Positions 1 to 64,000 of a stretch of 64,000 bases of DNA are shown here, in pieces. The stretch is from Pelomonas sp. Root1444 (GTDB lineage Bacteria; Pseudomonadota; Gammaproteobacteria; Burkholderiales; Burkholderiaceae_C), in assembly GCF_001426885.1 (NCBI RefSeq), contig NZ_LMFP01000028.1, positions 581,811 through 645,810 of the forward strand. Direction: 5' to 3'. The notes under the pieces are model-generated. The model searched no databases. It saw only the letters and a program-made list of their open reading frames with translations, and had not been told where the DNA came from. Each line of letters starts with the position of its first letter. Position 1 is the stretch's first letter. Position numbers and translations under genes: made by a program.

Positions 1-1
1 C

Positions 2-91
2 CCGTTCGAGAAGCGCGCCGTCTGGCACCGCATCAGCTTCGAGGGCACGGCCTGGCGCTTCAACCGCTATGCGGAGAGGGCAGCGCGATGA
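2..91 (+). CDS. 3' end of an unidentified gene (cut by window edge)
   Basis: An open frame enters from the left edge and ends at TGA 89-91, leaving 29 residues that finish NRYAERAAR. The composition is typical coding sequence for this genome. The visible piece (including HRISFEGTAWRFNRYA) is too short for me to assign a family. Its stop codon overlaps the ATG of the short element-encoded frame at 88-162, and the MATE exporter gene follows in the same direction, so the three are probably co-transcribed. Confidence 0.6.
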   Translation, partial: PFEKRAVWHRISFEGTAWRFNRYAERAAR

Positions 92-162
92 CGCGGGCCG
101 AGCGCCGGGCCGCCCCCTCGGGGGACCTGCCGACGTACCCGTCGGCCGAGGGTCAGACATGA
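88..162 (+). repeat. Intercistronic repeat element, copy 1 (coupling cassette)
   Basis: This stretch fills the whole gap between the upstream stop (TGA 89-91) and the MATE start (ATG 159-161). It is clearly related to the minus-strand stretch 53341-53433: 16 of 24 encoded residues are identical, with one 18-base in-frame length difference. It contains a C-run/G-run hairpin (113-124), a second hairpin with arms 130-135 and 140-145 around the loop TACC, and GAGGG (148-152) six bases before the next ATG. The 5' boundary is an ATGA overlap with the upstream stop and the 3' boundary is an ATGA overlap with the next start. I see no transposase or target duplication. Confidence 0.75.
88..162 (+). 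CDS. Possible 24-residue peptide or leader ORF inside repeat copy 1
   Basis: ATG 88-90 overlaps the upstream TGA as ATGA, and the frame stops at TGA 160-162, which overlaps the MATE ATG. The peptide shares its start (M-x-R-A-E-R-x-A-A-P), a central S-G-D, one Tyr and the C-terminal E-G-Q-T with the 30-residue frame in copy 2. Several codon differences between the copies are synonymous (CGG/CGA, GCC/GCT, GAC/GAT, GGT/GGG), and the length difference is a multiple of three. It may be translated only to carry ribosomes across the gap. A stable functional peptide is not shown. Confidence 0.35.
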   Translation: MTRAERRAAPSGDLPTYPSAEGQT

Positions 163-1502
163 CACGCATCCGTTTCACCGACAGCGTGCGCCGTCTGGTG
201 CCGCAGGCCTGGCCGGTGCTCGTCGGCCAGCTGGCTGTGATGATGTTCAGCACGGTCGACACGCTGATGATGGGCCGCGTGGGCGCGCAGGACCTTGCAG
301 CGCTGGCCGTCGGCTCCGCGGCCTACGTGACCATCTTTGTCGGGCTGATGGGCGTCGTGCTCGCCGTCGGGCCCATCGCCGGCCGTCAGTTCGGCGCGGA
401 TGACCGACCCGGTGCGGGCCGCAGCTTCGTGCAGGCGCAATGGCTGGCCTTGCTGCTGTGCGTGCCCGGCTGCCTGGCGCTGTGGTTCCCCGATCCGTTC
501 ATCTGGCTGGCCCAGCTCGACGCGGCGCAGGCCGCGAAGGTGCAGGCCTACACCCGGCCGGAAGCCTTCGCCTTGCCGGCCGCCCTGCTGTTCACGGCCT
601 TCCGCGGCTTCTCGACCTCCGTCAGCCGGCCCAAGGCCGTGATGGCGATGCAACTGACCGGCCTGGCCGCCAAGGTGCCGCTGAATGCATTGCTCGTATT
701 CGGCTGGGGCCCCATCCCGGCCATGGGCGTCGCTGGCTGCGGCTGGGCCACGGCGATCGCGATGACGGCCCAGGCGCTCGTCGCCCAGGCCGTGCTGAGG
801 CGCGATGCCTTCTACACGCCCTTCCGCATCCCGCACCTGTGGCACACCCGCCCGCAGTGGCGCGAGCTGCTGGGCCTGGTGCGCCTGGGCCTGCCGATGG
901 GCGGCTCCATCCTGGTGGAGGTGACGGGCTTCACCTTCATGGCCTTCTTCATCGCCCGCCTGGGCGCGACGCCGGTGGCCGGCCACCAGATCGCCGTCAA
1001 CCTCGTCGCGATGATGTTCATGATCGCGCTGGCGCTGGCCACCGCCGCCGGCACGCTGGTGGCCCAGCACCTGGGCGCCGACCAGAAGCGCGAGGCGCGC
1101 ACCGTCGGCCGGCATGCGATGGTGCTCGCGGCGCTGGTGGCGGCGGCCGTGGGCGCCGTCGTCGCGCTGGCGCGCGAGTCCATCGTGGCGCTGTACACGT
1201 CCAACCCCGAGGCCGCCGCAGCCGCGCTGCCGCTGCTGGTGTGGGTGTGGTTCTTCCACCTCGGCGATGCGCTGCAGACGGTGGCGGCCTATGTGCTGCG
1301 CGCCTACCAGGTGGCCACGCTGCCGATGGTCATCTACGTCATCGCGCTGTGGGGGCTGGGCATAGGCGGCGGCTACTTCCTCGCCTTCGGCGGCAGCGGC
1401 GTCGGCGCAGTGGGCTTCTGGCAGGCGGCCACGGCGGGTCTGATCGCCGCGGCGCTGTTGTTGAGCCTGTTGCTCAAGCGCGTTTTCAACGAGAACCGCT
1501 AG
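159..1502 (+). CDS. MATE family efflux transporter (NorM/MdtK-like)
   Basis: This is a 447-residue integral membrane protein with about twelve hydrophobic helices, the usual length for MATE exporters. The N-terminal segment PVLVGQLAVMMFSTVDTLMM-type sequence and the repeated G-H-Q-I-A-V-N motif after the middle are typical of the NorM/MdtK (DinF-related) group. That group exports cationic drugs and dyes in exchange for Na+ or H+ across the inner membrane. I chose ATG 159 because it has GAGGG six bases upstream and family-like sequence begins there; the frame is open upstream only because it runs through the repeat element. It probably forms an operon with the truncated upstream gene. Confidence 0.9.
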   Translation: MTRIRFTDSVRRLVPQAWPVLVGQLAVMMFSTVDTLMMGRVGAQDLAALAVGSAAYVTIFVGLMGVVLAVGPIAGRQFGADDRPGAGRSFVQAQWLALLLCVPGCLALWFPDPFIWLAQLDAAQAAKVQAYTRPEAFALPAALLFTAFRGFSTSVSRPKAVMAMQLTGLAAKVPLNALLVFGWGPIPAMGVAGCGWATAIAMTAQALVAQAVLRRDAFYTPFRIPHLWHTRPQWRELLGLVRLGLPMGGSILVEVTGFTFMAFFIARLGATPVAGHQIAVNLVAMMFMIALALATAAGTLVAQHLGADQKREARTVGRHAMVLAALVAAAVGAVVALARESIVALYTSNPEAAAAALPLLVWVWFFHLGDALQTVAAYVLRAYQVATLPMVIYVIALWGLGIGGGYFLAFGGSGVGAVGFWQAATAGLIAAALLLSLLLKRVFNENR

Positions 1503-1691
1503 GCGTGAAACTTGTCTGCGCCTTGAAGGCGCGCAAACGGCCGCGCCCAAACGTTTCTGAACGCAAGCTCATCGCCCAGTTCTCGATCATTTCTAGAATT
1601 TGCAGCACATGAACGGCAGCGAACCGGGTTCCGCGGCACGCGGCAAATCGGTCAGGTCGAGCATCTACTTTTCTGATGTCAGGCGTATCTC

Positions 1692-3032
1692 ATGAATAGG
1701 TTTCCATCGACCGTTGCGGGTCTGGACGACATCCTGCGCGGCGGTCTGTTCGAAGGCGGGGTCTATATCCTTGAAGGACCCCCCGGCGTTGGCAAGACGA
1801 CGCTGGCCAACCAGATGGCGTACAACCACGCCAGTGCCGGCCACAAGACGCTCTACGTGACCATGCTCGCCGAGTCGCATGCACGCATGGTGCAGCACAT
1901 GAGCCATCAGACCTTTTTTCGCAAGGCAGCGGTCAACGCCTTCGTGTTCTATGTGAGCGGGTATCGGGAACTGGAGAACGAGGGCCTCAAGGGGGTGCTG
2001 AGTCTCCTGCGCAGCGAGCTGGCCCGAAGCGGCGCCACCTTGCTCGTCGTCGACGGGCTGGTCGTCAGTGCGCAGGGTATCGACGAAGGCGTTCGCCAGT
2101 TCGTCCACGAACTGCAAAGCCTGGTCACGGCGATGAGCTGCACCTGCCTGGTATTGACCACGGGTCGCGGCAACGCGCTCAGCGCCGAACAGACGATGGT
2201 CGATGGCATCTTCTCGTTCGAGGACCAACTGTTCAAGGGCCGGGCGGAGCGCCTCGTCCAAGTCAGGAAGTTTCGCGGCAGCGAGGTCGTGCGCGGGCAG
2301 CATTCCTTCTGCATCACCAACGAAGGCCTGCAATTCTTTCCTCGGCTGGAGAGCATGCCCTTGCTGCACGGCGAACTCGCTGACGCGGGCAGCGTCCCGC
2401 TGGGCATTCACGAGATCGACGCTGCATTGGGGGGGCGAGGGGTCTGGGAGGGAAGCAATTCGCTCGTCACCGGCGAAAGTGGATCGGGCAAGACGCTCAT
2501 GGGATACCGCTTCGCCGCCGCATCGACGCCTGAAGCGCCGGGGCTGCTGTTGATCGCGGCACCGGAGACGAAGGCAGGTGCCTGTCACCTGGCTGGGCGG
2601 TTCGACATCGGCCTCGAGAGGGCATCGCAGTGCGGCGGGCTTCGCATCGAGACCCTTGGCCAGTCCGATGAGTCGCTGGACGAGATGGGGCACAAGATCC
2701 TGCGCCTGGTGGACGAGGCGAGAGCGAGGCGGCTGGTATTGGACAGCGTGGCGGCTCTGGCCGACACGCGTGCGTTCCAGGATCGAGGCTATCGTTTCTT
2801 GGGGCGGTTGCTGATGGAACTGCGTCGGCGCGCCGTCACGGCGTTGTTTACGCTCGACCCCGCGGAGATCAGCCTGGCGAGCGGCACGCCGCTTGCCCCA
2901 GGCCTCGCAGCCCTGTTCGACAACGTACTGGTACTCGAGGCGCCGCGCGATGTGGGGGCGTCCAGGCAACTGGCCGTACGCAAGATGAGAGGCCGACATG
3001 GCGAAGCGACCGTCATCCCGTTGCGGGGTTGA
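1692..3032 (+). CDS. Two-domain KaiC-like RecA-fold ATPase
   Basis: A 446-residue protein built of two RecA/KaiC domains. The first P-loop is GPPGVGKT (29-36), followed by a KaiC-like YVTMLAES strand with a candidate catalytic Glu61 and a hydrophobic Walker B strand ending VVDG. The second P-loop is GESGSGKT (261-268). The N-terminus (TVAGLDDILRGGLFEGG) is a textbook KaiC entry. Non-cyanobacterial members are linked to stress and redox signalling rather than proven clocks. I do not see the CII Ser-Thr autophosphorylation pair near the C-terminus. A response regulator gene follows after 42 bases. Third-position GC looks lower than in the neighbours, compatible with transfer but not proof of it. 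Confidence 0.85.
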   Translation: MNRFPSTVAGLDDILRGGLFEGGVYILEGPPGVGKTTLANQMAYNHASAGHKTLYVTMLAESHARMVQHMSHQTFFRKAAVNAFVFYVSGYRELENEGLKGVLSLLRSELARSGATLLVVDGLVVSAQGIDEGVRQFVHELQSLVTAMSCTCLVLTTGRGNALSAEQTMVDGIFSFEDQLFKGRAERLVQVRKFRGSEVVRGQHSFCITNEGLQFFPRLESMPLLHGELADAGSVPLGIHEIDAALGGRGVWEGSNSLVTGESGSGKTLMGYRFAAASTPEAPGLLLIAAPETKAGACHLAGRFDIGLERASQCGGLRIETLGQSDESLDEMGHKILRLVDEARARRLVLDSVAALADTRAFQDRGYRFLGRLLMELRRRAVTALFTLDPAEISLASGTPLAPGLAALFDNVLVLEAPRDVGASRQLAVRKMRGRHGEATVIPLRG

Positions 3033-3074
3033 TCGCCTCGATGCGAAGCACAACGGCTAGAGGAGCCACCGCAG

Positions 3075-3518
3075 ATGCAGCTCATTCTGATCGTGGAGGA
3101 CGAGTACGGCGCAGCGGAAGTGCTGCAGCTGATCCTCGAAGCGCACGGCTACCGCGTTACATCGGCCTCCAACGGTCGCGATGCACTCCAAACACTCAGT
3201 GGTGAGCGCCCTGCGGTGATCGTCTCCGATTTCATGATGCCCCACATGACCGGCGGCGAACTCGGGACGATGATCCGCCAGAACTCGAATTGGGCCGACA
3301 TCCCGTTCTTGTTCATGAGCGGCACCAGTGAGGAGGTCGTACAGAAGTCGTTCGGCGACTACGACGCGTTCCTGTCCAAGCCCTATGACGTCGAGGCGTT
3401 GCTGTCGATCGTAGGGGAGCTCGCCTCCGGAGGGCGCAGGCAGCGGGTGCGCAGCCGTGATGTCGACGAATCGATGCGGCATTTGCTGAAGGGCATCGAA
3501 TTGCCAAGTGACGACTAG
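3075..3518 (+). CDS. Single-domain response regulator paired with the KaiC-like ATPase
   Basis: This 147-residue protein consists of one receiver domain plus a short charged tail. The acidic pair is Glu8-Asp9, the phospho-acceptor is Asp52 in VSDFMMP, the conserved Ser82 is in FMSG and the Lys102 is in LSKP. There is no DNA-binding or enzymatic output domain, so it probably acts by protein-protein contact, as CheY-like regulators do. AGGAG at 3061-3065 lies nine bases before ATG 3075. It sits 42 bases behind the KaiC-like gene and is convergent with the kinase gene at 3641-5074, so it is likely co-transcribed with the ATPase rather than belonging to that kinase. Confidence 0.9.
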   Translation: MQLILIVEDEYGAAEVLQLILEAHGYRVTSASNGRDALQTLSGERPAVIVSDFMMPHMTGGELGTMIRQNSNWADIPFLFMSGTSEEVVQKSFGDYDAFLSKPYDVEALLSIVGELASGGRRQRVRSRDVDESMRHLLKGIELPSDD

Positions 3519-3640
3519 GAGCGATGCCCTGCCAGCCTGAAGTCGCCCCACGGCCGGCACCTGCCTCACCACCGCATCGGCTGCCTGCCACCGGTGTGCT
3601 GGATCAAGAGATCGCCTAAGGACCTGTTGACGCTTTGCGG

Positions 3641-5074
3641 TCAGGGCTTCGCAGCCGGTAGAAAGAGCACGAAGCGGCTCCCGCCGCCCTCGCGCGGCAG
3701 GCAGCGCACGCTGCCACCGTGGCGCTCGGCGATCTGCTTGACGAGGCTCAGGCCCAGGCCGACACCGCCGGCCATCTCGGCGTGTCCGGGCAGGCGGTAG
3801 AACGGCTCGAAGATGCGCTCGCGCAGTTCGGCCGGCACCCCCGGGCCGCGGTCGGCGACGACGAGTTCATGGCCGCCGGCGACCGGGCGCAGCACCAGCT
3901 CCACCTCCGGCCCGCCGTAGCGGCGCGCGTTGTCCAGCAGGTTGCGCAGCGCGCGGCGCAGCAGCCGCTCCTGGCCGTCCACGCGGGCCGAATCGCTCTC
4001 GGGCTCGAAGGCCACCTCGGCACGGGCCGCCTCCTCGGCGCCGAGGGCCAGCAGGTCCACGGCATGCGTCTCGCCGACCGCGCTGCCGGCCTCCAGGCGG
4101 CTGGCCAGCAGCACCTCCTCGACCAGGGCATCGAGCTCGGCGATGTTGACGTCGATCTCGCGCGCCAGTTTGTCCCGCTGCGCAGGCGCGGCTTCGTCCA
4201 GCATCGCGAAAGCCATCTTCAGCCGCGCCAGCGGCGAGCGCAGCTCGTGGCTGGCGTTGGCCAGCAGCGTCTGGTGCGAGCGCAGCAGCGTCTCGATGCG
4301 GTCGGCAGCCTGGTTGAAGCTGGTGGCCAGCGCGGCCACCTCGTCGCGGCCACTGTCGTCGACGCGGTGTCCCAGCTGGCCGGCGCCGAACTGCTCGACG
4401 CCGCGCTTGAGCGATTCCAGCCGGCGCGTCAGGCGGCGCACCACTGGATAGGCCCCCACGGCGACGCCGATGAACAGCAACACCAGCACGATGGCCAGGG
4501 TGGACACGGCCGGCGCGCCCGGCGACACCGGGCGATGCAGCCACGGGCCGGTCCACGGCCCTTCGTCCGACCGTGGCGGGCGGGCGTTGGGGCCGCCAGC
4601 GCCGATGGGGCCCGAAGCGCCGGCCTGCGCCGTGGGCGGACGCACGGTGCGCACCATCTCCAGGCTGCGGCCGTCGCCCAGGTTGGCGCTGACGATGATG
4701 GCGCCGGGGTCGTCAGAGCGGCGCTGGAACATCTGCGTGGTGGCGATGCGCTTGCCGTCGACGTCCTCCAGCGCGAGCGGCATGCGCAGCCGCTGGCCCC
4801 AGTCGGCGAAGACGGCCGCCTGCTCGGCACGCGGCGCCGTGGCGGGCGGCAGCGCGAGCTTGAGCAGGCCGGCCATCGCGTTCAGCCGCTCCCCGGCCGC
4901 CAGCTCCACATTGCCGCGCTCCTGCTCGATGTGGCGCTGGAACAGCCACGCCGAGCCGAAGGCAAAGGCCAGCAGCAGCGCAACCAGCGTCAGGTAGATG
5001 CGGACGTAGAGTGACTTCAAGCCAGGGATGTCATGCGACGTCGGCGTCGGCGTCCTGCTTGCGGGCAAAGACAT
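3641..5074 (-). CDS. Membrane sensor histidine kinase (CpxA/RstB-like)
   Basis: An inner-membrane kinase. In order: one transmembrane helix (YLTLVALLLAFAFGSAWLF), a periplasmic segment of about 130 residues, a second helix (STLAIVLVLLFIGVAVGAY), HAMP, a HisKA helix with the phospho-His in ASHELRSPLARL, and a HATPase with NLLDNARRYGG, DRGPGVP and GVGLGLSLV. It should phosphorylate the regulator encoded just upstream on the same strand. The start is uncertain. ATG 5074 would overlap the regulator gene by 44 bases. TTG 5020 (beginning LKSLYVRIYL) lies ten bases after its stop and fits the family better. No good ribosome-binding site marks either. Confidence 0.88.
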   Translation of the reverse strand: MSLPASRTPTPTSHDIPGLKSLYVRIYLTLVALLLAFAFGSAWLFQRHIEQERGNVELAAGERLNAMAGLLKLALPPATAPRAEQAAVFADWGQRLRMPLALEDVDGKRIATTQMFQRRSDDPGAIIVSANLGDGRSLEMVRTVRPPTAQAGASGPIGAGGPNARPPRSDEGPWTGPWLHRPVSPGAPAVSTLAIVLVLLFIGVAVGAYPVVRRLTRRLESLKRGVEQFGAGQLGHRVDDSGRDEVAALATSFNQAADRIETLLRSHQTLLANASHELRSPLARLKMAFAMLDEAAPAQRDKLAREIDVNIAELDALVEEVLLASRLEAGSAVGETHAVDLLALGAEEAARAEVAFEPESDSARVDGQERLLRRALRNLLDNARRYGGPEVELVLRPVAGGHELVVADRGPGVPAELRERIFEPFYRLPGHAEMAGGVGLGLSLVKQIAERHGGSVRCLPREGGGSRFVLFLPAAKP

Positions 5075-5816
5075 AGCCGGCCCCGCGCACGGTCAGCACG
5101 CGGCGCGGGTTCTTGGGGTCGTCCTCGATGACGGCGCGGATGCGCGAGATGTGCACGTCGATGGAGCGGTCGAAAGCCTCCAGCGGGTGGCCCTTGAGCG
5201 CGTCCATGATCTGGTCGCGGCTCAGCACCCGGCCCGGGCTTTGCGCCAGCACGACGAGGAGGTCGAACTGGTGGCTGGTCAGGTCGCAGATCTTGCCGTC
5301 CAGCCGCGCCACGCGGGCCGCGAGGTCGATCTCAAGCCGGCCGAAGCGCAGCACCTCGTCGCCGTCCAGCTTGGGCTCCAGGCGGCGCAGCAGGGCCTTG
5401 ATGCGGGCCTGCAGCTCGCGCGGCTCGAAGGGCTTGGCGAGGTAGTCGTCGGCGCCCAGTTCCAGGCCCAGGATGCGGTCCATGGGCTCGCCGCGGGCCG
5501 ACAGCATCAGCACCGGCTGGTGGCGCCAGCGCGGGTCGCCGCGCAGCCAGCGGCAGAAGTCCAGGCCGTCGCCGTCGGGCAGCATCAGGTCCAGCACCAG
5601 CAGCTCGAAGCGGCCGTGCGCCAGCGCCTCACGCGCCTGCGCCAGGCTGCCGGCGGTGCTGACCTCGAAGCCCGCGGCGCGCAGGTAGTCGCCCACCATG
5701 CCGGTCAGGCGGGCATCGTCATCGATCAACAGCAGTCGAGCACTACTCATCAAGGGGGCGAGCGAAGAAATCAAGGGCCGGCGCAGTTCCGCGCCGGAGG
5801 TTCGAGGCTCAAGCAT
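5031..5816 (-). CDS. OmpR-family response regulator (CpxR/RstA-like)
   Basis: A transcription factor with an N-terminal receiver domain (acidic IDDD cluster, phospho-acceptor Asp76 in LVLDLMLPDGDG, Lys in LAKPFEP) and a C-terminal winged helix (LTSHQFDLLVVLAQSPGRVL; RSIDVHISRIRAVIEDDP; VRGAGYVF). ATG 5816 gives 261 residues and has GAGGAG seven bases upstream. Family alignments would favour ATG 5750 (MSSARLLLIDDD, 239 residues), which has no evident ribosome-binding site. The Spy-like gene ends 25 bases upstream and the sensor kinase follows, so the three form one operon. Confidence 0.92.
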   Translation of the reverse strand: MLEPRTSGAELRRPLISSLAPLMSSARLLLIDDDARLTGMVGDYLRAAGFEVSTAGSLAQAREALAHGRFELLVLDLMLPDGDGLDFCRWLRGDPRWRHQPVLMLSARGEPMDRILGLELGADDYLAKPFEPRELQARIKALLRRLEPKLDGDEVLRFGRLEIDLAARVARLDGKICDLTSHQFDLLVVLAQSPGRVLSRDQIMDALKGHPLEAFDRSIDVHISRIRAVIEDDPKNPRRVLTVRGAGYVFARKQDADADVA

Positions 5817-5841
5817 CGCAGAACTCCTCGCTGTGGGCCAA

Positions 5842-6336
5842 TCAACCGGGCTTGTGGGCTGCGCGGCGGGCCTGGCGCTTCTTCATGACCTCGGCGATCT
5901 TGGCGCGCTGCTCGGGCGTCAGCACGCGGGCCGCCTCGATGCTGGCCTGGCTGAGGCGCTTGGAGGCGGCCTCATGCTGGGCGCTCATCTGGGCCCGCAC
6001 GGACTCGATGGCCGCGGCGTCGATGTTGGTGGCCGTGAACAGCGTGGCCATCTGCTGGTGCAGCTTCATGCCGGCTTCGCGCTGGCCGGCGAGGTCCTGG
6101 CGCGCGGCCTTGAAGATGGCCTCGATCTGGCTGCGTTGTGCGTCGGTCGCATTGACGACGTCCAGCATGTGTTCAATGTGGCCGCCGAACATGCCGCCGG
6201 GCGCCATCATGGCCGAGCCGCCGCGATGGTGCTCGCCATGGCCAGCCGGTTGCGCATGGGCGGCGGCACCGCCGATGGCCAGCGCAGCGGCCACGGTGCC
6301 GGCGCGCAACAGGTTCTGGATCTGGAAGGCTTTCAT
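5842..6336 (-). CDS. Periplasmic Spy/CpxP-like (LTXXQ) protein
   Basis: A 164-residue secreted protein. The signal peptide ends near AAAHAQ, followed by a His/Gly/Met-rich stretch that could bind metal (GHGEHHRGGSAMMAPGG). A long helical region then carries the family signature LTPEQRAKI and a very basic C-terminus. Spy and CpxP are periplasmic chaperone or feedback proteins of envelope stress circuits; CpxP restrains CpxA. Encoding this protein directly ahead of the regulator and kinase suggests it is both the target and the brake of this two-component system, which is inference. ATG 6336 has AGGAG six bases upstream. Confidence 0.82.
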   Translation of the reverse strand: MKAFQIQNLLRAGTVAAALAIGGAAAHAQPAGHGEHHRGGSAMMAPGGMFGGHIEHMLDVVNATDAQRSQIEAIFKAARQDLAGQREAGMKLHQQMATLFTATNIDAAAIESVRAQMSAQHEAASKRLSQASIEAARVLTPEQRAKIAEVMKKRQARRAAHKPG

Positions 6337-6442
6337 CACGGGTCTCCTGGAAGAAGAGGAAGTGAGGTCATCTTCCAGGCCGCCTGTGAGCGGTCTTTGG
6401 GGCCGGGGTAAAGAACTGTGTCCCGTTGTCCGCCCCCAGCAA

Positions 6443-8107
<1,665 letters not shown>

Positions 8108-8199
8108 GGGCGAATCCTGTGAGGCTGAAATGGCGGCAGGCCCCGGGAGAGGCCTGCATTGCCTGCTATTGTCGCCGAGCCCGCATTTCAGGACGTCAG

Positions 8200-9780
8200 A
8201 TGCACCGTCTTTTCGCCGCCCTGCTTGTACTCGCCACCAGTTTGACCCAGGCCCAGACCCTGCGCTGGACCGCCCAGGGCGACCTGCAGACGCTGGACCC
8301 GCATTCACAGAACGAGTTGATGACCAACTCGCTGAACAACCAGGTCTACGAGTACCTGGTGCGGCGCATGCGGGACCAGAGCCTGGGGCCGTCGCTCGCC
8401 ACCGAATGGACGCAGGTGAACCCGCTGCTGTGGCGCGTGAAGCTGCGTGCCGGCGTCAAGTTCCACGACGGCAGCCCGTTCAGTGCCGAGGACGTGGTGT
8501 TCTCGATGCAGCGGCTGCGCGATGCGAACTCGCCGTTCCGCGTCTATGCCAACGCGGTGGGCATGCCCAAGGCCGTCGACCCGCTGACGGTGGAGTTCAC
8601 GCTCACCAAGCCCAACCCCATCTTTGCCGAGCACCTGATCAACCTGATGGTCATGAACAAGCGCTGGTGCGAGGCGCACAAGGTCACCCGGCCGTTGAAC
8701 TTCAAGGAGAAGGAAGACAACTACGCCAACCTGCACACCAACGGCACCGGGCCGTTCATGCTGGTCAGCCGTGAGCCCGGCGTGAAGACCACCTACAAGC
8801 GCAACCCCGCCTGGTGGGGCAGGACGGCAGCCGACCAGGGCAACGTGCAGGAGTTCACCTTCGTGCCCATCGGCAACGACGCGACGCGCACGGCCGCGCT
8901 GATCACCGGTGAGGTCGACCTGGTGCTGGACCCGCCCTCGCGCGACATCGAACGCCTGCGCCGCTCGGCCGGGCTCAAGGTCGTCGACGGCACGGAGAAC
9001 CGGCTGGTCTTCATCGGCATGGACCAGACGCGCGACTCGCTGTTGTACGGACGGGCACCGGGTGGCAAGAACCCGTTCAAGGAAGTGCGCGTGCGCCGCG
9101 CGCTCTACCAGGCCATCGACATCGAGGCCATCAAGACCAAGCTGATGGCGGGCTACGCCGTGCCCACCGGTGCGCTGACCCCGTCGGCGATCGGCAGCTA
9201 CAACGACCCCGCGCTGGAAACCCGCCTGCCCTTCGACCTTGCCGCTGCGAGGAAGCTCATGGTGGAGGCCGGCTACCCCGACGGCTTCGAGGTGACGATG
9301 GACTGCCCCAACAACCGCTACATCAACGACGAGAAGCTCTGCATCGCCGTCGCCAGCATGTGGGCCCAGCTCAAGGTCAAGGTGCGCGTCAACGCGATGA
9401 CCCGCACCCTCTTCTTCCCCAAGGTCGAGAAGTTCGACACCAGCCTGTATCTCGCCGGCTGGGGCGGCGGCACCGTGGACGCCGAGGTCATGTTGACGCC
9501 CGTGCTGCGCAACCGCGGCGAGCAGGGCGTGGGTGTGGGCAACTACAGCGGCATCGTCAACGACAAGGGCGACGCGCTGGCCGCCGCGTCCAGCATCGAG
9601 ACCGATCCGGCCAAGCGCCAGGCCCTCGTGAAGGCTGCGCTGCAGGCCTACCGCGAGCAGGTCAACCTCATCCCGCTGCACCGGCAAGTCATCCCCTGGG
9701 CCATGAAAGCCGGCATCAGCGTGCCGCATTCCCCGGCCAATTGGCTCAGCGTGGACTGGGTGAAGGTTTCTGCCAAGTAG
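8200..9780 (+). CDS. Periplasmic peptide-binding protein (DppA/OppA family)
   Basis: A 526-residue solute-binding protein of SBP_bac_5 type. The signal peptide [19 protein letters not shown] is followed by [20 protein letters not shown]. The family core is present as [35 protein letters not shown] and [14 protein letters not shown]. It should deliver peptides, or possibly other amphipathic ligands, to an ABC importer. No permease or ATPase genes are adjacent, so it is an orphan receptor here. The gene has its own hairpin terminator just after the stop and starts about 90 bases from the divergent ettA. Confidence 0.9.
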
Positions 9781-9792
9781 AATGCCGACATC

Positions 9793-9828
9793 CGCCGCGC
9801 TTCTCAGTCTTGCGCGGCGTTCTCTTTT
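9793..9828 (+). terminator. Rho-independent terminator after the peptide-binding protein gene
   Basis: A perfect 8-bp stem, CGCCGCGC (9793-9800) with GCGCGGCG (9812-9819), has an 11-base loop and is followed by TTCTCTTTT (9820-9828). It begins 12 bases after the stop at 9780. Confidence 0.85.
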
Positions 9829-9923
9829 CAGCCCCTGCACGCTGCCCGCCCTGCCCGAAGACTGGCGCCGCTCTCCGCGGCGCGGCAGGCGATGCGACCA
9901 GGCGTGCTCACTCCCCTTACCGA

Positions 9924-11432
9924 ATGAGTTTCGATTCCCTCGGCCTGGCAGCGCCGCTGCTCAAGGCCATTGCCGACGCTGGCTACACCACCCCCACCCC
10001 CATCCAGGCCCAGGCCATTCCCGCCGTCTTGAACGGTGGTGACCTCATGGCCGGCGCGCAGACCGGCACCGGCAAGACCGCCGGCTTCACGCTGCCACTG
10101 CTGCACCGCCTCGCCACCGGCGAGAAGCTGCTCAACAAGCGCGGCAAGATCGCCATCCGCGCCCTGGTCCTGACGCCCACCCGCGAACTCGCCGCCCAGG
10201 TCGAGGAAAGCGTACAGACCTACGGCAAGTACCTGCCGCTCAAGAGCATGGTCATGTTCGGCGGCGTCGGCATGCAGCCGCAGATCAACAAGCTGCGCGA
10301 CGGCGTCGACATCCTCGTCGCCACGCCCGGCCGCCTGCTGGACCACGCCCAGCAAGGCACGCTGGACCTGAGCCAGGTGCAGATCCTGGTGCTCGACGAA
10401 GCCGACCGCATGCTGGACATGGGCTTCGTGCACGACATCAAGAAGGTGTTGGCCCTGCTGCCCGCCAAGAAGCAGTCGCTGCTGTTCAGCGCGACCTTCA
10501 GCGACGAGATCAAGAACCTCGCCGACCGCCTGCTCAACGCCCCGGCGCTGATCGAGGTGGCCCGCCGCAACCAGACCAACGACGCCATCGCGCAGAAGGT
10601 GCATCCGGTCGGTCGCGAGCGCAAGAAGGAACTGCTGGCCCACCTGATCAAGGGTGGCCACGGTGGCGAGCCCTGGCACCAGGTGCTGATCTTCACGCGC
10701 ATGAAGCATGGCGCCAACCGCCTGACGGACTACCTGAACGACCAGGGCATCAGCGCCATGGCCATCCACGGCAACAAGAGCCAGGGTGCCCGCACCAAGG
10801 CGCTGGCCGACTTCAAGAGCGGCGACCTGACCTGCCTGGTGGCGACCGACATCGCCGCCCGCGGCATCGACATCGACCAGCTGCCCCACGTCGTCAACTT
10901 CGAGCTGCCCAACGTGCCGGAGGACTACGTCCACCGCATCGGCCGCACGGGCCGTGCCGGCGCCCAGGGCGAGGCGGTCAGCCTGGTCTGCGTGGACGAG
11001 AACGGCTTCCTGCGCGACATCGAGAAGCTCATCAAGCGCGAGATCCCCAAGGAGATCGTGCCCGGCTTCGCCCCTGATCCCAACGAGCGCGCCGAGCCCA
11101 TCGTGCTGGGCCGCACCGTGCTGAACCCGAACGGCAGCCGGGGCCGCAACCCCAACCCGCCGGCCGGTGCCAACGGCCGCGGCGGCCGGGGTGGTCACGG
11201 CGGCGGCGGTGGCCGCGGTGGCGAAAGCCGCGGCGGTTCGCGCGACGGTGCTCGCCCCAGTGGTCATGCGGGCAAGCCCGGTGGTGCCCACACCGGCGTT
11301 GGCGGTGCCAAGACGGCCGCCAAGCCGCACGCGCAGCACGCGCCGCGCTCGGCCTCCAGCCAGCCCAGCCGCGGCGATGGCAGCGCGCCGCGCCACAACA
11401 ACGGCCCGCGGCTGACCCAGCCCAAGCGCTGA
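9924..11432 (+). CDS. rhlE: DEAD-box RNA helicase RhlE-like
   Basis: A 502-residue ATP-dependent RNA helicase. The Q-motif region is [13 protein letters not shown], motif I is AQTGTGKT (45-52), motif Ia PTRELAAQ, motif II DEAD (158-161), motif III SAT, and motif [12 protein letters not shown]. The last ~120 residues form a basic Gly/Arg-rich, disordered tail typical of RhlE-type helicases in RNA remodelling, cold adaptation and ribosome assembly. ATG 9924 begins [20 protein letters not shown], the canonical family start. The gene is monocistronic, between two strong terminators. The 143-base gap upstream holds the previous terminator and presumably the promoter. Confidence 0.94.
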
Positions 11433-11451
11433 TCGCCCACGCATCGCCTGC

Positions 11452-11483
11452 ACGGCCTGTCCCTCGCGGGGCAGGCCGTTTTT
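11452..11483 (+). terminator. Rho-independent terminator after rhlE
   Basis: An 8-bp perfect stem, ACGGCCTG (11452-11459) with CAGGCCGT (11472-11479), has a 12-base loop and is followed by a run of T. It lies 20 bases beyond the rhlE stop. Confidence 0.88.
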
Positions 11484-11506
11484 CCTGGCTGATCTAATTC
11501 CGCGCC

Positions 11507-14500
11507 ATGGCACGTTCCAAGTTCGACAGCTCGCTCAAGTTCGACCTGCCCGATGGCAGCGTCGTCACCGCGCAGGAAATGCTGCGCAAGATCGAAGAGA
11601 TCAAGAAGTTCCAGCGGCCTCAGCTGACCGGCGCTGCCGCCGCGTTGCCAGAGGCCGACCTGCAGACGCTGCTCGACACGATGCTGCTGCTGGGCGGCAC
11701 CGCCAGCATCAACGCCGCACTGCAATGGCTGTCCATGACGGGCCGCGAGCGCGCCGACGGCGAGCCGTTCGACCACTACAGCGTGCGCGACGGCCTGCAG
11801 GCGCTGGTGGCGCAGGGTCGTGCCGAGGCGCTGATGGGCAAGGGCACGCGCGTCGCGCTCGCCGATCATGTCGAGCGCCTGCAGACCCTGCTCGCCGCCC
11901 CCGGCGCCGCGCGCTACTGGCGCCAGCGCCTGTGGCTGCTGGGTGCCGGCCGCGGCGACTGGCAGGACCCGATCGGCTGGGTCAACTTCCGCGGCCCCGA
12001 GGACATGCGCACGGTGCTGCGTCTGATGATCTATTCGGGCATGCCGGCGACGGAGTTCCACGAGTTGCTCGGCACCCGCTTGCAGGAGCTGAGTTCCCCG
12101 ATGCTGGCCGTGCAGGCGCTGGTCGACCCCTGGTGCCCCGGGCTGCTGGGCCAGATCGACGCCGAACTGCGCGACAGCCTGCTGGGCCAATTGCTGGACA
12201 TCCTGCCCGCCGGCCACGCCATTCGCACCGAACTGCGCACCTGGCTGCAGACCGGCACCCGCCCGCTGGGCATCCCGATGCGCGCCCGCCTCGCCGAGGC
12301 CGACATGCTGGCCTTGCAGCTGGACAGCGCCGAGCAGCATCTGCACGGCCTGGCGGGTCCCGGCGTCACGCTGCTGGCCGCCACGCGCGCGCTCGTCGCC
12401 GGTCGCTGGGCTGAGGCCAGCGCGGGCTTCGAGGCCGCCATCAAGGCCATCCACACCGCCAGCCGCAGCCGCCGCAACGCACTGTCGCTGCACACCGCGC
12501 GGCTCTACCTGCTGAGCCTGCTGGCCCAGGACGACCCCAAGGCCTGGGCGCAGGCGCGCAAGTACGCCATCGCCGAGTCCGGCAGCCGCAGCCCCACGGC
12601 CTACGAGGCCTGGGGGCTGTGGGCGCACGGCATCGGCGTCAAGCTGGGCGAGGACAGCTGGCTCGAAGCCGCCTTCCAGCACCGTGCGCCGGGCGACGCC
12701 GCACCGGCGGACCGCCTGCTGCTCGCCGCCTGGCTGGGCAAGCCCGCGCCGGGCTGGACGGCCCCGCTCGCTCAAGAACTGCTCGCCAACCTCGGCCCGG
12801 ATCAAGCACTGCTGGCCGACCATCTGCGCGCAGCCTTGCAGCGGCTGGAGCTGGGCGGCGCCGGGCCGACCCGCGTCGCCAACTACCTCGGCCAGCCGCG
12901 CCAGGCCTGGCAGGACGCGCTCGCCGCAATAGCCGCCCTCAGCGACGACGGCAAGCCGGCCGGCGCTGCCACCAAGCCCGAGCTGGCCTGGCAGCTGAAG
13001 CTCGACGCCGCCGGCCGTGTCCACACGCTGGAGCCGCTGGAGATGAGCACCAGCGCGCGCGGCCTCGTCAAGTTCAAGGCCGTGACCTTGGCCAAGCTGA
13101 AGAAGCAGGGCGCGCAGCGCAGCCGCGACAACCTGGTGCTGCGCCACATCGAGCGCGACGCCTGGGCCGGCGTGCACGACCTGCGGCTGGACGTGAGCCA
13201 GGCGCTGGTCGCGCTGGTGGGCCACCCGCACCTGATGTTCGCCGACGCACCGGGCCAGTGGGTGGAGCTGAGCGACGGCCTGCCCGAGCTGGAGGTGCGA
13301 CGCGTGGGCGCCGAGGCCGACGCAGCCTTCGAGTTCCACCTGCATCCACCGCTGGTCGCCGCCGAACCGGCCCATGCCGGCGCCCTCTTCGGCGCCCAGG
13401 CCGAGGCCGAGCGCGAGCGCCGCAACGGCCAGCGCGTGCTGCGCGAAGGCCCGGGCCGCGCGCGGCTGATCCGCATCACGCCGACGCAGCGCCGGGTGGC
13501 CGAGCTGGTCGCGCAGGGCTGGCGCGTACCCGCGTCGGCGACGCAGGAGCTGGCCGGTGCACTGCAGGTGCTGACGGGCCATTTCCAGCTGCACAGCGAC
13601 GCCGAAGCCGGTGAACGTGTGGCGGGCGACAGCCGCCTGCACGCCCGCCTGACGCCCGACCGCGAGGGCCTGCAACTGCAATTGGTGGCCCAGCCCTTCG
13701 GCCATTTCGGCCCGGCCGTCACGCCGGGTGCCGGCCGCGCGCGGCTGATGTGCCTGCACGAAGGCGTGAGCCTGACGACCGAGCGCGACCTGGCGCAGGA
13801 GGCCGCGCACCGCCAGGCCGTGCTGGACGCCCTGCCCTTCCTCGACCCCGAGCTGCCGGCCGACCAGCCCTGGCAGGTGGCCGACCCCGAGCAGGCGCTG
13901 GCCGCCGTCGAACGCCTGCCCGCGCTGCCGGCCATCGCCGCGCTCGACTGGCCCAAGGGCAAGCCGCTGCGCGTGCTGCCGCTGGAAGGCGCGGCGGTGC
14001 AGATCCAGGTCAGCAGCGGCCGCGACTGGCTGGGGCTGACCGGCGAAGCCAAGGTGGACGAAGGCCGCGTGCTGGGCCTGCAGGAGCTGCTGGCCCTGGC
14101 ACGCGACAGCCGCAGCCGCTTCGTGCGCATGGCCGAGGGGCAATACCTGGCCCTGTCCGAGCAACTGCGCCAGCAGCTGCGCGACCTGGGTGCGCTGGCG
14201 CAGGTCAAGAAGGGTGAACTGCAGCTGCCCCAGGCCGGCGCCGCCTGGCTGGAGCACGGCCTGGCCGGCACGCAGCTCAGCGGCGACAAGCCCTGGCGCG
14301 AGCGCCTGGCCCGGCTCGCCGACGCGGCCGCGCTGCAGCCCCGGCCGCCCGCCACGCTGAAGGCCGAGCTGCGCAGCTACCAGGCCGAGGGCCATGCCTG
14401 GATGCGCCGCCTGGCCGCGGCCGGCTTCGGCGCCTGCCTGGCCGACGACATGGGCCTGGGCAAGACCGTGCAGACGCTTGCCGTGCTGATCGACCGCGCC

Positions 14501-15751
14501 GACGACGGCCCGGCGCTGGTGCTGACGCCCACCTCGGTGTGCGGCAACTGGCAGACCGAATGCGCCACGTTCGCGCCCACGCTGATATGCCATGTCTACA
14601 GCGAAGCCGCGGACCGCGCCGCGCTGCTGGCGGCGGCCGGCCCGGGCGACGTCATCGTGGCCAGCTACGCGCTGGCGCAGATCGACGCCGAGCGCTTCGC
14701 CACGCGCCGCTGGGCCACGCTGGTGCTGGACGAAGCCCAGGCGCTGAAGAACGCCGCCACCAAGCGCGCCAAGTCGGTGGCCGAGTTCGACGCCGACTTC
14801 CGCCTGGCCCTCTCGGGCACGCCGGTCGAGAACCGGCTGGCCGACCTGTGGTCGGTCATGAACCTGATCAACCCCGGGCTGCTGGGCACGCCGCAGCAGT
14901 TCAACGAGCGCTTTGTCGGCCCCATCGAGCGCCAGCAGGACGCAGCCGCCCGCGCGCGGCTGCGCCGTCTGGTGGCGCCCTTCCTGCTTCGGCGTACCAA
15001 GGCCCAGGTGCTGCAAGACCTGCCCCCGCGCACCGAGATCGTCCACCGCGTGGAGCCCACCGAGCAGGAGCGCCACTTCCTCGAAGCCCTGCGCCGCGAC
15101 GCCCAGGCCGCCGTGGCTGCCGCCGCGGCGGGCAACGAGCGCGCCGCGCCCATGCAGGTGCTGGCCGAGCTGATGCGGCTGCGCCGCGCCGCCTGCGACC
15201 CGCGCCTGGTGTCGCCCGAGCTGGGCCTGGTGGGCAGCAAGATGGCCGAGTTCGAGCACATCGTGCGTGAGCTGGTGGACGGCGGTCACAAGGCGCTGGT
15301 GTTCAGCCAGTTCACCGACTACCTGGACCTGCTGGCCGAGCGCATCACGCAGATGGGCCTGGCCTTCCAGCGCCTGGACGGCAGCACGCCGCAGGCCGAG
15401 CGCACCAGGCGCGTGGCCGCCTTCCAGCGCGGGGGAGCGGACGGGGGTGACGTCTTCCTGATCAGCCTGAAGGCCGGCGGCTTCGGCCTGAACCTCACCG
15501 CGGCCGACTACGTGCTGATCGTCGACCCGTGGTGGAACCCCGCCGCGGAAGACCAGGCCAGCGGTCGCGCCCACCGCATGGGCCAACAGCGGCCGGTGAC
15601 CGTCTACCGGCTGGTCACGGCCGGCTCGGTGGAGGAGCGCATCATCGAACTGCACCGCGACAAGCGCGGCCTGGCGGAGGGCATGCTGGACGGCCACGAA
15701 CAGGCCAGCCCCCTGGACGCGGCGGCGTTGGCGGCGTTGCTGGAGGACTGA
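11507..15751 (+). CDS. Large SNF2-family DEAD/DEAH-box helicase
   Basis: A 1414-residue protein. The first ~950 residues are a helical, family-specific region without a motif I recognise. The last ~450 form an SNF2 ATPase: motif I DDMGLGKT (around 980-987), motif II DEAQ (about 1075-1078) where many relatives have DEAH, GTPVENRLADLW, VFSQFTDYLDLL, and motif V-VI GGFGLNLTAADYV, WWNPAAEDQASGRAHRMGQ. Bacterial SNF2 proteins such as RapA use ATP-driven translocation on DNA to displace proteins; this one's partner is unknown. The length and long N-terminus resemble SWIM-less SNF2 proteins common in Burkholderiales. The next gene begins four bases after the stop. Confidence 0.9.
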   Translation: MARSKFDSSLKFDLPDGSVVTAQEMLRKIEEIKKFQRPQLTGAAAALPEADLQTLLDTMLLLGGTASINAALQWLSMTGRERADGEPFDHYSVRDGLQALVAQGRAEALMGKGTRVALADHVERLQTLLAAPGAARYWRQRLWLLGAGRGDWQDPIGWVNFRGPEDMRTVLRLMIYSGMPATEFHELLGTRLQELSSPMLAVQALVDPWCPGLLGQIDAELRDSLLGQLLDILPAGHAIRTELRTWLQTGTRPLGIPMRARLAEADMLALQLDSAEQHLHGLAGPGVTLLAATRALVAGRWAEASAGFEAAIKAIHTASRSRRNALSLHTARLYLLSLLAQDDPKAWAQARKYAIAESGSRSPTAYEAWGLWAHGIGVKLGEDSWLEAAFQHRAPGDAAPADRLLLAAWLGKPAPGWTAPLAQELLANLGPDQALLADHLRAALQRLELGGAGPTRVANYLGQPRQAWQDALAAIAALSDDGKPAGAATKPELAWQLKLDAAGRVHTLEPLEMSTSARGLVKFKAVTLAKLKKQGAQRSRDNLVLRHIERDAWAGVHDLRLDVSQALVALVGHPHLMFADAPGQWVELSDGLPELEVRRVGAEADAAFEFHLHPPLVAAEPAHAGALFGAQAEAERERRNGQRVLREGPGRARLIRITPTQRRVAELVAQGWRVPASATQELAGALQVLTGHFQLHSDAEAGERVAGDSRLHARLTPDREGLQLQLVAQPFGHFGPAVTPGAGRARLMCLHEGVSLTTERDLAQEAAHRQAVLDALPFLDPELPADQPWQVADPEQALAAVERLPALPAIAALDWPKGKPLRVLPLEGAAVQIQVSSGRDWLGLTGEAKVDEGRVLGLQELLALARDSRSRFVRMAEGQYLALSEQLRQQLRDLGALAQVKKGELQLPQAGAAWLEHGLAGTQLSGDKPWRERLARLADAAALQPRPPATLKAELRSYQAEGHAWMRRLAAAGFGACLADDMGLGKTVQTLAVLIDRADDGPALVLTPTSVCGNWQTECATFAPTLICHVYSEAADRAALLAAAGPGDVIVASYALAQIDAERFATRRWATLVLDEAQALKNAATKRAKSVAEFDADFRLALSGTPVENRLADLWSVMNLINPGLLGTPQQFNERFVGPIERQQDAAARARLRRLVAPFLLRRTKAQVLQDLPPRTEIVHRVEPTEQERHFLEALRRDAQAAVAAAAAGNERAAPMQVLAELMRLRRAACDPRLVSPELGLVGSKMAEFEHIVRELVDGGHKALVFSQFTDYLDLLAERITQMGLAFQRLDGSTPQAERTRRVAAFQRGGADGGDVFLISLKAGGFGLNLTAADYVLIVDPWWNPAAEDQASGRAHRMGQQRPVTVYRLVTAGSVEERIIELHRDKRGLAEGMLDGHEQASPLDAAALAALLED

Positions 15752-15755
15752 GTCG

Positions 15756-17672
15756 TTGGGATCCGAACCTGAACTGGCAGTGGCCGAGGACGTAGCCCGG
15801 CGCGTAGCCCTGCTCGACTGGGCTGAAAGCCATGACGTGGGCGCGCTGTGGTCGGCGGACGACGCCCGCTGGGCCACGCAGCAGGCGCGGGCCGAGGGCG
15901 CGGGGGACTTCCGCCTGGCACGCGCGCGCCACGCCGCGCAGCGCCTGGGCGAGCGCGACGACCGCCTGTCGGAGCTGCTGGCGCGGCGCCTGTGGTCGGG
16001 CAGCTGGGCCTGGGCCGCGCTGGCGGTGGGCCTGGCGCTGGGCCTGGGCATGGACCGGCTGGGCGGCCAGCAGCTGAACCTGCTGGCGTTGCCGCTGTGG
16101 GGCGTGCTGGCCCTGCAGGTGGTGGCCTACGCCGTGCTGCTGGCGCTGGCTTTCAGAAGGCCTCGCCATCCAGCCAGGGAGAGCCTCGCGCTGCGGCTGT
16201 GGACGCGCCGGCTGACGCCCGGCACCCGGGGCCGCGCCGGCCAGGCGCTGGCGCATTGGCTGCGGCTCAGTGCCCCGCTGCAGGCGGCGCGCGCCACGCT
16301 CCTGTGGCACCTCGGCCTGCTGGGGCTGAACCTGGGCCTCATCGCCGGGCTGTACCTGCGCGCGCTCGGCCTGGAGATCCTGATCGGCTGGGAAAGCACC
16401 TACCTCGACGCGGCCCGGGTGCAACGCCTGGCCGATGTGCTGCTGGCACCCGCCGCCTGGCTCACCGGCCTGGCGGTGCCCGACGTCGCCCCGCTGCGCC
16501 ACGGCGCGCTGCAAGGTGCGAAGGCGCTCGCGGCCGACTGGCTGCACCTGCTGGCGGCCACGGTGGCGCTGGTCGCACTGCCGCGCCTGCTGCTGGTGCT
16601 GCGCGCGGGCCTGCGCAGCGGGCGGCTGGCGCGCGCCCTGCCCCTGCCGGTGGGCAGCGGCCCCAGCGACCTGCGCCTGCTGGTGGTGGACCCGCAGCGC
16701 CGCCTGGCCGGCAGCCTGCTGGGCGAGACCGGTGAACGGCTGTCCAGCCCCGAAGGTGACCGCCTGCTGGTGACGCTGGCCGACACCGCCCCGCAGACCG
16801 CACCCGCCCCCTGGCCCGCCCGCGCGCTGGCCCTGCTGGGCGCAAGCCCTGCCCCCACGCCCGTGTTCGACGTCTGCGTGGCGGCCGACAGCCTGCCCGC
16901 CGCCACGCCCGGCTGGCCGGCGCAGCGCCGCCAGTTGCGCGCGCTGGGCCCGCTGTGGCCGCCCGCCAGGCAGCCGGCCTGGCAGCGCCTGCTCGAGGCC
17001 TGGGAGGCGCCGCTGCGCGAGCGCGAAGGCCAGGCCCAGCAGGTCATGGCGCAGGCCCTGGCCACCCTGTGCCTGCAGCCGGTGCATCTGCCGGCCGACA
17101 CCGAGCCCCAGGCTCAATTGCAAAAGGCGGTGGCGCAGCAGCTGCAGGTGCTGACCGGGAAGCTGCAACAGCTCTACGGGCACGACGCCGCCACCGGCAG
17201 CGCGCCGTCCAGCGGTGACCGCTGGCCGCACCAGGTCGTGCGCCCCCGTCCGGTGGTGCGCAATTCAGTGCTGGGTGGCGCCATCGCCGGTGCCGCCACG
17301 GGCCTGGGCGCCGACCTCGCCGCCGGCGGGCTGACGCTGGGCGCCGGCGCACTGATCGGCGCCGTGGCGGGCGGCGTCGCGGGCAGCGGGCTCACCGACT
17401 GGCTGAACCGGCGCCAGGGCCGGCGCACGACCTCGCTGCACATCGAGCTGGCGGACGCCGCGCCGCTGCTGGCCGGCGAGGTTCTGGGCGTGTGGCTGGC
17501 GCAGCTCGGGCTGCGGCTGCCGTCCGCACAGGTGCAGGCCGCGCTCGGCGCATCTGACTGGGTCGCTGCCTTGCGGGGCGACGCGGCCGACGTGCAGCTG
17601 CGGCTGAGGCAGCGGCTGGCGCAGGCCTGCGACGCATTGCTGCGGGACGCCGACGTGGCGGCCAGCACATGA
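15756..17672 (+). CDS. DUF2868-type membrane protein with a DUF3482-like C-terminal extension
   Basis: A 638-residue membrane protein starting at TTG 15756; GGAGG at 15742-15746, nine bases upstream, supports that start. The N-terminal ~450 residues look like DUF2868 (VALLDWAESHDVGALW near the start, several hydrophobic helices between about 85 and 290). The C-terminus has a Gly-rich double membrane insert (GGAIAGAATGLGADLAAGG, GALIGAVAGGVAGSGLTDWL) of the kind I associate with DUF3482 proteins. Those usually carry a GTPase domain and are encoded next door, but no GTPase motif is visible here. A fusion or remnant is therefore possible. Function unknown. Confidence 0.7.
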   Translation: MGSEPELAVAEDVARRVALLDWAESHDVGALWSADDARWATQQARAEGAGDFRLARARHAAQRLGERDDRLSELLARRLWSGSWAWAALAVGLALGLGMDRLGGQQLNLLALPLWGVLALQVVAYAVLLALAFRRPRHPARESLALRLWTRRLTPGTRGRAGQALAHWLRLSAPLQAARATLLWHLGLLGLNLGLIAGLYLRALGLEILIGWESTYLDAARVQRLADVLLAPAAWLTGLAVPDVAPLRHGALQGAKALAADWLHLLAATVALVALPRLLLVLRAGLRSGRLARALPLPVGSGPSDLRLLVVDPQRRLAGSLLGETGERLSSPEGDRLLVTLADTAPQTAPAPWPARALALLGASPAPTPVFDVCVAADSLPAATPGWPAQRRQLRALGPLWPPARQPAWQRLLEAWEAPLREREGQAQQVMAQALATLCLQPVHLPADTEPQAQLQKAVAQQLQVLTGKLQQLYGHDAATGSAPSSGDRWPHQVVRPRPVVRNSVLGGAIAGAATGLGADLAAGGLTLGAGALIGAVAGGVAGSGLTDWLNRRQGRRTTSLHIELADAAPLLAGEVLGVWLAQLGLRLPSAQVQAALGASDWVAALRGDAADVQLRLRQRLAQACDALLRDADVAAST

Positions 17673-17778
17673 CGCCCAGGCATCGCCACGGCGCCCGCGC
17701 CATGCGGCTTGCGCTGGCGCAAGCGCGCGGGCCGGTCGAAGTGCTCGAATCGGCCTCCATGCCAACCTGGGGCGCCCC

Positions 17779-19149
17779 ATGAAACTGACCTTCCTCGGCG
17801 CCGCCGACACCGTCACCGGCTCGCGCCACCTGCTGACGCTGGGCGAGCAACGCCTGCTTCTGGATGCCGGCCTGTTCCAGGGCTACAAGGCGCTGCGCGA
17901 GCGCAACTGGGGCCCGCTGGGCGCGCCGGCCACGCAGCTGGACGCGGTGCTGCTGTCGCACGCCCACCTGGACCATTGCGGCTACCTGCCCGCGCTGCGC
18001 CGCCAGGGCTTTCACGGCCCCATCTACGCCACCAGCGCCACGCGCGACCTGTGCGACGTGCTGCTGCGCGACAGCGCCCACCTGCAGGAGGAAGACGCCC
18101 GCCGCGCCAACCGCGACGGCTCCAGCCGCCACGACAAGGCACTGCCGCTGTACAGCGTGCGCGAGGCCGAGGCGACGCTGAAGCAGTTCGTCACCCTGCC
18201 TCGCGATGGCCGCCTGAAGCTAGGCGCCACCGACATCCGCTTCACACCGGCCGGCCACCTGCTGGGCGCCAGCTCCATCCACGTCAGCCAGGGCGGCCGC
18301 TCGCTGCTGTTCTCGGGCGACGTCGGGCGCGCGGGCGACCTGCTGATGCCCGCGCCGCAGGTGCCGCCGGCGGCCGACGTGGTGGTCATCGAGTCGACCT
18401 ACGGCAACCGCCTGCACCCCGCGGAGGACGCCCAGGCCCGCCTCGGGCAGATCCTGCGCAACACCTTCAAGCGCGGCGGCTCGGTGCTGCTGCCCAGCTT
18501 CGCCGTCGGCCGCGCGCAGGCCCTCCTGTTGCTGCTGCAACGCCTGCGCCATGCCGGCGAGCTGCCGCTGGACGTGCAGATCTGGCTGGACAGCCCGATG
18601 GCCGAGCAGGCCACCGAACTAACGCTCAAGCATGCGCGGCTGCTGCGCATCTCCGCCAACGAGGCACGCGGCCTGACCGACCACGTGCGCTACGTGACCA
18701 AGCAGGCCCAGAGCCTCAAGCTCGCGGCAAGCCTGGCCGCGCCGCGGGCCCGGCCCGCCGTGGTCATCTCCGCCAGCGGCATGGCCACTGGTGGGCGGGT
18801 GTTGAACTACATCGAGACGCTGGCGCCGCAGGCCCGCCACCACATCGCCTTCCCGGGCTTCCAGGCCGGCGGCACGCGCGGCGCGCGCATGGTGGCGGGC
18901 GAGCGCGAGATCAAGATCCGCGGCCGCTGGGTGCCGGTGAATGCCGAGATCAGCCATCTCGACGGCCTGTCCGGCCATGCCGATGCGGACGGTCTGCTGC
19001 AGTGGCTGCGCGCCCTGCCGCGCGCGCCCGAACAGGTCTATGTCGTGCACGGCGAGCCGGCCGCCGCGGACACACTGCGCGGCCGCATCCAGGACGAGCT
19101 CGGCTGGCCGGTGCGCGTGCCGCAGCATGGCGAGACCGTCGCCTGGTGA
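17779..19149 (+). CDS. MBL-fold/beta-CASP RNA-processing exonuclease
   Basis: A 456-residue metallo-beta-lactamase enzyme of the beta-CASP group (CPSF73/RNase J-like). The zinc motif HAHLDHCGYLP gives His61, His63, Asp65 and His66. Further metal and beta-CASP elements are TPAGHLLGASS, FSGDVGR, ESTYGNRLH, LPSFAVGRAQ, SASGMATGGR, FPGFQAGGTRG and LSGHAD. The family cleaves RNA endo- or exonucleolytically in the cytoplasm, and bacterial members are poorly characterised. Its stop shares a base with the next start (TGATG), implying translational coupling with the MgtC-like gene. The 106 bases upstream (17673-17778) hold nothing I recognise. Confidence 0.88.
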   Translation: MKLTFLGAADTVTGSRHLLTLGEQRLLLDAGLFQGYKALRERNWGPLGAPATQLDAVLLSHAHLDHCGYLPALRRQGFHGPIYATSATRDLCDVLLRDSAHLQEEDARRANRDGSSRHDKALPLYSVREAEATLKQFVTLPRDGRLKLGATDIRFTPAGHLLGASSIHVSQGGRSLLFSGDVGRAGDLLMPAPQVPPAADVVVIESTYGNRLHPAEDAQARLGQILRNTFKRGGSVLLPSFAVGRAQALLLLLQRLRHAGELPLDVQIWLDSPMAEQATELTLKHARLLRISANEARGLTDHVRYVTKQAQSLKLAASLAAPRARPAVVISASGMATGGRVLNYIETLAPQARHHIAFPGFQAGGTRGARMVAGEREIKIRGRWVPVNAEISHLDGLSGHADADGLLQWLRALPRAPEQVYVVHGEPAAADTLRGRIQDELGWPVRVPQHGETVAW

Positions 19150-19673
19150 TGGCGGACCCCGGCCAGGCATTCGGCGTCTCCAGCGGGCTGCTCTTCGGGC
19201 TGGCCGCAGCGCTCGGCAGTGGCTTGCTGATCGGGCTGGAGCGGGAGCGCCACAAACGCCGCGGCACGCACCGCGAGCCCGCCGGCCTGCGCACCTTCAC
19301 GCTGGCCGCGATGAGCGGTGCGCTGGCGCAGGCGCTGGACGTGCCCGGCCTCGTCCCGGTCGGCGCGCTGGCCATCACGGCGCTGGCGGCGATGGCCTAC
19401 CTGCGCAGCCGCGGCCCGGGCCGCGGGCTGACGACCGAGGTCGCGCTGCTGGTGACCTACCTGATCGGTGCGCTGTGCGTGACGGCCCCGCTGCTCGGCT
19501 CGCCCGCCGCCATCGTGATGACGGCGCTGCTCGCCGCGCGCACGCGTCTGCACCGCTTTGCCACGCAGGTGCTGCGCGAGGAGGAGTTGCACGACGGCCT
19601 GCTGCTCGGCGCACTGGCGCTGGTGGTGCTGCCGTTGATGCCGCAAGAGCCGCTGCCCTGGCTGCGGGCATGA
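19149..19673 (+). CDS. MgtC/SapB-family membrane protein, N-terminal half
   Basis: A 174-residue membrane protein with the MgtC signature GSGLLIGLERERHKRRGTH followed by four or five hydrophobic helices. In most bacteria this domain is fused to a C-terminal DUF4010 domain in one protein of about 410 residues. Here the frame stops at TGA 19671-19673 and the DUF4010 part continues one frame over from ATG 19670. ATG 19149 overlaps the preceding stop. The function of the fused family is unknown; MgtC itself is linked to Mg2+ homeostasis and virulence. Confidence 0.8.
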   Translation: MADPGQAFGVSSGLLFGLAAALGSGLLIGLERERHKRRGTHREPAGLRTFTLAAMSGALAQALDVPGLVPVGALAITALAAMAYLRSRGPGRGLTTEVALLVTYLIGALCVTAPLLGSPAAIVMTALLAARTRLHRFATQVLREEELHDGLLLGALALVVLPLMPQEPLPWLRA

Positions 19674-20437
19674 AGGCGCATTCGCTGCTGGGCCTGATGT
19701 TGCTGCTGCTGGTGCTGCAGGCGGTGGGCCATGTCGCGCTGCGGCTGGCCGGGCCGCAGGCGGGGCTGGCGCTGTCGGGCCTGTTGTCGGGGCTGGTGTC
19801 CAGCACCGCCACCATCGCCGCCATGGGCGCACGGTCGCGCACCCAGCCGGGGCTGACGCTGGCTTGCGCGGCCGGCGCCGTGATGTCCACCTGCGCCACC
19901 TGGCTGCAGGCGCAGGTGATGCTTTTCGCGATGGCGCCCCAGGCCGCCATGACGGTGCTGCCGGTGTCGCTGCTGGGCATGGTGCTGTGCGGCGGCCTGG
20001 GCTGGTTGCTGGCGCGGCGTTCGCACCGGCTCGAACACGCGGCGCAGGCCGCCGCCAGCCCGGACGGCCGGCGCGGCCCGCTGCGGTTGCGCGAGGCGCT
20101 GCTGCTGTCGCTGATGCTCAGCGCTGTCGCCGTGGCGGTCAGCTGGGCGCGCGAGCATTTCGGCACCTCGGGCCTCTATGGCGCCGTGGCCCTGACCGCC
20201 CTGGCCGACGTGCATGCCCCCATCGCCTCGCTGGCTGGCCTGCAGGCGGCGGGCAGCATCAGCGCGGCCCAGGTGCTGCAAGGTCTGCTGCTGGCCTTTG
20301 CCTGCAACAGCGCCACGCGCGGCATCACGGCCGTATCCGCCGGGGGTTGGGGCTTTGCGCGCTATGTGGTGCCTGCGCTGGCGCTTCCGCTGGCGGTGGG
20401 CGTGGGCCTGGCGACCGTGCTGGCTGGGGCCCGCTGA
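19670..20437 (+). CDS. DUF4010 membrane protein, C-terminal half of an MgtC/DUF4010 protein
   Basis: A 255-residue membrane protein with the DUF4010 hallmark GLLSGLVSSTATIAAMG followed by about seven helices. It starts at ATG 19670 overlapping the previous stop as ATGA. Joined by a one-base frame change, the two halves would align end to end with single-chain homologues, with no missing segment (PWLRA then KAHSLLGLMLLLL). It could be a genuinely split, coupled pair, a programmed shift, a disabling mutation or a sequencing error. Its stop overlaps the mnmC start (TGATG). Confidence 0.78.
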   Translation: MKAHSLLGLMLLLLVLQAVGHVALRLAGPQAGLALSGLLSGLVSSTATIAAMGARSRTQPGLTLACAAGAVMSTCATWLQAQVMLFAMAPQAAMTVLPVSLLGMVLCGGLGWLLARRSHRLEHAAQAAASPDGRRGPLRLREALLLSLMLSAVAVAVSWAREHFGTSGLYGAVALTALADVHAPIASLAGLQAAGSISAAQVLQGLLLAFACNSATRGITAVSAGGWGFARYVVPALALPLAVGVGLATVLAGAR

Positions 20438-22302
20438 TGACGCGCGCTCCGATCACCCCGGCCCGCGTCGTGTTCCAGGACGATGCGCCGCCGTTCGCGC
20501 CCGACTTCGGCGACATCTATCACGCCCGCGCCGGCGCGCTGTCGCAGGCCCGCCATGTCTTCGTGGCCGGCAACAGGCTGCCGGGCCGCTGGCAGGGTCG
20601 CGAGCGCTTCGTCGTGCTGGAGACGGGCTTCGGCCTGGGCAACAACTTCCTCGCCACCTGGGACGCCTGGCGGCAAGACCCGGCACGCTGCGAGCGGCTC
20701 GTCTTCGTCAGCGTCGAGAAGCACCCCCTGCGCGGCGACGACCTGGCCCGTGCGCACGCGGCGAGCGCCTTGCCCGAGCTGGCTGCTCAATTGATCGAGC
20801 GCTGGCCACCGTTGACGCCCGGGCTGCACACGCTGAGCTTCGAGGGCGGCCACGTGGAGCTGCTGCTGGGCCTGGGTGACGCGCGCGAATTGCTGCGTGA
20901 GCTGGTGCTGCAGGCCGATGCGATCTATCTCGATGGCTTCGCGCCGCAGCGCAACCCCGAGCTGTGGGACGAGTGGCTGCTGAAGAGCCTCGCCCGCCAC
21001 GCGGTGCCCGGCACGACGGCGGCCACCTGGAGCATCAACCGCCCGATGCGCCGGGCGCTGGCGTCGCTGGGCTTCGAGGTCGAGCTGGCGCCAGGTTTTG
21101 CCGACAAGCCGGAGATGACGGTCGCCCGCTTCGCGCCGCGCCACCAGCCGCAGCGACCGGCGGCCCGCGAGCCGCTGGCGCCGGCCGCGAAGCGCGCCGT
21201 CATCCTGGGCGCGGGCCTGGCGGGCGCGGCCTGCGCGCTGGCGCTGTCGCGCCAGGGCCTGGCCTGCACGGTCGTCGACGCCCTGCCCGGCCCGGCGCAG
21301 GCCAGCTCGGGCAACCCGGCCGGCCTCTTCCACGGCACGGTCAACCCCGACGATGGCCCGCATGCCCGCTTCAACCGCGCCGCCGCGCTGGCCACCCAAG
21401 GTCTGCTGGCCGAGCTGGGCCTGCCGCACCAACGCGGCCTGCTGAGGCTGGAGACGCGGTTGCCGCTTTCCACGATGCAAGGCGTGCCCGGCTACGTGCA
21501 GGCCTTGTCGGCCGACGAGGCCTCACGGATGGCCGACACGGACCTCAGGCATCCGGCCTGGTTCTATCCCGGTGGCGGCGCCCTGGACCCGGCGGCCTAC
21601 ACGCGCGCCATGCTGGCCGCGAGCGGCGCCACGCTGCGGATGGCCACGCCCGTGGCCGCGCTGCGCGAGGCGCCCGGCGGCTGGCAGTTGCTCGATGCTG
21701 CCGGCGGCGTCATCGACGAAGCCGCCCTCGTCGTGCTGGCCGGCGGCCACGGCCAGCTGCCGCTGCTGGGCGAGCTGGCCGGCGACCTCGTCGTGCAACG
21801 CGGCCAGCTCAGCCACCTGGCCGACGCGCCCTGGTGCCCCGGCCTCCCGATCGCCGGCGACGGCTATGCGATCGCTGACGGCCGCGGCGGCGTGTGGTGC
21901 GGCGCGACCGCGCAGGACGGCGACCTGGACCGTGCGCTGCGCGAGGCCGACCAGTCCGGCAACCTGATGCGTTATGCGCGCCTGGCCGGCCTCGCTGCCG
22001 CGCCGCAGGCACCGCTGGCCGGCCGCGTCGGCTGGCGCCTCATCGCCGCCGACCGCCTGCCGCTGATCGGCGGGCTGGCCGCGCCCGGCCCGCGTGCCGA
22101 GCAGCTGCGCCTGCAGCCGCGCCGGCCGGGCCTGGTCGTCTGCACGGCCTTCGCGTCGCGCGGCATCGGCTGGGCGGCGCTGGCGGGCCGGCTCGCGGCA
22201 GCGCTCGCCGTGGGCAGCCCCCGGCCCCTGGAGGCGGAACTGCTGGATGCCGTCGATCCGCTACGCTTTGCATTGCGCCGGCAACGCCGGAGCGGGGCCT
22301 GA
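20437..22302 (+). CDS. mnmC: Bifunctional tRNA mnm5s2U34 biosynthesis enzyme MnmC
   Basis: A 621-residue fusion enzyme that finishes the wobble uridine modification in tRNAs. The N-terminal methyltransferase (about 1-240) has [23 protein letters not shown] and [17 protein letters not shown]; it adds the last methyl to nm5s2U. The C-terminal FAD oxidase begins with the dinucleotide motif [20 protein letters not shown] near 250 and contains [19 protein letters not shown] and ASRGIGWA; it removes the carboxymethyl group from cmnm5s2U. ATG 20437 overlaps the preceding stop. Confidence 0.95.
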
Positions 22303-22423
22303 AGAGGTTCGCCCAACTATTGCCGGTTTGCCCCGCTCATCATGCGGTCGTGGTGCGAGCGGCACCGGCACACTGCGCGGTGTTGCCGGATCGACCGGCG
22401 TTTTTTGCGATGGAGACGACAAC

Positions 22424-23737
22424 ATGTTCGGTTCTGGCAGCGGCCCGCAACGGCTGAAAGTGGCACTGGGCATCGTGCTCGGCGTGGTGACGTTAGGGGC
22501 CGGCATGGCGCTTTCCGGCCTCGGCGACAACGCCGGCTCCGCCAAGACCTGGCTGATCGGCAGCCTCGTGCTGACCTGGCTGGTGGGCTTGTACGCGCTG
22601 CTGGCCGGCGGCGGCTCGGGCGGCAGCCTGCACGCCGCCACCGAGGCCGCCGAGGCGCTGGCCCGCTTCGACCTGACCCACCCCATTCCCAACGGCGGCA
22701 GCGACGAGGTCGGCCGTTTGCTGACCGCGCTCGACGGCACGCAGCGCTCGCTGCAGAAGCTCATCGGCGAGGTGCGCGGCGCCGCCGACAGCATCGGCAC
22801 CGCCAGCGCCGAGATCGCCACCGGCAACCTGGACCTGAGCCAGCGCACCGAGCAGACCGCCAGCAACCTGCAGAACGCCGCCTCGTCGATGTCGGAGCTG
22901 ACCGGCACCGTCAAGCAGACGGCCGACGCAGCGATGACGGCCAACCAGCTCGCCAGCTCGGCCGCCGCGGTGGCGCAGCGCGGCGGCGAGGCGGTGTCCC
23001 AGGTCGTCGCGACGATGGACCAGATCAGCCACAGCTCGCGCAAGATCAACGAGATCATCGGCACCATCGACGGCATCGCCTTCCAGACCAACATCCTGGC
23101 GCTGAACGCTGCGGTGGAAGCCGCGCGTGCCGGTGAACAGGGCCGCGGCTTCGCGGTGGTGGCCGGCGAAGTGCGGCTGCTGGCCCAGCGCAGCGCCGAG
23201 GCGGCCAAGGAGATCAAGAGCCTGATCAGCGCCAGCGTCGAGCGCGTGGACTCCGGCACCCAGCAGGTGCAGGCCGCGGGCGCGACGATGACGGAGATCG
23301 TCGCCAGCGTGCAGCGCGTGACCGACATCATTGGCGAGATCAGCGCCGCCGCCCGCGAGCAGAGCGAAGGCATCGGCGTCGTCAACGGCTCGGTCGTCCA
23401 GCTCGACCAGATGACGCAGCAGAACGCCGCACTGGTGGAGGAATCGGCCGCCGCTGCCGAGAGCCTGCGCGAGCAGTCGGCGCGCATGGCGGAGGCCATC
23501 AGCGTGTTCAAGCTCGGTGGTGCAACGCACCGCCCGGCCCCGGCCCCTGCCGTGACGTTCAAGCCGATGGCGACGCCCAAGCCGCCGGCCGCTCCCAAGT
23601 CCCTGGCCAAGCCCGCCAGCACGCCGCCCGCACCCCGCCCGGCCGCCCAGGCCAAGCCAACACCCGCGCCAGCACCCACGCCGCGCCCCGCACCCGCCCC
23701 GGCCGCCGAGGCCGATGGGGATTGGGAAACCTTCTGA
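22424..23737 (+). CDS. Methyl-accepting chemotaxis protein lacking a sensor domain
   Basis: A 437-residue chemoreceptor. Two helices (about 12-31 and 42-62) are separated by only about ten residues, so there is no periplasmic ligand domain. A HAMP-like region and a methyl-accepting coiled coil follow, with the hairpin tip [20 protein letters not shown] Pro/Ala/Lys-rich linker of about 70 residues ends in the exact C-terminus DWETF. That matches the NWETF-type tether for CheR/CheB in enterobacterial receptors. It probably senses membrane or cytoplasmic state, or acts with partners. ATG 22424 starts the protein; the 121 bases before it may hold a promoter. Confidence 0.92.
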
Positions 23738-23757
23738 CCGCCACAAGGCGCAGCTGC

Positions 23758-23785
23758 AAGCCGGGCATTGCCCGGCTTTCTTTTT
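23758..23785 (+). terminator. Rho-independent terminator after the chemoreceptor gene
   Basis: A 9-bp stem, AAGCCGGGC (23758-23766) with GCCCGGCTT (23770-23778), has a 3-base loop and is followed by a T-rich run (TCTTTTT). It lies 20 bases past the stop. Confidence 0.9.
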
Positions 23786-23804
23786 GCGGCCTCGGCCCGC
23801 TCGC

Positions 23805-24392
23805 TCAGTCGTCCGCAGGCGCGCCGGTCGGCGCTCCTTCGGTGTAGCTGGCCTTGCGGCCGCGGGCCGGATACCACACGTCGCGTTCCACCCACAGCGC
23901 CAGTCGGCCGGCGCGCTCATTGCGCTGCTCGCGCAACCACGCCAGCACGGTGTCGTCCAGGCCATAGACGCCATCGCGCTCCGCGCGCAACGCGTCGGCC
24001 CGGCGGCGGCGCAGCAGGCTGGCCGGAACGGGCGCGCCGAGCGCCGTGGCCAGGTCTTCGAGGGCGAGCCAGCGCTGCCGTTCGACACCGTCCTCCAGCA
24101 CACGGATGCGATGCCCCTTGAATTGGTAGAAGCGGCCCTGCACGGGACGGAACGCGAGCCAGCGCAGCGCCAGCCAGGCGGTTTCGCCCAGCGCCATCAG
24201 CTCCGACGCCAGCACGCGTGCCCACAGCATCAGGCTGACGAGCAGCCCGGCCCAGCCGCCGATCCACCACAGCAGCGCGCTCACGCCGCCGCACACCGCA
24301 AGCTTCAGCAGCGACGCACGCCACCAGTGATGGCGCTCGTGCGCCGCGGCATCGAAGCCAAGCCGGGGCGGCGGCCGGCGAGCTGGCGTCAA
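23805..24392 (-). CDS. Conserved small membrane protein encoded after rpiA
   Basis: A 195-residue protein I cannot assign to a family. Two hydrophobic helices ([20 protein letters not shown] and [18 protein letters not shown]) near residues 26-65 are followed by a soluble basic region ([32 protein letters not shown]) and an Ala/Pro tail. The open frame extends back into rpiA, but the likely start is TTG 24392, which overlaps the rpiA stop as TTGA. That arrangement suggests translational coupling. No strong ribosome-binding site is visible. It faces the chemoreceptor terminator at its 3' end. Confidence 0.6.
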
Positions 24393-25048
24393 AACGTCAG
24401 TGTCTTCACACCGCCAGCGCCACCGAGCAGGCAGACCTGCGCCTTGTGGCGGGCGAACACGCCGACCGTGACGACGCCGGGCCATTGGTTGACCTCGGTC
24501 TCGAAGGCCAGCGGGTCGGTGATGACGAGGCCGGTCACGTCGAGGATGTGGCCGCCGTTGTCGGTGACGACGCCGGCGCGCAGCGTGGCGGAGCCACCGA
24601 GTGCGGCGAAGCGGCGCGTCAGCTGCGCCGCGGCCATCGGGATGATCTCGACCGGCAGCGGGAACTTGCCCAATGCCGGCACGAGCTTGGATTCGTCGGC
24701 GATGCAGACGAAGCGCTCGGCCAGGTCGGCGACGATCTTCTCACGCGTCAGCGCGGCGCCGCCGCCCTTGATCATGAAGCCGTTGGCGTCGATCTCGTCC
24801 GCGCCGTCGATGTAGACGGTCAGGCCGGTCACCTCGCTGGCGTCCAGCACGGGGATGCCGTGCCTGGCGAGGCGCTGCGTCGAGCGCTCCGAGCTGGACA
24901 CGGCGCCCGCCACAGCGATGCCGCTGGCGGCCAGCGCGTCGATGAAGCAGTCCACCGTGGAGCCGGTGCCGACGCCGAGGACCTGGCCGGGGCTGACGTA
25001 GTCAAGTGCTGCGCGGCCGACGAGTTGTTTGAGCTGGTCTTGGTTCAT
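24389..25048 (-). CDS. rpiA: Ribose-5-phosphate isomerase A
   Basis: A 219-residue cytoplasmic enzyme that interconverts ribose-5-phosphate and ribulose-5-phosphate in the pentose phosphate pathway. Family motifs are [35 protein letters not shown] (catalytic acids) and [16 protein letters not shown]. Length and motif order are standard for RpiA. ATG 25048 begins [18 protein letters not shown]. The small membrane protein gene follows with an overlapping TTG start. The aroG gene lies upstream on the same strand with a 46-base gap. Confidence 0.96.
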
Positions 25049-25094
25049 GGCCGGGATTTTCGGGGATGGCCGGGTGAGGCAGTGGCAAGCGCCT

Positions 25095-26219
25095 TCAGCC
25101 GCGACGCTTCTGCACGGCGGCGGCCAGTTCACGCAGCAGCGGCTCGGTCTGGGCCCAGCCCAGGCAGGCATCGGTGATGGACACACCGGGCTTGAGGTCG
25201 GCGCGGGTCTGGCCCTCGGCCAGGTCTTGCCGGCCCGGCTGCAGGTGGCTCTCGATCATGACGCCGGTGATGCGTGCGTCGCCGCCCGCGATCTGGCCGG
25301 CCACGTCGCGGCCAACCTCGACCTGGCGCTCGTACTTCTTGCTGGAATTGGCGTGCGAGAAGTCCACCATGACCTGCTCCCGCAGGCCCGAGGCCTTCAG
25401 CGCGCCGCAGGCCGCGTTGACCGAGGCGGCGTCGTAATTGGGCGCCTTGCCGCCGCGCAGGATGACGTGGCAGTCCTCGTTGCCGCGCGTCTCGAAGATG
25501 GCGGCCGTGCCCATCTTGGTCATGCCCATGAAGGCATGCGGCGAGCTGGCGGCCAGCACCGCGTCGCTGGCGACCTTGATGCCGCCGTCGGTGCCGTTCT
25601 TGAAGCCGACCGGGCAGGAGAGGCCCGAGGCCAGCTGGCGGTGGCTCTGGCTCTCGGTCGTGCGCGCGCCGATGGCGCCCCAGGCGATCAGGTCGGAGAT
25701 GTACTGCGGCGACAGCAGGTCCAGGAACTCGGTGCCGGCCGGCAGGCCCAGGGCGTTGACGTCCAGCAGCAGCTGGCGCGCCAGGCGCAGGCCCTCGTTC
25801 ATGTGGAAGCTGCCGTCCAGCCGCGGGTCGTTGATGTAGCCCTTCCAGCCCACCGTCGTGCGCGGCTTCTCGAAGTACACGCGCATGACGACCAGCAGGT
25901 CGCGGCTGAGCTCATCACGCGCAGCCTTCAGCAGCCGGGCGTAGTCCATCGCCTGGTCGTGGTCGTGGATGGAGCACGGCCCGACGATGACCAGCAGCCG
26001 GTCGTCCCTGCCGTGCAGGATGGCGCTGATCTCCTGGCGGGCGCGCTCGACGAGCTCCAAGGTCGCGTCGGGAATGGGCAGCTCTTCGAGCAGCAGCGCC
26101 GGGCTGATCAGCGCGCGGACGGCGCCGATGCGGGTGTCATCGGTGCGTGTGGTGTCGCGCGTCTCATCGCGGGAGCCGGCTTCGCGGTCGTGGTGGGGGT
26201 CGTCCAAAGGTTTCATCAT
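25095..26219 (-). CDS. aroG: 3-deoxy-7-phosphoheptulonate synthase (class I DAHP synthase)
   Basis: A 374-residue enzyme that condenses phosphoenolpyruvate with erythrose-4-phosphate, the first step of the shikimate pathway. Signature segments are [63 protein letters not shown] and DFSHANSSK (metal and substrate residues). The length and the N-terminal extension before [11 protein letters not shown] match the feedback-regulated AroF/G/H type; which amino acid inhibits it cannot be told. ATG 26219 or the adjacent ATG 26216 is the start, with GGAG upstream. It is divergent from pyrD. Confidence 0.93.
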
Positions 26220-26352
26220 GCAGGCTCCAGGAAGCCCGCCATTTTCACCGCTTGCCGGCGGCCGCGCGCGCCGCGAGCGCGGCGAGTGCGAAACCGGCCG
26301 CGACATGCCGCCTGCGACGTGAGGGCGGCACCGGCTGAGAGAATCGCGGGCT

Positions 26353-27393
26353 ATGCCGCTGATCCCCTACGCCCTTGCCCGCCCCTTCCTCTTCGGCCTG
26401 GACGCCGAGCACGCCCACGAGCTGACGCTGAACAGCATCGCCAAGCTGCAGAACACGCCGCTGCAGGCGCTGTGGTGTGGCGAGCGCGTGAGCGACCCGG
26501 TGACCGTCGCTGGCCTGCGCTTTCCCAACCGCGTCGGCCTGGCTGCCGGCCTGGACAAGAACGGCCACTGCATCGACGGCCTGGGCGCGATGGGCTTCGG
26601 CTTCATCGAAGTGGGCACCGTGACACCCAAGGGCCAGCCCGGCAACGACAAGCCGCGCATGTTCCGCCTGCCCGAGGCCAACGCGCTGATCAACCGGCTG
26701 GGCTTCAACAACGAGGGGCTGCAGAGCTTCATCGCCAACGTGAAGCGTGCCCAAAGCTTCCGCAAGGCCGGCGGCATCCTGGGCCTGAACATCGGCAAGA
26801 ACGCCGCCACGCCCATCGAGAACGCCGGCGACGACTACCTGCTCGGCCTGGAGGGCGTGTTCCCTCATGCCGACTACATCACCGTCAACATTTCCAGCCC
26901 CAACACCAAGAACCTGCGGGCGCTGCAGAGCGACGCCGCGCTGGACGCGCTGCTCGGCACGCTGCAACGGCGCAAGCAGCACCTCGAAGCACAGGCCGGC
27001 CGGCGCGTGCCGATGTTCGTCAAGATCGCACCGGACCTGGAGGAAGACCAGGTCGGCGTCATCGCGCGGACGCTGCAGGCCAACGGCATCGATGGCGTCA
27101 TCGCCACCAACACGACCATCGCGCGCGACAAGGTGCAGGGCCTGGCCCATGCCGGTGAGGCCGGCGGCCTGTCCGGCGCGCCGGTCTTCGAGGCCAGCAA
27201 CCGCGTCATCCGCCTGCTGCGCGCGGCGCTGCCGGCCGACTATCCCATCATCGGCGTGGGCGGCGTGATGAGCGGTGCGGATGCACGCGCCAAGATCGAA
27301 GCGGGCGCGAACCTCGTGCAGGTCTACACCGGGCTCATCTACAAGGGCCCGGCCCTGGTCGGCGATTGCGCCAGGGCGCTGGCCAGGCGCTGA
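26353..27393 (+). CDS. pyrD: Dihydroorotate dehydrogenase, quinone-dependent (class 2)
   Basis: A 346-residue FMN flavoprotein at the inner membrane that oxidises dihydroorotate to orotate in pyrimidine synthesis, passing electrons to quinone. The N-terminal amphipathic segment ([19 protein letters not shown]) is the class 2 membrane anchor. The core has [16 protein letters not shown], the catalytic Ser181 in [17 protein letters not shown] and [21 protein letters not shown] 26353 begins [14 protein letters not shown]. The lipoprotein gene follows after 17 bases, probably in the same transcript. The 133-base divergent gap with aroG should hold both promoters. Confidence 0.96.
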
Positions 27394-27410
27394 ATTTGCC
27401 CCGAGTGGCC

Positions 27411-27911
27411 ATGCGCCTTCTCACCACCCTCGCCCTCAGCGCCGCGCTGCTGGCCGGCTGCGCCACCCCGGACCGCGACGCCCGCCTGCAACCCGGCGTC
27501 AGCCGCAGCGAGCACGTCATTGCCCTGTACGGCCAGCCCAAGCGGGTCTGGCCGGAAGCCGACGGCGGCCGCACGCTGGAATATTCCACCCAGCTTATGG
27601 GGCGGCACTGCTACATGGTGCGCCTCACGGCGGACGACCGCCTGGTCGCCATCGAAGACGGCCTGTCCGCTGCCAGCCGCGCCCGCATCGAGCCTGGCAT
27701 GACGCCCGAGCAGGTCAGCCGCATCCTGGGCACGGAGCGCAGCCGCGTCTTCTTCCGCCAAAGCGGCGAGGATGTCTGGGACTGGACCGTGGAGCCCGAC
27801 CAGACGGGCTACGGCCTGCGCTTCAACGTCTACTTCAAGGACGGCCGCGTCGTCCGCGCCGGCCACAGCATGGTATTCCCCAGCCGCCTGTTCCCCGGCA
27901 TGGGCGACTGA
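27411..27911 (+). CDS. Lipoprotein with two BamE/SmpA-like repeats
   Basis: A 166-residue outer-membrane-type lipoprotein with signal peptide and lipobox LLAGC (Cys17). The mature part seems to hold two copies of a short motif, LQPGVSRSEHVIALYG and IEPGMTPEQVSRILG, each followed by a strand-rich segment. This resembles the SmpA/OmlA (BamE) fold, in which a single G-M-T-x-x-x-V motif precedes a two-stranded hairpin. The similarity is inferred from pattern only. It is encoded right behind pyrD with no metabolic link. A role in envelope assembly is plausible but unproven. Confidence 0.7.
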   Translation: MRLLTTLALSAALLAGCATPDRDARLQPGVSRSEHVIALYGQPKRVWPEADGGRTLEYSTQLMGRHCYMVRLTADDRLVAIEDGLSAASRARIEPGMTPEQVSRILGTERSRVFFRQSGEDVWDWTVEPDQTGYGLRFNVYFKDGRVVRAGHSMVFPSRLFPGMGD

Positions 27912-27917
27912 CCCGGG

Positions 27918-27953
27918 CTAAGAAAACGCCCTGGGGCTTGTGGCACCAGGGCG
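27918..27953 (-). terminator. Rho-independent terminator for the PEP-CTERM gene
   Basis: Read on the minus strand, CGCCCTGG (27953-27946) pairs with CCAGGGCG (27934-27927) around an 11-base loop and is followed by TTTTCTT. It lies about 55 bases beyond the PEP-CTERM stop. The plus-strand reading has no T-run, so it probably serves the minus strand, although it also sits just after the plus-strand lipoprotein gene. Confidence 0.75.
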
Positions 27954-28007
27954 AGATGGAGAGATTCACTTCGCACGGGATCGTGAGATCCCGCGTGTCA
28001 ACGTCGA

Positions 28008-28487
28008 TCAGAAGTCGCGGCGGCGGCGCGAAGCGACGAAACCGATGATGCCGAGGCCGGCGCCCAGGAGGGCATAGGTCTCGGGTTCCGGCACAGCGGT
28101 GACTTGCGAGCCGATGAGGTAGTTGGTCGCCTTGGTGGCGCCGCCCAGGACGGTGTAGTAGTAGCTGCCAGCGCCCAGGGTCACCGTGTTGGTGCCGCCA
28201 AAGGTCCAGGCACCGATGCCGACGTCGTCAGCCGTACCGAACGTGTTGTCAGCGCCGTACGAATACAGGCTGTAGGCGCCACCGATGATGCCGCCAAAGC
28301 CCAGCACGCCGCTTTCCACGCTGGAAGCAGTGCCCAGCGAGAACGAGTATGTGTCGAAGACCGCGCCAGCAGCGACGGCAGTCGAAGCAGACTCGAAGGA
28401 GTCATGCGTGCCCCAGTCCCACGAAGCAGCTTGGCTGCTTAGTGCGGTAAATGCCGCGACGGTGGCGGCAACGATTTTCAGTTTCAT
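28008..28487 (-). CDS. PEP-CTERM sorting domain protein (FxDxF-like)
   Basis: A 159-residue exported protein with signal peptide ending SSQAASW and a Gly/Ser/Thr/Tyr-rich body of predicted beta strands. The C-terminal sorting signal is VPEPETYALLGAGLGIIGFV followed by RRRR. PEP (133-135), hydrophobic helix and basic tail are the classic exosortase substrate layout. The segment VFDTYSFSLG near residue 45 resembles the FxDxF subgroup. Such proteins are processed by exosortase/EpsH and linked to exopolysaccharide or biofilm matrix. No exosortase gene is in this window. ATG 28487 has AGGAG eight bases upstream. Its GC content is lower than that of its neighbours. Confidence 0.88.
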   Translation of the reverse strand: MKLKIVAATVAAFTALSSQAASWDWGTHDSFESASTAVAAGAVFDTYSFSLGTASSVESGVLGFGGIIGGAYSLYSYGADNTFGTADDVGIGAWTFGGTNTVTLGAGSYYYTVLGGATKATNYLIGSQVTAVPEPETYALLGAGLGIIGFVASRRRRDF

Positions 28488-28682
28488 GTGTGTAGCTCCT
28501 GACTTGTGACGGTCAAGCACAACCGCCGGAAACTATTGTGCAGTGCAACCAAACGGTAGGAAGTCTCGAACACCCTTCGCCCTAGGGGTGTCTCCTCATT
28601 TACTTGTACCTTCTTGTAAGGACATGCCCCGGCCTTGTCAGAACTGCACCAGCAAGGCGCTGCTTGTCACCAACTTCGTGAT
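28488..28682. other. 195-base intergenic region upstream of the PEP-CTERM gene
   Basis: Relatively AT-rich for this genome, lying between the parC stop and the PEP-CTERM start. It must hold the PEP-CTERM promoter. An inverted repeat ACACCC (28570-28575) / GGGTGT (28586-28591) could be an operator or a weak parC terminator; it has no T-run. I looked for a sigma-54 GG-N10-GC pair and did not find a convincing one. Confidence 0.4.
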
Positions 28683-31013
28683 TCAGTCGATCGCGAGCCG
28701 CAGCACCTTCTGCAAGCCCTCGACAGCCTTGCCCTTGCGCGCCCGCTTGCCGGCGTAGGCAGCAAGCGACTGGTTCTTCAGCATTTCTTCGCGTGGCTTG
28801 GCGCCACGGCCGCTGCCGTGGACCCGCAGCTGCGTCGTGAAGCAGGCGATGGACAGCAAGCTGTCCTTGGCTTCGAGATCCATCAGCATCAGGCCCTTGC
28901 CGCCCTTGGGCTGATGCTTGAGTTCATCGAGCGGGAAGCTCAGCAGCCGGCCTTGCGCGCTCAGGGCGCCGAGTTGCAGTGCGACCGCGTCGCCGGGCAC
29001 CGCCGCCAGCAGCGGAGTCTCGCCGTCGTCCAGCGCGAGGAAGGTCTTGCCGGCCTTCTGGCGCCCCACAAGGTCACCGACCTGGGCGATGAAGCCGTAG
29101 CCGGTGCTGCCCGCAAACACCAGGCGCTGCGCAGGCGCGGCGGCGACGTAGTGGGCGATCTGCGTGCCGCTTTCCAGTTCGATCATGGTCGTGATGGGCT
29201 GGCCGTCGCCGCGGCCGCCGGGCAGCGTCGACACGGGCACCGAGTACACCCGGCCGTTGCTGCCGACGACGATGAGCGGGTCGACGCTGCGGCAACGGAA
29301 GGCGCCCCACAGGCCGTCGCCGGCCTTGAACGTCTGCGCGCCGACGTCGACCTCGTGCCCCTTGAGCGCCCGCACCCAGCCCTTCTGGCTGACGACGACG
29401 GTGACCGGCTCGTCGATGATCTTGACCTCCGCGACGACGCGCTTGTCGGCCTGGATCAACGTCCGGCGGTCATCGCCGTACTGCTTGGCGTCGGCCTCGA
29501 TCTCCTTGATGACCGTGCGGCGCAACGCCGCCGCCGAGCCCAGGATGTCTTCCAGCTTGGCGCGCTCGTCGCGCAGCTTGGAAAGCTCCTGTTCGATCTT
29601 GATGGCCTCCAGGCGCGCCAACTGGCGCAGCCGGATTTCGAGGATGTCCTCAGCCTGCCGGTCGCTGAGGTTGAAGCGTGCGATCAGCGCCGCCTTGGGC
29701 TCGTCCGACTCCCGGATGATCCGGATCACCTCGTCGATGTTCAGCAGCACCAGCTGCCGGCCCTCCAGCACGTGGATGCGGTCGTTGACGTGGGCCAGGC
29801 GGTGCTCGGTACGGCGGCGCACCGTCGTCTGGCGGAAGCCCACCCATTCGACCAGCACCTCGCGCAGGCTCTTCTGCGTCGGCCGGCCGTCGTCGCCGAT
29901 CATGGTCAGGTTGACCGGCGCGCTGCTCTCCAGGCTGGTGTGGGCCAGCAGCGCATTGATCAGGTCCTGTTGTTCGACGGTGCGGCTCTTGGGCTCGAAG
30001 ACGATGCGCACGGCCGCGTCCTTGCTGGACTCGTCGCGCACGCCGTCCAGCACGGCCAGCAGGCTGGCCTTGAGTTGCAACTGCTCGGCCGTCAGCGTCT
30101 TCTTGCCGGCCTTGACCTTGGGGTTGGACAACTCCTCGATCTCTTCCAGCACTTTCTGTGCGCTGGTGCCGTGCGGCAGCTCGGTGATGACCAGCTGCCA
30201 CTGGCCGCGGGCCAGGTCCTCGATCTTCCAGCGCGCCCGCAGCTTGAGGCTGCCGCGGCCCGAGACGTAGGCCGCGCGGATTTCTTCCGGCGCGCTGATG
30301 AGCTGGCCGCCTCCCGGGAAATCCGGGCCGGGCAGCAGCTCGAACAGCGCATCGTCGGCCAGCTTGTCGTCCTTCAACAATGCGACGGCCGCGGCCGCGA
30401 CCTCGCGCAGGTTGTGGCTGGGAATCTCGGTCGCCAGGCCCACGGCGATGCCGCTCGCGCCGTTCAGCAGCACAAAGGGCAGGCGCGCGGGCAGCTCGAC
30501 CGGCTCCTGCGTCGTGCCGTCGTAGTTGGGACGGAAGTCCACCGTGCCTTCGTCGATCTCGTCGAGCACGAGACGGGCGATCGGGGCCAGGCGCGCTTCG
30601 GTGTAGCGCATCGCCGCGGCGCCGTCGCCGTCGCGGCTGCCGAAATTGCCGTGTCCGTCGATCAGCGGGTAGCGCAGCGAGAAGTCCTGCGCCATGCGCA
30701 CCAGCGCGTCGTAGACCGACTGGTCGCCGTGCGGGTGAAAGCTGCCCAGCACGTCCCCGACGACCTTGGCGCCCTTGACCGGCTTGGCGCCCGAGTTGCC
30801 GCTCCAGCCCAGGCCCAGCCGGTGCATGGAGTACAGGATGCGGCGCTGCACGGGTTTCTGCCCGTCGGCATAGGAGGGCAGCGCGCGGCCCTTGACGACG
30901 CTGAGCGCGTATTCGAGATAAGCCTGCTGGGCATAGGCGGCCAGCGTCAGCGCGTTGCTGTCGTCGCCGCCGTCGGTGGGGCCGGAAAAATCGATGGTGG
31001 TCTGGGAACTCAT
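28683..31013 (-). CDS. parC: DNA topoisomerase IV subunit A
   Basis: A 776-residue type II topoisomerase subunit that breaks and rejoins DNA to decatenate daughter chromosomes. The catalytic tyrosine is Tyr137 in AAMRYTEARL. The winged-helix region is RALPSYADGQKPVQRRIL. A C-terminal six-bladed propeller (VVVSQKGWVRALKGHEVD; ARKGKAVEGL at the end) completes it. In the drug pocket HPHGDQSVYDALV, the position of E. coli Ser80 is Gln98 and that of Glu84 is Asp102. ATG 31013 overlaps the stop of the lytic transglycosylase gene (ATGA). The partner gene parE lies 3 kb upstream on the same strand. Confidence 0.96.
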   Translation of the reverse strand: MSSQTTIDFSGPTDGGDDSNALTLAAYAQQAYLEYALSVVKGRALPSYADGQKPVQRRILYSMHRLGLGWSGNSGAKPVKGAKVVGDVLGSFHPHGDQSVYDALVRMAQDFSLRYPLIDGHGNFGSRDGDGAAAMRYTEARLAPIARLVLDEIDEGTVDFRPNYDGTTQEPVELPARLPFVLLNGASGIAVGLATEIPSHNLREVAAAAVALLKDDKLADDALFELLPGPDFPGGGQLISAPEEIRAAYVSGRGSLKLRARWKIEDLARGQWQLVITELPHGTSAQKVLEEIEELSNPKVKAGKKTLTAEQLQLKASLLAVLDGVRDESSKDAAVRIVFEPKSRTVEQQDLINALLAHTSLESSAPVNLTMIGDDGRPTQKSLREVLVEWVGFRQTTVRRRTEHRLAHVNDRIHVLEGRQLVLLNIDEVIRIIRESDEPKAALIARFNLSDRQAEDILEIRLRQLARLEAIKIEQELSKLRDERAKLEDILGSAAALRRTVIKEIEADAKQYGDDRRTLIQADKRVVAEVKIIDEPVTVVVSQKGWVRALKGHEVDVGAQTFKAGDGLWGAFRCRSVDPLIVVGSNGRVYSVPVSTLPGGRGDGQPITTMIELESGTQIAHYVAAAPAQRLVFAGSTGYGFIAQVGDLVGRQKAGKTFLALDDGETPLLAAVPGDAVALQLGALSAQGRLLSFPLDELKHQPKGGKGLMLMDLEAKDSLLSIACFTTQLRVHGSGRGAKPREEMLKNQSLAAYAGKRARKGKAVEGLQKVLRLAID

Positions 31014-31663
31014 GGGTGCAGGGTCAGTCGCTGCGCGCGGGCCGGCTGGCCCTGCTGCAGCAAGGCCCAGTACAGCTCGAGGACGAGTTGCACATGGGCC
31101 TGGGTTTCTTCGATGTCGGGCACGCGGTTGCCGGCGCGGCGCACCGCGCCCTCACCGGCATTCCAGGCGGCCAGCGCCGCATCGATGCGGCCGAAGCGGC
31201 GCAGCAGGTCGGCCAGCATGCGTGCACCGGTGTGGATGTTGATGCGCGGCTCGATGAGCCGCGCGGCGTCGGCCGGCGTCGCGTAGCGGCTGGCCGTCTC
31301 AGGGGTGATCTGCATCAGGCCGGTAGCGCCACGAGGCGAGACGGCATTGCGCTGGTAGCCGGACTCGACGGCGATGATGGCCTTCAACAGATCGGCGTCC
31401 ACGCCATGCTGGGCGGCGGCCTCGCGCAGCCAGGGCTGCACGGCCTTCACTTCGGGTGCGATGTCCAGCCAGTTCAGCAGCGCCAGCCCGGCGTCGGCCT
31501 TGCCCGGCACGCGCTGCATGCCGACCCCGCCCAGCACGGGTGTGTAGCGCGCATCGAGCTGGCGCGGCGCGAAGTGCGCGACGCCGCCGGCATCGACAAA
31601 GCCCCACAGCTCGGCCCGCGCGGGCAGCGCGAACACGAGCAGCAGGAGCAGCAACGCCCTCAT
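31010..31663 (-). CDS. Periplasmic lytic transglycosylase (Slt family)
   Basis: A 217-residue enzyme with a signal peptide ending ALPARA. A short DUF4124-like start follows (ELWGFVDAGGVAHFAPRQ). The goose-lysozyme-like SLT domain has its catalytic Glu100 in IIAVESGYQRNAVSPRGATG, then LMQITPETA and AWNAGEGAVRRAG. It should cleave the MurNAc-GlcNAc bond of peptidoglycan with formation of an anhydro end. Both ends overlap their neighbours by ATGA: the GNAT stop before it and the parC start after it. The three genes are therefore translationally coupled. Confidence 0.92.
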   Translation of the reverse strand: MRALLLLLLVFALPARAELWGFVDAGGVAHFAPRQLDARYTPVLGGVGMQRVPGKADAGLALLNWLDIAPEVKAVQPWLREAAAQHGVDADLLKAIIAVESGYQRNAVSPRGATGLMQITPETASRYATPADAARLIEPRINIHTGARMLADLLRRFGRIDAALAAWNAGEGAVRRAGNRVPDIEETQAHVQLVLELYWALLQQGQPARAQRLTLHP

Positions 31664-32184
31664 GCGACCTCCAGCCCCAGCGCCACGCGGGCCTGGTATT
31701 CGCGGTCCAGCAGCGACATGACGATCAGCGAGTCGTAGCCGTCGGCGCCGTCGATGGCCAGGCGCACGCTTTCACGCAGGCAGCCTTCTTCGACGAAGCC
31801 TTCGCTGCGATACAGCTCGAAGGCACGCCTGTTCAAGGCCTTCACGTCCAGCCAGAAGCGGTGTGCCTTGAGCTGCGTGAAGGCCATCGCCTTCAGCTGC
31901 CGCACCGCCGAGCGCCCCAGCCCGCGGCCCTTGGGCTGCAGCACCAGCCGCTTCAGCTCGACCGAGCCGTTGGGGTTGCGGCAGCCCTGCAGGATGACGA
32001 AGCCGATGCGCTCCAGCGCATCGCCTTCCTCGAGGATGAAGTGCCGCGAGTCCGGAAAGCGGATGGCGCCTTCATGCTGCGGCCGCTCCCAGGGCGTGAT
32101 GAACGGCAGGTTGGCGCCGTCGCGCTCGACCGACACGACCCAGTCGAGGTCGGACAGCATGGTCGGACGCAGGCGCAGGCTCAT
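31660..32184 (-). CDS. GNAT family N-acetyltransferase (RimI-like)
   Basis: A 174-residue acetyl-CoA-dependent acetyltransferase. It begins MSLRLRPTMLSDLDWVVSVE. Motif A for acetyl-CoA binding is LQPKGRGLGRSAVRQLKAMA and motif B is DVKALNRRAFELYRSEGFVEEG. The substrate is unknown; the pattern N-x-R-A-x-x-L-Y-x-x-x-G-F is common to protein N-terminal acetylases such as RimI/RimJ. The start ATG 32184 is the first one before family-like sequence. Its stop overlaps the lytic transglycosylase start. Confidence 0.85.
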   Translation of the reverse strand: MSLRLRPTMLSDLDWVVSVERDGANLPFITPWERPQHEGAIRFPDSRHFILEEGDALERIGFVILQGCRNPNGSVELKRLVLQPKGRGLGRSAVRQLKAMAFTQLKAHRFWLDVKALNRRAFELYRSEGFVEEGCLRESVRLAIDGADGYDSLIVMSLLDREYQARVALGLEVA

Positions 32185-32317
32185 GCGCAGCGCGCCGCCG
32201 TGCAGCCTGCCGCGCCTCGGGCATCGGGGGTCGCAGGTGAAGGGCGCAGGTCCGGGGCGTTCATCAGGCGCGGGATTGTGCAACGCTTTGAACCGCGCCC
32301 CGCCGGGCGCCCCGCCC

Positions 32318-33862
32318 TCAGTTGCCGCAGCCGAGGCTGGCGATGCGGTCGTGCGCCGCCTTGGCCTGCACGAGGCCGTTGCCGTAGTGGTCGTCGCGAC
32401 CCACGGCGCCAAGGTCGGCGGCGCTCTTGTTCAACGACGCGCGCAGCTGCGGCGCCGTGCAGCCCGGGTGCAGGCTCCAGACCAGCGCCGCCACCGCCGA
32501 CACATGGGGCGTCGCCATCGAGGTGCCGTTGTAGGCCGCGTAGAGGTCCGGCAGGCCGAAGACCGCGACGCTGGCGCTCTGGCCCAGTTGGCCCAGCATG
32601 GCCGCGCCATCGGCCTGCGTGGCGCCGACGGACGGTATGGCCGTCACCGTCTCGCCCAGCGTGCCGGCCAGCTCGCCGGTGGTGTTGTTGTAGACGACCG
32701 CGCCGACGCCGCCACTGTTCTGGCAGTTCACCACCTTCTCGGCGAAGCTGATGCTGCCGCGCTGGATCAGGCAGACCTTGCCGCTCATGCTGCCGGGCGT
32801 GGCCGCGTCGCCCAGGCCGAAGTCGGCCAACGCGCCGCTGGCGCCGACGCGCGGCGAGCCGTCCATGGCTTGCACGGTGACGGCGCTGCCGCCCACGTTC
32901 AGCGACGCGCCGGTCTGGCTGAAGGCCGGCACGGTGGACAGCACGCCCACGCCGGGTGCGGCGATCTCGACGTCGGCGTTGAACTGCGAGAAATCGGCGA
33001 CCAGCTTGTTCGAGTCGACCGCGGCGACGGACACGACCTCCGGGAAGCCGGCCGGATAGGACACCGTGTTGTCGCCGTCGTTGCCCGCCGCAGCGACGAG
33101 CAGGATGCCCTGCTTGGCCAGCCGCGCCACCGCGCGCGCCTCGACGCGGCTGCCCACCGATCCGCCCAGCGACATGCTGATGACGTTGGCGCCGTTGCGC
33201 CCGCAGTTCAACATCGCCCGGGCGATGACGGCGTCGCTGGCGCTGCCGCTGGCGTCGAACACCTTGGCGATATGCAGGCCGAGGCGGCCGGAGGGCGCGA
33301 CGCCGAGCACGCCGACCGCGTTGTTCAGCGCGGCGATCGTGCCGGCGACATGGGTGCCGTGCGAGTTCTCGTCGGTGTTCCACGCGCCCGACTTGGTGAA
33401 GTTCTCGCCCGTCATCGGCACGCCGGCCAGGTCTTCATGCCTGCCGTCGACGCCCGAATCGACGATGCACAGGCGCCGGTTGCCCGATTGGGCGTCGGAG
33501 AGCTGGTCGGCCTGCACCATCGCAATGCCGTAGGGCTGCACCTGGGCCTGGGAGCCGGCGGCCCGCACGCCGCGGGTGCCGAGCACATGGCGCTGGACCG
33601 GCGCGTCGACGAAGTCCACCTTGGCATGGGCGGCCAGGGCCTTGGCCGCACCGCGTGGCATCGTGACGACGAGGGCGTCGATCTCCGACAAGTCCTCGAC
33701 GACACGGCCGCCGCCGCGGCTGACTTCGGCGCGCACCGCGCCGCCGCTGTTGGCCTTGTGGCCGACGATGAGCTGGACTTCATCCTTCCCGGCGAAGGCC
33801 GACGACACGGCGGCGCTCAGGCAAAGGGCGGCAAGGCAGCGGGGGATTGAGGACTGACGCAT
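32318..33862 (-). CDS. Secreted S8 subtilisin-like protease with inserted PA domain
   Basis: A 514-residue extracellular serine protease. In order: a signal peptide ending SSAFAG; an I9-like inhibitor propeptide (about 28-95); and a catalytic domain with Asp135 (CIVDSGVDG), His168 (SHGTHVAGT), oxyanion Asn261 (AAAGNDGD) and Ser448 (NGTSMATPH). A protease-associated insertion of about 120 residues sits at 312-432 (GKVCLIQRGSISFAEKV, GAVVYNNTTGELAGTL). The order matches lactocepin/KP-43-like subtilases from betaproteobacteria. ATG 33862 has AGGAG six bases upstream. Likely monocistronic, between parE and the GNAT gene; 32185-32317 holds only a GC-rich stem without a T-run. Confidence 0.93.
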   Translation of the reverse strand: MRQSSIPRCLAALCLSAAVSSAFAGKDEVQLIVGHKANSGGAVRAEVSRGGGRVVEDLSEIDALVVTMPRGAAKALAAHAKVDFVDAPVQRHVLGTRGVRAAGSQAQVQPYGIAMVQADQLSDAQSGNRRLCIVDSGVDGRHEDLAGVPMTGENFTKSGAWNTDENSHGTHVAGTIAALNNAVGVLGVAPSGRLGLHIAKVFDASGSASDAVIARAMLNCGRNGANVISMSLGGSVGSRVEARAVARLAKQGILLVAAAGNDGDNTVSYPAGFPEVVSVAAVDSNKLVADFSQFNADVEIAAPGVGVLSTVPAFSQTGASLNVGGSAVTVQAMDGSPRVGASGALADFGLGDAATPGSMSGKVCLIQRGSISFAEKVVNCQNSGGVGAVVYNNTTGELAGTLGETVTAIPSVGATQADGAAMLGQLGQSASVAVFGLPDLYAAYNGTSMATPHVSAVAALVWSLHPGCTAPQLRASLNKSAADLGAVGRDDHYGNGLVQAKAAHDRIASLGCGN

Positions 33863-33926
33863 GGCAGCTCCTGTTTTGAGGTGAAGCCATTCTTCGCCCC
33901 GCCGGGCCGCGTCAACAGAGGGAAGC

Positions 33927-33949
33927 CCCGCCCCCTAGCCTGGGGCGGG
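33927..33949 (-). terminator. Possible terminator after parE
   Basis: A perfect 8-bp stem, CCCGCCCC (33927-33934) with GGGGCGGG (33942-33949), with a 7-base loop, lies 11 bases beyond the parE stop on the minus strand. The sequence after it is only pyrimidine-rich (CTTCCCTCT), so termination may be weak. Confidence 0.45.
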
Positions 33950-33959
33950 ATCAGGCGCG

Positions 33960-35954
<1,995 letters not shown>

Positions 35955-36004
35955 AGGGGCGCGATTCTATGGAGGCGCTCCGGCTAGGATTCGCGGCCCC
36001 CTGG

Positions 36005-37414
36005 ATGCCGAGCTCCTTCGAGATTGCCCGCTTGAGATTCCTGACCGCCTTCCTGCTGCTCGCCTGCGGACTCGCGCAGGCCCAGACCCCGCCCCCACCT
36101 CAGCCCTACCAGGCCAGCGACCCGCTGTCCTGGGAGCTGAAGAACGCCCGCTGGTTCGACGGCCGGGCCATCCAGCGCGGCAACCTGTACGTCGAGAACG
36201 GCGTCTTCGTCGCCAAGAAGCCGGCCAAGGTCAACCGCAAAATGGACCTGCGCGGCCAGCAGGTGCTGATCAACCCGCTGGCCGAGGCCCACAACCACAA
36301 CCTGCAGACGGCCTGGGGCTGGGGGCAGTTTGCGCAGGCCTACCTCGACGAAGGCGTGTTCTACGCCGCCATGCTGTGCGGCGACCCGGCCGGCGTCGCC
36401 GAGGTCAAGCCGCTGGCCGCCACGCCGGCCGCGCCGGACGTCAGCTTCGTCACCGCCTGCATCACCTCCAGCGACGGCTACCCGCTGGCCGCCGTGCTGC
36501 CCGAGCCCACGCCCGCGGCGGCCGCGGCGCAGCAGCAGATCGTCCTCATCGACAGCCCCGAACAGGCCGCCCAGCAGTGGCGCGCCATCAAGGCGCGCGG
36601 CGGCACCTGGCTGCGCATCGTGCTGGCGCACAGCGAACGCCCGGAGCTGCGCGGCCAGCCCCAGCACTTCGGCCGGCTGGGCCTCAACCCTGAGACCGCC
36701 GCCGCGCTGACGCGGCTGGCCCATGCCGACGGCAAGCGCGTCGTCGCCCATGCCGAGTCGGCGGCCGACTTCGAAGCGGCGCTGGCCGCCGGCGCCGACG
36801 TCATTGCTCACCTACCCGGCTACGCCAACACGCTGGACGAGTCCCCGGAACGCTTCGCCCTGAGCGAGGCCGCCGCCGCCCGGGCCGCCCGCCAGCGCAC
36901 CGCCGTCATCACGACGACCGCCGCCACCGCCCTGTTCAAGCTGGACGCCGGGCCGCTGGCCGCCCTGCGTGAGGTGCAGAAGGCCAACCTCGCGCGGCTG
37001 CAGGCGGCCGGCGTGCAATTGCTCATCGGCTCCGACGTCTTCATCGGCACCGCCCGCGCCGAGCTGCGCTCGCTGGACGAACTCGGGCTGGACCGCACGA
37101 CGCTGCTGCGCCTGGCCACGCAGGACACGCCGCGCGCCCTGTTCCCGAACCGCAGGCTCGGCTGCTTCGAGCCTGGCTGCGAGGCCAGCTTCCTGGTGCT
37201 GGGCGGCGACCCCATCGCCGACCTTGCCCAGGTCGACATGCCGCAGCTGCGCGTCAAGCAGGGCCGGCTGCTGACCCGCCTGGCCGAGGTCGCCGCGTCC
37301 AGCTCGCAGGCCAGCACCTCGACGGCCGACCCGCCCAAGAAGGCCGCCGCGAAGAAGAAGACCGGCAAGGCCAAGGCCCAAAGCAAGGCGCCCAGCAAGG
37401 CCAAGCGGCGCTGA
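36005..37414 (+). CDS. Exported amidohydrolase-family protein with Lys/Ala-rich tail
   Basis: A 469-residue protein. The hydrophobic start FLTAFLLLACGLAQAQ looks like a signal peptide. A TIM-barrel metal-dependent hydrolase follows: EAHNHNLQTAWGWG with the H-x-H metal site, RVVAHAESAADFEAALAAGADVIAHLPG, and LLIGSDVFIGTARAEL. The last ~25 residues are almost only Lys, Ala, Ser and Pro (for example KKAAAKKKTGKAKAQSKA), like histone-H1-type tails and unusual for an exported hydrolase. The substrate is unknown. ATG 36005 is preferred over the in-frame ATG 35969. The MFS gene follows after 13 bases. Confidence 0.8.
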   Translation: MPSSFEIARLRFLTAFLLLACGLAQAQTPPPPQPYQASDPLSWELKNARWFDGRAIQRGNLYVENGVFVAKKPAKVNRKMDLRGQQVLINPLAEAHNHNLQTAWGWGQFAQAYLDEGVFYAAMLCGDPAGVAEVKPLAATPAAPDVSFVTACITSSDGYPLAAVLPEPTPAAAAAQQQIVLIDSPEQAAQQWRAIKARGGTWLRIVLAHSERPELRGQPQHFGRLGLNPETAAALTRLAHADGKRVVAHAESAADFEAALAAGADVIAHLPGYANTLDESPERFALSEAAAARAARQRTAVITTTAATALFKLDAGPLAALREVQKANLARLQAAGVQLLIGSDVFIGTARAELRSLDELGLDRTTLLRLATQDTPRALFPNRRLGCFEPGCEASFLVLGGDPIADLAQVDMPQLRVKQGRLLTRLAEVAASSSQASTSTADPPKKAAAKKKTGKAKAQSKAPSKAKRR

Positions 37415-37427
37415 TTACAGTCGCCCG

Positions 37428-38645
37428 ATGAACACCGCCCGCCCCGCCTCCGCCGGCCTGTCCGTCCAGCAGGTCCTGCTGTGCGGCGCCATGATCGTCA
37501 CGCTGTCGATGGGCATACGCCACGGCTTCGGCTTCTGGCTGCAGCCCATCATCACGGAGCGAGGCTGGACGCGCGAGACCTTCTCCTTCGCGATGGCGGT
37601 GCAGAACCTCTCCTGGGGCATCGCCGGCCCGGTTGCCGGCATGCTGGCCGATCGCTTCGGTGCCTGGAAGGTGTTGATCGGCGGCGGCGTCGCTTATGCG
37701 CTGGGCCTGCTGCTGATGGCCGTCACCAGCCACCCGCTGAGCTTCACGCTCGGCGCCGGCGTGCTGATCGGCATCGCCCAGTCGGGCTCGACCTACGCCG
37801 TCATCTACGGCGTGCTGGGCCGCACCGTGTCGCCCGAGAAGCGCTCGTGGGCCTTCGGCGTCGCAGCGGCCGCGGGCTCGTTCGGCCAGTTCGTCATGAT
37901 CCCCATCGAGACCTGGCTGATCAGCCACCTCGGCTGGCAGGGCGCGCTGTACCTGCTGGCCGGCGCCGCGCTGCTGATCGTGCCGCTGGCGATGGGCGTG
38001 CGCGAGCGGCACGTGGCGCCCTTCAGCGGCGCGCACCAGAGCATCGCCCAGGCGCTGCGCGAGGCCTTCGGCTACCGCAGCTTCCAGCTGCTGATGCTGG
38101 GCTACTTCGTCTGCGGCTTCCAGGTCGTCTTCATCGGCGTGCACCTGCCCAGCTACCTGAAGGATCACGGCCTGGGCATCGAGGTTTCCACCGGCGCGTT
38201 GATGCTGATCGGCCTGTTCAACATCTTCGGCACCTACGCCGCCGGCATGCTGGGCCAGCGCTTCCCCAAGCGCTACCTGCTGTCGGCCATCTACGGCCTG
38301 CGTGCGGTGGCCATCGCCCTCTTCATCTGGGTGCCGCTGACGCCGCTCAGCGTCTACGTCTTCGCCGCCGTCATCGGCTTCCTGTGGCTGTCCACCGTGC
38401 CGCCGACGAACGCCGTCGTCGCGCAGATCTTCGGCGCCCAGCACCTGTCCATGCTGGGCGGCTTCGTCTTCCTGAGCCATCAGGTGGGCAGCTTCCTGGG
38501 CGTCTGGCTGGGCGGCAAGCTCTACGACGCGACCGGCAGCTACGACGTCGTCTGGTGGCTGGCCATCGCGCTGGGCATCATGGCCATGCTGGCCAACCTG
38601 CCGGTGCGCGAGGCACCTATCCCGAGAGGAGCGCAGCCGGCATGA
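37428..38645 (+). CDS. Major facilitator superfamily transporter
   Basis: A 405-residue inner-membrane protein with twelve hydrophobic helices. It begins after a short Ala/Pro-rich start (QQVLLCGAMIVTLSMGIRHGFGFW) and includes the MFS motif after helix 2 (GMLADRFGAWKVLIGGG). The N-terminal pattern, G-x-R-x-x-F-G-x-W-x-x-P-I, is that of the oxalate/formate and monocarboxylate (OFA/MCT-like) branch, so an organic anion is a reasonable guess. It is followed by a 41-residue membrane protein gene and a methyltransferase gene, each overlapping by ATGA. Confidence 0.9.
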   Translation: MNTARPASAGLSVQQVLLCGAMIVTLSMGIRHGFGFWLQPIITERGWTRETFSFAMAVQNLSWGIAGPVAGMLADRFGAWKVLIGGGVAYALGLLLMAVTSHPLSFTLGAGVLIGIAQSGSTYAVIYGVLGRTVSPEKRSWAFGVAAAAGSFGQFVMIPIETWLISHLGWQGALYLLAGAALLIVPLAMGVRERHVAPFSGAHQSIAQALREAFGYRSFQLLMLGYFVCGFQVVFIGVHLPSYLKDHGLGIEVSTGALMLIGLFNIFGTYAAGMLGQRFPKRYLLSAIYGLRAVAIALFIWVPLTPLSVYVFAAVIGFLWLSTVPPTNAVVAQIFGAQHLSMLGGFVFLSHQVGSFLGVWLGGKLYDATGSYDVVWWLAIALGIMAMLANLPVREAPIPRGAQPA

Positions 38646-38767
38646 AGCCGCGCCGCTGGATCTGGCCGGCGCTGGCCGTCGCCGCGCTCGCAGCCACGGT
38701 GCTGGCCTACCGCCACCCGGCGGTCATGATCCAGCTCAGCGAGCAGATCTGGGCCTGTTTCGGATGA
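38642..38767 (+). CDS. 41-residue single-pass membrane protein
   Basis: A tiny frame locked between two genes. ATG 38642 overlaps the MFS stop (ATGA), and its own stop TGA 38765-38767 overlaps the methyltransferase ATG. The product has a basic start (MKPRRW), one transmembrane helix (IWPALAVAALAATVLAY) and a short polar end finishing QIWACFG. The double ATGA overlap and plausible topology support translation. It might be an accessory subunit of the transporter; I do not recognise a family. Confidence 0.65.
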   Translation: MKPRRWIWPALAVAALAATVLAYRHPAVMIQLSEQIWACFG

Positions 38768-39270
38768 CCGGCACGCCTTCAGCCTGGCTGCAGCGCTTCG
38801 CGCCCAGCCCGCCCGCGAGGGCGCTGGACGTTGCCTGCGGCTCCGGCCGCAACCTGCGCTGGCTGGCCGAGGCGGGCTGGCGCGTCACCGGCGTCGACCG
38901 CGACACCGACGCCACCGCACCGCTGCGCGCGCTGGCCGAGATCGTCGACGCCGACATCGAGAACGGGCCCTGGCCCCTCGACGGTCGCCAGTTCGACCTG
39001 GTCGTCGTCTGCAACTACCTCTGGCGCCCGCTGTTCGACGCGATCCGCTGCGCGGTCAAGCCCGGCGGCTGGCTGATCTGGGAAACCTTCGCCGATGGCC
39101 AGCAGACCATCGGCCGCCCGTCGCGGCCGGACTTCCTGCTGCGGCGGGGCGAGTTGCTGCGCGTCTTCGGTGAATGGCGCATCGTGGCTTACGAAGACCT
39201 GTTCGAAGGCGGAGTCAACCCGCGCTTCGTCCAGCGCGTTGCGGCCATCCGTCCGCCGACGGCGGCCTAA
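38764..39270 (+). CDS. SAM-dependent methyltransferase (class I, TehB-like)
   Basis: A 168-residue soluble methyltransferase with motif I ALDVACGSGRNLRWLAEAG, the acidic end of strand 2 VTGVDRDTDA, motif II DLVVVCNYLWRPLF and motif III AVKPGGWLIWETF. The acceptor-proximal C-terminus is short, which suits a small-molecule substrate. TehB-type enzymes methylate oxyanions, but this call does not extend to substrate. ATG 38764 overlaps the preceding stop. The dapA gene starts 31 bases after its stop, so it may belong to the same transcript. Confidence 0.87.
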   Translation: MTGTPSAWLQRFAPSPPARALDVACGSGRNLRWLAEAGWRVTGVDRDTDATAPLRALAEIVDADIENGPWPLDGRQFDLVVVCNYLWRPLFDAIRCAVKPGGWLIWETFADGQQTIGRPSRPDFLLRRGELLRVFGEWRIVAYEDLFEGGVNPRFVQRVAAIRPPTAA

Positions 39271-39300
39271 AATCGCTCGATTCACTCAGCCTCTTTCACC

Positions 39301-40182
39301 ATGAAGCCCATCCTCGGCAGCATCGTCGCCCTCGTCACGCCCATGAACGAGGACGGCAGCATCGACTACCCGGCCCTGCGCCGCCTGATCGACTGGCATG
39401 TCGAGGAAGGCACGGCCTGCGTCGGCGTCGTCGGCACCACCGGCGAGTCGCCCACGGTCAGCATGGAGGAGAACCGCGAAATCATCCGTGTCGCGGTCGA
39501 GCATGCCAAGGGCCGCATCCCCATCCTGGCCGGCACCGGCGCCAATTCCACCGCCGAGGCCATCGAGCTGAGCCGCTATGCCAAATCGGTGGGCGCAGAC
39601 TGCACGCTGTCCGTCGTGCCCTACTACAACAAGCCCTCGCAAGAAGGCATTTACCAGCACTTCAAGGCGATCGCCGAGGCCGTGGACATCCCCATGATGC
39701 TCTACAACGTGCCCGGCCGGACGGTGGCCGATATGGCGCCCGAGACCGCGCTGCGCTGCGCCAGCCTGCCCGGCGTCTTCGGCATCAAGGAAGCAACCGG
39801 CAACATCGAACGCGCCGCCTTCCTCATCAAGCACGCGGCGGCCGGCTTCCACATCTACTCCGGCGACGACGGCACGGCGGTCGCGCTGATGCTGCTGGGC
39901 GGCCACGGCAACGTCAGCGTGACGGCCAACGTCGCGCCGCGCGAGATGGCCGAGCTGTGCCGCCTGGCCATCGAAGGCAATGCCGTCGAGGCCCGCAAGA
40001 TCCACCTCAAGCTGCTCGGCCTGCACAAGCAGCTGTTCAGCGAGCCCAGCCCCGGCCCGGCCAAGTGGGCGCTGTCCCGCCTGGGCCGCTGCGGCGCCGC
40101 GGTGCGCCTGCCGATCACGCCGCTGACGGCCGCTGGACAGGCCAACGTCGGCCAGGCGATGGTCGAAGCCGGATTGCTCTGA
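39301..40182 (+). CDS. dapA: 4-hydroxy-tetrahydrodipicolinate synthase
   Basis: A 293-residue class I aldolase that condenses pyruvate with aspartate semialdehyde in the diaminopimelate/lysine pathway. The Schiff-base lysine is Lys163 in [10 protein letters not shown]. Tyr135 (MLYNVPGRT), the GTTGES loop (45-50) and Arg140 are in place. Length and spacing match the enzyme rather than the related N-acetylneuraminate lyase. The bamC gene follows after 62 bases, an order seen widely in proteobacteria (dapA-bamC). The start [19 protein letters not shown] is standard. Confidence 0.97.
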
Positions 40183-40244
40183 GTCCTCTGGTCTAATGCG
40201 CCGCTGCCCTAGCCGGGCAACCTGTTCCCTCGGAGATTTCCAGC

Positions 40245-41441
40245 GTGACGTCCCTTCTGCCGATTCGCCCGATTCGATCGCTTCGCCCCACGGCGACCCG
40301 CCTGGCCTGCACGGCCTTCGTCCTGTCGCTCGCCGGCTGCGGCACCTTCGACGGCATCTTCTCGAACGACAAGGTCGACTACAAGGCCGCCTCGCGCCAG
40401 ACCCAGGGGCTGGACGTTCCGCCCGACCTGACGCAGCTCGCCAAGGACAACCGCGCCCAGGTGCAAGGCGGCTCCATCACCGCCTCGGCGCTGTCCGCCA
40501 CCAAGCCCACGGCCACGGCGGGCGGCCAGTCGATGACTGCCAACAGCGTCGCCCCGAACGCGGCGGGTGATGTCCGCCTCGAGCGCAGCGGCACCGAGCG
40601 CTGGCTGCACACCTCGGCCACGCCCGAGCAGCTCTGGCCGCAACTGCGCAGCTTCTGGCAGGAGCGCGGGCTCGAGGTCATCAAGGACCAGCCGGACGTC
40701 GGCGTGATGGAAACCAACTGGGCCGAGAACCGCGCCAAGCTGCCGCAGGACATCATCCGCCAGACCATCGGCAAGGTCTTCGACGGCCTGTACTCGACCG
40801 GCGAGCGCGACATGTACCGCACCCGCATCGAGCGCAGCGCCAACGGCACCGACATCTTCATCAGCCACCGCGGCATGCAGGAGGTCTACACCTCGCAAAG
40901 CCGTGACTCGACCTCCTGGCAGAACCGCCCGAGCGACCCGTCGCTGGAAGCCGAGATGCTGTCGCGCCTGATGCTCAAGCTTGGCGGCCAGGCAGACGCG
41001 GCCAAGGCCGTCGTCGCCCAAGCGCCCGCCGCCGCACCGGCCGCCAAGCCTTCGCCGCTGGCCGTCGGCGGAGAAGCCTTGCGCCCGCGCCGCGCGCTGT
41101 CCGAAGTGCCCGACAGCCTCAGCGTCAACGACGGCTTCGATCGCGCCTGGCGCCGGGTGGGTCTGTCGCTGGACCGCCATGGCTTCACCATCGAAGACCG
41201 TGACCGCGCCGCCGGCCTGTTCTACCTGCGCTATGCCGACCCGGAGCAAGCCGGCAAGGACGAGCCCAACTTCTTCCAGCGCCTGTTCGGCGCCAAGGCG
41301 ACGGCACCAGCGCGCTATCGCGTGTCGGTCAAGGCCGAGGGTGAGAAGAGCACAGTGCGCGTCCTGGACGAGCGGGGCCAGGCCGTCACCGACGACAACG
41401 CCAAGCGCATCCTGTCGCTGCTGATGGACGACCTGAAATAA
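40245..41441 (+). CDS. bamC: Outer-membrane assembly lipoprotein BamC
   Basis: A 398-residue lipoprotein of the BAM complex, which inserts beta-barrel proteins into the outer membrane. It starts with GTG 40245, with GGAG nine bases upstream. The signal peptide ends in lipobox LAGC (Cys32). A disordered N-terminal stretch typical of BamC follows (KVDYKAASRQTQGLDVPPDL, which contacts BamD), then two helix-grip domains (LHTSATPEQLWPQLRSFWQE and AWRRVGLSLDRHGFTIEDRD). Adjacent to dapA, as in many proteobacteria. Confidence 0.93.
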   Translation: MTSLLPIRPIRSLRPTATRLACTAFVLSLAGCGTFDGIFSNDKVDYKAASRQTQGLDVPPDLTQLAKDNRAQVQGGSITASALSATKPTATAGGQSMTANSVAPNAAGDVRLERSGTERWLHTSATPEQLWPQLRSFWQERGLEVIKDQPDVGVMETNWAENRAKLPQDIIRQTIGKVFDGLYSTGERDMYRTRIERSANGTDIFISHRGMQEVYTSQSRDSTSWQNRPSDPSLEAEMLSRLMLKLGGQADAAKAVVAQAPAAAPAAKPSPLAVGGEALRPRRALSEVPDSLSVNDGFDRAWRRVGLSLDRHGFTIEDRDRAAGLFYLRYADPEQAGKDEPNFFQRLFGAKATAPARYRVSVKAEGEKSTVRVLDERGQAVTDDNAKRILSLLMDDLK

Positions 41442-41471
41442 GGTCTTCCCAGGCACAGGGCGACTGCCGTG

Positions 41472-42251
41472 ATGCGCTTCAGCAGCCTCGGCAGCGGCAG
41501 CGGCGGCAATTCGACGCTGGTCGAGGCCAGCCAGGGCATCACGACCACCCGCGTCCTCATCGATGCGGGCTTCAGTGAACGCGAGCTGACGCGGCGCCTG
41601 GCGCGGGTCGGCTGCACGCCGGTCGACGTCGACGCCATCTTCATCACCCATGAGCACGGCGACCATGTCGGCTGCTCGCTCGCGTTTGCACGCCGTCACC
41701 GCATCCCGCTGATCACCAGCCGCGGCACCTGGCGCGCCGTCGGCCGAGAAGATTTCGACGCCGGCTTGCTGCATCTGGCCCGCAGTGGCGAGGCGATCGC
41801 ACTGGGCGACATGGAGTTGCAGCCTTTCGCCGTGCCGCATGACGCCCACGAGCCGCTGCAGTTGTGCCTGACCGATGGCGCCGTGCGGTTGGGCGTCGTC
41901 ACGGACCTGGGCAGCGCCCCGGTCGCCGTGGCGCAGGCGCTGCAACGTTGCGCGGCCCTGTTGCTGGAGAGCAACCACGACGAGGCGATGCTGCGCGCCG
42001 GGCCCTACCCACCTTCATTGCAGCGGCGCATCCTGGGCACGCACGGCCATTTGTCCAACGAGGCGGCGGCCGACCTGCTGGGGCGCTGCCGACATGCGGC
42101 GCTGGGCACTGTCGTCGCCGCGCATTTGAGCGAGCGCAATAACGCGCCGGAACTGGCCCGCGCGGCACTGGCCGGTGCACTGGGGCGCCTACCGGACGAT
42201 ATTCGGGTCGCCGACCCAGCCTTGGGTTTCGACTGGCTGAACGTCGGCTGA
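41472..42251 (+). CDS. Metallo-beta-lactamase-fold hydrolase (YycJ/WalJ-like)
   Basis: A 259-residue soluble protein. The N-terminus MRFSSLGSGSGGNSTLVE and zinc motif THEHGDHVGC are those of the YycJ/WalJ group of MBL hydrolases. Later metal-binding segments are VPHDAHEPLQLCL, VTDLGSA, LLLESNHDEAML and GHLSNEAAADLL. Relatives are proposed 5'-3' DNA exonucleases or cell-wall stress factors; the activity here is unknown. GTG 41469 directly precedes ATG 41472 and either could start translation. It ends at a strong shared terminator. Confidence 0.85.
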   Translation: MRFSSLGSGSGGNSTLVEASQGITTTRVLIDAGFSERELTRRLARVGCTPVDVDAIFITHEHGDHVGCSLAFARRHRIPLITSRGTWRAVGREDFDAGLLHLARSGEAIALGDMELQPFAVPHDAHEPLQLCLTDGAVRLGVVTDLGSAPVAVAQALQRCAALLLESNHDEAMLRAGPYPPSLQRRILGTHGHLSNEAAADLLGRCRHAALGTVVAAHLSERNNAPELARAALAGALGRLPDDIRVADPALGFDWLNVG

Positions 42252-42320
42252 AGCCGGAACCCAGCCAACGCAAAGTTTTGTATTTGAAGCCGCCGGCGTC
42301 CGACTCCGTTGCGGAAAAGA

Positions 42321-42356
42321 AAAAAGCCGCCGCTGCCTGAGCAGCGACGGCTTTTT
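42321..42356. terminator. Bidirectional rho-independent terminator
   Basis: A 16-bp stem with one mismatch (42321-42336 with 42341-42356) has a 4-base loop CTGA and is flanked by A5 and T5, so it works on both strands. It separates the convergent MBL hydrolase gene (+) and the small lipoprotein gene (-). Confidence 0.92.
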
Positions 42357-42373
42357 CCGCGGGGACGAAGTGA

Positions 42374-42571
42374 TTACTTCGAAGCAGCCGAGGCAGCGTC
42401 GACGGCCGAAGCGGCGGCGTCAACAGCGCTGGCAGCAGCCGAGGCAGCCTCGGGTGCCGGGGCCGGGGTCACGACAGCAGCCGGGGCCTCAACCTTGGGT
42501 TCTTCCTTCTTGCTGCAAGCGGTCAGAGCAACAGCAGCCAGCAGGGAAGCCAACAGGATCGACTTATTCAT
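42374..42571 (-). CDS. Small Ala-rich lipoprotein
   Basis: A 65-residue lipoprotein. The signal peptide KSILLASLLAAVALTAC has its lipobox Cys at about 19, followed by SKKEEPKVE, a Pro/Ala linker and a C-terminal Ala/Ser/Asp-rich repeat containing AASAVDAAASAVDAASAA. The 7-residue period suggests an amphipathic helix that could form a coiled coil. No family is recognised. ATG 42571 has GAGG seven bases upstream; a 10-base palindrome CGTTTAAACG (42585-42594) lies in the leader. It is monocistronic and probably well expressed, given the strong terminator. Confidence 0.75.
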   Translation of the reverse strand: MNKSILLASLLAAVALTACSKKEEPKVEAPAAVVTPAPAPEAASAAASAVDAAASAVDAASAASK

Positions 42572-42584
42572 ACTTGTCCTCAAA

Positions 42585-42594
42585 CGTTTAAACG
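42585..42594. promoter_or_regulatory. Palindrome CGTTTAAACG in the lipoprotein leader
   Basis: A perfect 10-base AT-centred palindrome stands 14 bases before the lipoprotein ATG, immediately upstream of its ribosome-binding site. It could be an operator or a chance site. The rest of 42595-42744 shows nothing I can name. Confidence 0.3.
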
Positions 42595-42744
42595 ACGGTG
42601 CACACCATAACTTTGGGGTCGAGCGCCGGTACCTTTGATTGCACCAACGGGCGACCCCGACAGAACAAGACGCGGAAAACCTCGAGCGCTTCCCCCGCCT
42701 AGCCGACGATTATAGGGCTACCAGCAGTGAAAACATCACAAACC

Positions 42745-43239
42745 TCACAAGCCCAATGTCGTGGGTGCGAATGATTCGCAGGACCGTTGCGCGAGGGCAT
42801 CAAACCATTCCAACCCATGCTGCCGCTGCGCCGCGTCGACGCTCACTTCACCACGCCACAGGTTGCGGTCGAAAAGGCGCAGCGTCAGCGGCATGTCGCC
42901 GCCGCTGACAAGCAACAAGCTTTCGGGCGCCGCCTCCAGCCGCACCTCGGACTCGACGGCACGCGCGGTCACACAGTGCGCATAGTCGCGGCGCCAGCGC
43001 ACGAAAAGGGGGTGGCGGCGCGCGAGGTCGTCGTATTGCAGCGCCAGCAGACGCAGCTGGCGGCCCTGCCCGGCCCAGGCCTTCAGGGCCGCCAGCACCG
43101 TCGCGTCCGACAGCGGCCAGTCGACGAAGCTCGCGTCCCACGCGTGCAATTCGCGGCAGCCCCGCGCGCTGCTCCACTCAAGCGCCTCGACGAGCAGGCG
43201 CTGGAAGTCCGCCCGTCCAGCAAAGGTCTGCGCATTCAT
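42745..43239 (-). CDS. Conserved hypothetical protein encoded with roxA
   Basis: A 164-residue soluble protein of alpha/beta composition, with no membrane segment and no catalytic motif I recognise. Notable pieces are DFQRLLVEALEWSSARGCREL near the start, WDASFVDWPLSDATVLAALKAW in the middle and LTLRLFDRNLWRGEVSVDAAQ near the end. ATG 43239 overlaps the roxA stop (ATGA), so translation is coupled. The pairing with roxA hints at a link to ribosome or translation quality, but that is only context. Confidence 0.65.
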   Translation of the reverse strand: MNAQTFAGRADFQRLLVEALEWSSARGCRELHAWDASFVDWPLSDATVLAALKAWAGQGRQLRLLALQYDDLARRHPLFVRWRRDYAHCVTARAVESEVRLEAAPESLLLVSGGDMPLTLRLFDRNLWRGEVSVDAAQRQHGLEWFDALAQRSCESFAPTTLGL

Positions 43240-44351
43240 GCGGCTTGCGGCTGCACCCAGCCGTCCTCGGTCCATTGATCCAGCAGTTCGCGCGCCTGTG
43301 CCGACAGGCGTTCGACCTCGCCGGCACTGAGGCGGCGCTTATCGGCCAGGCTGCGCATCAGCGCGGCGTCCCGGCCGCCGGCGCGAAAGCTCTCCCCGTT
43401 CAGGAAGATGTGGGCGGTGTCATAAAGCATGCGGCTGCGGCGATCCAGCGCTGCGCCCTGCCCTGGCGGCAGCGGCTCGCCGGGCTCGAACCAGACGTTC
43501 GCCTTGGGCTCCGTCAGCGCCTCGCCCAGCGCCCGCTCCAGCGCCTGCGGGCGCTGCACCGCGGCCTCGACCGCGCGCCTTGCAAAGTCGAGCAACGCCG
43601 TCGGCACGCGGGCCGGTTCGGTGACCGCCTCCTGGCGCGGGTCGGCGTAGAGCTTGCCTGTCGCGTCGATCTCGTCGAACAGCCGCGGCAGCAGATCGGC
43701 GGCCAGGCCGTCGGCTGTGGATGCACGAAAGCCGACCGAGCCCGTCATGCAGCCCGGCCCGACCGCGACGCCATCGTGTGCCCAGCGGGGTGGCAGGTAG
43801 AGCATGTCGCCCGCCTCCAGAACGAACTCCTGCTCGGGCTTGAAGTTGGCAATGATCTTCAGCGGCACGTCGTCGCGCAGCACCGCGTCGCGCTGGGCCC
43901 CGATGCGCCAACGGCGCTGCCCGGCAAGCTGGATCAGGAAGACGTCGTAGGAGTCGAAATGCGGCCCGACACCGCCGCCATCGCTGGCGACCGAGAGCAT
44001 CAGGTCGTCCAGCCGTGCATCGGGTGCGAAGCGGAACTGGTCTAGCAGCGCGCGCGCCTCGGCGAGATGCTGGTCCAGTCCCTGCACCAGCAGGGTCCAG
44101 CCGGGCTTGATCATCGCCGGCAGGCGGGTGATGGGGCCGTGCTTTAGCTTCCAGTCGTCGCCGAACGCGGTGACCAGCCGGCTTTCGACATCGTCACGCG
44201 CCGCCAGCGCGGCCAGTTGCTTGAACGAGGCCGGTGGCTGGATGCCGGCAAAGGCCTGGCGCACCAGGAGCGGCTTCTTCTGCCAGTGCTTGCGCATGAA
44301 CTGCGCGGGGCTGAGGCCGGCGAGGACGGGGGTCGGGAGGTCGATCTGCAT
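43236..44351 (-). CDS. roxA: Ribosomal protein uL16 arginine 3-hydroxylase (RoxA/YcfD)
   Basis: A 371-residue Fe(II)/2-oxoglutarate dioxygenase with a JmjC cupin domain. The iron ligands are His131 and Asp133 in GVGPHFDSYDVF and His192 in PPRWAHDGVAVG. These positions and spacing closely follow E. coli YcfD (RoxA), which hydroxylates an arginine of ribosomal protein uL16. The C-terminal winged-helix and dimerisation region is present. ATG 44351 begins MQIDLPTPVLAGLSPAQF. It is divergent from the SlyD-like gene with only 39 bases between the starts. Confidence 0.93.
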   Translation of the reverse strand: MQIDLPTPVLAGLSPAQFMRKHWQKKPLLVRQAFAGIQPPASFKQLAALAARDDVESRLVTAFGDDWKLKHGPITRLPAMIKPGWTLLVQGLDQHLAEARALLDQFRFAPDARLDDLMLSVASDGGGVGPHFDSYDVFLIQLAGQRRWRIGAQRDAVLRDDVPLKIIANFKPEQEFVLEAGDMLYLPPRWAHDGVAVGPGCMTGSVGFRASTADGLAADLLPRLFDEIDATGKLYADPRQEAVTEPARVPTALLDFARRAVEAAVQRPQALERALGEALTEPKANVWFEPGEPLPPGQGAALDRRSRMLYDTAHIFLNGESFRAGGRDAALMRSLADKRRLSAGEVERLSAQARELLDQWTEDGWVQPQAA

Positions 44352-44390
44352 GCGGCCATTGTGCCGAGGGCTGCGTGCGAAAATCACTTC

Positions 44391-44909
44391 ATGCAAGTGA
44401 CCCGCCCCTGTGTCGTCTCCCTGCGTTGGAGACTCGAAGATGCCCAGGGCCAGCTCATCGACGAGCTGGCCGAGCCGATGGAATTCCTGCATGGCGGGGA
44501 GGACTTGTTCGCCAAGGTCGAGGCCGCGCTGGAGGGCCAGGAGGTCGGCTTCGAGACCGACCTCGCGCTGCAGCCCGAGGAGGCCTTTGGCGACTACGAC
44601 TCCAACCTCGTCTGCTTCGAGGCGCGCGGGCTGTTCCCGTCGGATGTCGAGCCCGGCATGCAGTTCGAAGGCCTGCCCGAAGGGGCCGTCACCGAGGGCA
44701 TGCCCGACGCGGTCTACACGGTCACCGAGGTCTACCCGGAACACGTCGTGCTGGACGGCAACCATCCGCTGGCCGGCATCGGCCTGCGCATGCACCTGAC
44801 GCTGCTGGACGTTCGCCCGGCCACCGAGCAAGAGGTTCAGGCCGGCTCTGTCGGCGAACCCATCTTCATGGTGCAGACCGGCGCGCCGCCGGACGAACCG
44901 ATCCACTGA
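44391..44909 (+). CDS. FKBP-type peptidyl-prolyl isomerase (SlyD-like)
   Basis: A 172-residue folding helper. The FKBP core with inserted IF domain is recognisable: PCVVSLRWRLEDAQGQLIDE, PMEFLHGGEDLFAKVEAALEG, ALQPEEAFGDYDSNLV, then NHPLAGIGLRMHLTLLDVRPAT closing the FKBP fold. SlyD proteins combine proline isomerase and chaperone activity. The His/Cys-rich metal-binding tail of E. coli SlyD is absent; the end is VQTGAPPDEPIH. ATG 44391 is the first start after the divergent roxA gene. Confidence 0.88.
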   Translation: MQVTRPCVVSLRWRLEDAQGQLIDELAEPMEFLHGGEDLFAKVEAALEGQEVGFETDLALQPEEAFGDYDSNLVCFEARGLFPSDVEPGMQFEGLPEGAVTEGMPDAVYTVTEVYPEHVVLDGNHPLAGIGLRMHLTLLDVRPATEQEVQAGSVGEPIFMVQTGAPPDEPIH

Positions 44910-44916
44910 GCTTAGA

Positions 44917-44939
44917 AACGGGCACCCATGGCGCCCGTT
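44917..44939 (-). terminator. Terminator between the SlyD-like gene and dut
   Basis: A 7-bp stem, AACGGGC (44917-44923) with GCCCGTT (44933-44939), sits in the 36-base convergent gap. Read on the minus strand it is followed by TCT, a weak T-run, so it may serve dut better than the plus-strand gene. Confidence 0.6.
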
Positions 44940-44945
44940 GCTTCA

Positions 44946-45395
44946 TCAGCCCTTGCCGGTGGAGCCGAAGCCGCCCGCGCCGCGCTCCGAGGCATCGAAG
45001 CTGTCGACGCGGCGGAATTGGGCCTGCACCACCGGCACGATGACCAGCTGCGCGATGCGCTCGAAGGGCTGGATGGTGAACTCGGCCTGGCCGCGGTTCC
45101 AGCAACTGACCATCAGCTGGCCCTGGTAGTCGCTGTCGATGAGGCCCACGAGGTTGCCCAGCACGATGCCGTGCTTATGGCCCAGGCCCGAGCGCGGCAG
45201 GATGATGGCCGCCAGGCCCGGGTCGGCGATGTGAACGGCCAGGCCCGTCGGGATCAGCGTCGTCTGGCCGGCGGCCAGCGTGATCGCTTCGTCCAGGCAG
45301 GCGCGCAGGTCCAGGCCGGCGCTGCCGGGGGTCGCGTAGGCGGGAATCTGCTCGGCCATGCGGGCGTCGAGCACTTGCAGGTCAATCGGGGTCAT
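44946..45395 (-). CDS. dut: Deoxyuridine 5'-triphosphate nucleotidohydrolase
   Basis: A 149-residue trimeric dUTPase that hydrolyses dUTP to dUMP, keeping uracil out of DNA and feeding dTMP synthesis. All five motifs are visible: [31 protein letters not shown] (catalytic Asp), ERIAQLV and [10 protein letters not shown]. Its ATG shares a base with the coaBC stop (TGATG), so the two are translationally coupled, a linkage common in proteobacteria. Confidence 0.97.
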
Positions 45396-46630
45396 CAGAG
45401 TCGTTGGGAGAGTTCTTTGATCAGCTCGCGCGCAAGGGTGAGCTTGTCGGCCCGGCCGCCCGCTTCAGGCAGCTCGCGCCGGCCCTGCTCGTCGATGAGC
45501 AGCAGCGCGTTGTCGTCGCGGCCGAAGGTGGCCGGGCCCAGGTTGGCCACGATCAGCGGGATGCCTTTGCGGCGGCGCTTGGCGTCGGCATGTTCGGCGA
45601 GCTTTTCGCTTTCCGCGGCGAAGCCGACGCAGTAGGGCGGCCGCGGCAGCCCGGCGACCGCCGCGAGGATGTCGGGGTTCTCGGCCATCGCGATGGTGGG
45701 CGCCGTCGCGCCGCCTTCGGCCTTCTTCAGCTTGTGTTCGTGAGCCTGCGCCGGGCGCCAGTCGGCGACGGCCGCCGTGGCGATGAACGCGTGCTGGTGG
45801 GCCGCCAGCGGCAGCACGGCGTCATGCATCTGCTGGGCCGACTGCACGTCGATGCGCTGCACGCCGCGCGGCGTCGGCAGGTGCACCGGGCCCGCGACCA
45901 GCGTGACCTCGGCGCCCGCCTCGGCGGCAGCGCGCGCGATGGCGAAGCCCATCTTGCCGCTGCTGTGGTTGGTGATGCCGCGCACCGGATCGATGGGCTC
46001 GAAGGTCGGCCCGGCGGTGATGAGGAGCTTCTTGCCGCGCAAGGTCTTGGGCGCCAGGAAAGCCTCGACGTCGTCGAAGATCTGCTGCGCCTCCAGCATG
46101 CGGCCGTCGCCGATCTCGCCGCAGGCCTGGTCGCCGTTGGCCGGGCCGACGATGGTGGCGCCGTCCGCAGTGATCTGCGCGACGTTGCGCTGCGTGGCCG
46201 GGTGTGCCCACATCTCGCGGTTCATGGCGGGCACGACCAGCAGCGGGCATTCATGGATGCGGCGCGCCAGCGCGGTCAGGCTGATGAGGTCGTCCGCCCT
46301 GCCCTGCGCGAGCGCGGCGATGGCGTCGGCGCTGGCCGGCGCGACCAGCATCACGTCGGCCTCGCGGCTGAGGTTGATGTGGGCCATGTTGTTGTCGGGC
46401 CGCGCATCCCACTGGCTGGTGTAGACCGGCCGGCCGGACAACGCCTGCATGGTCACCGCGGTGATGAACTGCTCGGCCGCCTCGGTCATCATGACCTGCA
46501 CCGTCGCGCCGCCCTTCACGAGCAGCCGCGTCAGCTCGGCGATCTTGTAGCCTGCGATGCCGCCGCTCATGGCCAGCAGCACATGCTTGCCTCGCACCGG
46601 GCTTGAGGACGGGTCGGGCATGGCGTTCAT
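45395..46630 (-). CDS. coaBC: Bifunctional phosphopantothenoylcysteine decarboxylase/synthase
   Basis: A 411-residue fusion for coenzyme A synthesis. The N-terminal CoaC flavoprotein (about 1-190) has [48 protein letters not shown] and the active-site Cys in [15 protein letters not shown]; it decarboxylates phosphopantothenoylcysteine. The C-terminal CoaB (from about 205) has [30 protein letters not shown] and AAVADWRP; it joins phosphopantothenate and cysteine using CTP. ATG 46630 is preferred; ATG 46621 is an alternative. It forms an operon with the exported protein gene before it and dut after it. Confidence 0.95.
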
Positions 46631-46643
46631 CGCGTTGCGGGTG

Positions 46644-47171
46644 TCAGGGCGCGCTGGCTGCCGGGGCGGGGGCTGTGGCGCCGGTGCGCAGCGGGATGGA
46701 CTGGGTCCACTGGGCCACGTCCTTGCCGAGCACCAGCACCGCACGCTCCAGCACCGTGCAGGAGCCCTTGAAGCCAGCGAACGCGCCGCCCATTGTGTCG
46801 CGCGTGAAACCCTTGGCGCCCAGCACCTCGCTACCCTGGCGAAGCTCCACCCAGACGCTGGCCGACTTGCGATGGCCGATGAAGGCGTTGCCCGCGCTCA
46901 CCATGTTGCTGATCTTGATGTCGATGACCGGGCCGGCGGCTGCGTCCAGCGTGGCCACTCGCTGCACTTCGGCGCCGGACTTGGTCAGCTCCGCCGCGAG
47001 CGAGCCGGACAGCTGACGCCCCAGTTCCTTGCACTCCTCGACGATGTTGCTCGGGATGATGGTGACATCCTTGTAGCCGATGTTCTCGGGGATCTGGTAG
47101 CTGGCGGCTTGGGCAGCCGAGCCGATGGCGATCAGCGAAACGACGGCAAACGAACGTAGCAGTGCAGACAT
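46644..47171 (-). CDS. Exported conserved hypothetical protein before coaBC
   Basis: A 175-residue protein with signal peptide ending SAAQAA. The mature part is of mixed alpha/beta composition (YKDVTIIPSNIVEECKELGR, VIDIKISNMVSAGNAFIGHR, SVWVELRQGSEVLGAKGFTR) and ends in an Ala/Pro tail. I recognise no family. Two cysteines (in EECKEL and KGSCTV) may pair in the periplasm. The coaBC gene starts 13 bases after its stop, so they are co-transcribed. ATG 47171 is the first start after the trmB end. Confidence 0.65.
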   Translation of the reverse strand: MSALLRSFAVVSLIAIGSAAQAASYQIPENIGYKDVTIIPSNIVEECKELGRQLSGSLAAELTKSGAEVQRVATLDAAAGPVIDIKISNMVSAGNAFIGHRKSASVWVELRQGSEVLGAKGFTRDTMGGAFAGFKGSCTVLERAVLVLGKDVAQWTQSIPLRTGATAPAPAASAP

Positions 47172-47222
47172 GAGACGAATTGGCAGTGGAGTGGAAATGC
47201 GCGGATTGCGGGACCGACGGAG

Positions 47223-47927
47223 TCAGGCCCTGCGCCGGAACACCAGGTCCCAGACGCCGTGTCCCAACCGCAGGCCGCGGGCCTCGAACTTGGTCAGCGG
47301 CCGATAGGCGGGCTTGTCAGCATAGCCGGCCGCGGTGTTGTGAAGCTGGGGCTCGGCTGACAGCACTTCCAGCATCTGCTCGGCATAGGGCTGCCAATCC
47401 GTCGCACAGTGCAGGTAGCCATCGGGCGCCAGGTGCTGCACCAGCTTGGCGACGAACTCAGGCTGGATCAGGCGGCGCTTGTTGTGGCGCTTCTTGTGCC
47501 AGGGGTCGGGGAAGAAGATGTGCACGCCGGCGAGCAGGTCGGGGCCGATCATGTCGCGCAGCACTTCGACCGCGTCGTGCTGGACGATGCGGATGTTGGT
47601 GAGCTGCTTCTCGTCGATGAGCTTGAGCAGCGCGCCGACGCCGGGCTCATGCACCTCGCAGCCGATGAAGTCGTGGTCGGGCAACGTGGCCGCGATCTCG
47701 GCGGTGGCGCCGCCCATGCCGAAGCCGATCTCCAGCACCAGCGGCGCCTTGCGGCAGAACACCGCTTCGGCATCGATGCGCTCGGGCTTGTACGGCAGGA
47801 CAAACCTCGGGCCCAGTTCGGCCAGCGCCTTGATCTGGCCGGTGCCCATGCGGCCGGCACGCGTGACGAAGCTCTTGATCGCCCTACGTGGCGGATCCAC
47901 CGGCGGCTGGTCTTGCTCCTGGCTCAT
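47223..47927 (-). CDS. trmB: tRNA (guanine-N7)-methyltransferase
   Basis: A 234-residue SAM-dependent enzyme that makes m7G46 in the tRNA variable loop. Motif I is [17 protein letters not shown]; the TrmB signature [15 protein letters not shown] and the C-terminal [17 protein letters not shown] are exact. The Lys/Arg-rich start ([15 protein letters not shown]) is usual in beta-proteobacteria. ATG 47927 shares a base with the deoA stop (TGATG), placing this tRNA gene at the end of the nucleoside operon, an arrangement without an obvious metabolic reason. Confidence 0.96.
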
Positions 47928-49237
47928 CAACCCACCTCGGCCATGACCATGGGCGTTGCAGCCACGTCGGCATCGCCCAGCGTGCAGGCGGCGAGATACG
48001 ACGCGATGGCGCGGTCGGCAGCGGCGTCATCGGCCGCGTGGATCAGTGCCAGCGGCTCGCCCACGGCGACGCGCGTGCCCACGGGCTTCACTTCGGAGAA
48101 GCCGACGCGCATGTCGATGGCATCGCCAGCCTTGCGGCGGCCGCCGCCCAGCTCGACGATGGCTACGCCCAGGTCGCGGGTGGACATGGTCGTGACGACG
48201 CCGGCGCGCGGCGCGGCCACCGGCTTCACGACCGGCGCAGCGGTCAGGTAAGCGTTGGGGCGCTCCATCAGGTCGGCCGGGCCGCCGAGCGCGACGACCA
48301 TCCTGGCGAACTTCTCGGCGGCAGCGCCGGAGTCCAGCGCGGCCTGCAGCTTCAGGCGTGCGGCGGCCGTGTCGGCAGCAAGATTGCCCAACACCAGCAT
48401 CTCGGCGCAAAGCGCCAACGTCACCTCGTGCAGGCGCGGCTCGCGGTGCTCGCCCTTCAGGTAGCGGATGGTCTCGATGACCTCCAGCGAGTTGCCGACA
48501 TCGGTGCCGAGGATCTGGTTCATGTCGGTGATCAACGCGCGGGTCTTCAGGCCCGCGCCGCCGGCGACCGCGACGATGCTCTCGGCCAGTTCCCGGGCGA
48601 ACTCTGGCGTGGACGCAAAGGCGCCATTGCCGCACTTGATGTCCATGGCCAGGCCTTCGAGGCCGGCGGCGAGCTTCTTGGACAGGATGCTGGCGGTGAT
48701 CAGCGGCACGCTCTCCACCGTGGCCGTCACGTCGCGCGTCGCGTAGAAGCGCTTGTCGGCGGGGGCCAGGTCGGCCGTCTGACCGATGATGGCGCAGCCC
48801 AGCGTGCGGACGATCTGGTCGAACTTCGCGGGGTCGGGCGTCGTCGTGTAGCCGGGGATGGCTTCCAGCTTGTCGACCGTGCCACCGGTGTGGCCCAGGC
48901 CACGGCCGGCAATCATCGGCACGTAGCCGCCGCACGCGGCGACCATGGGCGCCAGCATCAGGCTGACCTTGTCGCCCACGCCGCCGCTGCTGTGCTTGTC
49001 CAGCACCGGGCCGGGCATGTCGGGCCAGCGCATGACGCGGCCGGAATTCATCATCGCGCGCGTCAGCAGCACCGCCTCGTCGCGGCCCATGCCGCGCAGG
49101 AACACGGCCATGCCGAGTGCGGCGACCTGGCCTTCGCTCCAGGAGTTGTCGACCAGGCCGCGGACGAAGTGGTGGATCTGCGCTTCATTCAGCGCCTGGC
49201 CGTCGCGCTTGGCGCGGATGATTTCTTGGGCAAGCAT
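47927..49237 (-). CDS. deoA: Thymidine phosphorylase
   Basis: A 436-residue enzyme that splits thymidine with phosphate to thymine and deoxyribose-1-phosphate. Signatures are [37 protein letters not shown] (phosphate and substrate binding), [20 protein letters not shown] and [11 protein letters not shown]. The family splits into thymidine and pyrimidine-nucleoside phosphorylases; the motifs and length fit DeoA. ATG 49237 lies two bases after the deoC stop. The sugar phosphate product feeds deoC after isomerisation by an enzyme not encoded here. Confidence 0.95.
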
Positions 49238-49239
49238 GG

Positions 49240-50016
49240 TCAATACGCCGAGGTCGTTGCGACGGACTCGGCGCCGGAGAGAACGGATTCGATGTCGGTG
49301 AGCAGGCCGCTGGCGCCAAAGCGCAGGCGCTGCGGGTTCAGGGCGGCGGCGCCCAGTACCGCCTCGGTCTGGGCGATGTAGCCGGCGGCGTCCGCGACGG
49401 AGCGCACGCCACCCGAGGCCTTGAAGCCGGCGGCGGACAGGCCGCTGGCGGCGATCTCCTTCAGCATCGTGGCCGCAGCCGCCGGTGTCGCACCGATCTT
49501 GGTCTTGCCAGTGCTGGTCTTGACGAAGTCGGCGCCCGCCGCGAGGGCCAGGCGCGTCGCCTCGGCGATGCGCTCGGCCGTGGCCAGCTCGCCGGATTCG
49601 ATGATGACCTTCAACGTCAGCGGCCGGCTGGCGAAGCGGACCTCGGACAGGAACTCGGCGACCTCGGTGACCTGGCCGGCCAGCAGCGCGCGCCAGGGCA
49701 GCACCACGTCGACCTCGTCGCCACCCGCCTGCGCGATCTCGGCCACGTCGGCCAGCGCATGTTGCAGGTCCAGCGCACCACCCGGGAAGTTGGCGACGGC
49801 GGCGACCTTGATCGCTGGCGGCAGTGCCGCGCGGGCCTGGGCGACAAAGCGCGGCCAGACGCAGACGGCGGCCACGGGGCCGTGCGGCGTCTGCGCGCGG
49901 CGGCACAGCGCGTCGATGTCGGCGGCGGTGTCGGCGTCGTTCAGGCTGGTCAGGTCCAGGCAGGCCAGCGCGGTGCGCGCCGCGGCCCGCATGTCGACGT
50001 TGGGATCGGCGGTCAT
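49240..50016 (-). CDS. deoC: Deoxyribose-phosphate aldolase
   Basis: A 258-residue class I aldolase that cleaves 2-deoxyribose-5-phosphate to acetaldehyde and glyceraldehyde-3-phosphate. The Schiff-base lysine is Lys166 in GADFVKTSTGK, with Asp103 (EVDVVLPW) and Lys200 (AGFKASGGVR) completing the active site. It is of the longer DeoC branch, as in E. coli. ATG 50016 overlaps the punA stop (ATGA). It links nucleoside breakdown to central metabolism. Confidence 0.96.
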   Translation of the reverse strand: MTADPNVDMRAAARTALACLDLTSLNDADTAADIDALCRRAQTPHGPVAAVCVWPRFVAQARAALPPAIKVAAVANFPGGALDLQHALADVAEIAQAGGDEVDVVLPWRALLAGQVTEVAEFLSEVRFASRPLTLKVIIESGELATAERIAEATRLALAAGADFVKTSTGKTKIGATPAAAATMLKEIAASGLSAAGFKASGGVRSVADAAGYIAQTEAVLGAAALNPQRLRFGASGLLTDIESVLSGAESVATTSAY

Positions 50017-50849
50017 AGCTCGACGCCGGCGAAGCTGCTCACCAGCGCGGCCAGGAAGGCGGACGCGCGCTCGCCGGACATCTGTGCCTGCTTCAGCGTC
50101 AGGTCATGCGTCAGCGCCTCGGCGGACAGGCCCGCGGCCATGTTGGTCATCAGCGCAATGCCCATCACCTTGAGACCGGCGTGGCGGGCCAGGATGGTCT
50201 CGGGCACGGTGCTCATGCCGACGGCGTCTGCGCCCCAGGCGGCGAACATGCGGATCTCGGCGGCGGTCTCGAACTGCGGGCCCAGCGCCCAGCAGTAGGT
50301 GCCCTCGCCCAGCATCAGGTTCTCGCGCTTGGCCAGCGCCAACGCGTGGTGGCGCAGGTCGGCGTCGTAGGCGTTGACCATGTCGACGAAGCGGTGGCTG
50401 CCCTGCTCGCCCACCAGCGGGCTGCGCTGCGGCGCGTTGATGTGGTCGGCGATCAGCATCAGGCTGCCGGGCGGCATGTGGCCGCGCAGCGAGCCGGAGG
50501 CGTTGGTCTGCACCAGCAACTTCACGCCCCAGCGCTTGAGCGAACGCAGCGCGCCGGCCATGCCGGTGCAGTCGCCAGTCTCGTACGTGTGCGCGCGGCC
50601 GCGCAGGAAGATGACGCGCTGTTCGCCGATCCTGCCGACCACGATCTCGTTGACGTGGCCTTCGACCTTGGGCTGCGGGAAGGCCGGCAGCTCGGTGTAG
50701 GGCAGGTTCTTCGCGTCCTGCACATGGCTGACCGCGCCGGCCCAGCCGGAGCCGAGGACGACGGCGACTTCGGGGGCGTTGCCGAACAGGGATTGCAGCT
50801 TCTCGACGCTCGCGGCGATCGCGACGTCGAGGGTTTTGTGATCGATCAT
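50013..50849 (-). CDS. Purine-nucleoside phosphorylase (trimeric type)
   Basis: A 278-residue enzyme of the trimeric PNP/xanthosine phosphorylase family. Typical segments are AVVLGSGWAGAVSHV, FLRGRAHTYETGD, LVQTNASGSLRG, YCWALGPQFETAAEIRMF and DAVGMSTVPETILARH. It cleaves purine ribo- and deoxynucleosides with phosphate. The residue deciding hypoxanthine/guanine against xanthine preference cannot be judged safely. It is encoded between cdd (eight-base gap) and deoC (ATGA overlap). Confidence 0.92.
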   Translation of the reverse strand: MIDHKTLDVAIAASVEKLQSLFGNAPEVAVVLGSGWAGAVSHVQDAKNLPYTELPAFPQPKVEGHVNEIVVGRIGEQRVIFLRGRAHTYETGDCTGMAGALRSLKRWGVKLLVQTNASGSLRGHMPPGSLMLIADHINAPQRSPLVGEQGSHRFVDMVNAYDADLRHHALALAKRENLMLGEGTYCWALGPQFETAAEIRMFAAWGADAVGMSTVPETILARHAGLKVMGIALMTNMAAGLSAEALTHDLTLKQAQMSGERASAFLAALVSSFAGVEL

Positions 50850-50857
50850 GGAAGACC

Positions 50858-51274
50858 TCAGATGTTCAAGTGAGCCGGTCCGAAGCTGTGGGGGAGCAGT
50901 TCGGCCAGGGTCCAGCGCTGGCGGATGCCGCCAGGATCGCCGGCGATGATGACGAGCTCTTCGGGCACGGAGAACTCGCGCAGCTTCTGTCGGCAGCCGC
51001 CGCAGGGGGTGATGATGTCCGGGCCGGGGCCGGTCACCAGCGCCACCTTGGCTTGCTTGCCGCCGGCCATGATCATGGCCGTCAGCGCCGAGGGTTCGGC
51101 GCACCAGCCCTGCGGGTAGGACGCGTTCTCCATGTTGGCGCCGATGTGGATGCGGCCCTGCTCGTCGAGGATGGCGACGCCGACCTTGTACTTGGAGTAC
51201 GGCGAATGCGAGAACTCGCGCGCACGCAGCGACTCGGCGAGCAGGCGGTCCAGCAGGTCTTGGGAGAGTTCCAC
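50858..51274 (-). CDS. cdd: Cytidine deaminase (tetrameric type)
   Basis: A 138-residue zinc enzyme that converts cytidine and deoxycytidine to uridine and deoxyuridine. Zinc ligands are Cys58 (WCAEPSAL), Cys91 and Cys94 (PCGGCRQ), and Glu60 is the proton shuttle. Three cysteine ligands and the short length mark the tetrameric class, unlike the dimeric E. coli enzyme. It sits directly after the permease genes, so imported cytidine is deaminated immediately. Confidence 0.95.
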   Translation of the reverse strand: MELSQDLLDRLLAESLRAREFSHSPYSKYKVGVAILDEQGRIHIGANMENASYPQGWCAEPSALTAMIMAGGKQAKVALVTGPGPDIITPCGGCRQKLREFSVPEELVIIAGDPGGIRQRWTLAELLPHSFGPAHLNI

Positions 51275-51275
51275 T

Positions 51276-52241
51276 TCAGCGCTCCTTCACGTAGGGCTTG
51301 CCCAGCGCCTTGGGCGCGATCGCAGAGCCAATGAAGCCAGCGAGCAGCACGACCGTCAAGATGTAGGGCAACGCCTGGATCAGCTGCACGGGCACCTCGC
51401 CGATGCCAGGCAACGCCACGCCCTGCATGCGGATGGCCACCGCGTCCAGGAAGCCGAACAACAGGCAGGCGCCCATGGTGGGCAGCGGCTTCCACTTGCC
51501 GAAGATCATCGCGGCCAGCGCGATGAAGCCGCGGCCGGCCGTCATGTTGGGGGAGAACGAGGCGTTCTGCGCCAGCGTCAGGTAGGAGCCCGCCAGGCCG
51601 CACAGCACGCCGTTCATCAGCAGCGCCCGGTAACGCAGGGCTTGCACGGACATGCCGGCGGCTTCGACCATCGCCGGGTTCTCGCCGACGGCGCGCAGGC
51701 GCAGGCCCGGGCGGGTGCGCTCCAGGAAGAACCACACCGCCGCGACCATCAGGAAGGCGACGTAGACCAGCACGTTGTGGCTCAGGAAGCCATGGCCGAA
51801 CACCGACGCGAACCAGTGGCCCGGCTGCGGCTCGGCGAAGCCCTTGGCCAGCGCCGTCAGGCGCACGTCGGGCTCGATGGGCGGCGTCTGCCCACCCTGC
51901 TGGAACCAGGCGATGCCCAGCACGACGGTGAGGCCGGCGGCGATCATGTTGAGCGCGACGCCCGAGACGACCTGGTCGCCGCGATTCGTCACGCAGGCAA
52001 AGCCATGCACCATGGACGCCGCACAGGCGACGGCGACGGCGGCCATCAGGCCGTAGGCGGTGGAGTGCGTGACCGACGCCGTCGCCGCGGCGGCGAAGGC
52101 GGCGAACAGCATCTTGCCTTCCAGGCCCAGGTCGACAACGCCGGCGCGCTCGGACAGCACGCCCGCCATCGCGCACAGCAGCAGCGGGGCGCTGACACGC
52201 AGCGTGGACGCGAGCACCGAGGCGATCAGGACTTCATCCAT
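51276..52241 (-). CDS. Nucleoside ABC transporter permease (second)
   Basis: A 321-residue membrane protein with eight or nine helices of the BPD_transp_2 family. The segments LLCAMAGVLSERAGVVDLGLEG and SGVALNMIAAGLTVVLG are typical of BMP-associated nucleoside permeases (NupC/YufQ-like). It forms a pair with the larger permease upstream, whose stop shares a base with this ATG (TGATG). The cdd gene begins one base after its stop. Confidence 0.9.
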   Translation of the reverse strand: MDEVLIASVLASTLRVSAPLLLCAMAGVLSERAGVVDLGLEGKMLFAAFAAAATASVTHSTAYGLMAAVAVACAASMVHGFACVTNRGDQVVSGVALNMIAAGLTVVLGIAWFQQGGQTPPIEPDVRLTALAKGFAEPQPGHWFASVFGHGFLSHNVLVYVAFLMVAAVWFFLERTRPGLRLRAVGENPAMVEAAGMSVQALRYRALLMNGVLCGLAGSYLTLAQNASFSPNMTAGRGFIALAAMIFGKWKPLPTMGACLLFGFLDAVAIRMQGVALPGIGEVPVQLIQALPYILTVVLLAGFIGSAIAPKALGKPYVKER

Positions 52242-53344
52242 CAGCGGCCTCCCTTGATGGCAGCGTAGAGGCGCGCGAACAGCGGCGCGCTGACCGTGGC
52301 CATCGCGCCGGAGAACAGCACGATCAGGCCCTGGGCCGTGACGACCATCTCGCGGCTGAAGCCTTGCAGTTCGAACGACACCTCGACACCGCCCTGGTAC
52401 AGCACGCCGAACAACAGCGACGCGAGCACGATGCCGACCGGGTGGTTGCGGCCCATCAGCGACACGGCGATGCCGGTGAAGCCGGCGCCCGCGACGAAGT
52501 CCAGCGTCAGCTTGCCCTGCACGCCGGAGATCTCGTTGATGCCCACCATGCCGGCCAGCGCGCCGGAGATGGCCATCGCCAGCATGACCTGCGACCGCGG
52601 GCGGATGCCGGCGTAGTGCGCGGCGCGCGGCGCGCTGCCGACCGCGCGCACCGCGTAGCCGGCCGCACTCTTCCACAGGAACCAGCCCACCGCCACGCAG
52701 GCGACCAGCGCCAGGACCAGGCTGAGGTTCAGCGGCGACGACGGCAGCTCATAGCCCAGCGCCGCAGCGATCTGGTGCAGCGCCGGCATGCGGGCGCTCT
52801 CGGAAAACTCGGCGGACTCCACCGACATGCTGCCCGCGGGGCGCAGCCAGTTCACCAGCAGGTAGGCGTTCAGCGCCGCGCCGAGGAAATTGAACATGAT
52901 CGTCGTGATGACGATGTGGCTGCCGCGCCAGGCCTGCAGGTAGGCCGGCAGCGCCGCCCACAGCATGCCGAACAGCGCGGCGGCAATGACCAACAACGGC
53001 AGCATGACGGCCGCCGGCAGCTTGGCGCCCAGCCACAGCGCCATCAACGCCACGCCCACGCCGCCCAGCGTCGCCTGGCCCTCGCCGCCGATGTTGAACA
53101 GGCCGGCATGGATGGCCACCGCGACCGCGAGGCCGGTGAAGATGAAGGTCGTTGCGTAGTACAGCGAATAGCCCAGGCCGCGCACGCTGCCCAGGGCGCC
53201 GTTCAACAGCACCGTCAGCGCCTGCCAGGGGCTGTGGCCGATGACCATGACGACCAGGCCGGCCACGACCAGTGCGACCGCCAGGTTCCACAGCGGCAGC
53301 AGGCCGACGTCGATCCAACGGGGGAGAGTCAGGGGTTGAGTCAT
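52241..53344 (-). CDS. Nucleoside ABC transporter permease (first)
   Basis: A 367-residue BPD_transp_2-family membrane protein. Family landmarks are YYATTFIFTGLAVAVAIHAG, FNIGGEGQATLGGVGVALMA and GINEISGVQGKLTLDFVAGAG. It pairs with the second permease to form the membrane channel (NupB/YufP-like). ATG 53344 is preceded by GAGGGG five bases upstream, which lies inside repeat copy 2. It is the only junction in this operon that is not nearly abutting. Confidence 0.9.
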   Translation of the reverse strand: MTQPLTLPRWIDVGLLPLWNLAVALVVAGLVVMVIGHSPWQALTVLLNGALGSVRGLGYSLYYATTFIFTGLAVAVAIHAGLFNIGGEGQATLGGVGVALMALWLGAKLPAAVMLPLLVIAAALFGMLWAALPAYLQAWRGSHIVITTIMFNFLGAALNAYLLVNWLRPAGSMSVESAEFSESARMPALHQIAAALGYELPSSPLNLSLVLALVACVAVGWFLWKSAAGYAVRAVGSAPRAAHYAGIRPRSQVMLAMAISGALAGMVGINEISGVQGKLTLDFVAGAGFTGIAVSLMGRNHPVGIVLASLLFGVLYQGGVEVSFELQGFSREMVVTAQGLIVLFSGAMATVSAPLFARLYAAIKGGR

Positions 53345-53433
53345 GTCTGCCCCTCGCCCGCGGTGTACCGCAGTCGATCCCCCGAGGGGATGCGAGCCGG
53401 CTCGGGAGCGGCCCAGCGCTCGGCTCGCTTCAT
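53341..53433 (-). repeat. Intercistronic repeat element, copy 2 (coupling cassette)
   Basis: Read on the minus strand, it runs from the ATG overlapping the ATPase gene stop to the TGA overlapping the permease ATG, so it fills the whole gap. It is homologous to 88-162 with an extra 18 bases that include the 12-base palindrome CGAGCCGGCTCG (53393-53404). Hairpins: ATCCCC/GGGGAT (53377-53391), and arms 53368-53373 / 53358-53363 with a TACA loop, in the same register as the TACC-loop hairpin of copy 1. GAGGGG precedes the permease ATG by five bases. Confidence 0.78.
53341..53433 (-). CDS. Possible 30-residue peptide or leader ORF inside repeat copy 2
   Basis: The frame starts at ATG 53433, overlapping the ATPase gene stop as ATGA, and ends at TGA 53343-53341, overlapping the permease ATG. 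The product begins M-K-R-A-E-R-W-A-A-P and ends Y-T-A-G-E-G-Q-T, matching the ends of the 24-residue frame in copy 1; six extra residues (EPARIP) sit in the middle. Whether a stable peptide exists is unknown. The conserved frame is what supports it. Confidence 0.38.
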   Translation of the reverse strand: MKRAERWAAPEPARIPSGDRLRYTAGEGQT

Positions 53434-54965
53434 GCAGCCGCCCTTTCTTCTTGGGCGGCCATCAACAGGCCCAGGCGCTTCTCGTCGCAGTCTTCGATGG
53501 CCAGCTCGCCCGTGATGCGGCCGCAGTTCATGACGACCACGCGGTCGGCCAGCGCCAGGATCTCGTCCAGCTCGCTGCTGACCAGCAGCACCGCGCAGCC
53601 GGCGTCGCGCAGCGCGCGCAGCTGGCCATGGATGAATTCGATGGCGCCAATGTCGACGCCGCGCGTGGGCTGGCCCACCAGCAGCACGGTCGGCTGCTCG
53701 CCGATCTCGCGGGCGAGGATGAGCTTCTGCTGGTTGCCGCCGGAGAACTTGCTCGAACCCAGGTTCTCGTCGCGCGGACGCACGTCGAAACGCTCCTGCA
53801 TCTGCTTCGTCGCGTCGCGCATCGCGGCATGGTTCATGGCCGCGCCCTTGCGGTACTTGGGCAGGTTCTGGTAGCCCAGCACGGCGGACTCCCAGGCAGG
53901 GAAGCTCATGACCAGGCCCACCGCGTGACGGTCTTCAGGGACATGGGCCAGGCGCAGCGGCCGGGCTTGCGCGGTATCCAGCCAGGCATCGGGCGTGAAG
54001 GCCTTGCCGCCCAGCTGCATGCGGCCGCCCTCGGGCGCGCGCAGGCCCGACAGCACTTCCAGCAGCTCGCTCTGCCCGTTGCCCGACACGCCGGCCACGC
54101 CGACGATCTCGCCGGCCTTCAGCGTCAGGCTCACGTCCTTCAGCGCCGGCACGCCGTTGGCGTGCTTGAGGCTCAGGTTGGCCGCGTGCAGGCGCACTTC
54201 GCCGGCATGCACTTCCAGCCCCTCGGGCCGGCCCAGCGTGACCTTGCGACCGACCATGGATTCGGCCAGCGCCTCCTCGCTCCACCCGGCGATGGGCCGC
54301 GTCTCGACGACCTGCCCCGCGCGCATCACCGTGACGGCGCTGCACAGGCTCATGACTTCGCGGAGCTTGTGCGTGATGAGGATCAGCGTCGTGCCGCGCT
54401 CCTTGAGCTTGCGCAGCGTGACGAAGAGCTGGTCGGTCTCCTGCGGGGTGAGCACGGCCGTCGGTTCGTCGAGTATGAGGATCCTGGCGCCGCGGTACAG
54501 GGCCTTCAGGATCTCCAGCCGCTGCAGCTCGCCGACGGGCAGGTCGCTGACCAAGGCATCGAGCTGCACGTGCAGCCCGGTTTCCTGCATCAGCGCGACC
54601 AGCTTCGCCCTGACCTTGGCCTTGGAGGCGCTCAGAAAAAAGCCACCTTCCGCGCCCAGCATGATGTTCTCCAGGCAGGTCAGCGTGTCGACCAGCATGA
54701 AGTGCTGGTGCACCATGCCGATGCCCAGGGCAATCGCCTGCTGCGAGTTGGCGATGTGCGCCGGCTGGCCGTCGATCTCGATCGTCCCCGCGTCGGCGTG
54801 GTAGTAGCCGTACAGGATGGCCATCAGCGTGCTTTTGCCGGCGCCGTTCTCGCCGACGAGACCATGGACGCTGCCCGCAGCAATGTCGAAAGACACCTCG
54901 CGGTTGGCTTGCACGGCGCCGAAGCGCTTGGAGATCGCCTGCAGGCGAACGGCGGGCGTGCTCAC
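53430..54965 (-). CDS. Nucleoside ABC transporter ATP-binding protein (tandem domains)
   Basis: A 511-residue protein with two ABC domains, as in RbsA/NupA-type importers. Domain 1 has the P-loop GENGAGKST, VHQHFMLVDTLTCLENI, signature LPVGELQRLEILKAL and Walker B ILILDEPT. Domain 2 has a degenerate P-loop GVSGNGQSE, signature FSGGNQQKLILARE and a Walker B variant VLLVGQPTRGVDIGA (Gly for Asp-Glu), usual for the second half of this family. The likely start is GTG 54965, seven bases after the binding-protein stop. Its stop overlaps repeat copy 2. Confidence 0.92.
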   Translation of the reverse strand: MSTPAVRLQAISKRFGAVQANREVSFDIAAGSVHGLVGENGAGKSTLMAILYGYYHADAGTIEIDGQPAHIANSQQAIALGIGMVHQHFMLVDTLTCLENIMLGAEGGFFLSASKAKVRAKLVALMQETGLHVQLDALVSDLPVGELQRLEILKALYRGARILILDEPTAVLTPQETDQLFVTLRKLKERGTTLILITHKLREVMSLCSAVTVMRAGQVVETRPIAGWSEEALAESMVGRKVTLGRPEGLEVHAGEVRLHAANLSLKHANGVPALKDVSLTLKAGEIVGVAGVSGNGQSELLEVLSGLRAPEGGRMQLGGKAFTPDAWLDTAQARPLRLAHVPEDRHAVGLVMSFPAWESAVLGYQNLPKYRKGAAMNHAAMRDATKQMQERFDVRPRDENLGSSKFSGGNQQKLILAREIGEQPTVLLVGQPTRGVDIGAIEFIHGQLRALRDAGCAVLLVSSELDEILALADRVVVMNCGRITGELAIEDCDEKRLGLLMAAQEERAAA

Positions 54966-54972
54966 GACCGGG

Positions 54973-55947
54973 TCAGAACTTGCAGGCGTTGTCGGCCATG
55001 TAGTCGGCCACCTTGACCTTGCCGGCAATGATGTCGGCCTTGACGGCGTCGACCTTGGCCTTCAGCGCCGGGTTCAGCAGCTTGGCGTTGTGGTCGTCGA
55101 CGGCGTAGTCCACGCCGCCTTCCTTCAGGCCCAGCACGCTGACGCCGGGCTTCCAGCCCTTCAGCACGTTGTAGACGGCCACGTCCACACGCTTGACCAT
55201 GGAGGTCAGCATGGTGCCGGGCTGCAGGTGGTTCTGGTTGCTGTCCACGCCGATGGCGAGCTTGCCGGCGTCCTTGGCGGCCTGGTAGACGCCCACACCG
55301 GTGCCGCCGGCGGCGGCGAAGACCACGTCCGAGCCCTTGGCGAACTGCGCCTTGGCCAGCTCGCCGCCGCGGGTCGGGTCGTTCCAGGCGGTGGACGTGG
55401 TGCCCGTCATGTTGGAGAACACCTCGATCTTCGGGTTGGTCGCCTTGGCGCCCTGCTCGTAGCCGCACTGGAACTTGCGGATCAGCGGGATGTCCATGCC
55501 GCCGACGAAGCCGACCTTGCCGGTCTTAGAGACCAGCGCGGCAAAAGCGCCGACGACGTAGCTGCCTTCATGCTCCTTGAACAGCAGCGACTGCACGTTG
55601 GGCAGGTCCACCTTGGCGTCGATGATGGCGAACTGGGTCTTGGGGAAGTCCTTGGCCACCTGCTGCAGCGCCGAGGCTTGCGCGAAGCCGATGCTGATGA
55701 TGGGGCTGGCGCCACGCTCGGCCATGCGGCGGATGGCCTGCACGCGCTGGGTGTCGTTGCTGATCTCGAACTCGAGATAGGTCTTGCCCGTCTCCTTCTT
55801 CCACTGCTCGGCGCCCTGGTAGCCGGCCTGGTTGAAGGATTTGTCGAACTTGCCGCCCATGTCGAAGATCACCGCGGGCTGCTGCGCCTGGGCTGCACCG
55901 CAGGCGAGCATCAGGGCCAGGGAGAGGCGAGACGAAGTGAACTTCAT
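54973..55947 (-). CDS. BMP-family nucleoside-binding protein
   Basis: A 324-residue periplasmic binding protein of the basic membrane protein (Med/PnrA) family. The signal peptide is KFTSSRLSLALMLACGAAQA. Markers are IFDMGGKFDKSFNQAGYQGA, SIGFAQASALQQVAKDFP, GFVGGMDIPLIRKFQCGYEQGA and VFAAAGGTGVGVYQAAKD. These proteins deliver purine and pyrimidine nucleosides to NupABC-type ABC importers, in accord with the salvage genes downstream. It is the first gene of a nine-gene operon. ATG 55947. Confidence 0.93.
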   Translation of the reverse strand: MKFTSSRLSLALMLACGAAQAQQPAVIFDMGGKFDKSFNQAGYQGAEQWKKETGKTYLEFEISNDTQRVQAIRRMAERGASPIISIGFAQASALQQVAKDFPKTQFAIIDAKVDLPNVQSLLFKEHEGSYVVGAFAALVSKTGKVGFVGGMDIPLIRKFQCGYEQGAKATNPKIEVFSNMTGTTSTAWNDPTRGGELAKAQFAKGSDVVFAAAGGTGVGVYQAAKDAGKLAIGVDSNQNHLQPGTMLTSMVKRVDVAVYNVLKGWKPGVSVLGLKEGGVDYAVDDHNAKLLNPALKAKVDAVKADIIAGKVKVADYMADNACKF

Positions 55948-55978
55948 GGGGTGGCGTGGGGCTGGGCGAAAGGGGCGC

Positions 55979-56006
55979 ATTGTAGAAAACATCCCTCAAG
56001 TTCTAC
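55979..56006 (-). promoter_or_regulatory. Candidate promoter/operator of the nucleoside operon
   Basis: On the minus strand, TACAAT (55984-55979) could be a -10 box about 32 bases before ATG 55947. It lies at the edge of an inverted repeat GTAGAA (55982-55987) / TTCTAC (56001-56006) with a 13-base spacer, a layout suited to a dimeric repressor covering the promoter. I see no clear -35 box, so this is tentative. Confidence 0.35.
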
Positions 56007-56025
56007 TGACCAGAAAAATACGGAT

Positions 56026-57375
56026 TCACCCTGCCCTGGCGTGCCGCAACCGACGGTGCGCCGCCCGGGCGTGGGGAAGCCAGCCGAGTGTCGCCCAACG
56101 GCGCCACATCAAAAGGCCCCGGATCCATTCATCAGCGGCATAAGCAATCCACACGCCAACCAGGCCCCAGCCCAGGTAGACGCCCAGGAACCAGCTGCCG
56201 CCGGCCAGCACGATGGCCATGGACGCCGAGCCGGCGATGACGGGATAGCGCGCGTCGCCCGTGGCCCGCAGCGCGTTGATGACGACCATGTTGAAGACGC
56301 GGCCCGGCTCCACCACCACCGTCCACCACAGCAGCGTGCAGCCGAGTTCGATGATGCGCGGGTCGGACGTGAACTTCTTCAGCAGCCAGGGCCCGGCCAG
56401 CGCAAAGCCGCCGGACACCACCAGCGCGACGACCACGCCCAGCCCCAGCGACCTGCGCACCAGTTTGTGGGCCGCATGCAGCGCGCCGGCACCGACCATG
56501 TGCCCGACCAGGATCTCGACCGCGAAAGCGATGGCCAGACCGAAGATCAGGATCAAGTGCAGCAGCTGCGTCGTGTAGGCATGCGTGGCCAGCGCCAGCG
56601 CACCCAGTTGGGCGACGGCTGCCAGGCTGATCATGAAGGCCAGGCGCCAGGAGATGTTCTCGGCCGCGCCGGGGATGCCGATGTGCAGCACCGTGGCCAG
56701 CGGTGCGCGCTTCAGCCGCCACCAGTCCGAGCCGCGCAGCCGCAGGTTCAGCCGGCTGCGCCACAGCACGATGTGCAGCGCCAGGCCGGTGCCGCGGCCC
56801 AACAGGCAGGCCAGCGCGTAGCCGGGCAGGCCCAGGTAGGGCATGGCCAGCAGCGCGACGGCCAGCGTGACGACCTGGATGACGACCACCACCGCCAGCG
56901 CCTCGCGGCTGCGCAGGTGGGCGCGCATGACGCTGGACATGGACGCGTTCATCGCGTCGATCAGCAGCGCCGGCGCCAGCGTCTGCAGCAGCACGCGGGC
57001 CAGCGGCGCGACCTCCGGCGGCGCGTTCACCAGCTGAAGCAGCGGTCCCGCCGCCAGCAGCGCCATCATGGCGCCGCCCGCGCCCAGCCAGGTGCTGGCA
57101 CCGACGACCGCGCGGGCGACCGCGTCCGCCTGGTCGCGCCGGCCGGCGCCCAGCGCCTGCGTGACGGCCACGCTGACGCCCGCGCCGATGACGCGGAACA
57201 GCACGAAGATGGCCGCGAAGACCTGGTTGGCGAGGCCGAACGCCGCGCCGCTGTCGTCCGACAACCGGGCCGCCAGCGCCGTGCCGATGATGCCGATGCC
57301 GATGCCCAGCAGCAGCTCGAGCAGCAGCGGCCAGGTCAGCGGAAAGAGGCGGGGGCGAGCGGACGGGGCCGTCAT
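56026..57375 (-). CDS. MATE family efflux transporter (second)
   Basis: A 449-residue membrane protein with about twelve helices and two-fold internal repetition. Typical stretches are [42 protein letters not shown] and [18 protein letters not shown]. It differs strongly from the NorM-like protein at 159-1502 and looks like another MATE subgroup; its substrate is unknown. ATG 57375 lies 77 bases from the divergent acnA start. It ends about 80 bases from the nucleoside operon start, on the same strand and directly upstream of it, so read-through is conceivable. Confidence 0.88.
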
Positions 57376-57452
57376 GGCCCGGTCCTATGGCCGGATTTCA
57401 CACAAGTCACAACAAGCTCGCCAGAATGGCCCGGGATCGTAAAGGAGTAACC

Positions 57453-60164
<2,712 letters not shown>

Positions 60165-60188
60165 AGCGCGGCCGTTCCCCTTCAACGC

Positions 60189-60220
60189 GCCGGCCCGGCT
60201 CATCCGGGCCGGCTTGCCTT
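60189..60220 (+). terminator. Terminator after acnA
   Basis: A perfect 10-bp stem, GCCGGCCCGG (60189-60198) with CCGGGCCGGC (60204-60213), has a 5-base loop and is followed by TTGCCTT. It ends about ten bases before the acyltransferase ATG. Confidence 0.72.
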
Positions 60221-60230
60221 CACGCACCGC

Positions 60231-61352
60231 ATGCGACACCACTTTCCCGGGCTGGATCTGCTGCGCAGCATCGCCATCGCCTGGGTGATGCTCTTCCACG
60301 CCTTTCTCGTCGGTGGCCTGGGGCCGGGCTTCGCCTGGCTGTCGCGCTTCGGCTGGGCCGGCGTGGACATCTTCTTCGTGCTCAGCGGTTTCCTGATCGG
60401 CTCGCAGCTGCTGCGCACGCTGCAGCGCGGCGAGCGGCTGTCGCTGCGCGACTTCTACCAGCGCCGGGCCTGGCGCATCCTGCCCGCCTTCGCCGTGGTG
60501 CTGGCGGTCTACGCCGCCTTCCCGGTGCTGCGCGAGGCGCCGGGGCTGGAGGCCGGGTGGCAGTTCGCCACCTTCACGCTGAACCTGCTGATCGACTACA
60601 GCCACAACCAGGCCTTCTCGCATGCCTGGTCGCTGTGCGTGGAAGAGCACTTCTACCTGCTCTTTCCCCTGGTGGCCTGGTGGTTCACCCGCCGGCCCTC
60701 CGCCGCGCGCTTCATCGGCCTGTGCGGTGGCCTGGTGATGCTGGGCATCGCGCTGCGCACCGGCGTGTGGCTGCGCGATGACGCGTTGAATCCGCCGCGC
60801 AACTGGTTCGTCGAGGACATCTACTACCCGACCTGGATGCGGCTCGACGGCCTGCTGGCGGGCGTGGTGCTGGCCGCGCTGCGCGTCTACCGGCCGGCGC
60901 TGTGGGCGCGGCTGCAGGCCCGCTCGACGTGGTTGCTGATGGGCGGCCTCGCCACCGCCGGCCTGGCCTTGTGGCTGTTCCGCGATCGCACCGGCCTGCT
61001 GGCCAACGCGGTGGGCTGGCCGCTGCTTTCGCTGGGCTTGGGGTTGCTGGTGCTGTCGGCCACGGCACCCCGCGGCTGGCTGGGGCGCTGGCGGGTGCCG
61101 GGCGCCGGCTGGGTGGCGGCCGTCTCGTACAGCCTCTACCTCAGCCACAAGCTCGCCATGCACGCCGTGCACGAATGGCTGGCGCCGATGTTGCCGGTGC
61201 AGGGGCTGGCGTTGTTCGCCGTGTACGCGGCGGCCATCGTCCTCGTCGGCGCGGCCCTGCACCATGCCGTGGAGCGCCCCTGCCTGCGCCTGCGGGACCG
61301 GGCAGCTCCTGCTGTCAGCCCAGGCCCACAAGCCCGACGGGCCGCCGGCTGA
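60231..61352 (+). CDS. Membrane acyltransferase (acyltransferase family 3)
   Basis: A 373-residue integral membrane protein with about ten helices of the OafA/Acyl_transf_3 type. The start FPGLDLLRSIAIAWVMLFHA carries the catalytic His, GWAGVDIFFVLSGFLIGSQL follows, and the hallmark WSLCVEEHFYLLFPLVAWW is intact. These enzymes acetylate or succinylate surface sugars, O-antigen, exopolysaccharide or antibiotics. The substrate is not deducible. It stands alone between the acnA terminator and the channel gene (58-base gap). Confidence 0.9.
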   Translation: MRHHFPGLDLLRSIAIAWVMLFHAFLVGGLGPGFAWLSRFGWAGVDIFFVLSGFLIGSQLLRTLQRGERLSLRDFYQRRAWRILPAFAVVLAVYAAFPVLREAPGLEAGWQFATFTLNLLIDYSHNQAFSHAWSLCVEEHFYLLFPLVAWWFTRRPSAARFIGLCGGLVMLGIALRTGVWLRDDALNPPRNWFVEDIYYPTWMRLDGLLAGVVLAALRVYRPALWARLQARSTWLLMGGLATAGLALWLFRDRTGLLANAVGWPLLSLGLGLLVLSATAPRGWLGRWRVPGAGWVAAVSYSLYLSHKLAMHAVHEWLAPMLPVQGLALFAVYAAAIVLVGAALHHAVERPCLRLRDRAAPAVSPGPQARRAAG

Positions 61353-61410
61353 CAGACGGCCGCGCGGTGCGCACCTACCGTCTTCGAATGTCGATTTGGC
61401 GCCTGTCGCG

Positions 61411-62553
61411 ATGACCTGGAATGAGTTTGTGAACCGCGCGGCCGCGGCCTGGCCCGACGTGGACTGGACCGATGCCGCACCGGCGGTGCTGGCCGGCCTT
61501 CTCACCATCCTCGTGCTCAAGGCCGGCCTGAAGCTGTCCGCCCAACGCCTGCGCGTGCTCGCGCAGCGCACTCGCACCTCCGCCGACGACGGCCTGGTGC
61601 GCGTGCTTGAGCAAACCAACCCGGCGCTGATCTGGGTGGTGGGCGTGCTGGTGGGCTTGAACATGCTGCCGCTGGACGAGCGCTGGCACGGTCGCGTGTC
61701 CCAGCTGTGGTTCGCCGTCGTCGCACTGCAGATCGGCCTGTGGGGCCAGCAGGCGGTCGCGCTGCTGCTGGCAGCCCAGCAGCGGCAGCACCATGCCAGT
61801 GGCGGCGCGGTGTCCGCCACCGCCACCCTGCTCGGCTGGGGCCTGCGCGGTGCGCTGTGGGTCGTCATCGTGCTGGCGGTGCTGTCCAACATGGGCGTCA
61901 ACATCACCGCCTTCGTCGCCAGCCTGGGCATCGGCGGCATCGCCGTCGCGCTGGCGGTGCAGAACATCCTCGGCGACCTGTTCGCGTCGCTGGCGATCGC
62001 GGTGGACAAGCCGTTCGAGGTGGGCGACTCCATCACCGTCGGCGACGTGACTGGCACGGTCGAGCGCGTGGGCCTCAAGACCACCCGCATCCGCAGCCTG
62101 GGCGGCGAGCAGATCGTCATGTCCAACGCCGAACTGCTCAAGCGCACGGTGGCCAACTTCAAGCGGCTGCAGACGCGCCGCGTGCTGTTCGCCTTCGGCG
62201 TCACCTACGACACGCCGGCCGAGCAGGTGGCCGCGGTGCCGCCACTGGTGAAGGAACTGATCGAGGCCGACCCCAAGCTGGAATTCGTCCGCGCCCACTT
62301 CAAGGGCTTCGGCGAAAGCTCGCTGAACTTCGAGGTCGTCTACCGTGTCCAGGACCCGGACTACGACGTCTACATGGACCGCCAGCAGGCATTGAACCTC
62401 GCGCTGATGCAGGCGCTGCAGCAGCGCGGCATCCGCTTCGCCTTCCCGACGCAGACCTTGAACCTCGTGGGCGGCCTGCAGCCCCAGGCGGCGCACTCGC
62501 CACCGACCGCGCAGCCCCAGGGCGGCCGCGGCCCCGTGCCTGCGGCAGGCTGA
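61411..62553 (+). CDS. MscS-family mechanosensitive channel
   Basis: A 380-residue membrane protein with four or five helices, the last of which is the pore-lining TM3 (SLGIGGIAVALAVQNILGDL) typical of MscS. The beta domain (FEVGDSITVGDVTGTVERVG; TTRIRSLGGEQIVMSNAELL) and the alpha/beta C-terminal domain follow. It should open under membrane tension and release solutes at hypo-osmotic shock. A Pro/Gln/Gly tail ends the protein. ATG 61411 begins MTWNEFVNRAAAAWPDV. The antiporter gene starts three bases after its stop. Confidence 0.9.
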   Translation: MTWNEFVNRAAAAWPDVDWTDAAPAVLAGLLTILVLKAGLKLSAQRLRVLAQRTRTSADDGLVRVLEQTNPALIWVVGVLVGLNMLPLDERWHGRVSQLWFAVVALQIGLWGQQAVALLLAAQQRQHHASGGAVSATATLLGWGLRGALWVVIVLAVLSNMGVNITAFVASLGIGGIAVALAVQNILGDLFASLAIAVDKPFEVGDSITVGDVTGTVERVGLKTTRIRSLGGEQIVMSNAELLKRTVANFKRLQTRRVLFAFGVTYDTPAEQVAAVPPLVKELIEADPKLEFVRAHFKGFGESSLNFEVVYRVQDPDYDVYMDRQQALNLALMQALQQRGIRFAFPTQTLNLVGGLQPQAAHSPPTAQPQGGRGPVPAAG

Positions 62554-62556
62554 TCC

Positions 62557-63780
62557 ATGGGCCACGGGGCGGCCGACCTGCTCACGGCCGCCGTCGCCGC
62601 GCTGGTGCTCATCGCCATCGCCGGCGCGCTCTACAGCCACCGCTTCGGCCTGTCGCACCTGCTGGTCTTCATGGTCGTCGGCATGCTGGCCGGCGTGGAC
62701 GGCCCGCTCGGCCTGCCCTTCGACAACTACACGCTGGCCGTGCACGTCGGCAATCTGGCGCTGGCCCTCATCCTCTTCGACGGCGGCCTGCGCACGCGCT
62801 GGGTGATGGTGCGCGACGGCATGCTGCCCGCCGGGCTGCTGGCCACGGTGGGCGTGGCCGCCACGGCCTGCATGGTTGCCGCGCTTGCCCGCGTCGTGCT
62901 GGACGTGCCGTGGGCACAAGGCCTGCTGCTCGGCGCGGCCGTGTCGTCGACCGATGCGGCGGCCGTGTTCGCGCAGTTCAGCGCCAGCAAGCTCAAGCTG
63001 GAGCAGCGCCTGGCCGCCACCATCGAGGTCGAGTCGGGCATGAACGACCCGATGGCCATGGTGCTGACGCTCGGCCTGATCGCCTGGATGGCGCCGCGCG
63101 GCGGCCAGGGCGGCGAGGCGGCTTCAGGCCTGGCGGTGCTGATGCCGTTGCTGGGCCAGCAGCTGGGCCTGGGCGCGCTGATCGGCGTGGCCGGCGGCTG
63201 CCTGACCGCCGCCTGGGTGAAGCGCCTGCCCATCGAGGACGACCATGACGGCCTGGCCGCGCTGCTGATGGCGGCGCTCGGCCTGCTGCTGTTTGCCGCC
63301 ACCAATCGCCTCGGCGGCTCGGGCTTCCTGGCGGTCTACATCGCAGGCCTGCTGGTACGCCACCGCGCCGAGCGGGTGGCGGTGCTGAGCCTGCCCGGAC
63401 TGAACGGCTACACCTGGCTGGCGCAGGCCGTCCTCTTCCTGTTGCTGGGCCTGCTGGTCACGCCGCACGAGGTCTGGCAGCTGGTCGTGCCCGGGCTGGC
63501 CATCGCCGCCGGGCTGATGCTGCTGGCGCGGCCGGCGGCCGTCGTGCTGTGCCTGGCACCGCTGGGCTTCAGCTGGCGCGCGCAGTGCTTCGTCGCCTGG
63601 TCGGGCCTGCGCGGTGCCGTGCCCATCGTGCTGGCCGCGTATCCGGTGCTGGCCGGCATCCCTGGGGCGTGGCGGCTGTTCGACGTGGCCTTCCTGGTCG
63701 TGCTGCTGTCGCTGCTGATCCAGGGGCCGACGCTGGCGCCGCTGGCGCGGGCGCTGCGGCTCAACCAGGACGATGTCTAA
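62557..63780 (+). CDS. Cation/proton antiporter (CPA1/NhaP-like)
   Basis: A 407-residue membrane protein with about twelve helices. The antiporter core has LALALILFDGGLRTRW, AAVSSTDAAAVFAQFS and the acidic motif IEVESGMNDPMA (Asp in the transport site, like E-S-x-x-N-D of CPA1 proteins); RGAVPIVLAAYPV lies near the end. It resembles the N-terminal part of NhaP2/CvrA, without their cytoplasmic TrkA-C regulatory domain. It exports K+ or Na+ in exchange for H+. Paired with the MscS gene (three-base gap), it suggests an ion-homeostasis unit. Confidence 0.9.
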   Translation: MGHGAADLLTAAVAALVLIAIAGALYSHRFGLSHLLVFMVVGMLAGVDGPLGLPFDNYTLAVHVGNLALALILFDGGLRTRWVMVRDGMLPAGLLATVGVAATACMVAALARVVLDVPWAQGLLLGAAVSSTDAAAVFAQFSASKLKLEQRLAATIEVESGMNDPMAMVLTLGLIAWMAPRGGQGGEAASGLAVLMPLLGQQLGLGALIGVAGGCLTAAWVKRLPIEDDHDGLAALLMAALGLLLFAATNRLGGSGFLAVYIAGLLVRHRAERVAVLSLPGLNGYTWLAQAVLFLLLGLLVTPHEVWQLVVPGLAIAAGLMLLARPAAVVLCLAPLGFSWRAQCFVAWSGLRGAVPIVLAAYPVLAGIPGAWRLFDVAFLVVLLSLLIQGPTLAPLARALRLNQDDV

Positions 63781-64000
63781 GCAGCGTCGAAGACGGGGAT
63801 CAGATACGGCCGGCCAGCCACCAGCGTGACGACGCGGCGCGGCAGGCAGGCCAGCGGCTGCGTGCCGGCGCGCGTCGCACGTGCCACTGCGGCGCGGGCG
63901 GCGTCCAGCAGCGCGGTCAGGCGCGGGCGTTCGCCCTGGCATTTGGAGCGCGGGATCACCAGCGCCAGGTCCAGCGTGCGAGGCCCGCTGGCGTCGGCCG
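63777..64000 (-). CDS. 3' end of an unidentified minus-strand gene (cut by window edge)
   Basis: The frame enters from the right edge and ends at TAG 63779-63777, giving at least 74 residues. It overlaps the antiporter stop by four bases (CTAA) in a convergent arrangement. Visible sequence includes TLDLALVIPRSKCQGERPRL, an Ala/Arg-rich helix, and the end VTLVAGRPYLIPVFDAA. I cannot name a family from this piece. Confidence 0.55.
   Translation of the reverse strand, partial: ADASGPRTLDLALVIPRSKCQGERPRLTALLDAARAAVARATRAGTQPLACLPRRVVTLVAGRPYLIPVFDAA

Follow-up and report, generated by a model that had tools for sequence, protein, structure and literature searches.

A short repeat family at gene stop/start junctions in Burkholderiales that may bridge translational coupling

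When the stop codon of one gene overlaps the start codon of the next, how can a repeated element be accommodated between them? This question is raised by a stretch of DNA from Pelomonas sp. Root1444 (64,000 nt, hereafter the window), in which a short element fills the space in front of a MATE-family exporter gene (159..1502, + strand; Pfam MatE). A sequence-only reading of the window had proposed that the element is an interspersed cassette that couples the translation of neighbouring cistrons. We examined the family to which it belongs, the sites that it occupies, and the frame and hairpins that its copies share.

Two copies in the window and a family in the genus

Genes were called with our own simple codon-usage gene finder (54 genes, 95% of the window). 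Copy 1 occupies 88..162 on the + strand and follows a gene with Pfam domains DUF3717 and DUF1289, of which the window holds the 3' end (1..91, +; stop TGA at 89-91); this gene is whole in the genome and is cut solely by the window edge. The ends of copy 1 are as the sequence-only reading described them: the ATG at 88 overlaps the upstream TGA, and the TGA at 160-162 overlaps the MATE ATG at 159-161, producing an ATGA overlap at each end and a mini-ORF of 24 open codons in between. Within the copy lie the A module core GGGCCGAGCGCCGGGCCGC (95..113), the family's most repeated block, followed by a C hairpin, CCCC-TCG-GGGG (114..124), a D hairpin, CCGACG-TACC-CGTCGG (130..145), and an E end with a Shine-Dalgarno-like GAGGG (148..152; all +), which stands 6 bases ahead of the MATE ATG, as had also been noted. 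Compared with empty sites, the net insert is 71 nt.

Copy 2 was likewise found where it had been placed, at 53341..53433 on the - strand, between an upstream gene for an ABC transporter ATP-binding protein (53430..54965, -) and a downstream permease gene (52241..53344, -; Pfam BPD_transp_2). Its mini-ORF of 30 codons has the same kind of ends, with an ATGA overlap at each, and its parts are the A module core (53408..53426), the C hairpin (53377..53391), the D hairpin CTGCGG-TACA-CCGCGG (53358..53373) and a Shine-Dalgarno-like GAGGGG (53350..53355; all -). The net insert is 89 nt, and two congeners carry it at the same site. The 18-nt difference in length between the two copies is a single gap between the A core and the C hairpin, and 16 of 24 peptide residues match (counted by eye); both values agree with the earlier comparison.

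A BLAST search of the own genome with a 79-base query returned 53 matches at E<=10 (139 candidates, 40 scored), with E=6e-5 for copy 2. The 5' core CGAGCGCCGGGCCGCYCC is present in 79 copies in this genome at no more than one mismatch, against 1 for the reversed-pattern control, and in 123 copies at no more than two mismatches (control 28). With one mismatch allowed, the core was found in 30 of the 60 genomes searched: the own genome and all 19 genomes of the same genus (16-137 copies per congener, control 0-3), 8 of 16 genomes of the family outside this genus, two of them with 23 and 26 copies and six with 1-6, and 2 of 24 genomes from elsewhere in the order, with 1 copy each. A search of this genome and its relatives for more copies, proposed earlier from the window, thus yields them in abundance, and the repetition of the element is not due to chance.

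Alignment of the copies reveals a modular build: an A block, an optional B hairpin, the C hairpin, a D hairpin in a short or long form, and the end CGAGGGGC. Elements are about 70-160 nt long, with the B hairpin only in the longer copies. Loci L167, L184, L192, L197 and others have a longer recurrent 5' end near ATGAGACACCCTGTGTCAAC, possibly the element's full-length start. The exact end pattern of class F copies (defined below) was found in 13 of 20 genus genomes, 23 times in all (control 0), copy 1 not being an exact match, and a scan of genome contigs for the F-type end gave 91 matches in 89 stretches. Among the matches listed (80/89), the taxa are Burkholderiales, such as Roseateles, Pelomonas, Rhizobacter, Piscinibacter and Aquabacterium; Methylibium, Ideonella, Rubrivivax and Sphaerotilus are also among the matches listed, together with some metagenome bins named otherwise.

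Rfam gave 0 matches in the window at gathering score. The genome has three Y1_Tnp (RAYT-like) matches, two of them above cut-off, and the element core is absent from their 3.2-3.3 kb loci; RAYT mobilisation was rejected on this ground. In the open-licence PMC literature searched, no paper describes this family in Burkholderiales by title or abstract.

Orientation of the copies and occupancy of their sites

To place the own-genome copies relative to genes, the 93 core matches in the fetched loci were reduced to 84 with at least 17 of 19 core letters (9 dropped), and these to 80 distinct copies after 4 locus-edge repeats were dropped. Seven of the 80 belong to class F, in which the GAGGGGC end lies 3-4 nt before a same-strand start; both window copies are included, and all seven (7/7) lie between co-directional genes. 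Class F is a minority of the family: 51 of the 80 copies are class R, whose GAGGGGC end lies at a distance of -1 to 11 nt from an opposite-strand gene's stop. Among the rest, 4 copies overlap called genes, two as same-strand fusions and two on the opposite strand; in 16, no GAGGG is found up to 45 nt from the next boundary; 1 is without a downstream gene call and 1 lies more than 260 nt from the next boundary. The arrangement described from the window therefore holds for both window copies but not as a family norm, most copies being reversed and lying directly after gene stops. On the strand of the gene, R copies start STOP-n-GCCCCTCG, and additional TGA codons are frequent.

The position of the R copies, which resembles that of 3'-end repeats, is in keeping with another explanation: the family could be an ordinary REP/MITE-like structured repeat, whose importance lies in its hairpins and 3' end (through protection of mRNA 3' ends, termination or mere persistence), the mini-ORF arising incidentally because the unit is GC-rich, poor in stops and ends in ATGA by chance. 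We consider this explanation unlikely, and the evidence on it is given as it arises below.

At one R site compared in 20 genomes, 3 genomes are filled and 17 have 14-30 nt from stop to start; given these gaps in the empty genomes, an overlap is not required for R copies. The 22 co-directional R copies were considered as a frame control and set aside, their stop-start distances modulo 3 (12/5/5 for remainders 2/1/0) not being clean.

The occupancy of F sites was followed at three junctions. At the MATE junction (20 genomes, parsed partly by eye), 12 genomes are empty, 2 carry an F copy (G000, the own genome, and G007), 2 an R copy (G002 and G003), 1 (G015) a short in-frame remnant, 1 is different and 2 were not parsed. 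All 12 empty genomes have a 4-nt overlap of the upstream stop with the start, as ATGA in 4, GTGA in 1 and CTGA in 7. The seven CTGA empties (L205, L207, L208, L209, L211, L212, L219) suggest that the MATE gene begins at CTG or at a different start codon. At the copy 2 junction (19 genomes), 13 are empty, all with ATGA (13/13), 3 hold an F copy (G000, G001 and G003, each with an 89-nt insert), 2 hold another repeat and 1 was not parsed. The other repeat (L225/L237, in G002 and G009) is an unrelated palindromic repeat of the CACAGAGGCACAGAG type, lying in the stop/start junction with its own spacer before the ATG. At the ureF-ureG junction (16 genomes), 12 are empty, again all with ATGA (12/12), 2 carry an F copy (G000, G010) and 2 a cousin element. 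The cousin (L269/L271, in G012 and G002) occupies the same ATGA site and runs from ATGA to ATGA; in L269 it reads MTKKRRTAPSFFIPLGGPDAQRQVGGLT* (by eye) and has a T run and a CCCCCTCGGGGGG hairpin.

Pooled over the three junctions, 29 of the 37 empty genomes have ATGA. These comparisons show that F copies insert at stop/start junctions, and because the empty F sites are stop/start overlaps, the cassette entered an overlap and rebuilt one at each end. The nature of the empty sites speaks against the REP/MITE-like explanation, as does the G007 copy at the MATE junction, which is shorter and has lost the C hairpin but retains its ATG-to-ATGA frame. The presence of the element varies within the genus, and one junction may hold an F copy, an R copy or a cousin. 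At the rsmD junction, where the own genome has an N-terminal fusion, G000 alone is filled among 18 of 19 loci listed; 4 of the other listed loci have TGATG, 4 have the stop directly before the ATG, and the rest have gaps or a different upstream region.

Frame, hairpins and peptide of the mini-ORF

If F copies arrived in arbitrary frames, about one third of them should carry an ORF that is set by the upstream stop and ends exactly at the downstream ATGA. The 91 F-end matches were reduced to 81 independent junctions by downstream protein (10 likely orthologues removed), at 74 of which the ATG of the element is also the start called for the downstream gene by the gene finder; 65 were usable, the other 16 being without a usable upstream stop. 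In 45 of these 65 the ORF ends exactly at the ATGA (binomial p=4e-9 against one third). The 45 starts, overlapping the stop or adjacent to it, are ATG in 30, GTG in 8, TTG in 1 and CTG in 5, with one further ATG at -1; CTG was counted as a start solely in the overlap position. Among the other 20, 8 end 1 nt before the ATG, 1 at +8, 4 run into the downstream gene and 7 end otherwise. Insert length alone gives a similar picture over the 65 junctions, with remainder 2 (in frame) in 43, remainder 1 in 15 and remainder 0 in 7.

Because the search pattern fixed the ATGA end, the frame test rests on the start frame. The upstream gene ends in ATGA at 38 of the 65 junctions, compared with 10 of 54 gene ends in the window; the remaining junctions have CTGA (12), GTGA (8), TTGA (4) or another stop (3). 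The overlap of 62/65 upstream stops with NTG was discarded as evidence: a 4-nt NTG overlap is automatic for any TGA stop, so that only the ATGA share and the frame count. Likewise, a constant 43-nt spacing (88/91 named F copies) was rejected as frame evidence, since reversed short-D copies share this geometry.

The two halves of the insert also compensate for each other. Taking the distances from stop to A and from A to the end together, 45 of 70 copies are in frame compared with 31.1 expected if the two were independent (permutation p=2e-4, relatedness uncorrected); 21 of the 91 matches were dropped from this comparison (9 without an upstream same-strand gene, 7 with the stop more than 170 nt off, 4 without an A core, 1 read-through). 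Some of this compensation may reflect common descent of entire units. The end itself tolerates different frames: read from ~48 nt upstream in 81 copies, the frames stop near the ATG in 80/81, 0/81 (running on) and 35/81. Frame keeping is thus shown, and both the retained frame at independent junctions and the compensation of the halves count against the REP/MITE-like explanation, under which the mini-ORF is incidental.

A further set of own-genome copies was picked independently of the F-end pattern (13 examined, 9 short F). All nine short F copies keep an open frame, either as far as roughly the next start or on through a fusion. Three of them, namely both window copies and the ureG copy, end at ATGA and have ATGA at both ends; three, one of which opens at a CTG, end in the interval from 2 nt before to 10 nt beyond the A of the following ATG; and three are fusions (2 N-terminal, 1 C-terminal, 0 internal). 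The fusion copies, at L083 (C7), L089 (C8, rsmD) and L084 (C11), form N-terminal extensions (of an ABC ATPase and rsmD, by eye) or C-terminal extensions. Four other own copies are F-oriented or weak: the long copy at L041 bridges, that at L032 runs past, its end motif lying 131 nt ahead of the next start, and at L051 and L093 the script detected no end motif. Tandem F copies were seen at L119, L122, L145, L191, L200 and L185. In L119, L122, L145 and L191 (Methylibium rhizosphaerae) and in L200 the inner stop is lost and the two units form one ORF, and in L185 the second unit begins at the first unit's ATGA.

What, then, is conserved in the mini-ORF? Covariation was evaluated in an alignment of 78 independent copies, 3 of 81 having been removed as not fitting. 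Pairing in the D hairpin reaches 95.7%, and 78 of 468 cells show double changes, whereas slid controls are 23-49% paired and shuffled partners reach a mean of 77% and a maximum of 80%. At the copy 2 junction, one D pair reads T.G, G-C and T-A in the three orthologous copies. Sequence comparison thus shows strong covariation of this predicted hairpin ahead of the Shine-Dalgarno. In the same alignment, codon positions 1 and 2 are as variable as position 3 and track the D stem, and the mini-ORF peptide has no protein-like conservation by this codon-position pattern. Because the variable codon positions are those of the covarying hairpin, it is the frame that is kept, not the peptide. The covarying hairpin and the unconserved peptide are both features that the REP/MITE-like explanation accommodates well.

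The synonymous differences between copies had been taken as a sign of selection on the frame or on ribosome passage. They are no evidence of coding selection here: G000 and G003 differ at the copy 2 junction by 3 non-synonymous and 2 synonymous changes (by eye), and the variable positions follow the hairpin. On the codon-position pattern we also reject a conserved small protein or terminal tag family with a functional peptide, which we regard as barely credible. A recurrent C-terminal motif, IPSGDRPxYxxDEGQT*, and the three own-genome fusions (two at the N-terminus, one at the C-terminus) point towards such a peptide, but the A block is read in three frames and the fusion partners are unrelated proteins.

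The hairpins raise a different possibility, in which the GAGGGG Shine-Dalgarno would stay paired with CCCCTC in the C module until freed by a translating ribosome. The two stretches are complementary by eye, and folding of 81 copies predicts the Shine-Dalgarno to be paired with a mean probability of 0.71. In the same folds, however, its pairing with the C module has a mean of 0.04 and the C module pairs with itself (0.89), which argues against a switch acting via the C module. Moreover, both C-loop bases vary while GAGGGG is constant, its constancy being fixed by the search pattern. We therefore consider an RNA switch of this kind highly improbable.

A proposed mechanism and its relation to known systems

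We think it probable that the family is a short non-autonomous interspersed element, recurrent at stop/start junctions, whose F insertion bridges translational coupling. An F insertion lands where an upstream stop overlaps a downstream start, typically as ATGA, and leaves a stop/start overlap at each of its two ends. The upstream stop then overlaps the start of the short ORF within the element, and this ORF closes on the ATGA that opens the following gene, downstream of the GAGGGG Shine-Dalgarno supplied by the element. Ribosomes finishing the first gene could thereby reinitiate on the mini-ORF and then on the second gene, so that the insertion would bridge the coupling rather than break it. 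In differing frames, a copy is read as an in-frame extension of a neighbour, or ends a few bases off. From these sequence features we infer that the mini-ORF is translated with reinitiation, and the survival of F copies may be due to selection for uninterrupted ribosome passage.

Several observations weigh against this reading: a GC content of 70% makes open frames easy; the peptide lacks protein-like conservation; the frame may be inherited with the transposed unit rather than selected; the start codon is uncertain in 7 of the 12 empty MATE junctions (CTGA); the empty rsmD junctions are TGATG, stop-then-ATG or other gaps; and most copies are reversed and non-bridging. The original proposal of an interspersed cassette coupling cistrons stands as regards the many copies, the stop/start sites, the overlapping empty sites and the 45/65 copies in frame, whereas the coupling is a step that we infer.

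The two orientations together are compatible with a two-faced, operon-adapted mobile cassette, which as F would rebuild the overlap with a start, Shine-Dalgarno and mini-ORF, and as R would form a gene 3' end with stops and hairpins; we put this forward as a tentative possibility. If true, repeats that depend on translational coupling for their spread evolved in these bacteria apart from mycobacteria, for which the excerpted text of a review (PMC12548453) describes a mobile repeat that survives in operons and carries its own coupling ORF. In this second lineage, dozens of independent junctions, natural empty sites and a covarying hairpin would make the MIRU idea (see below) testable, because the same gene pair exists without the cassette, with an in-frame cassette and with a reversed cassette. 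There is also a warning for annotation: N- and C-terminal extensions of proteins and tiny genes stem from the cassette.

REP and REP-RAYT elements are GC-rich hairpins with many intergenic copies. The present family resembles them in both respects, and in its R copies at gene 3' ends. It differs in ending within about 11 nt of stops or 4 nt from starts, in carrying a Shine-Dalgarno and a mini-ORF, and in having no core beside the three Y1_Tnp matches of the genome. Rickettsia palindromic elements (RPE) are, in the excerpted text of PMC10969869, ORF-bearing repeats of ~150 bp, which can form in-frame fusions with genes and lie inside ORFs. The Burkholderiales family, in contrast, lies at stop/start junctions, with fusions in the minority (3/9 short F copies).

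The closest likeness is to the mycobacterial interspersed repetitive units (MIRU), reportedly described by Supply et al. in 1997. The stop/start overlap sites targeted by MIRU are named DTGA. MIRUs are not known to have dyad symmetry and are oriented like the neighbouring genes. According to the excerpted text of the 2025 review (PMC12548453), the MIRU is apparently mobile and inserts at the start codon, and its internal ORF is coupled to the gene at -4 nt, which likely limits the effect of the insertion. As far as that text goes, the two families share a short interspersed multi-copy repeat whose ORF ends overlap the flanking ORFs (here 45/65 end at ATGA). They also share stop/start insertion, the empty sites here being ATGA in 12/12 and 13/13 genomes and, at the third junction, 4 ATGA, 1 GTGA and 7 CTGA. 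The Burkholderiales family differs in its covarying D hairpin, its frequent reversed mode behind stops (51/80) and its phylum. Because the hairpin and the reversed mode differ from these features of MIRU, we do not claim MIRU membership; the likeness is by design, not descent. By analogy, the family is an interspersed operon-adapted cassette of the MIRU kind, and what it has beyond the mycobacterial MIRU are its hairpins and the reversed mode in which it lies at the 3' ends of genes.
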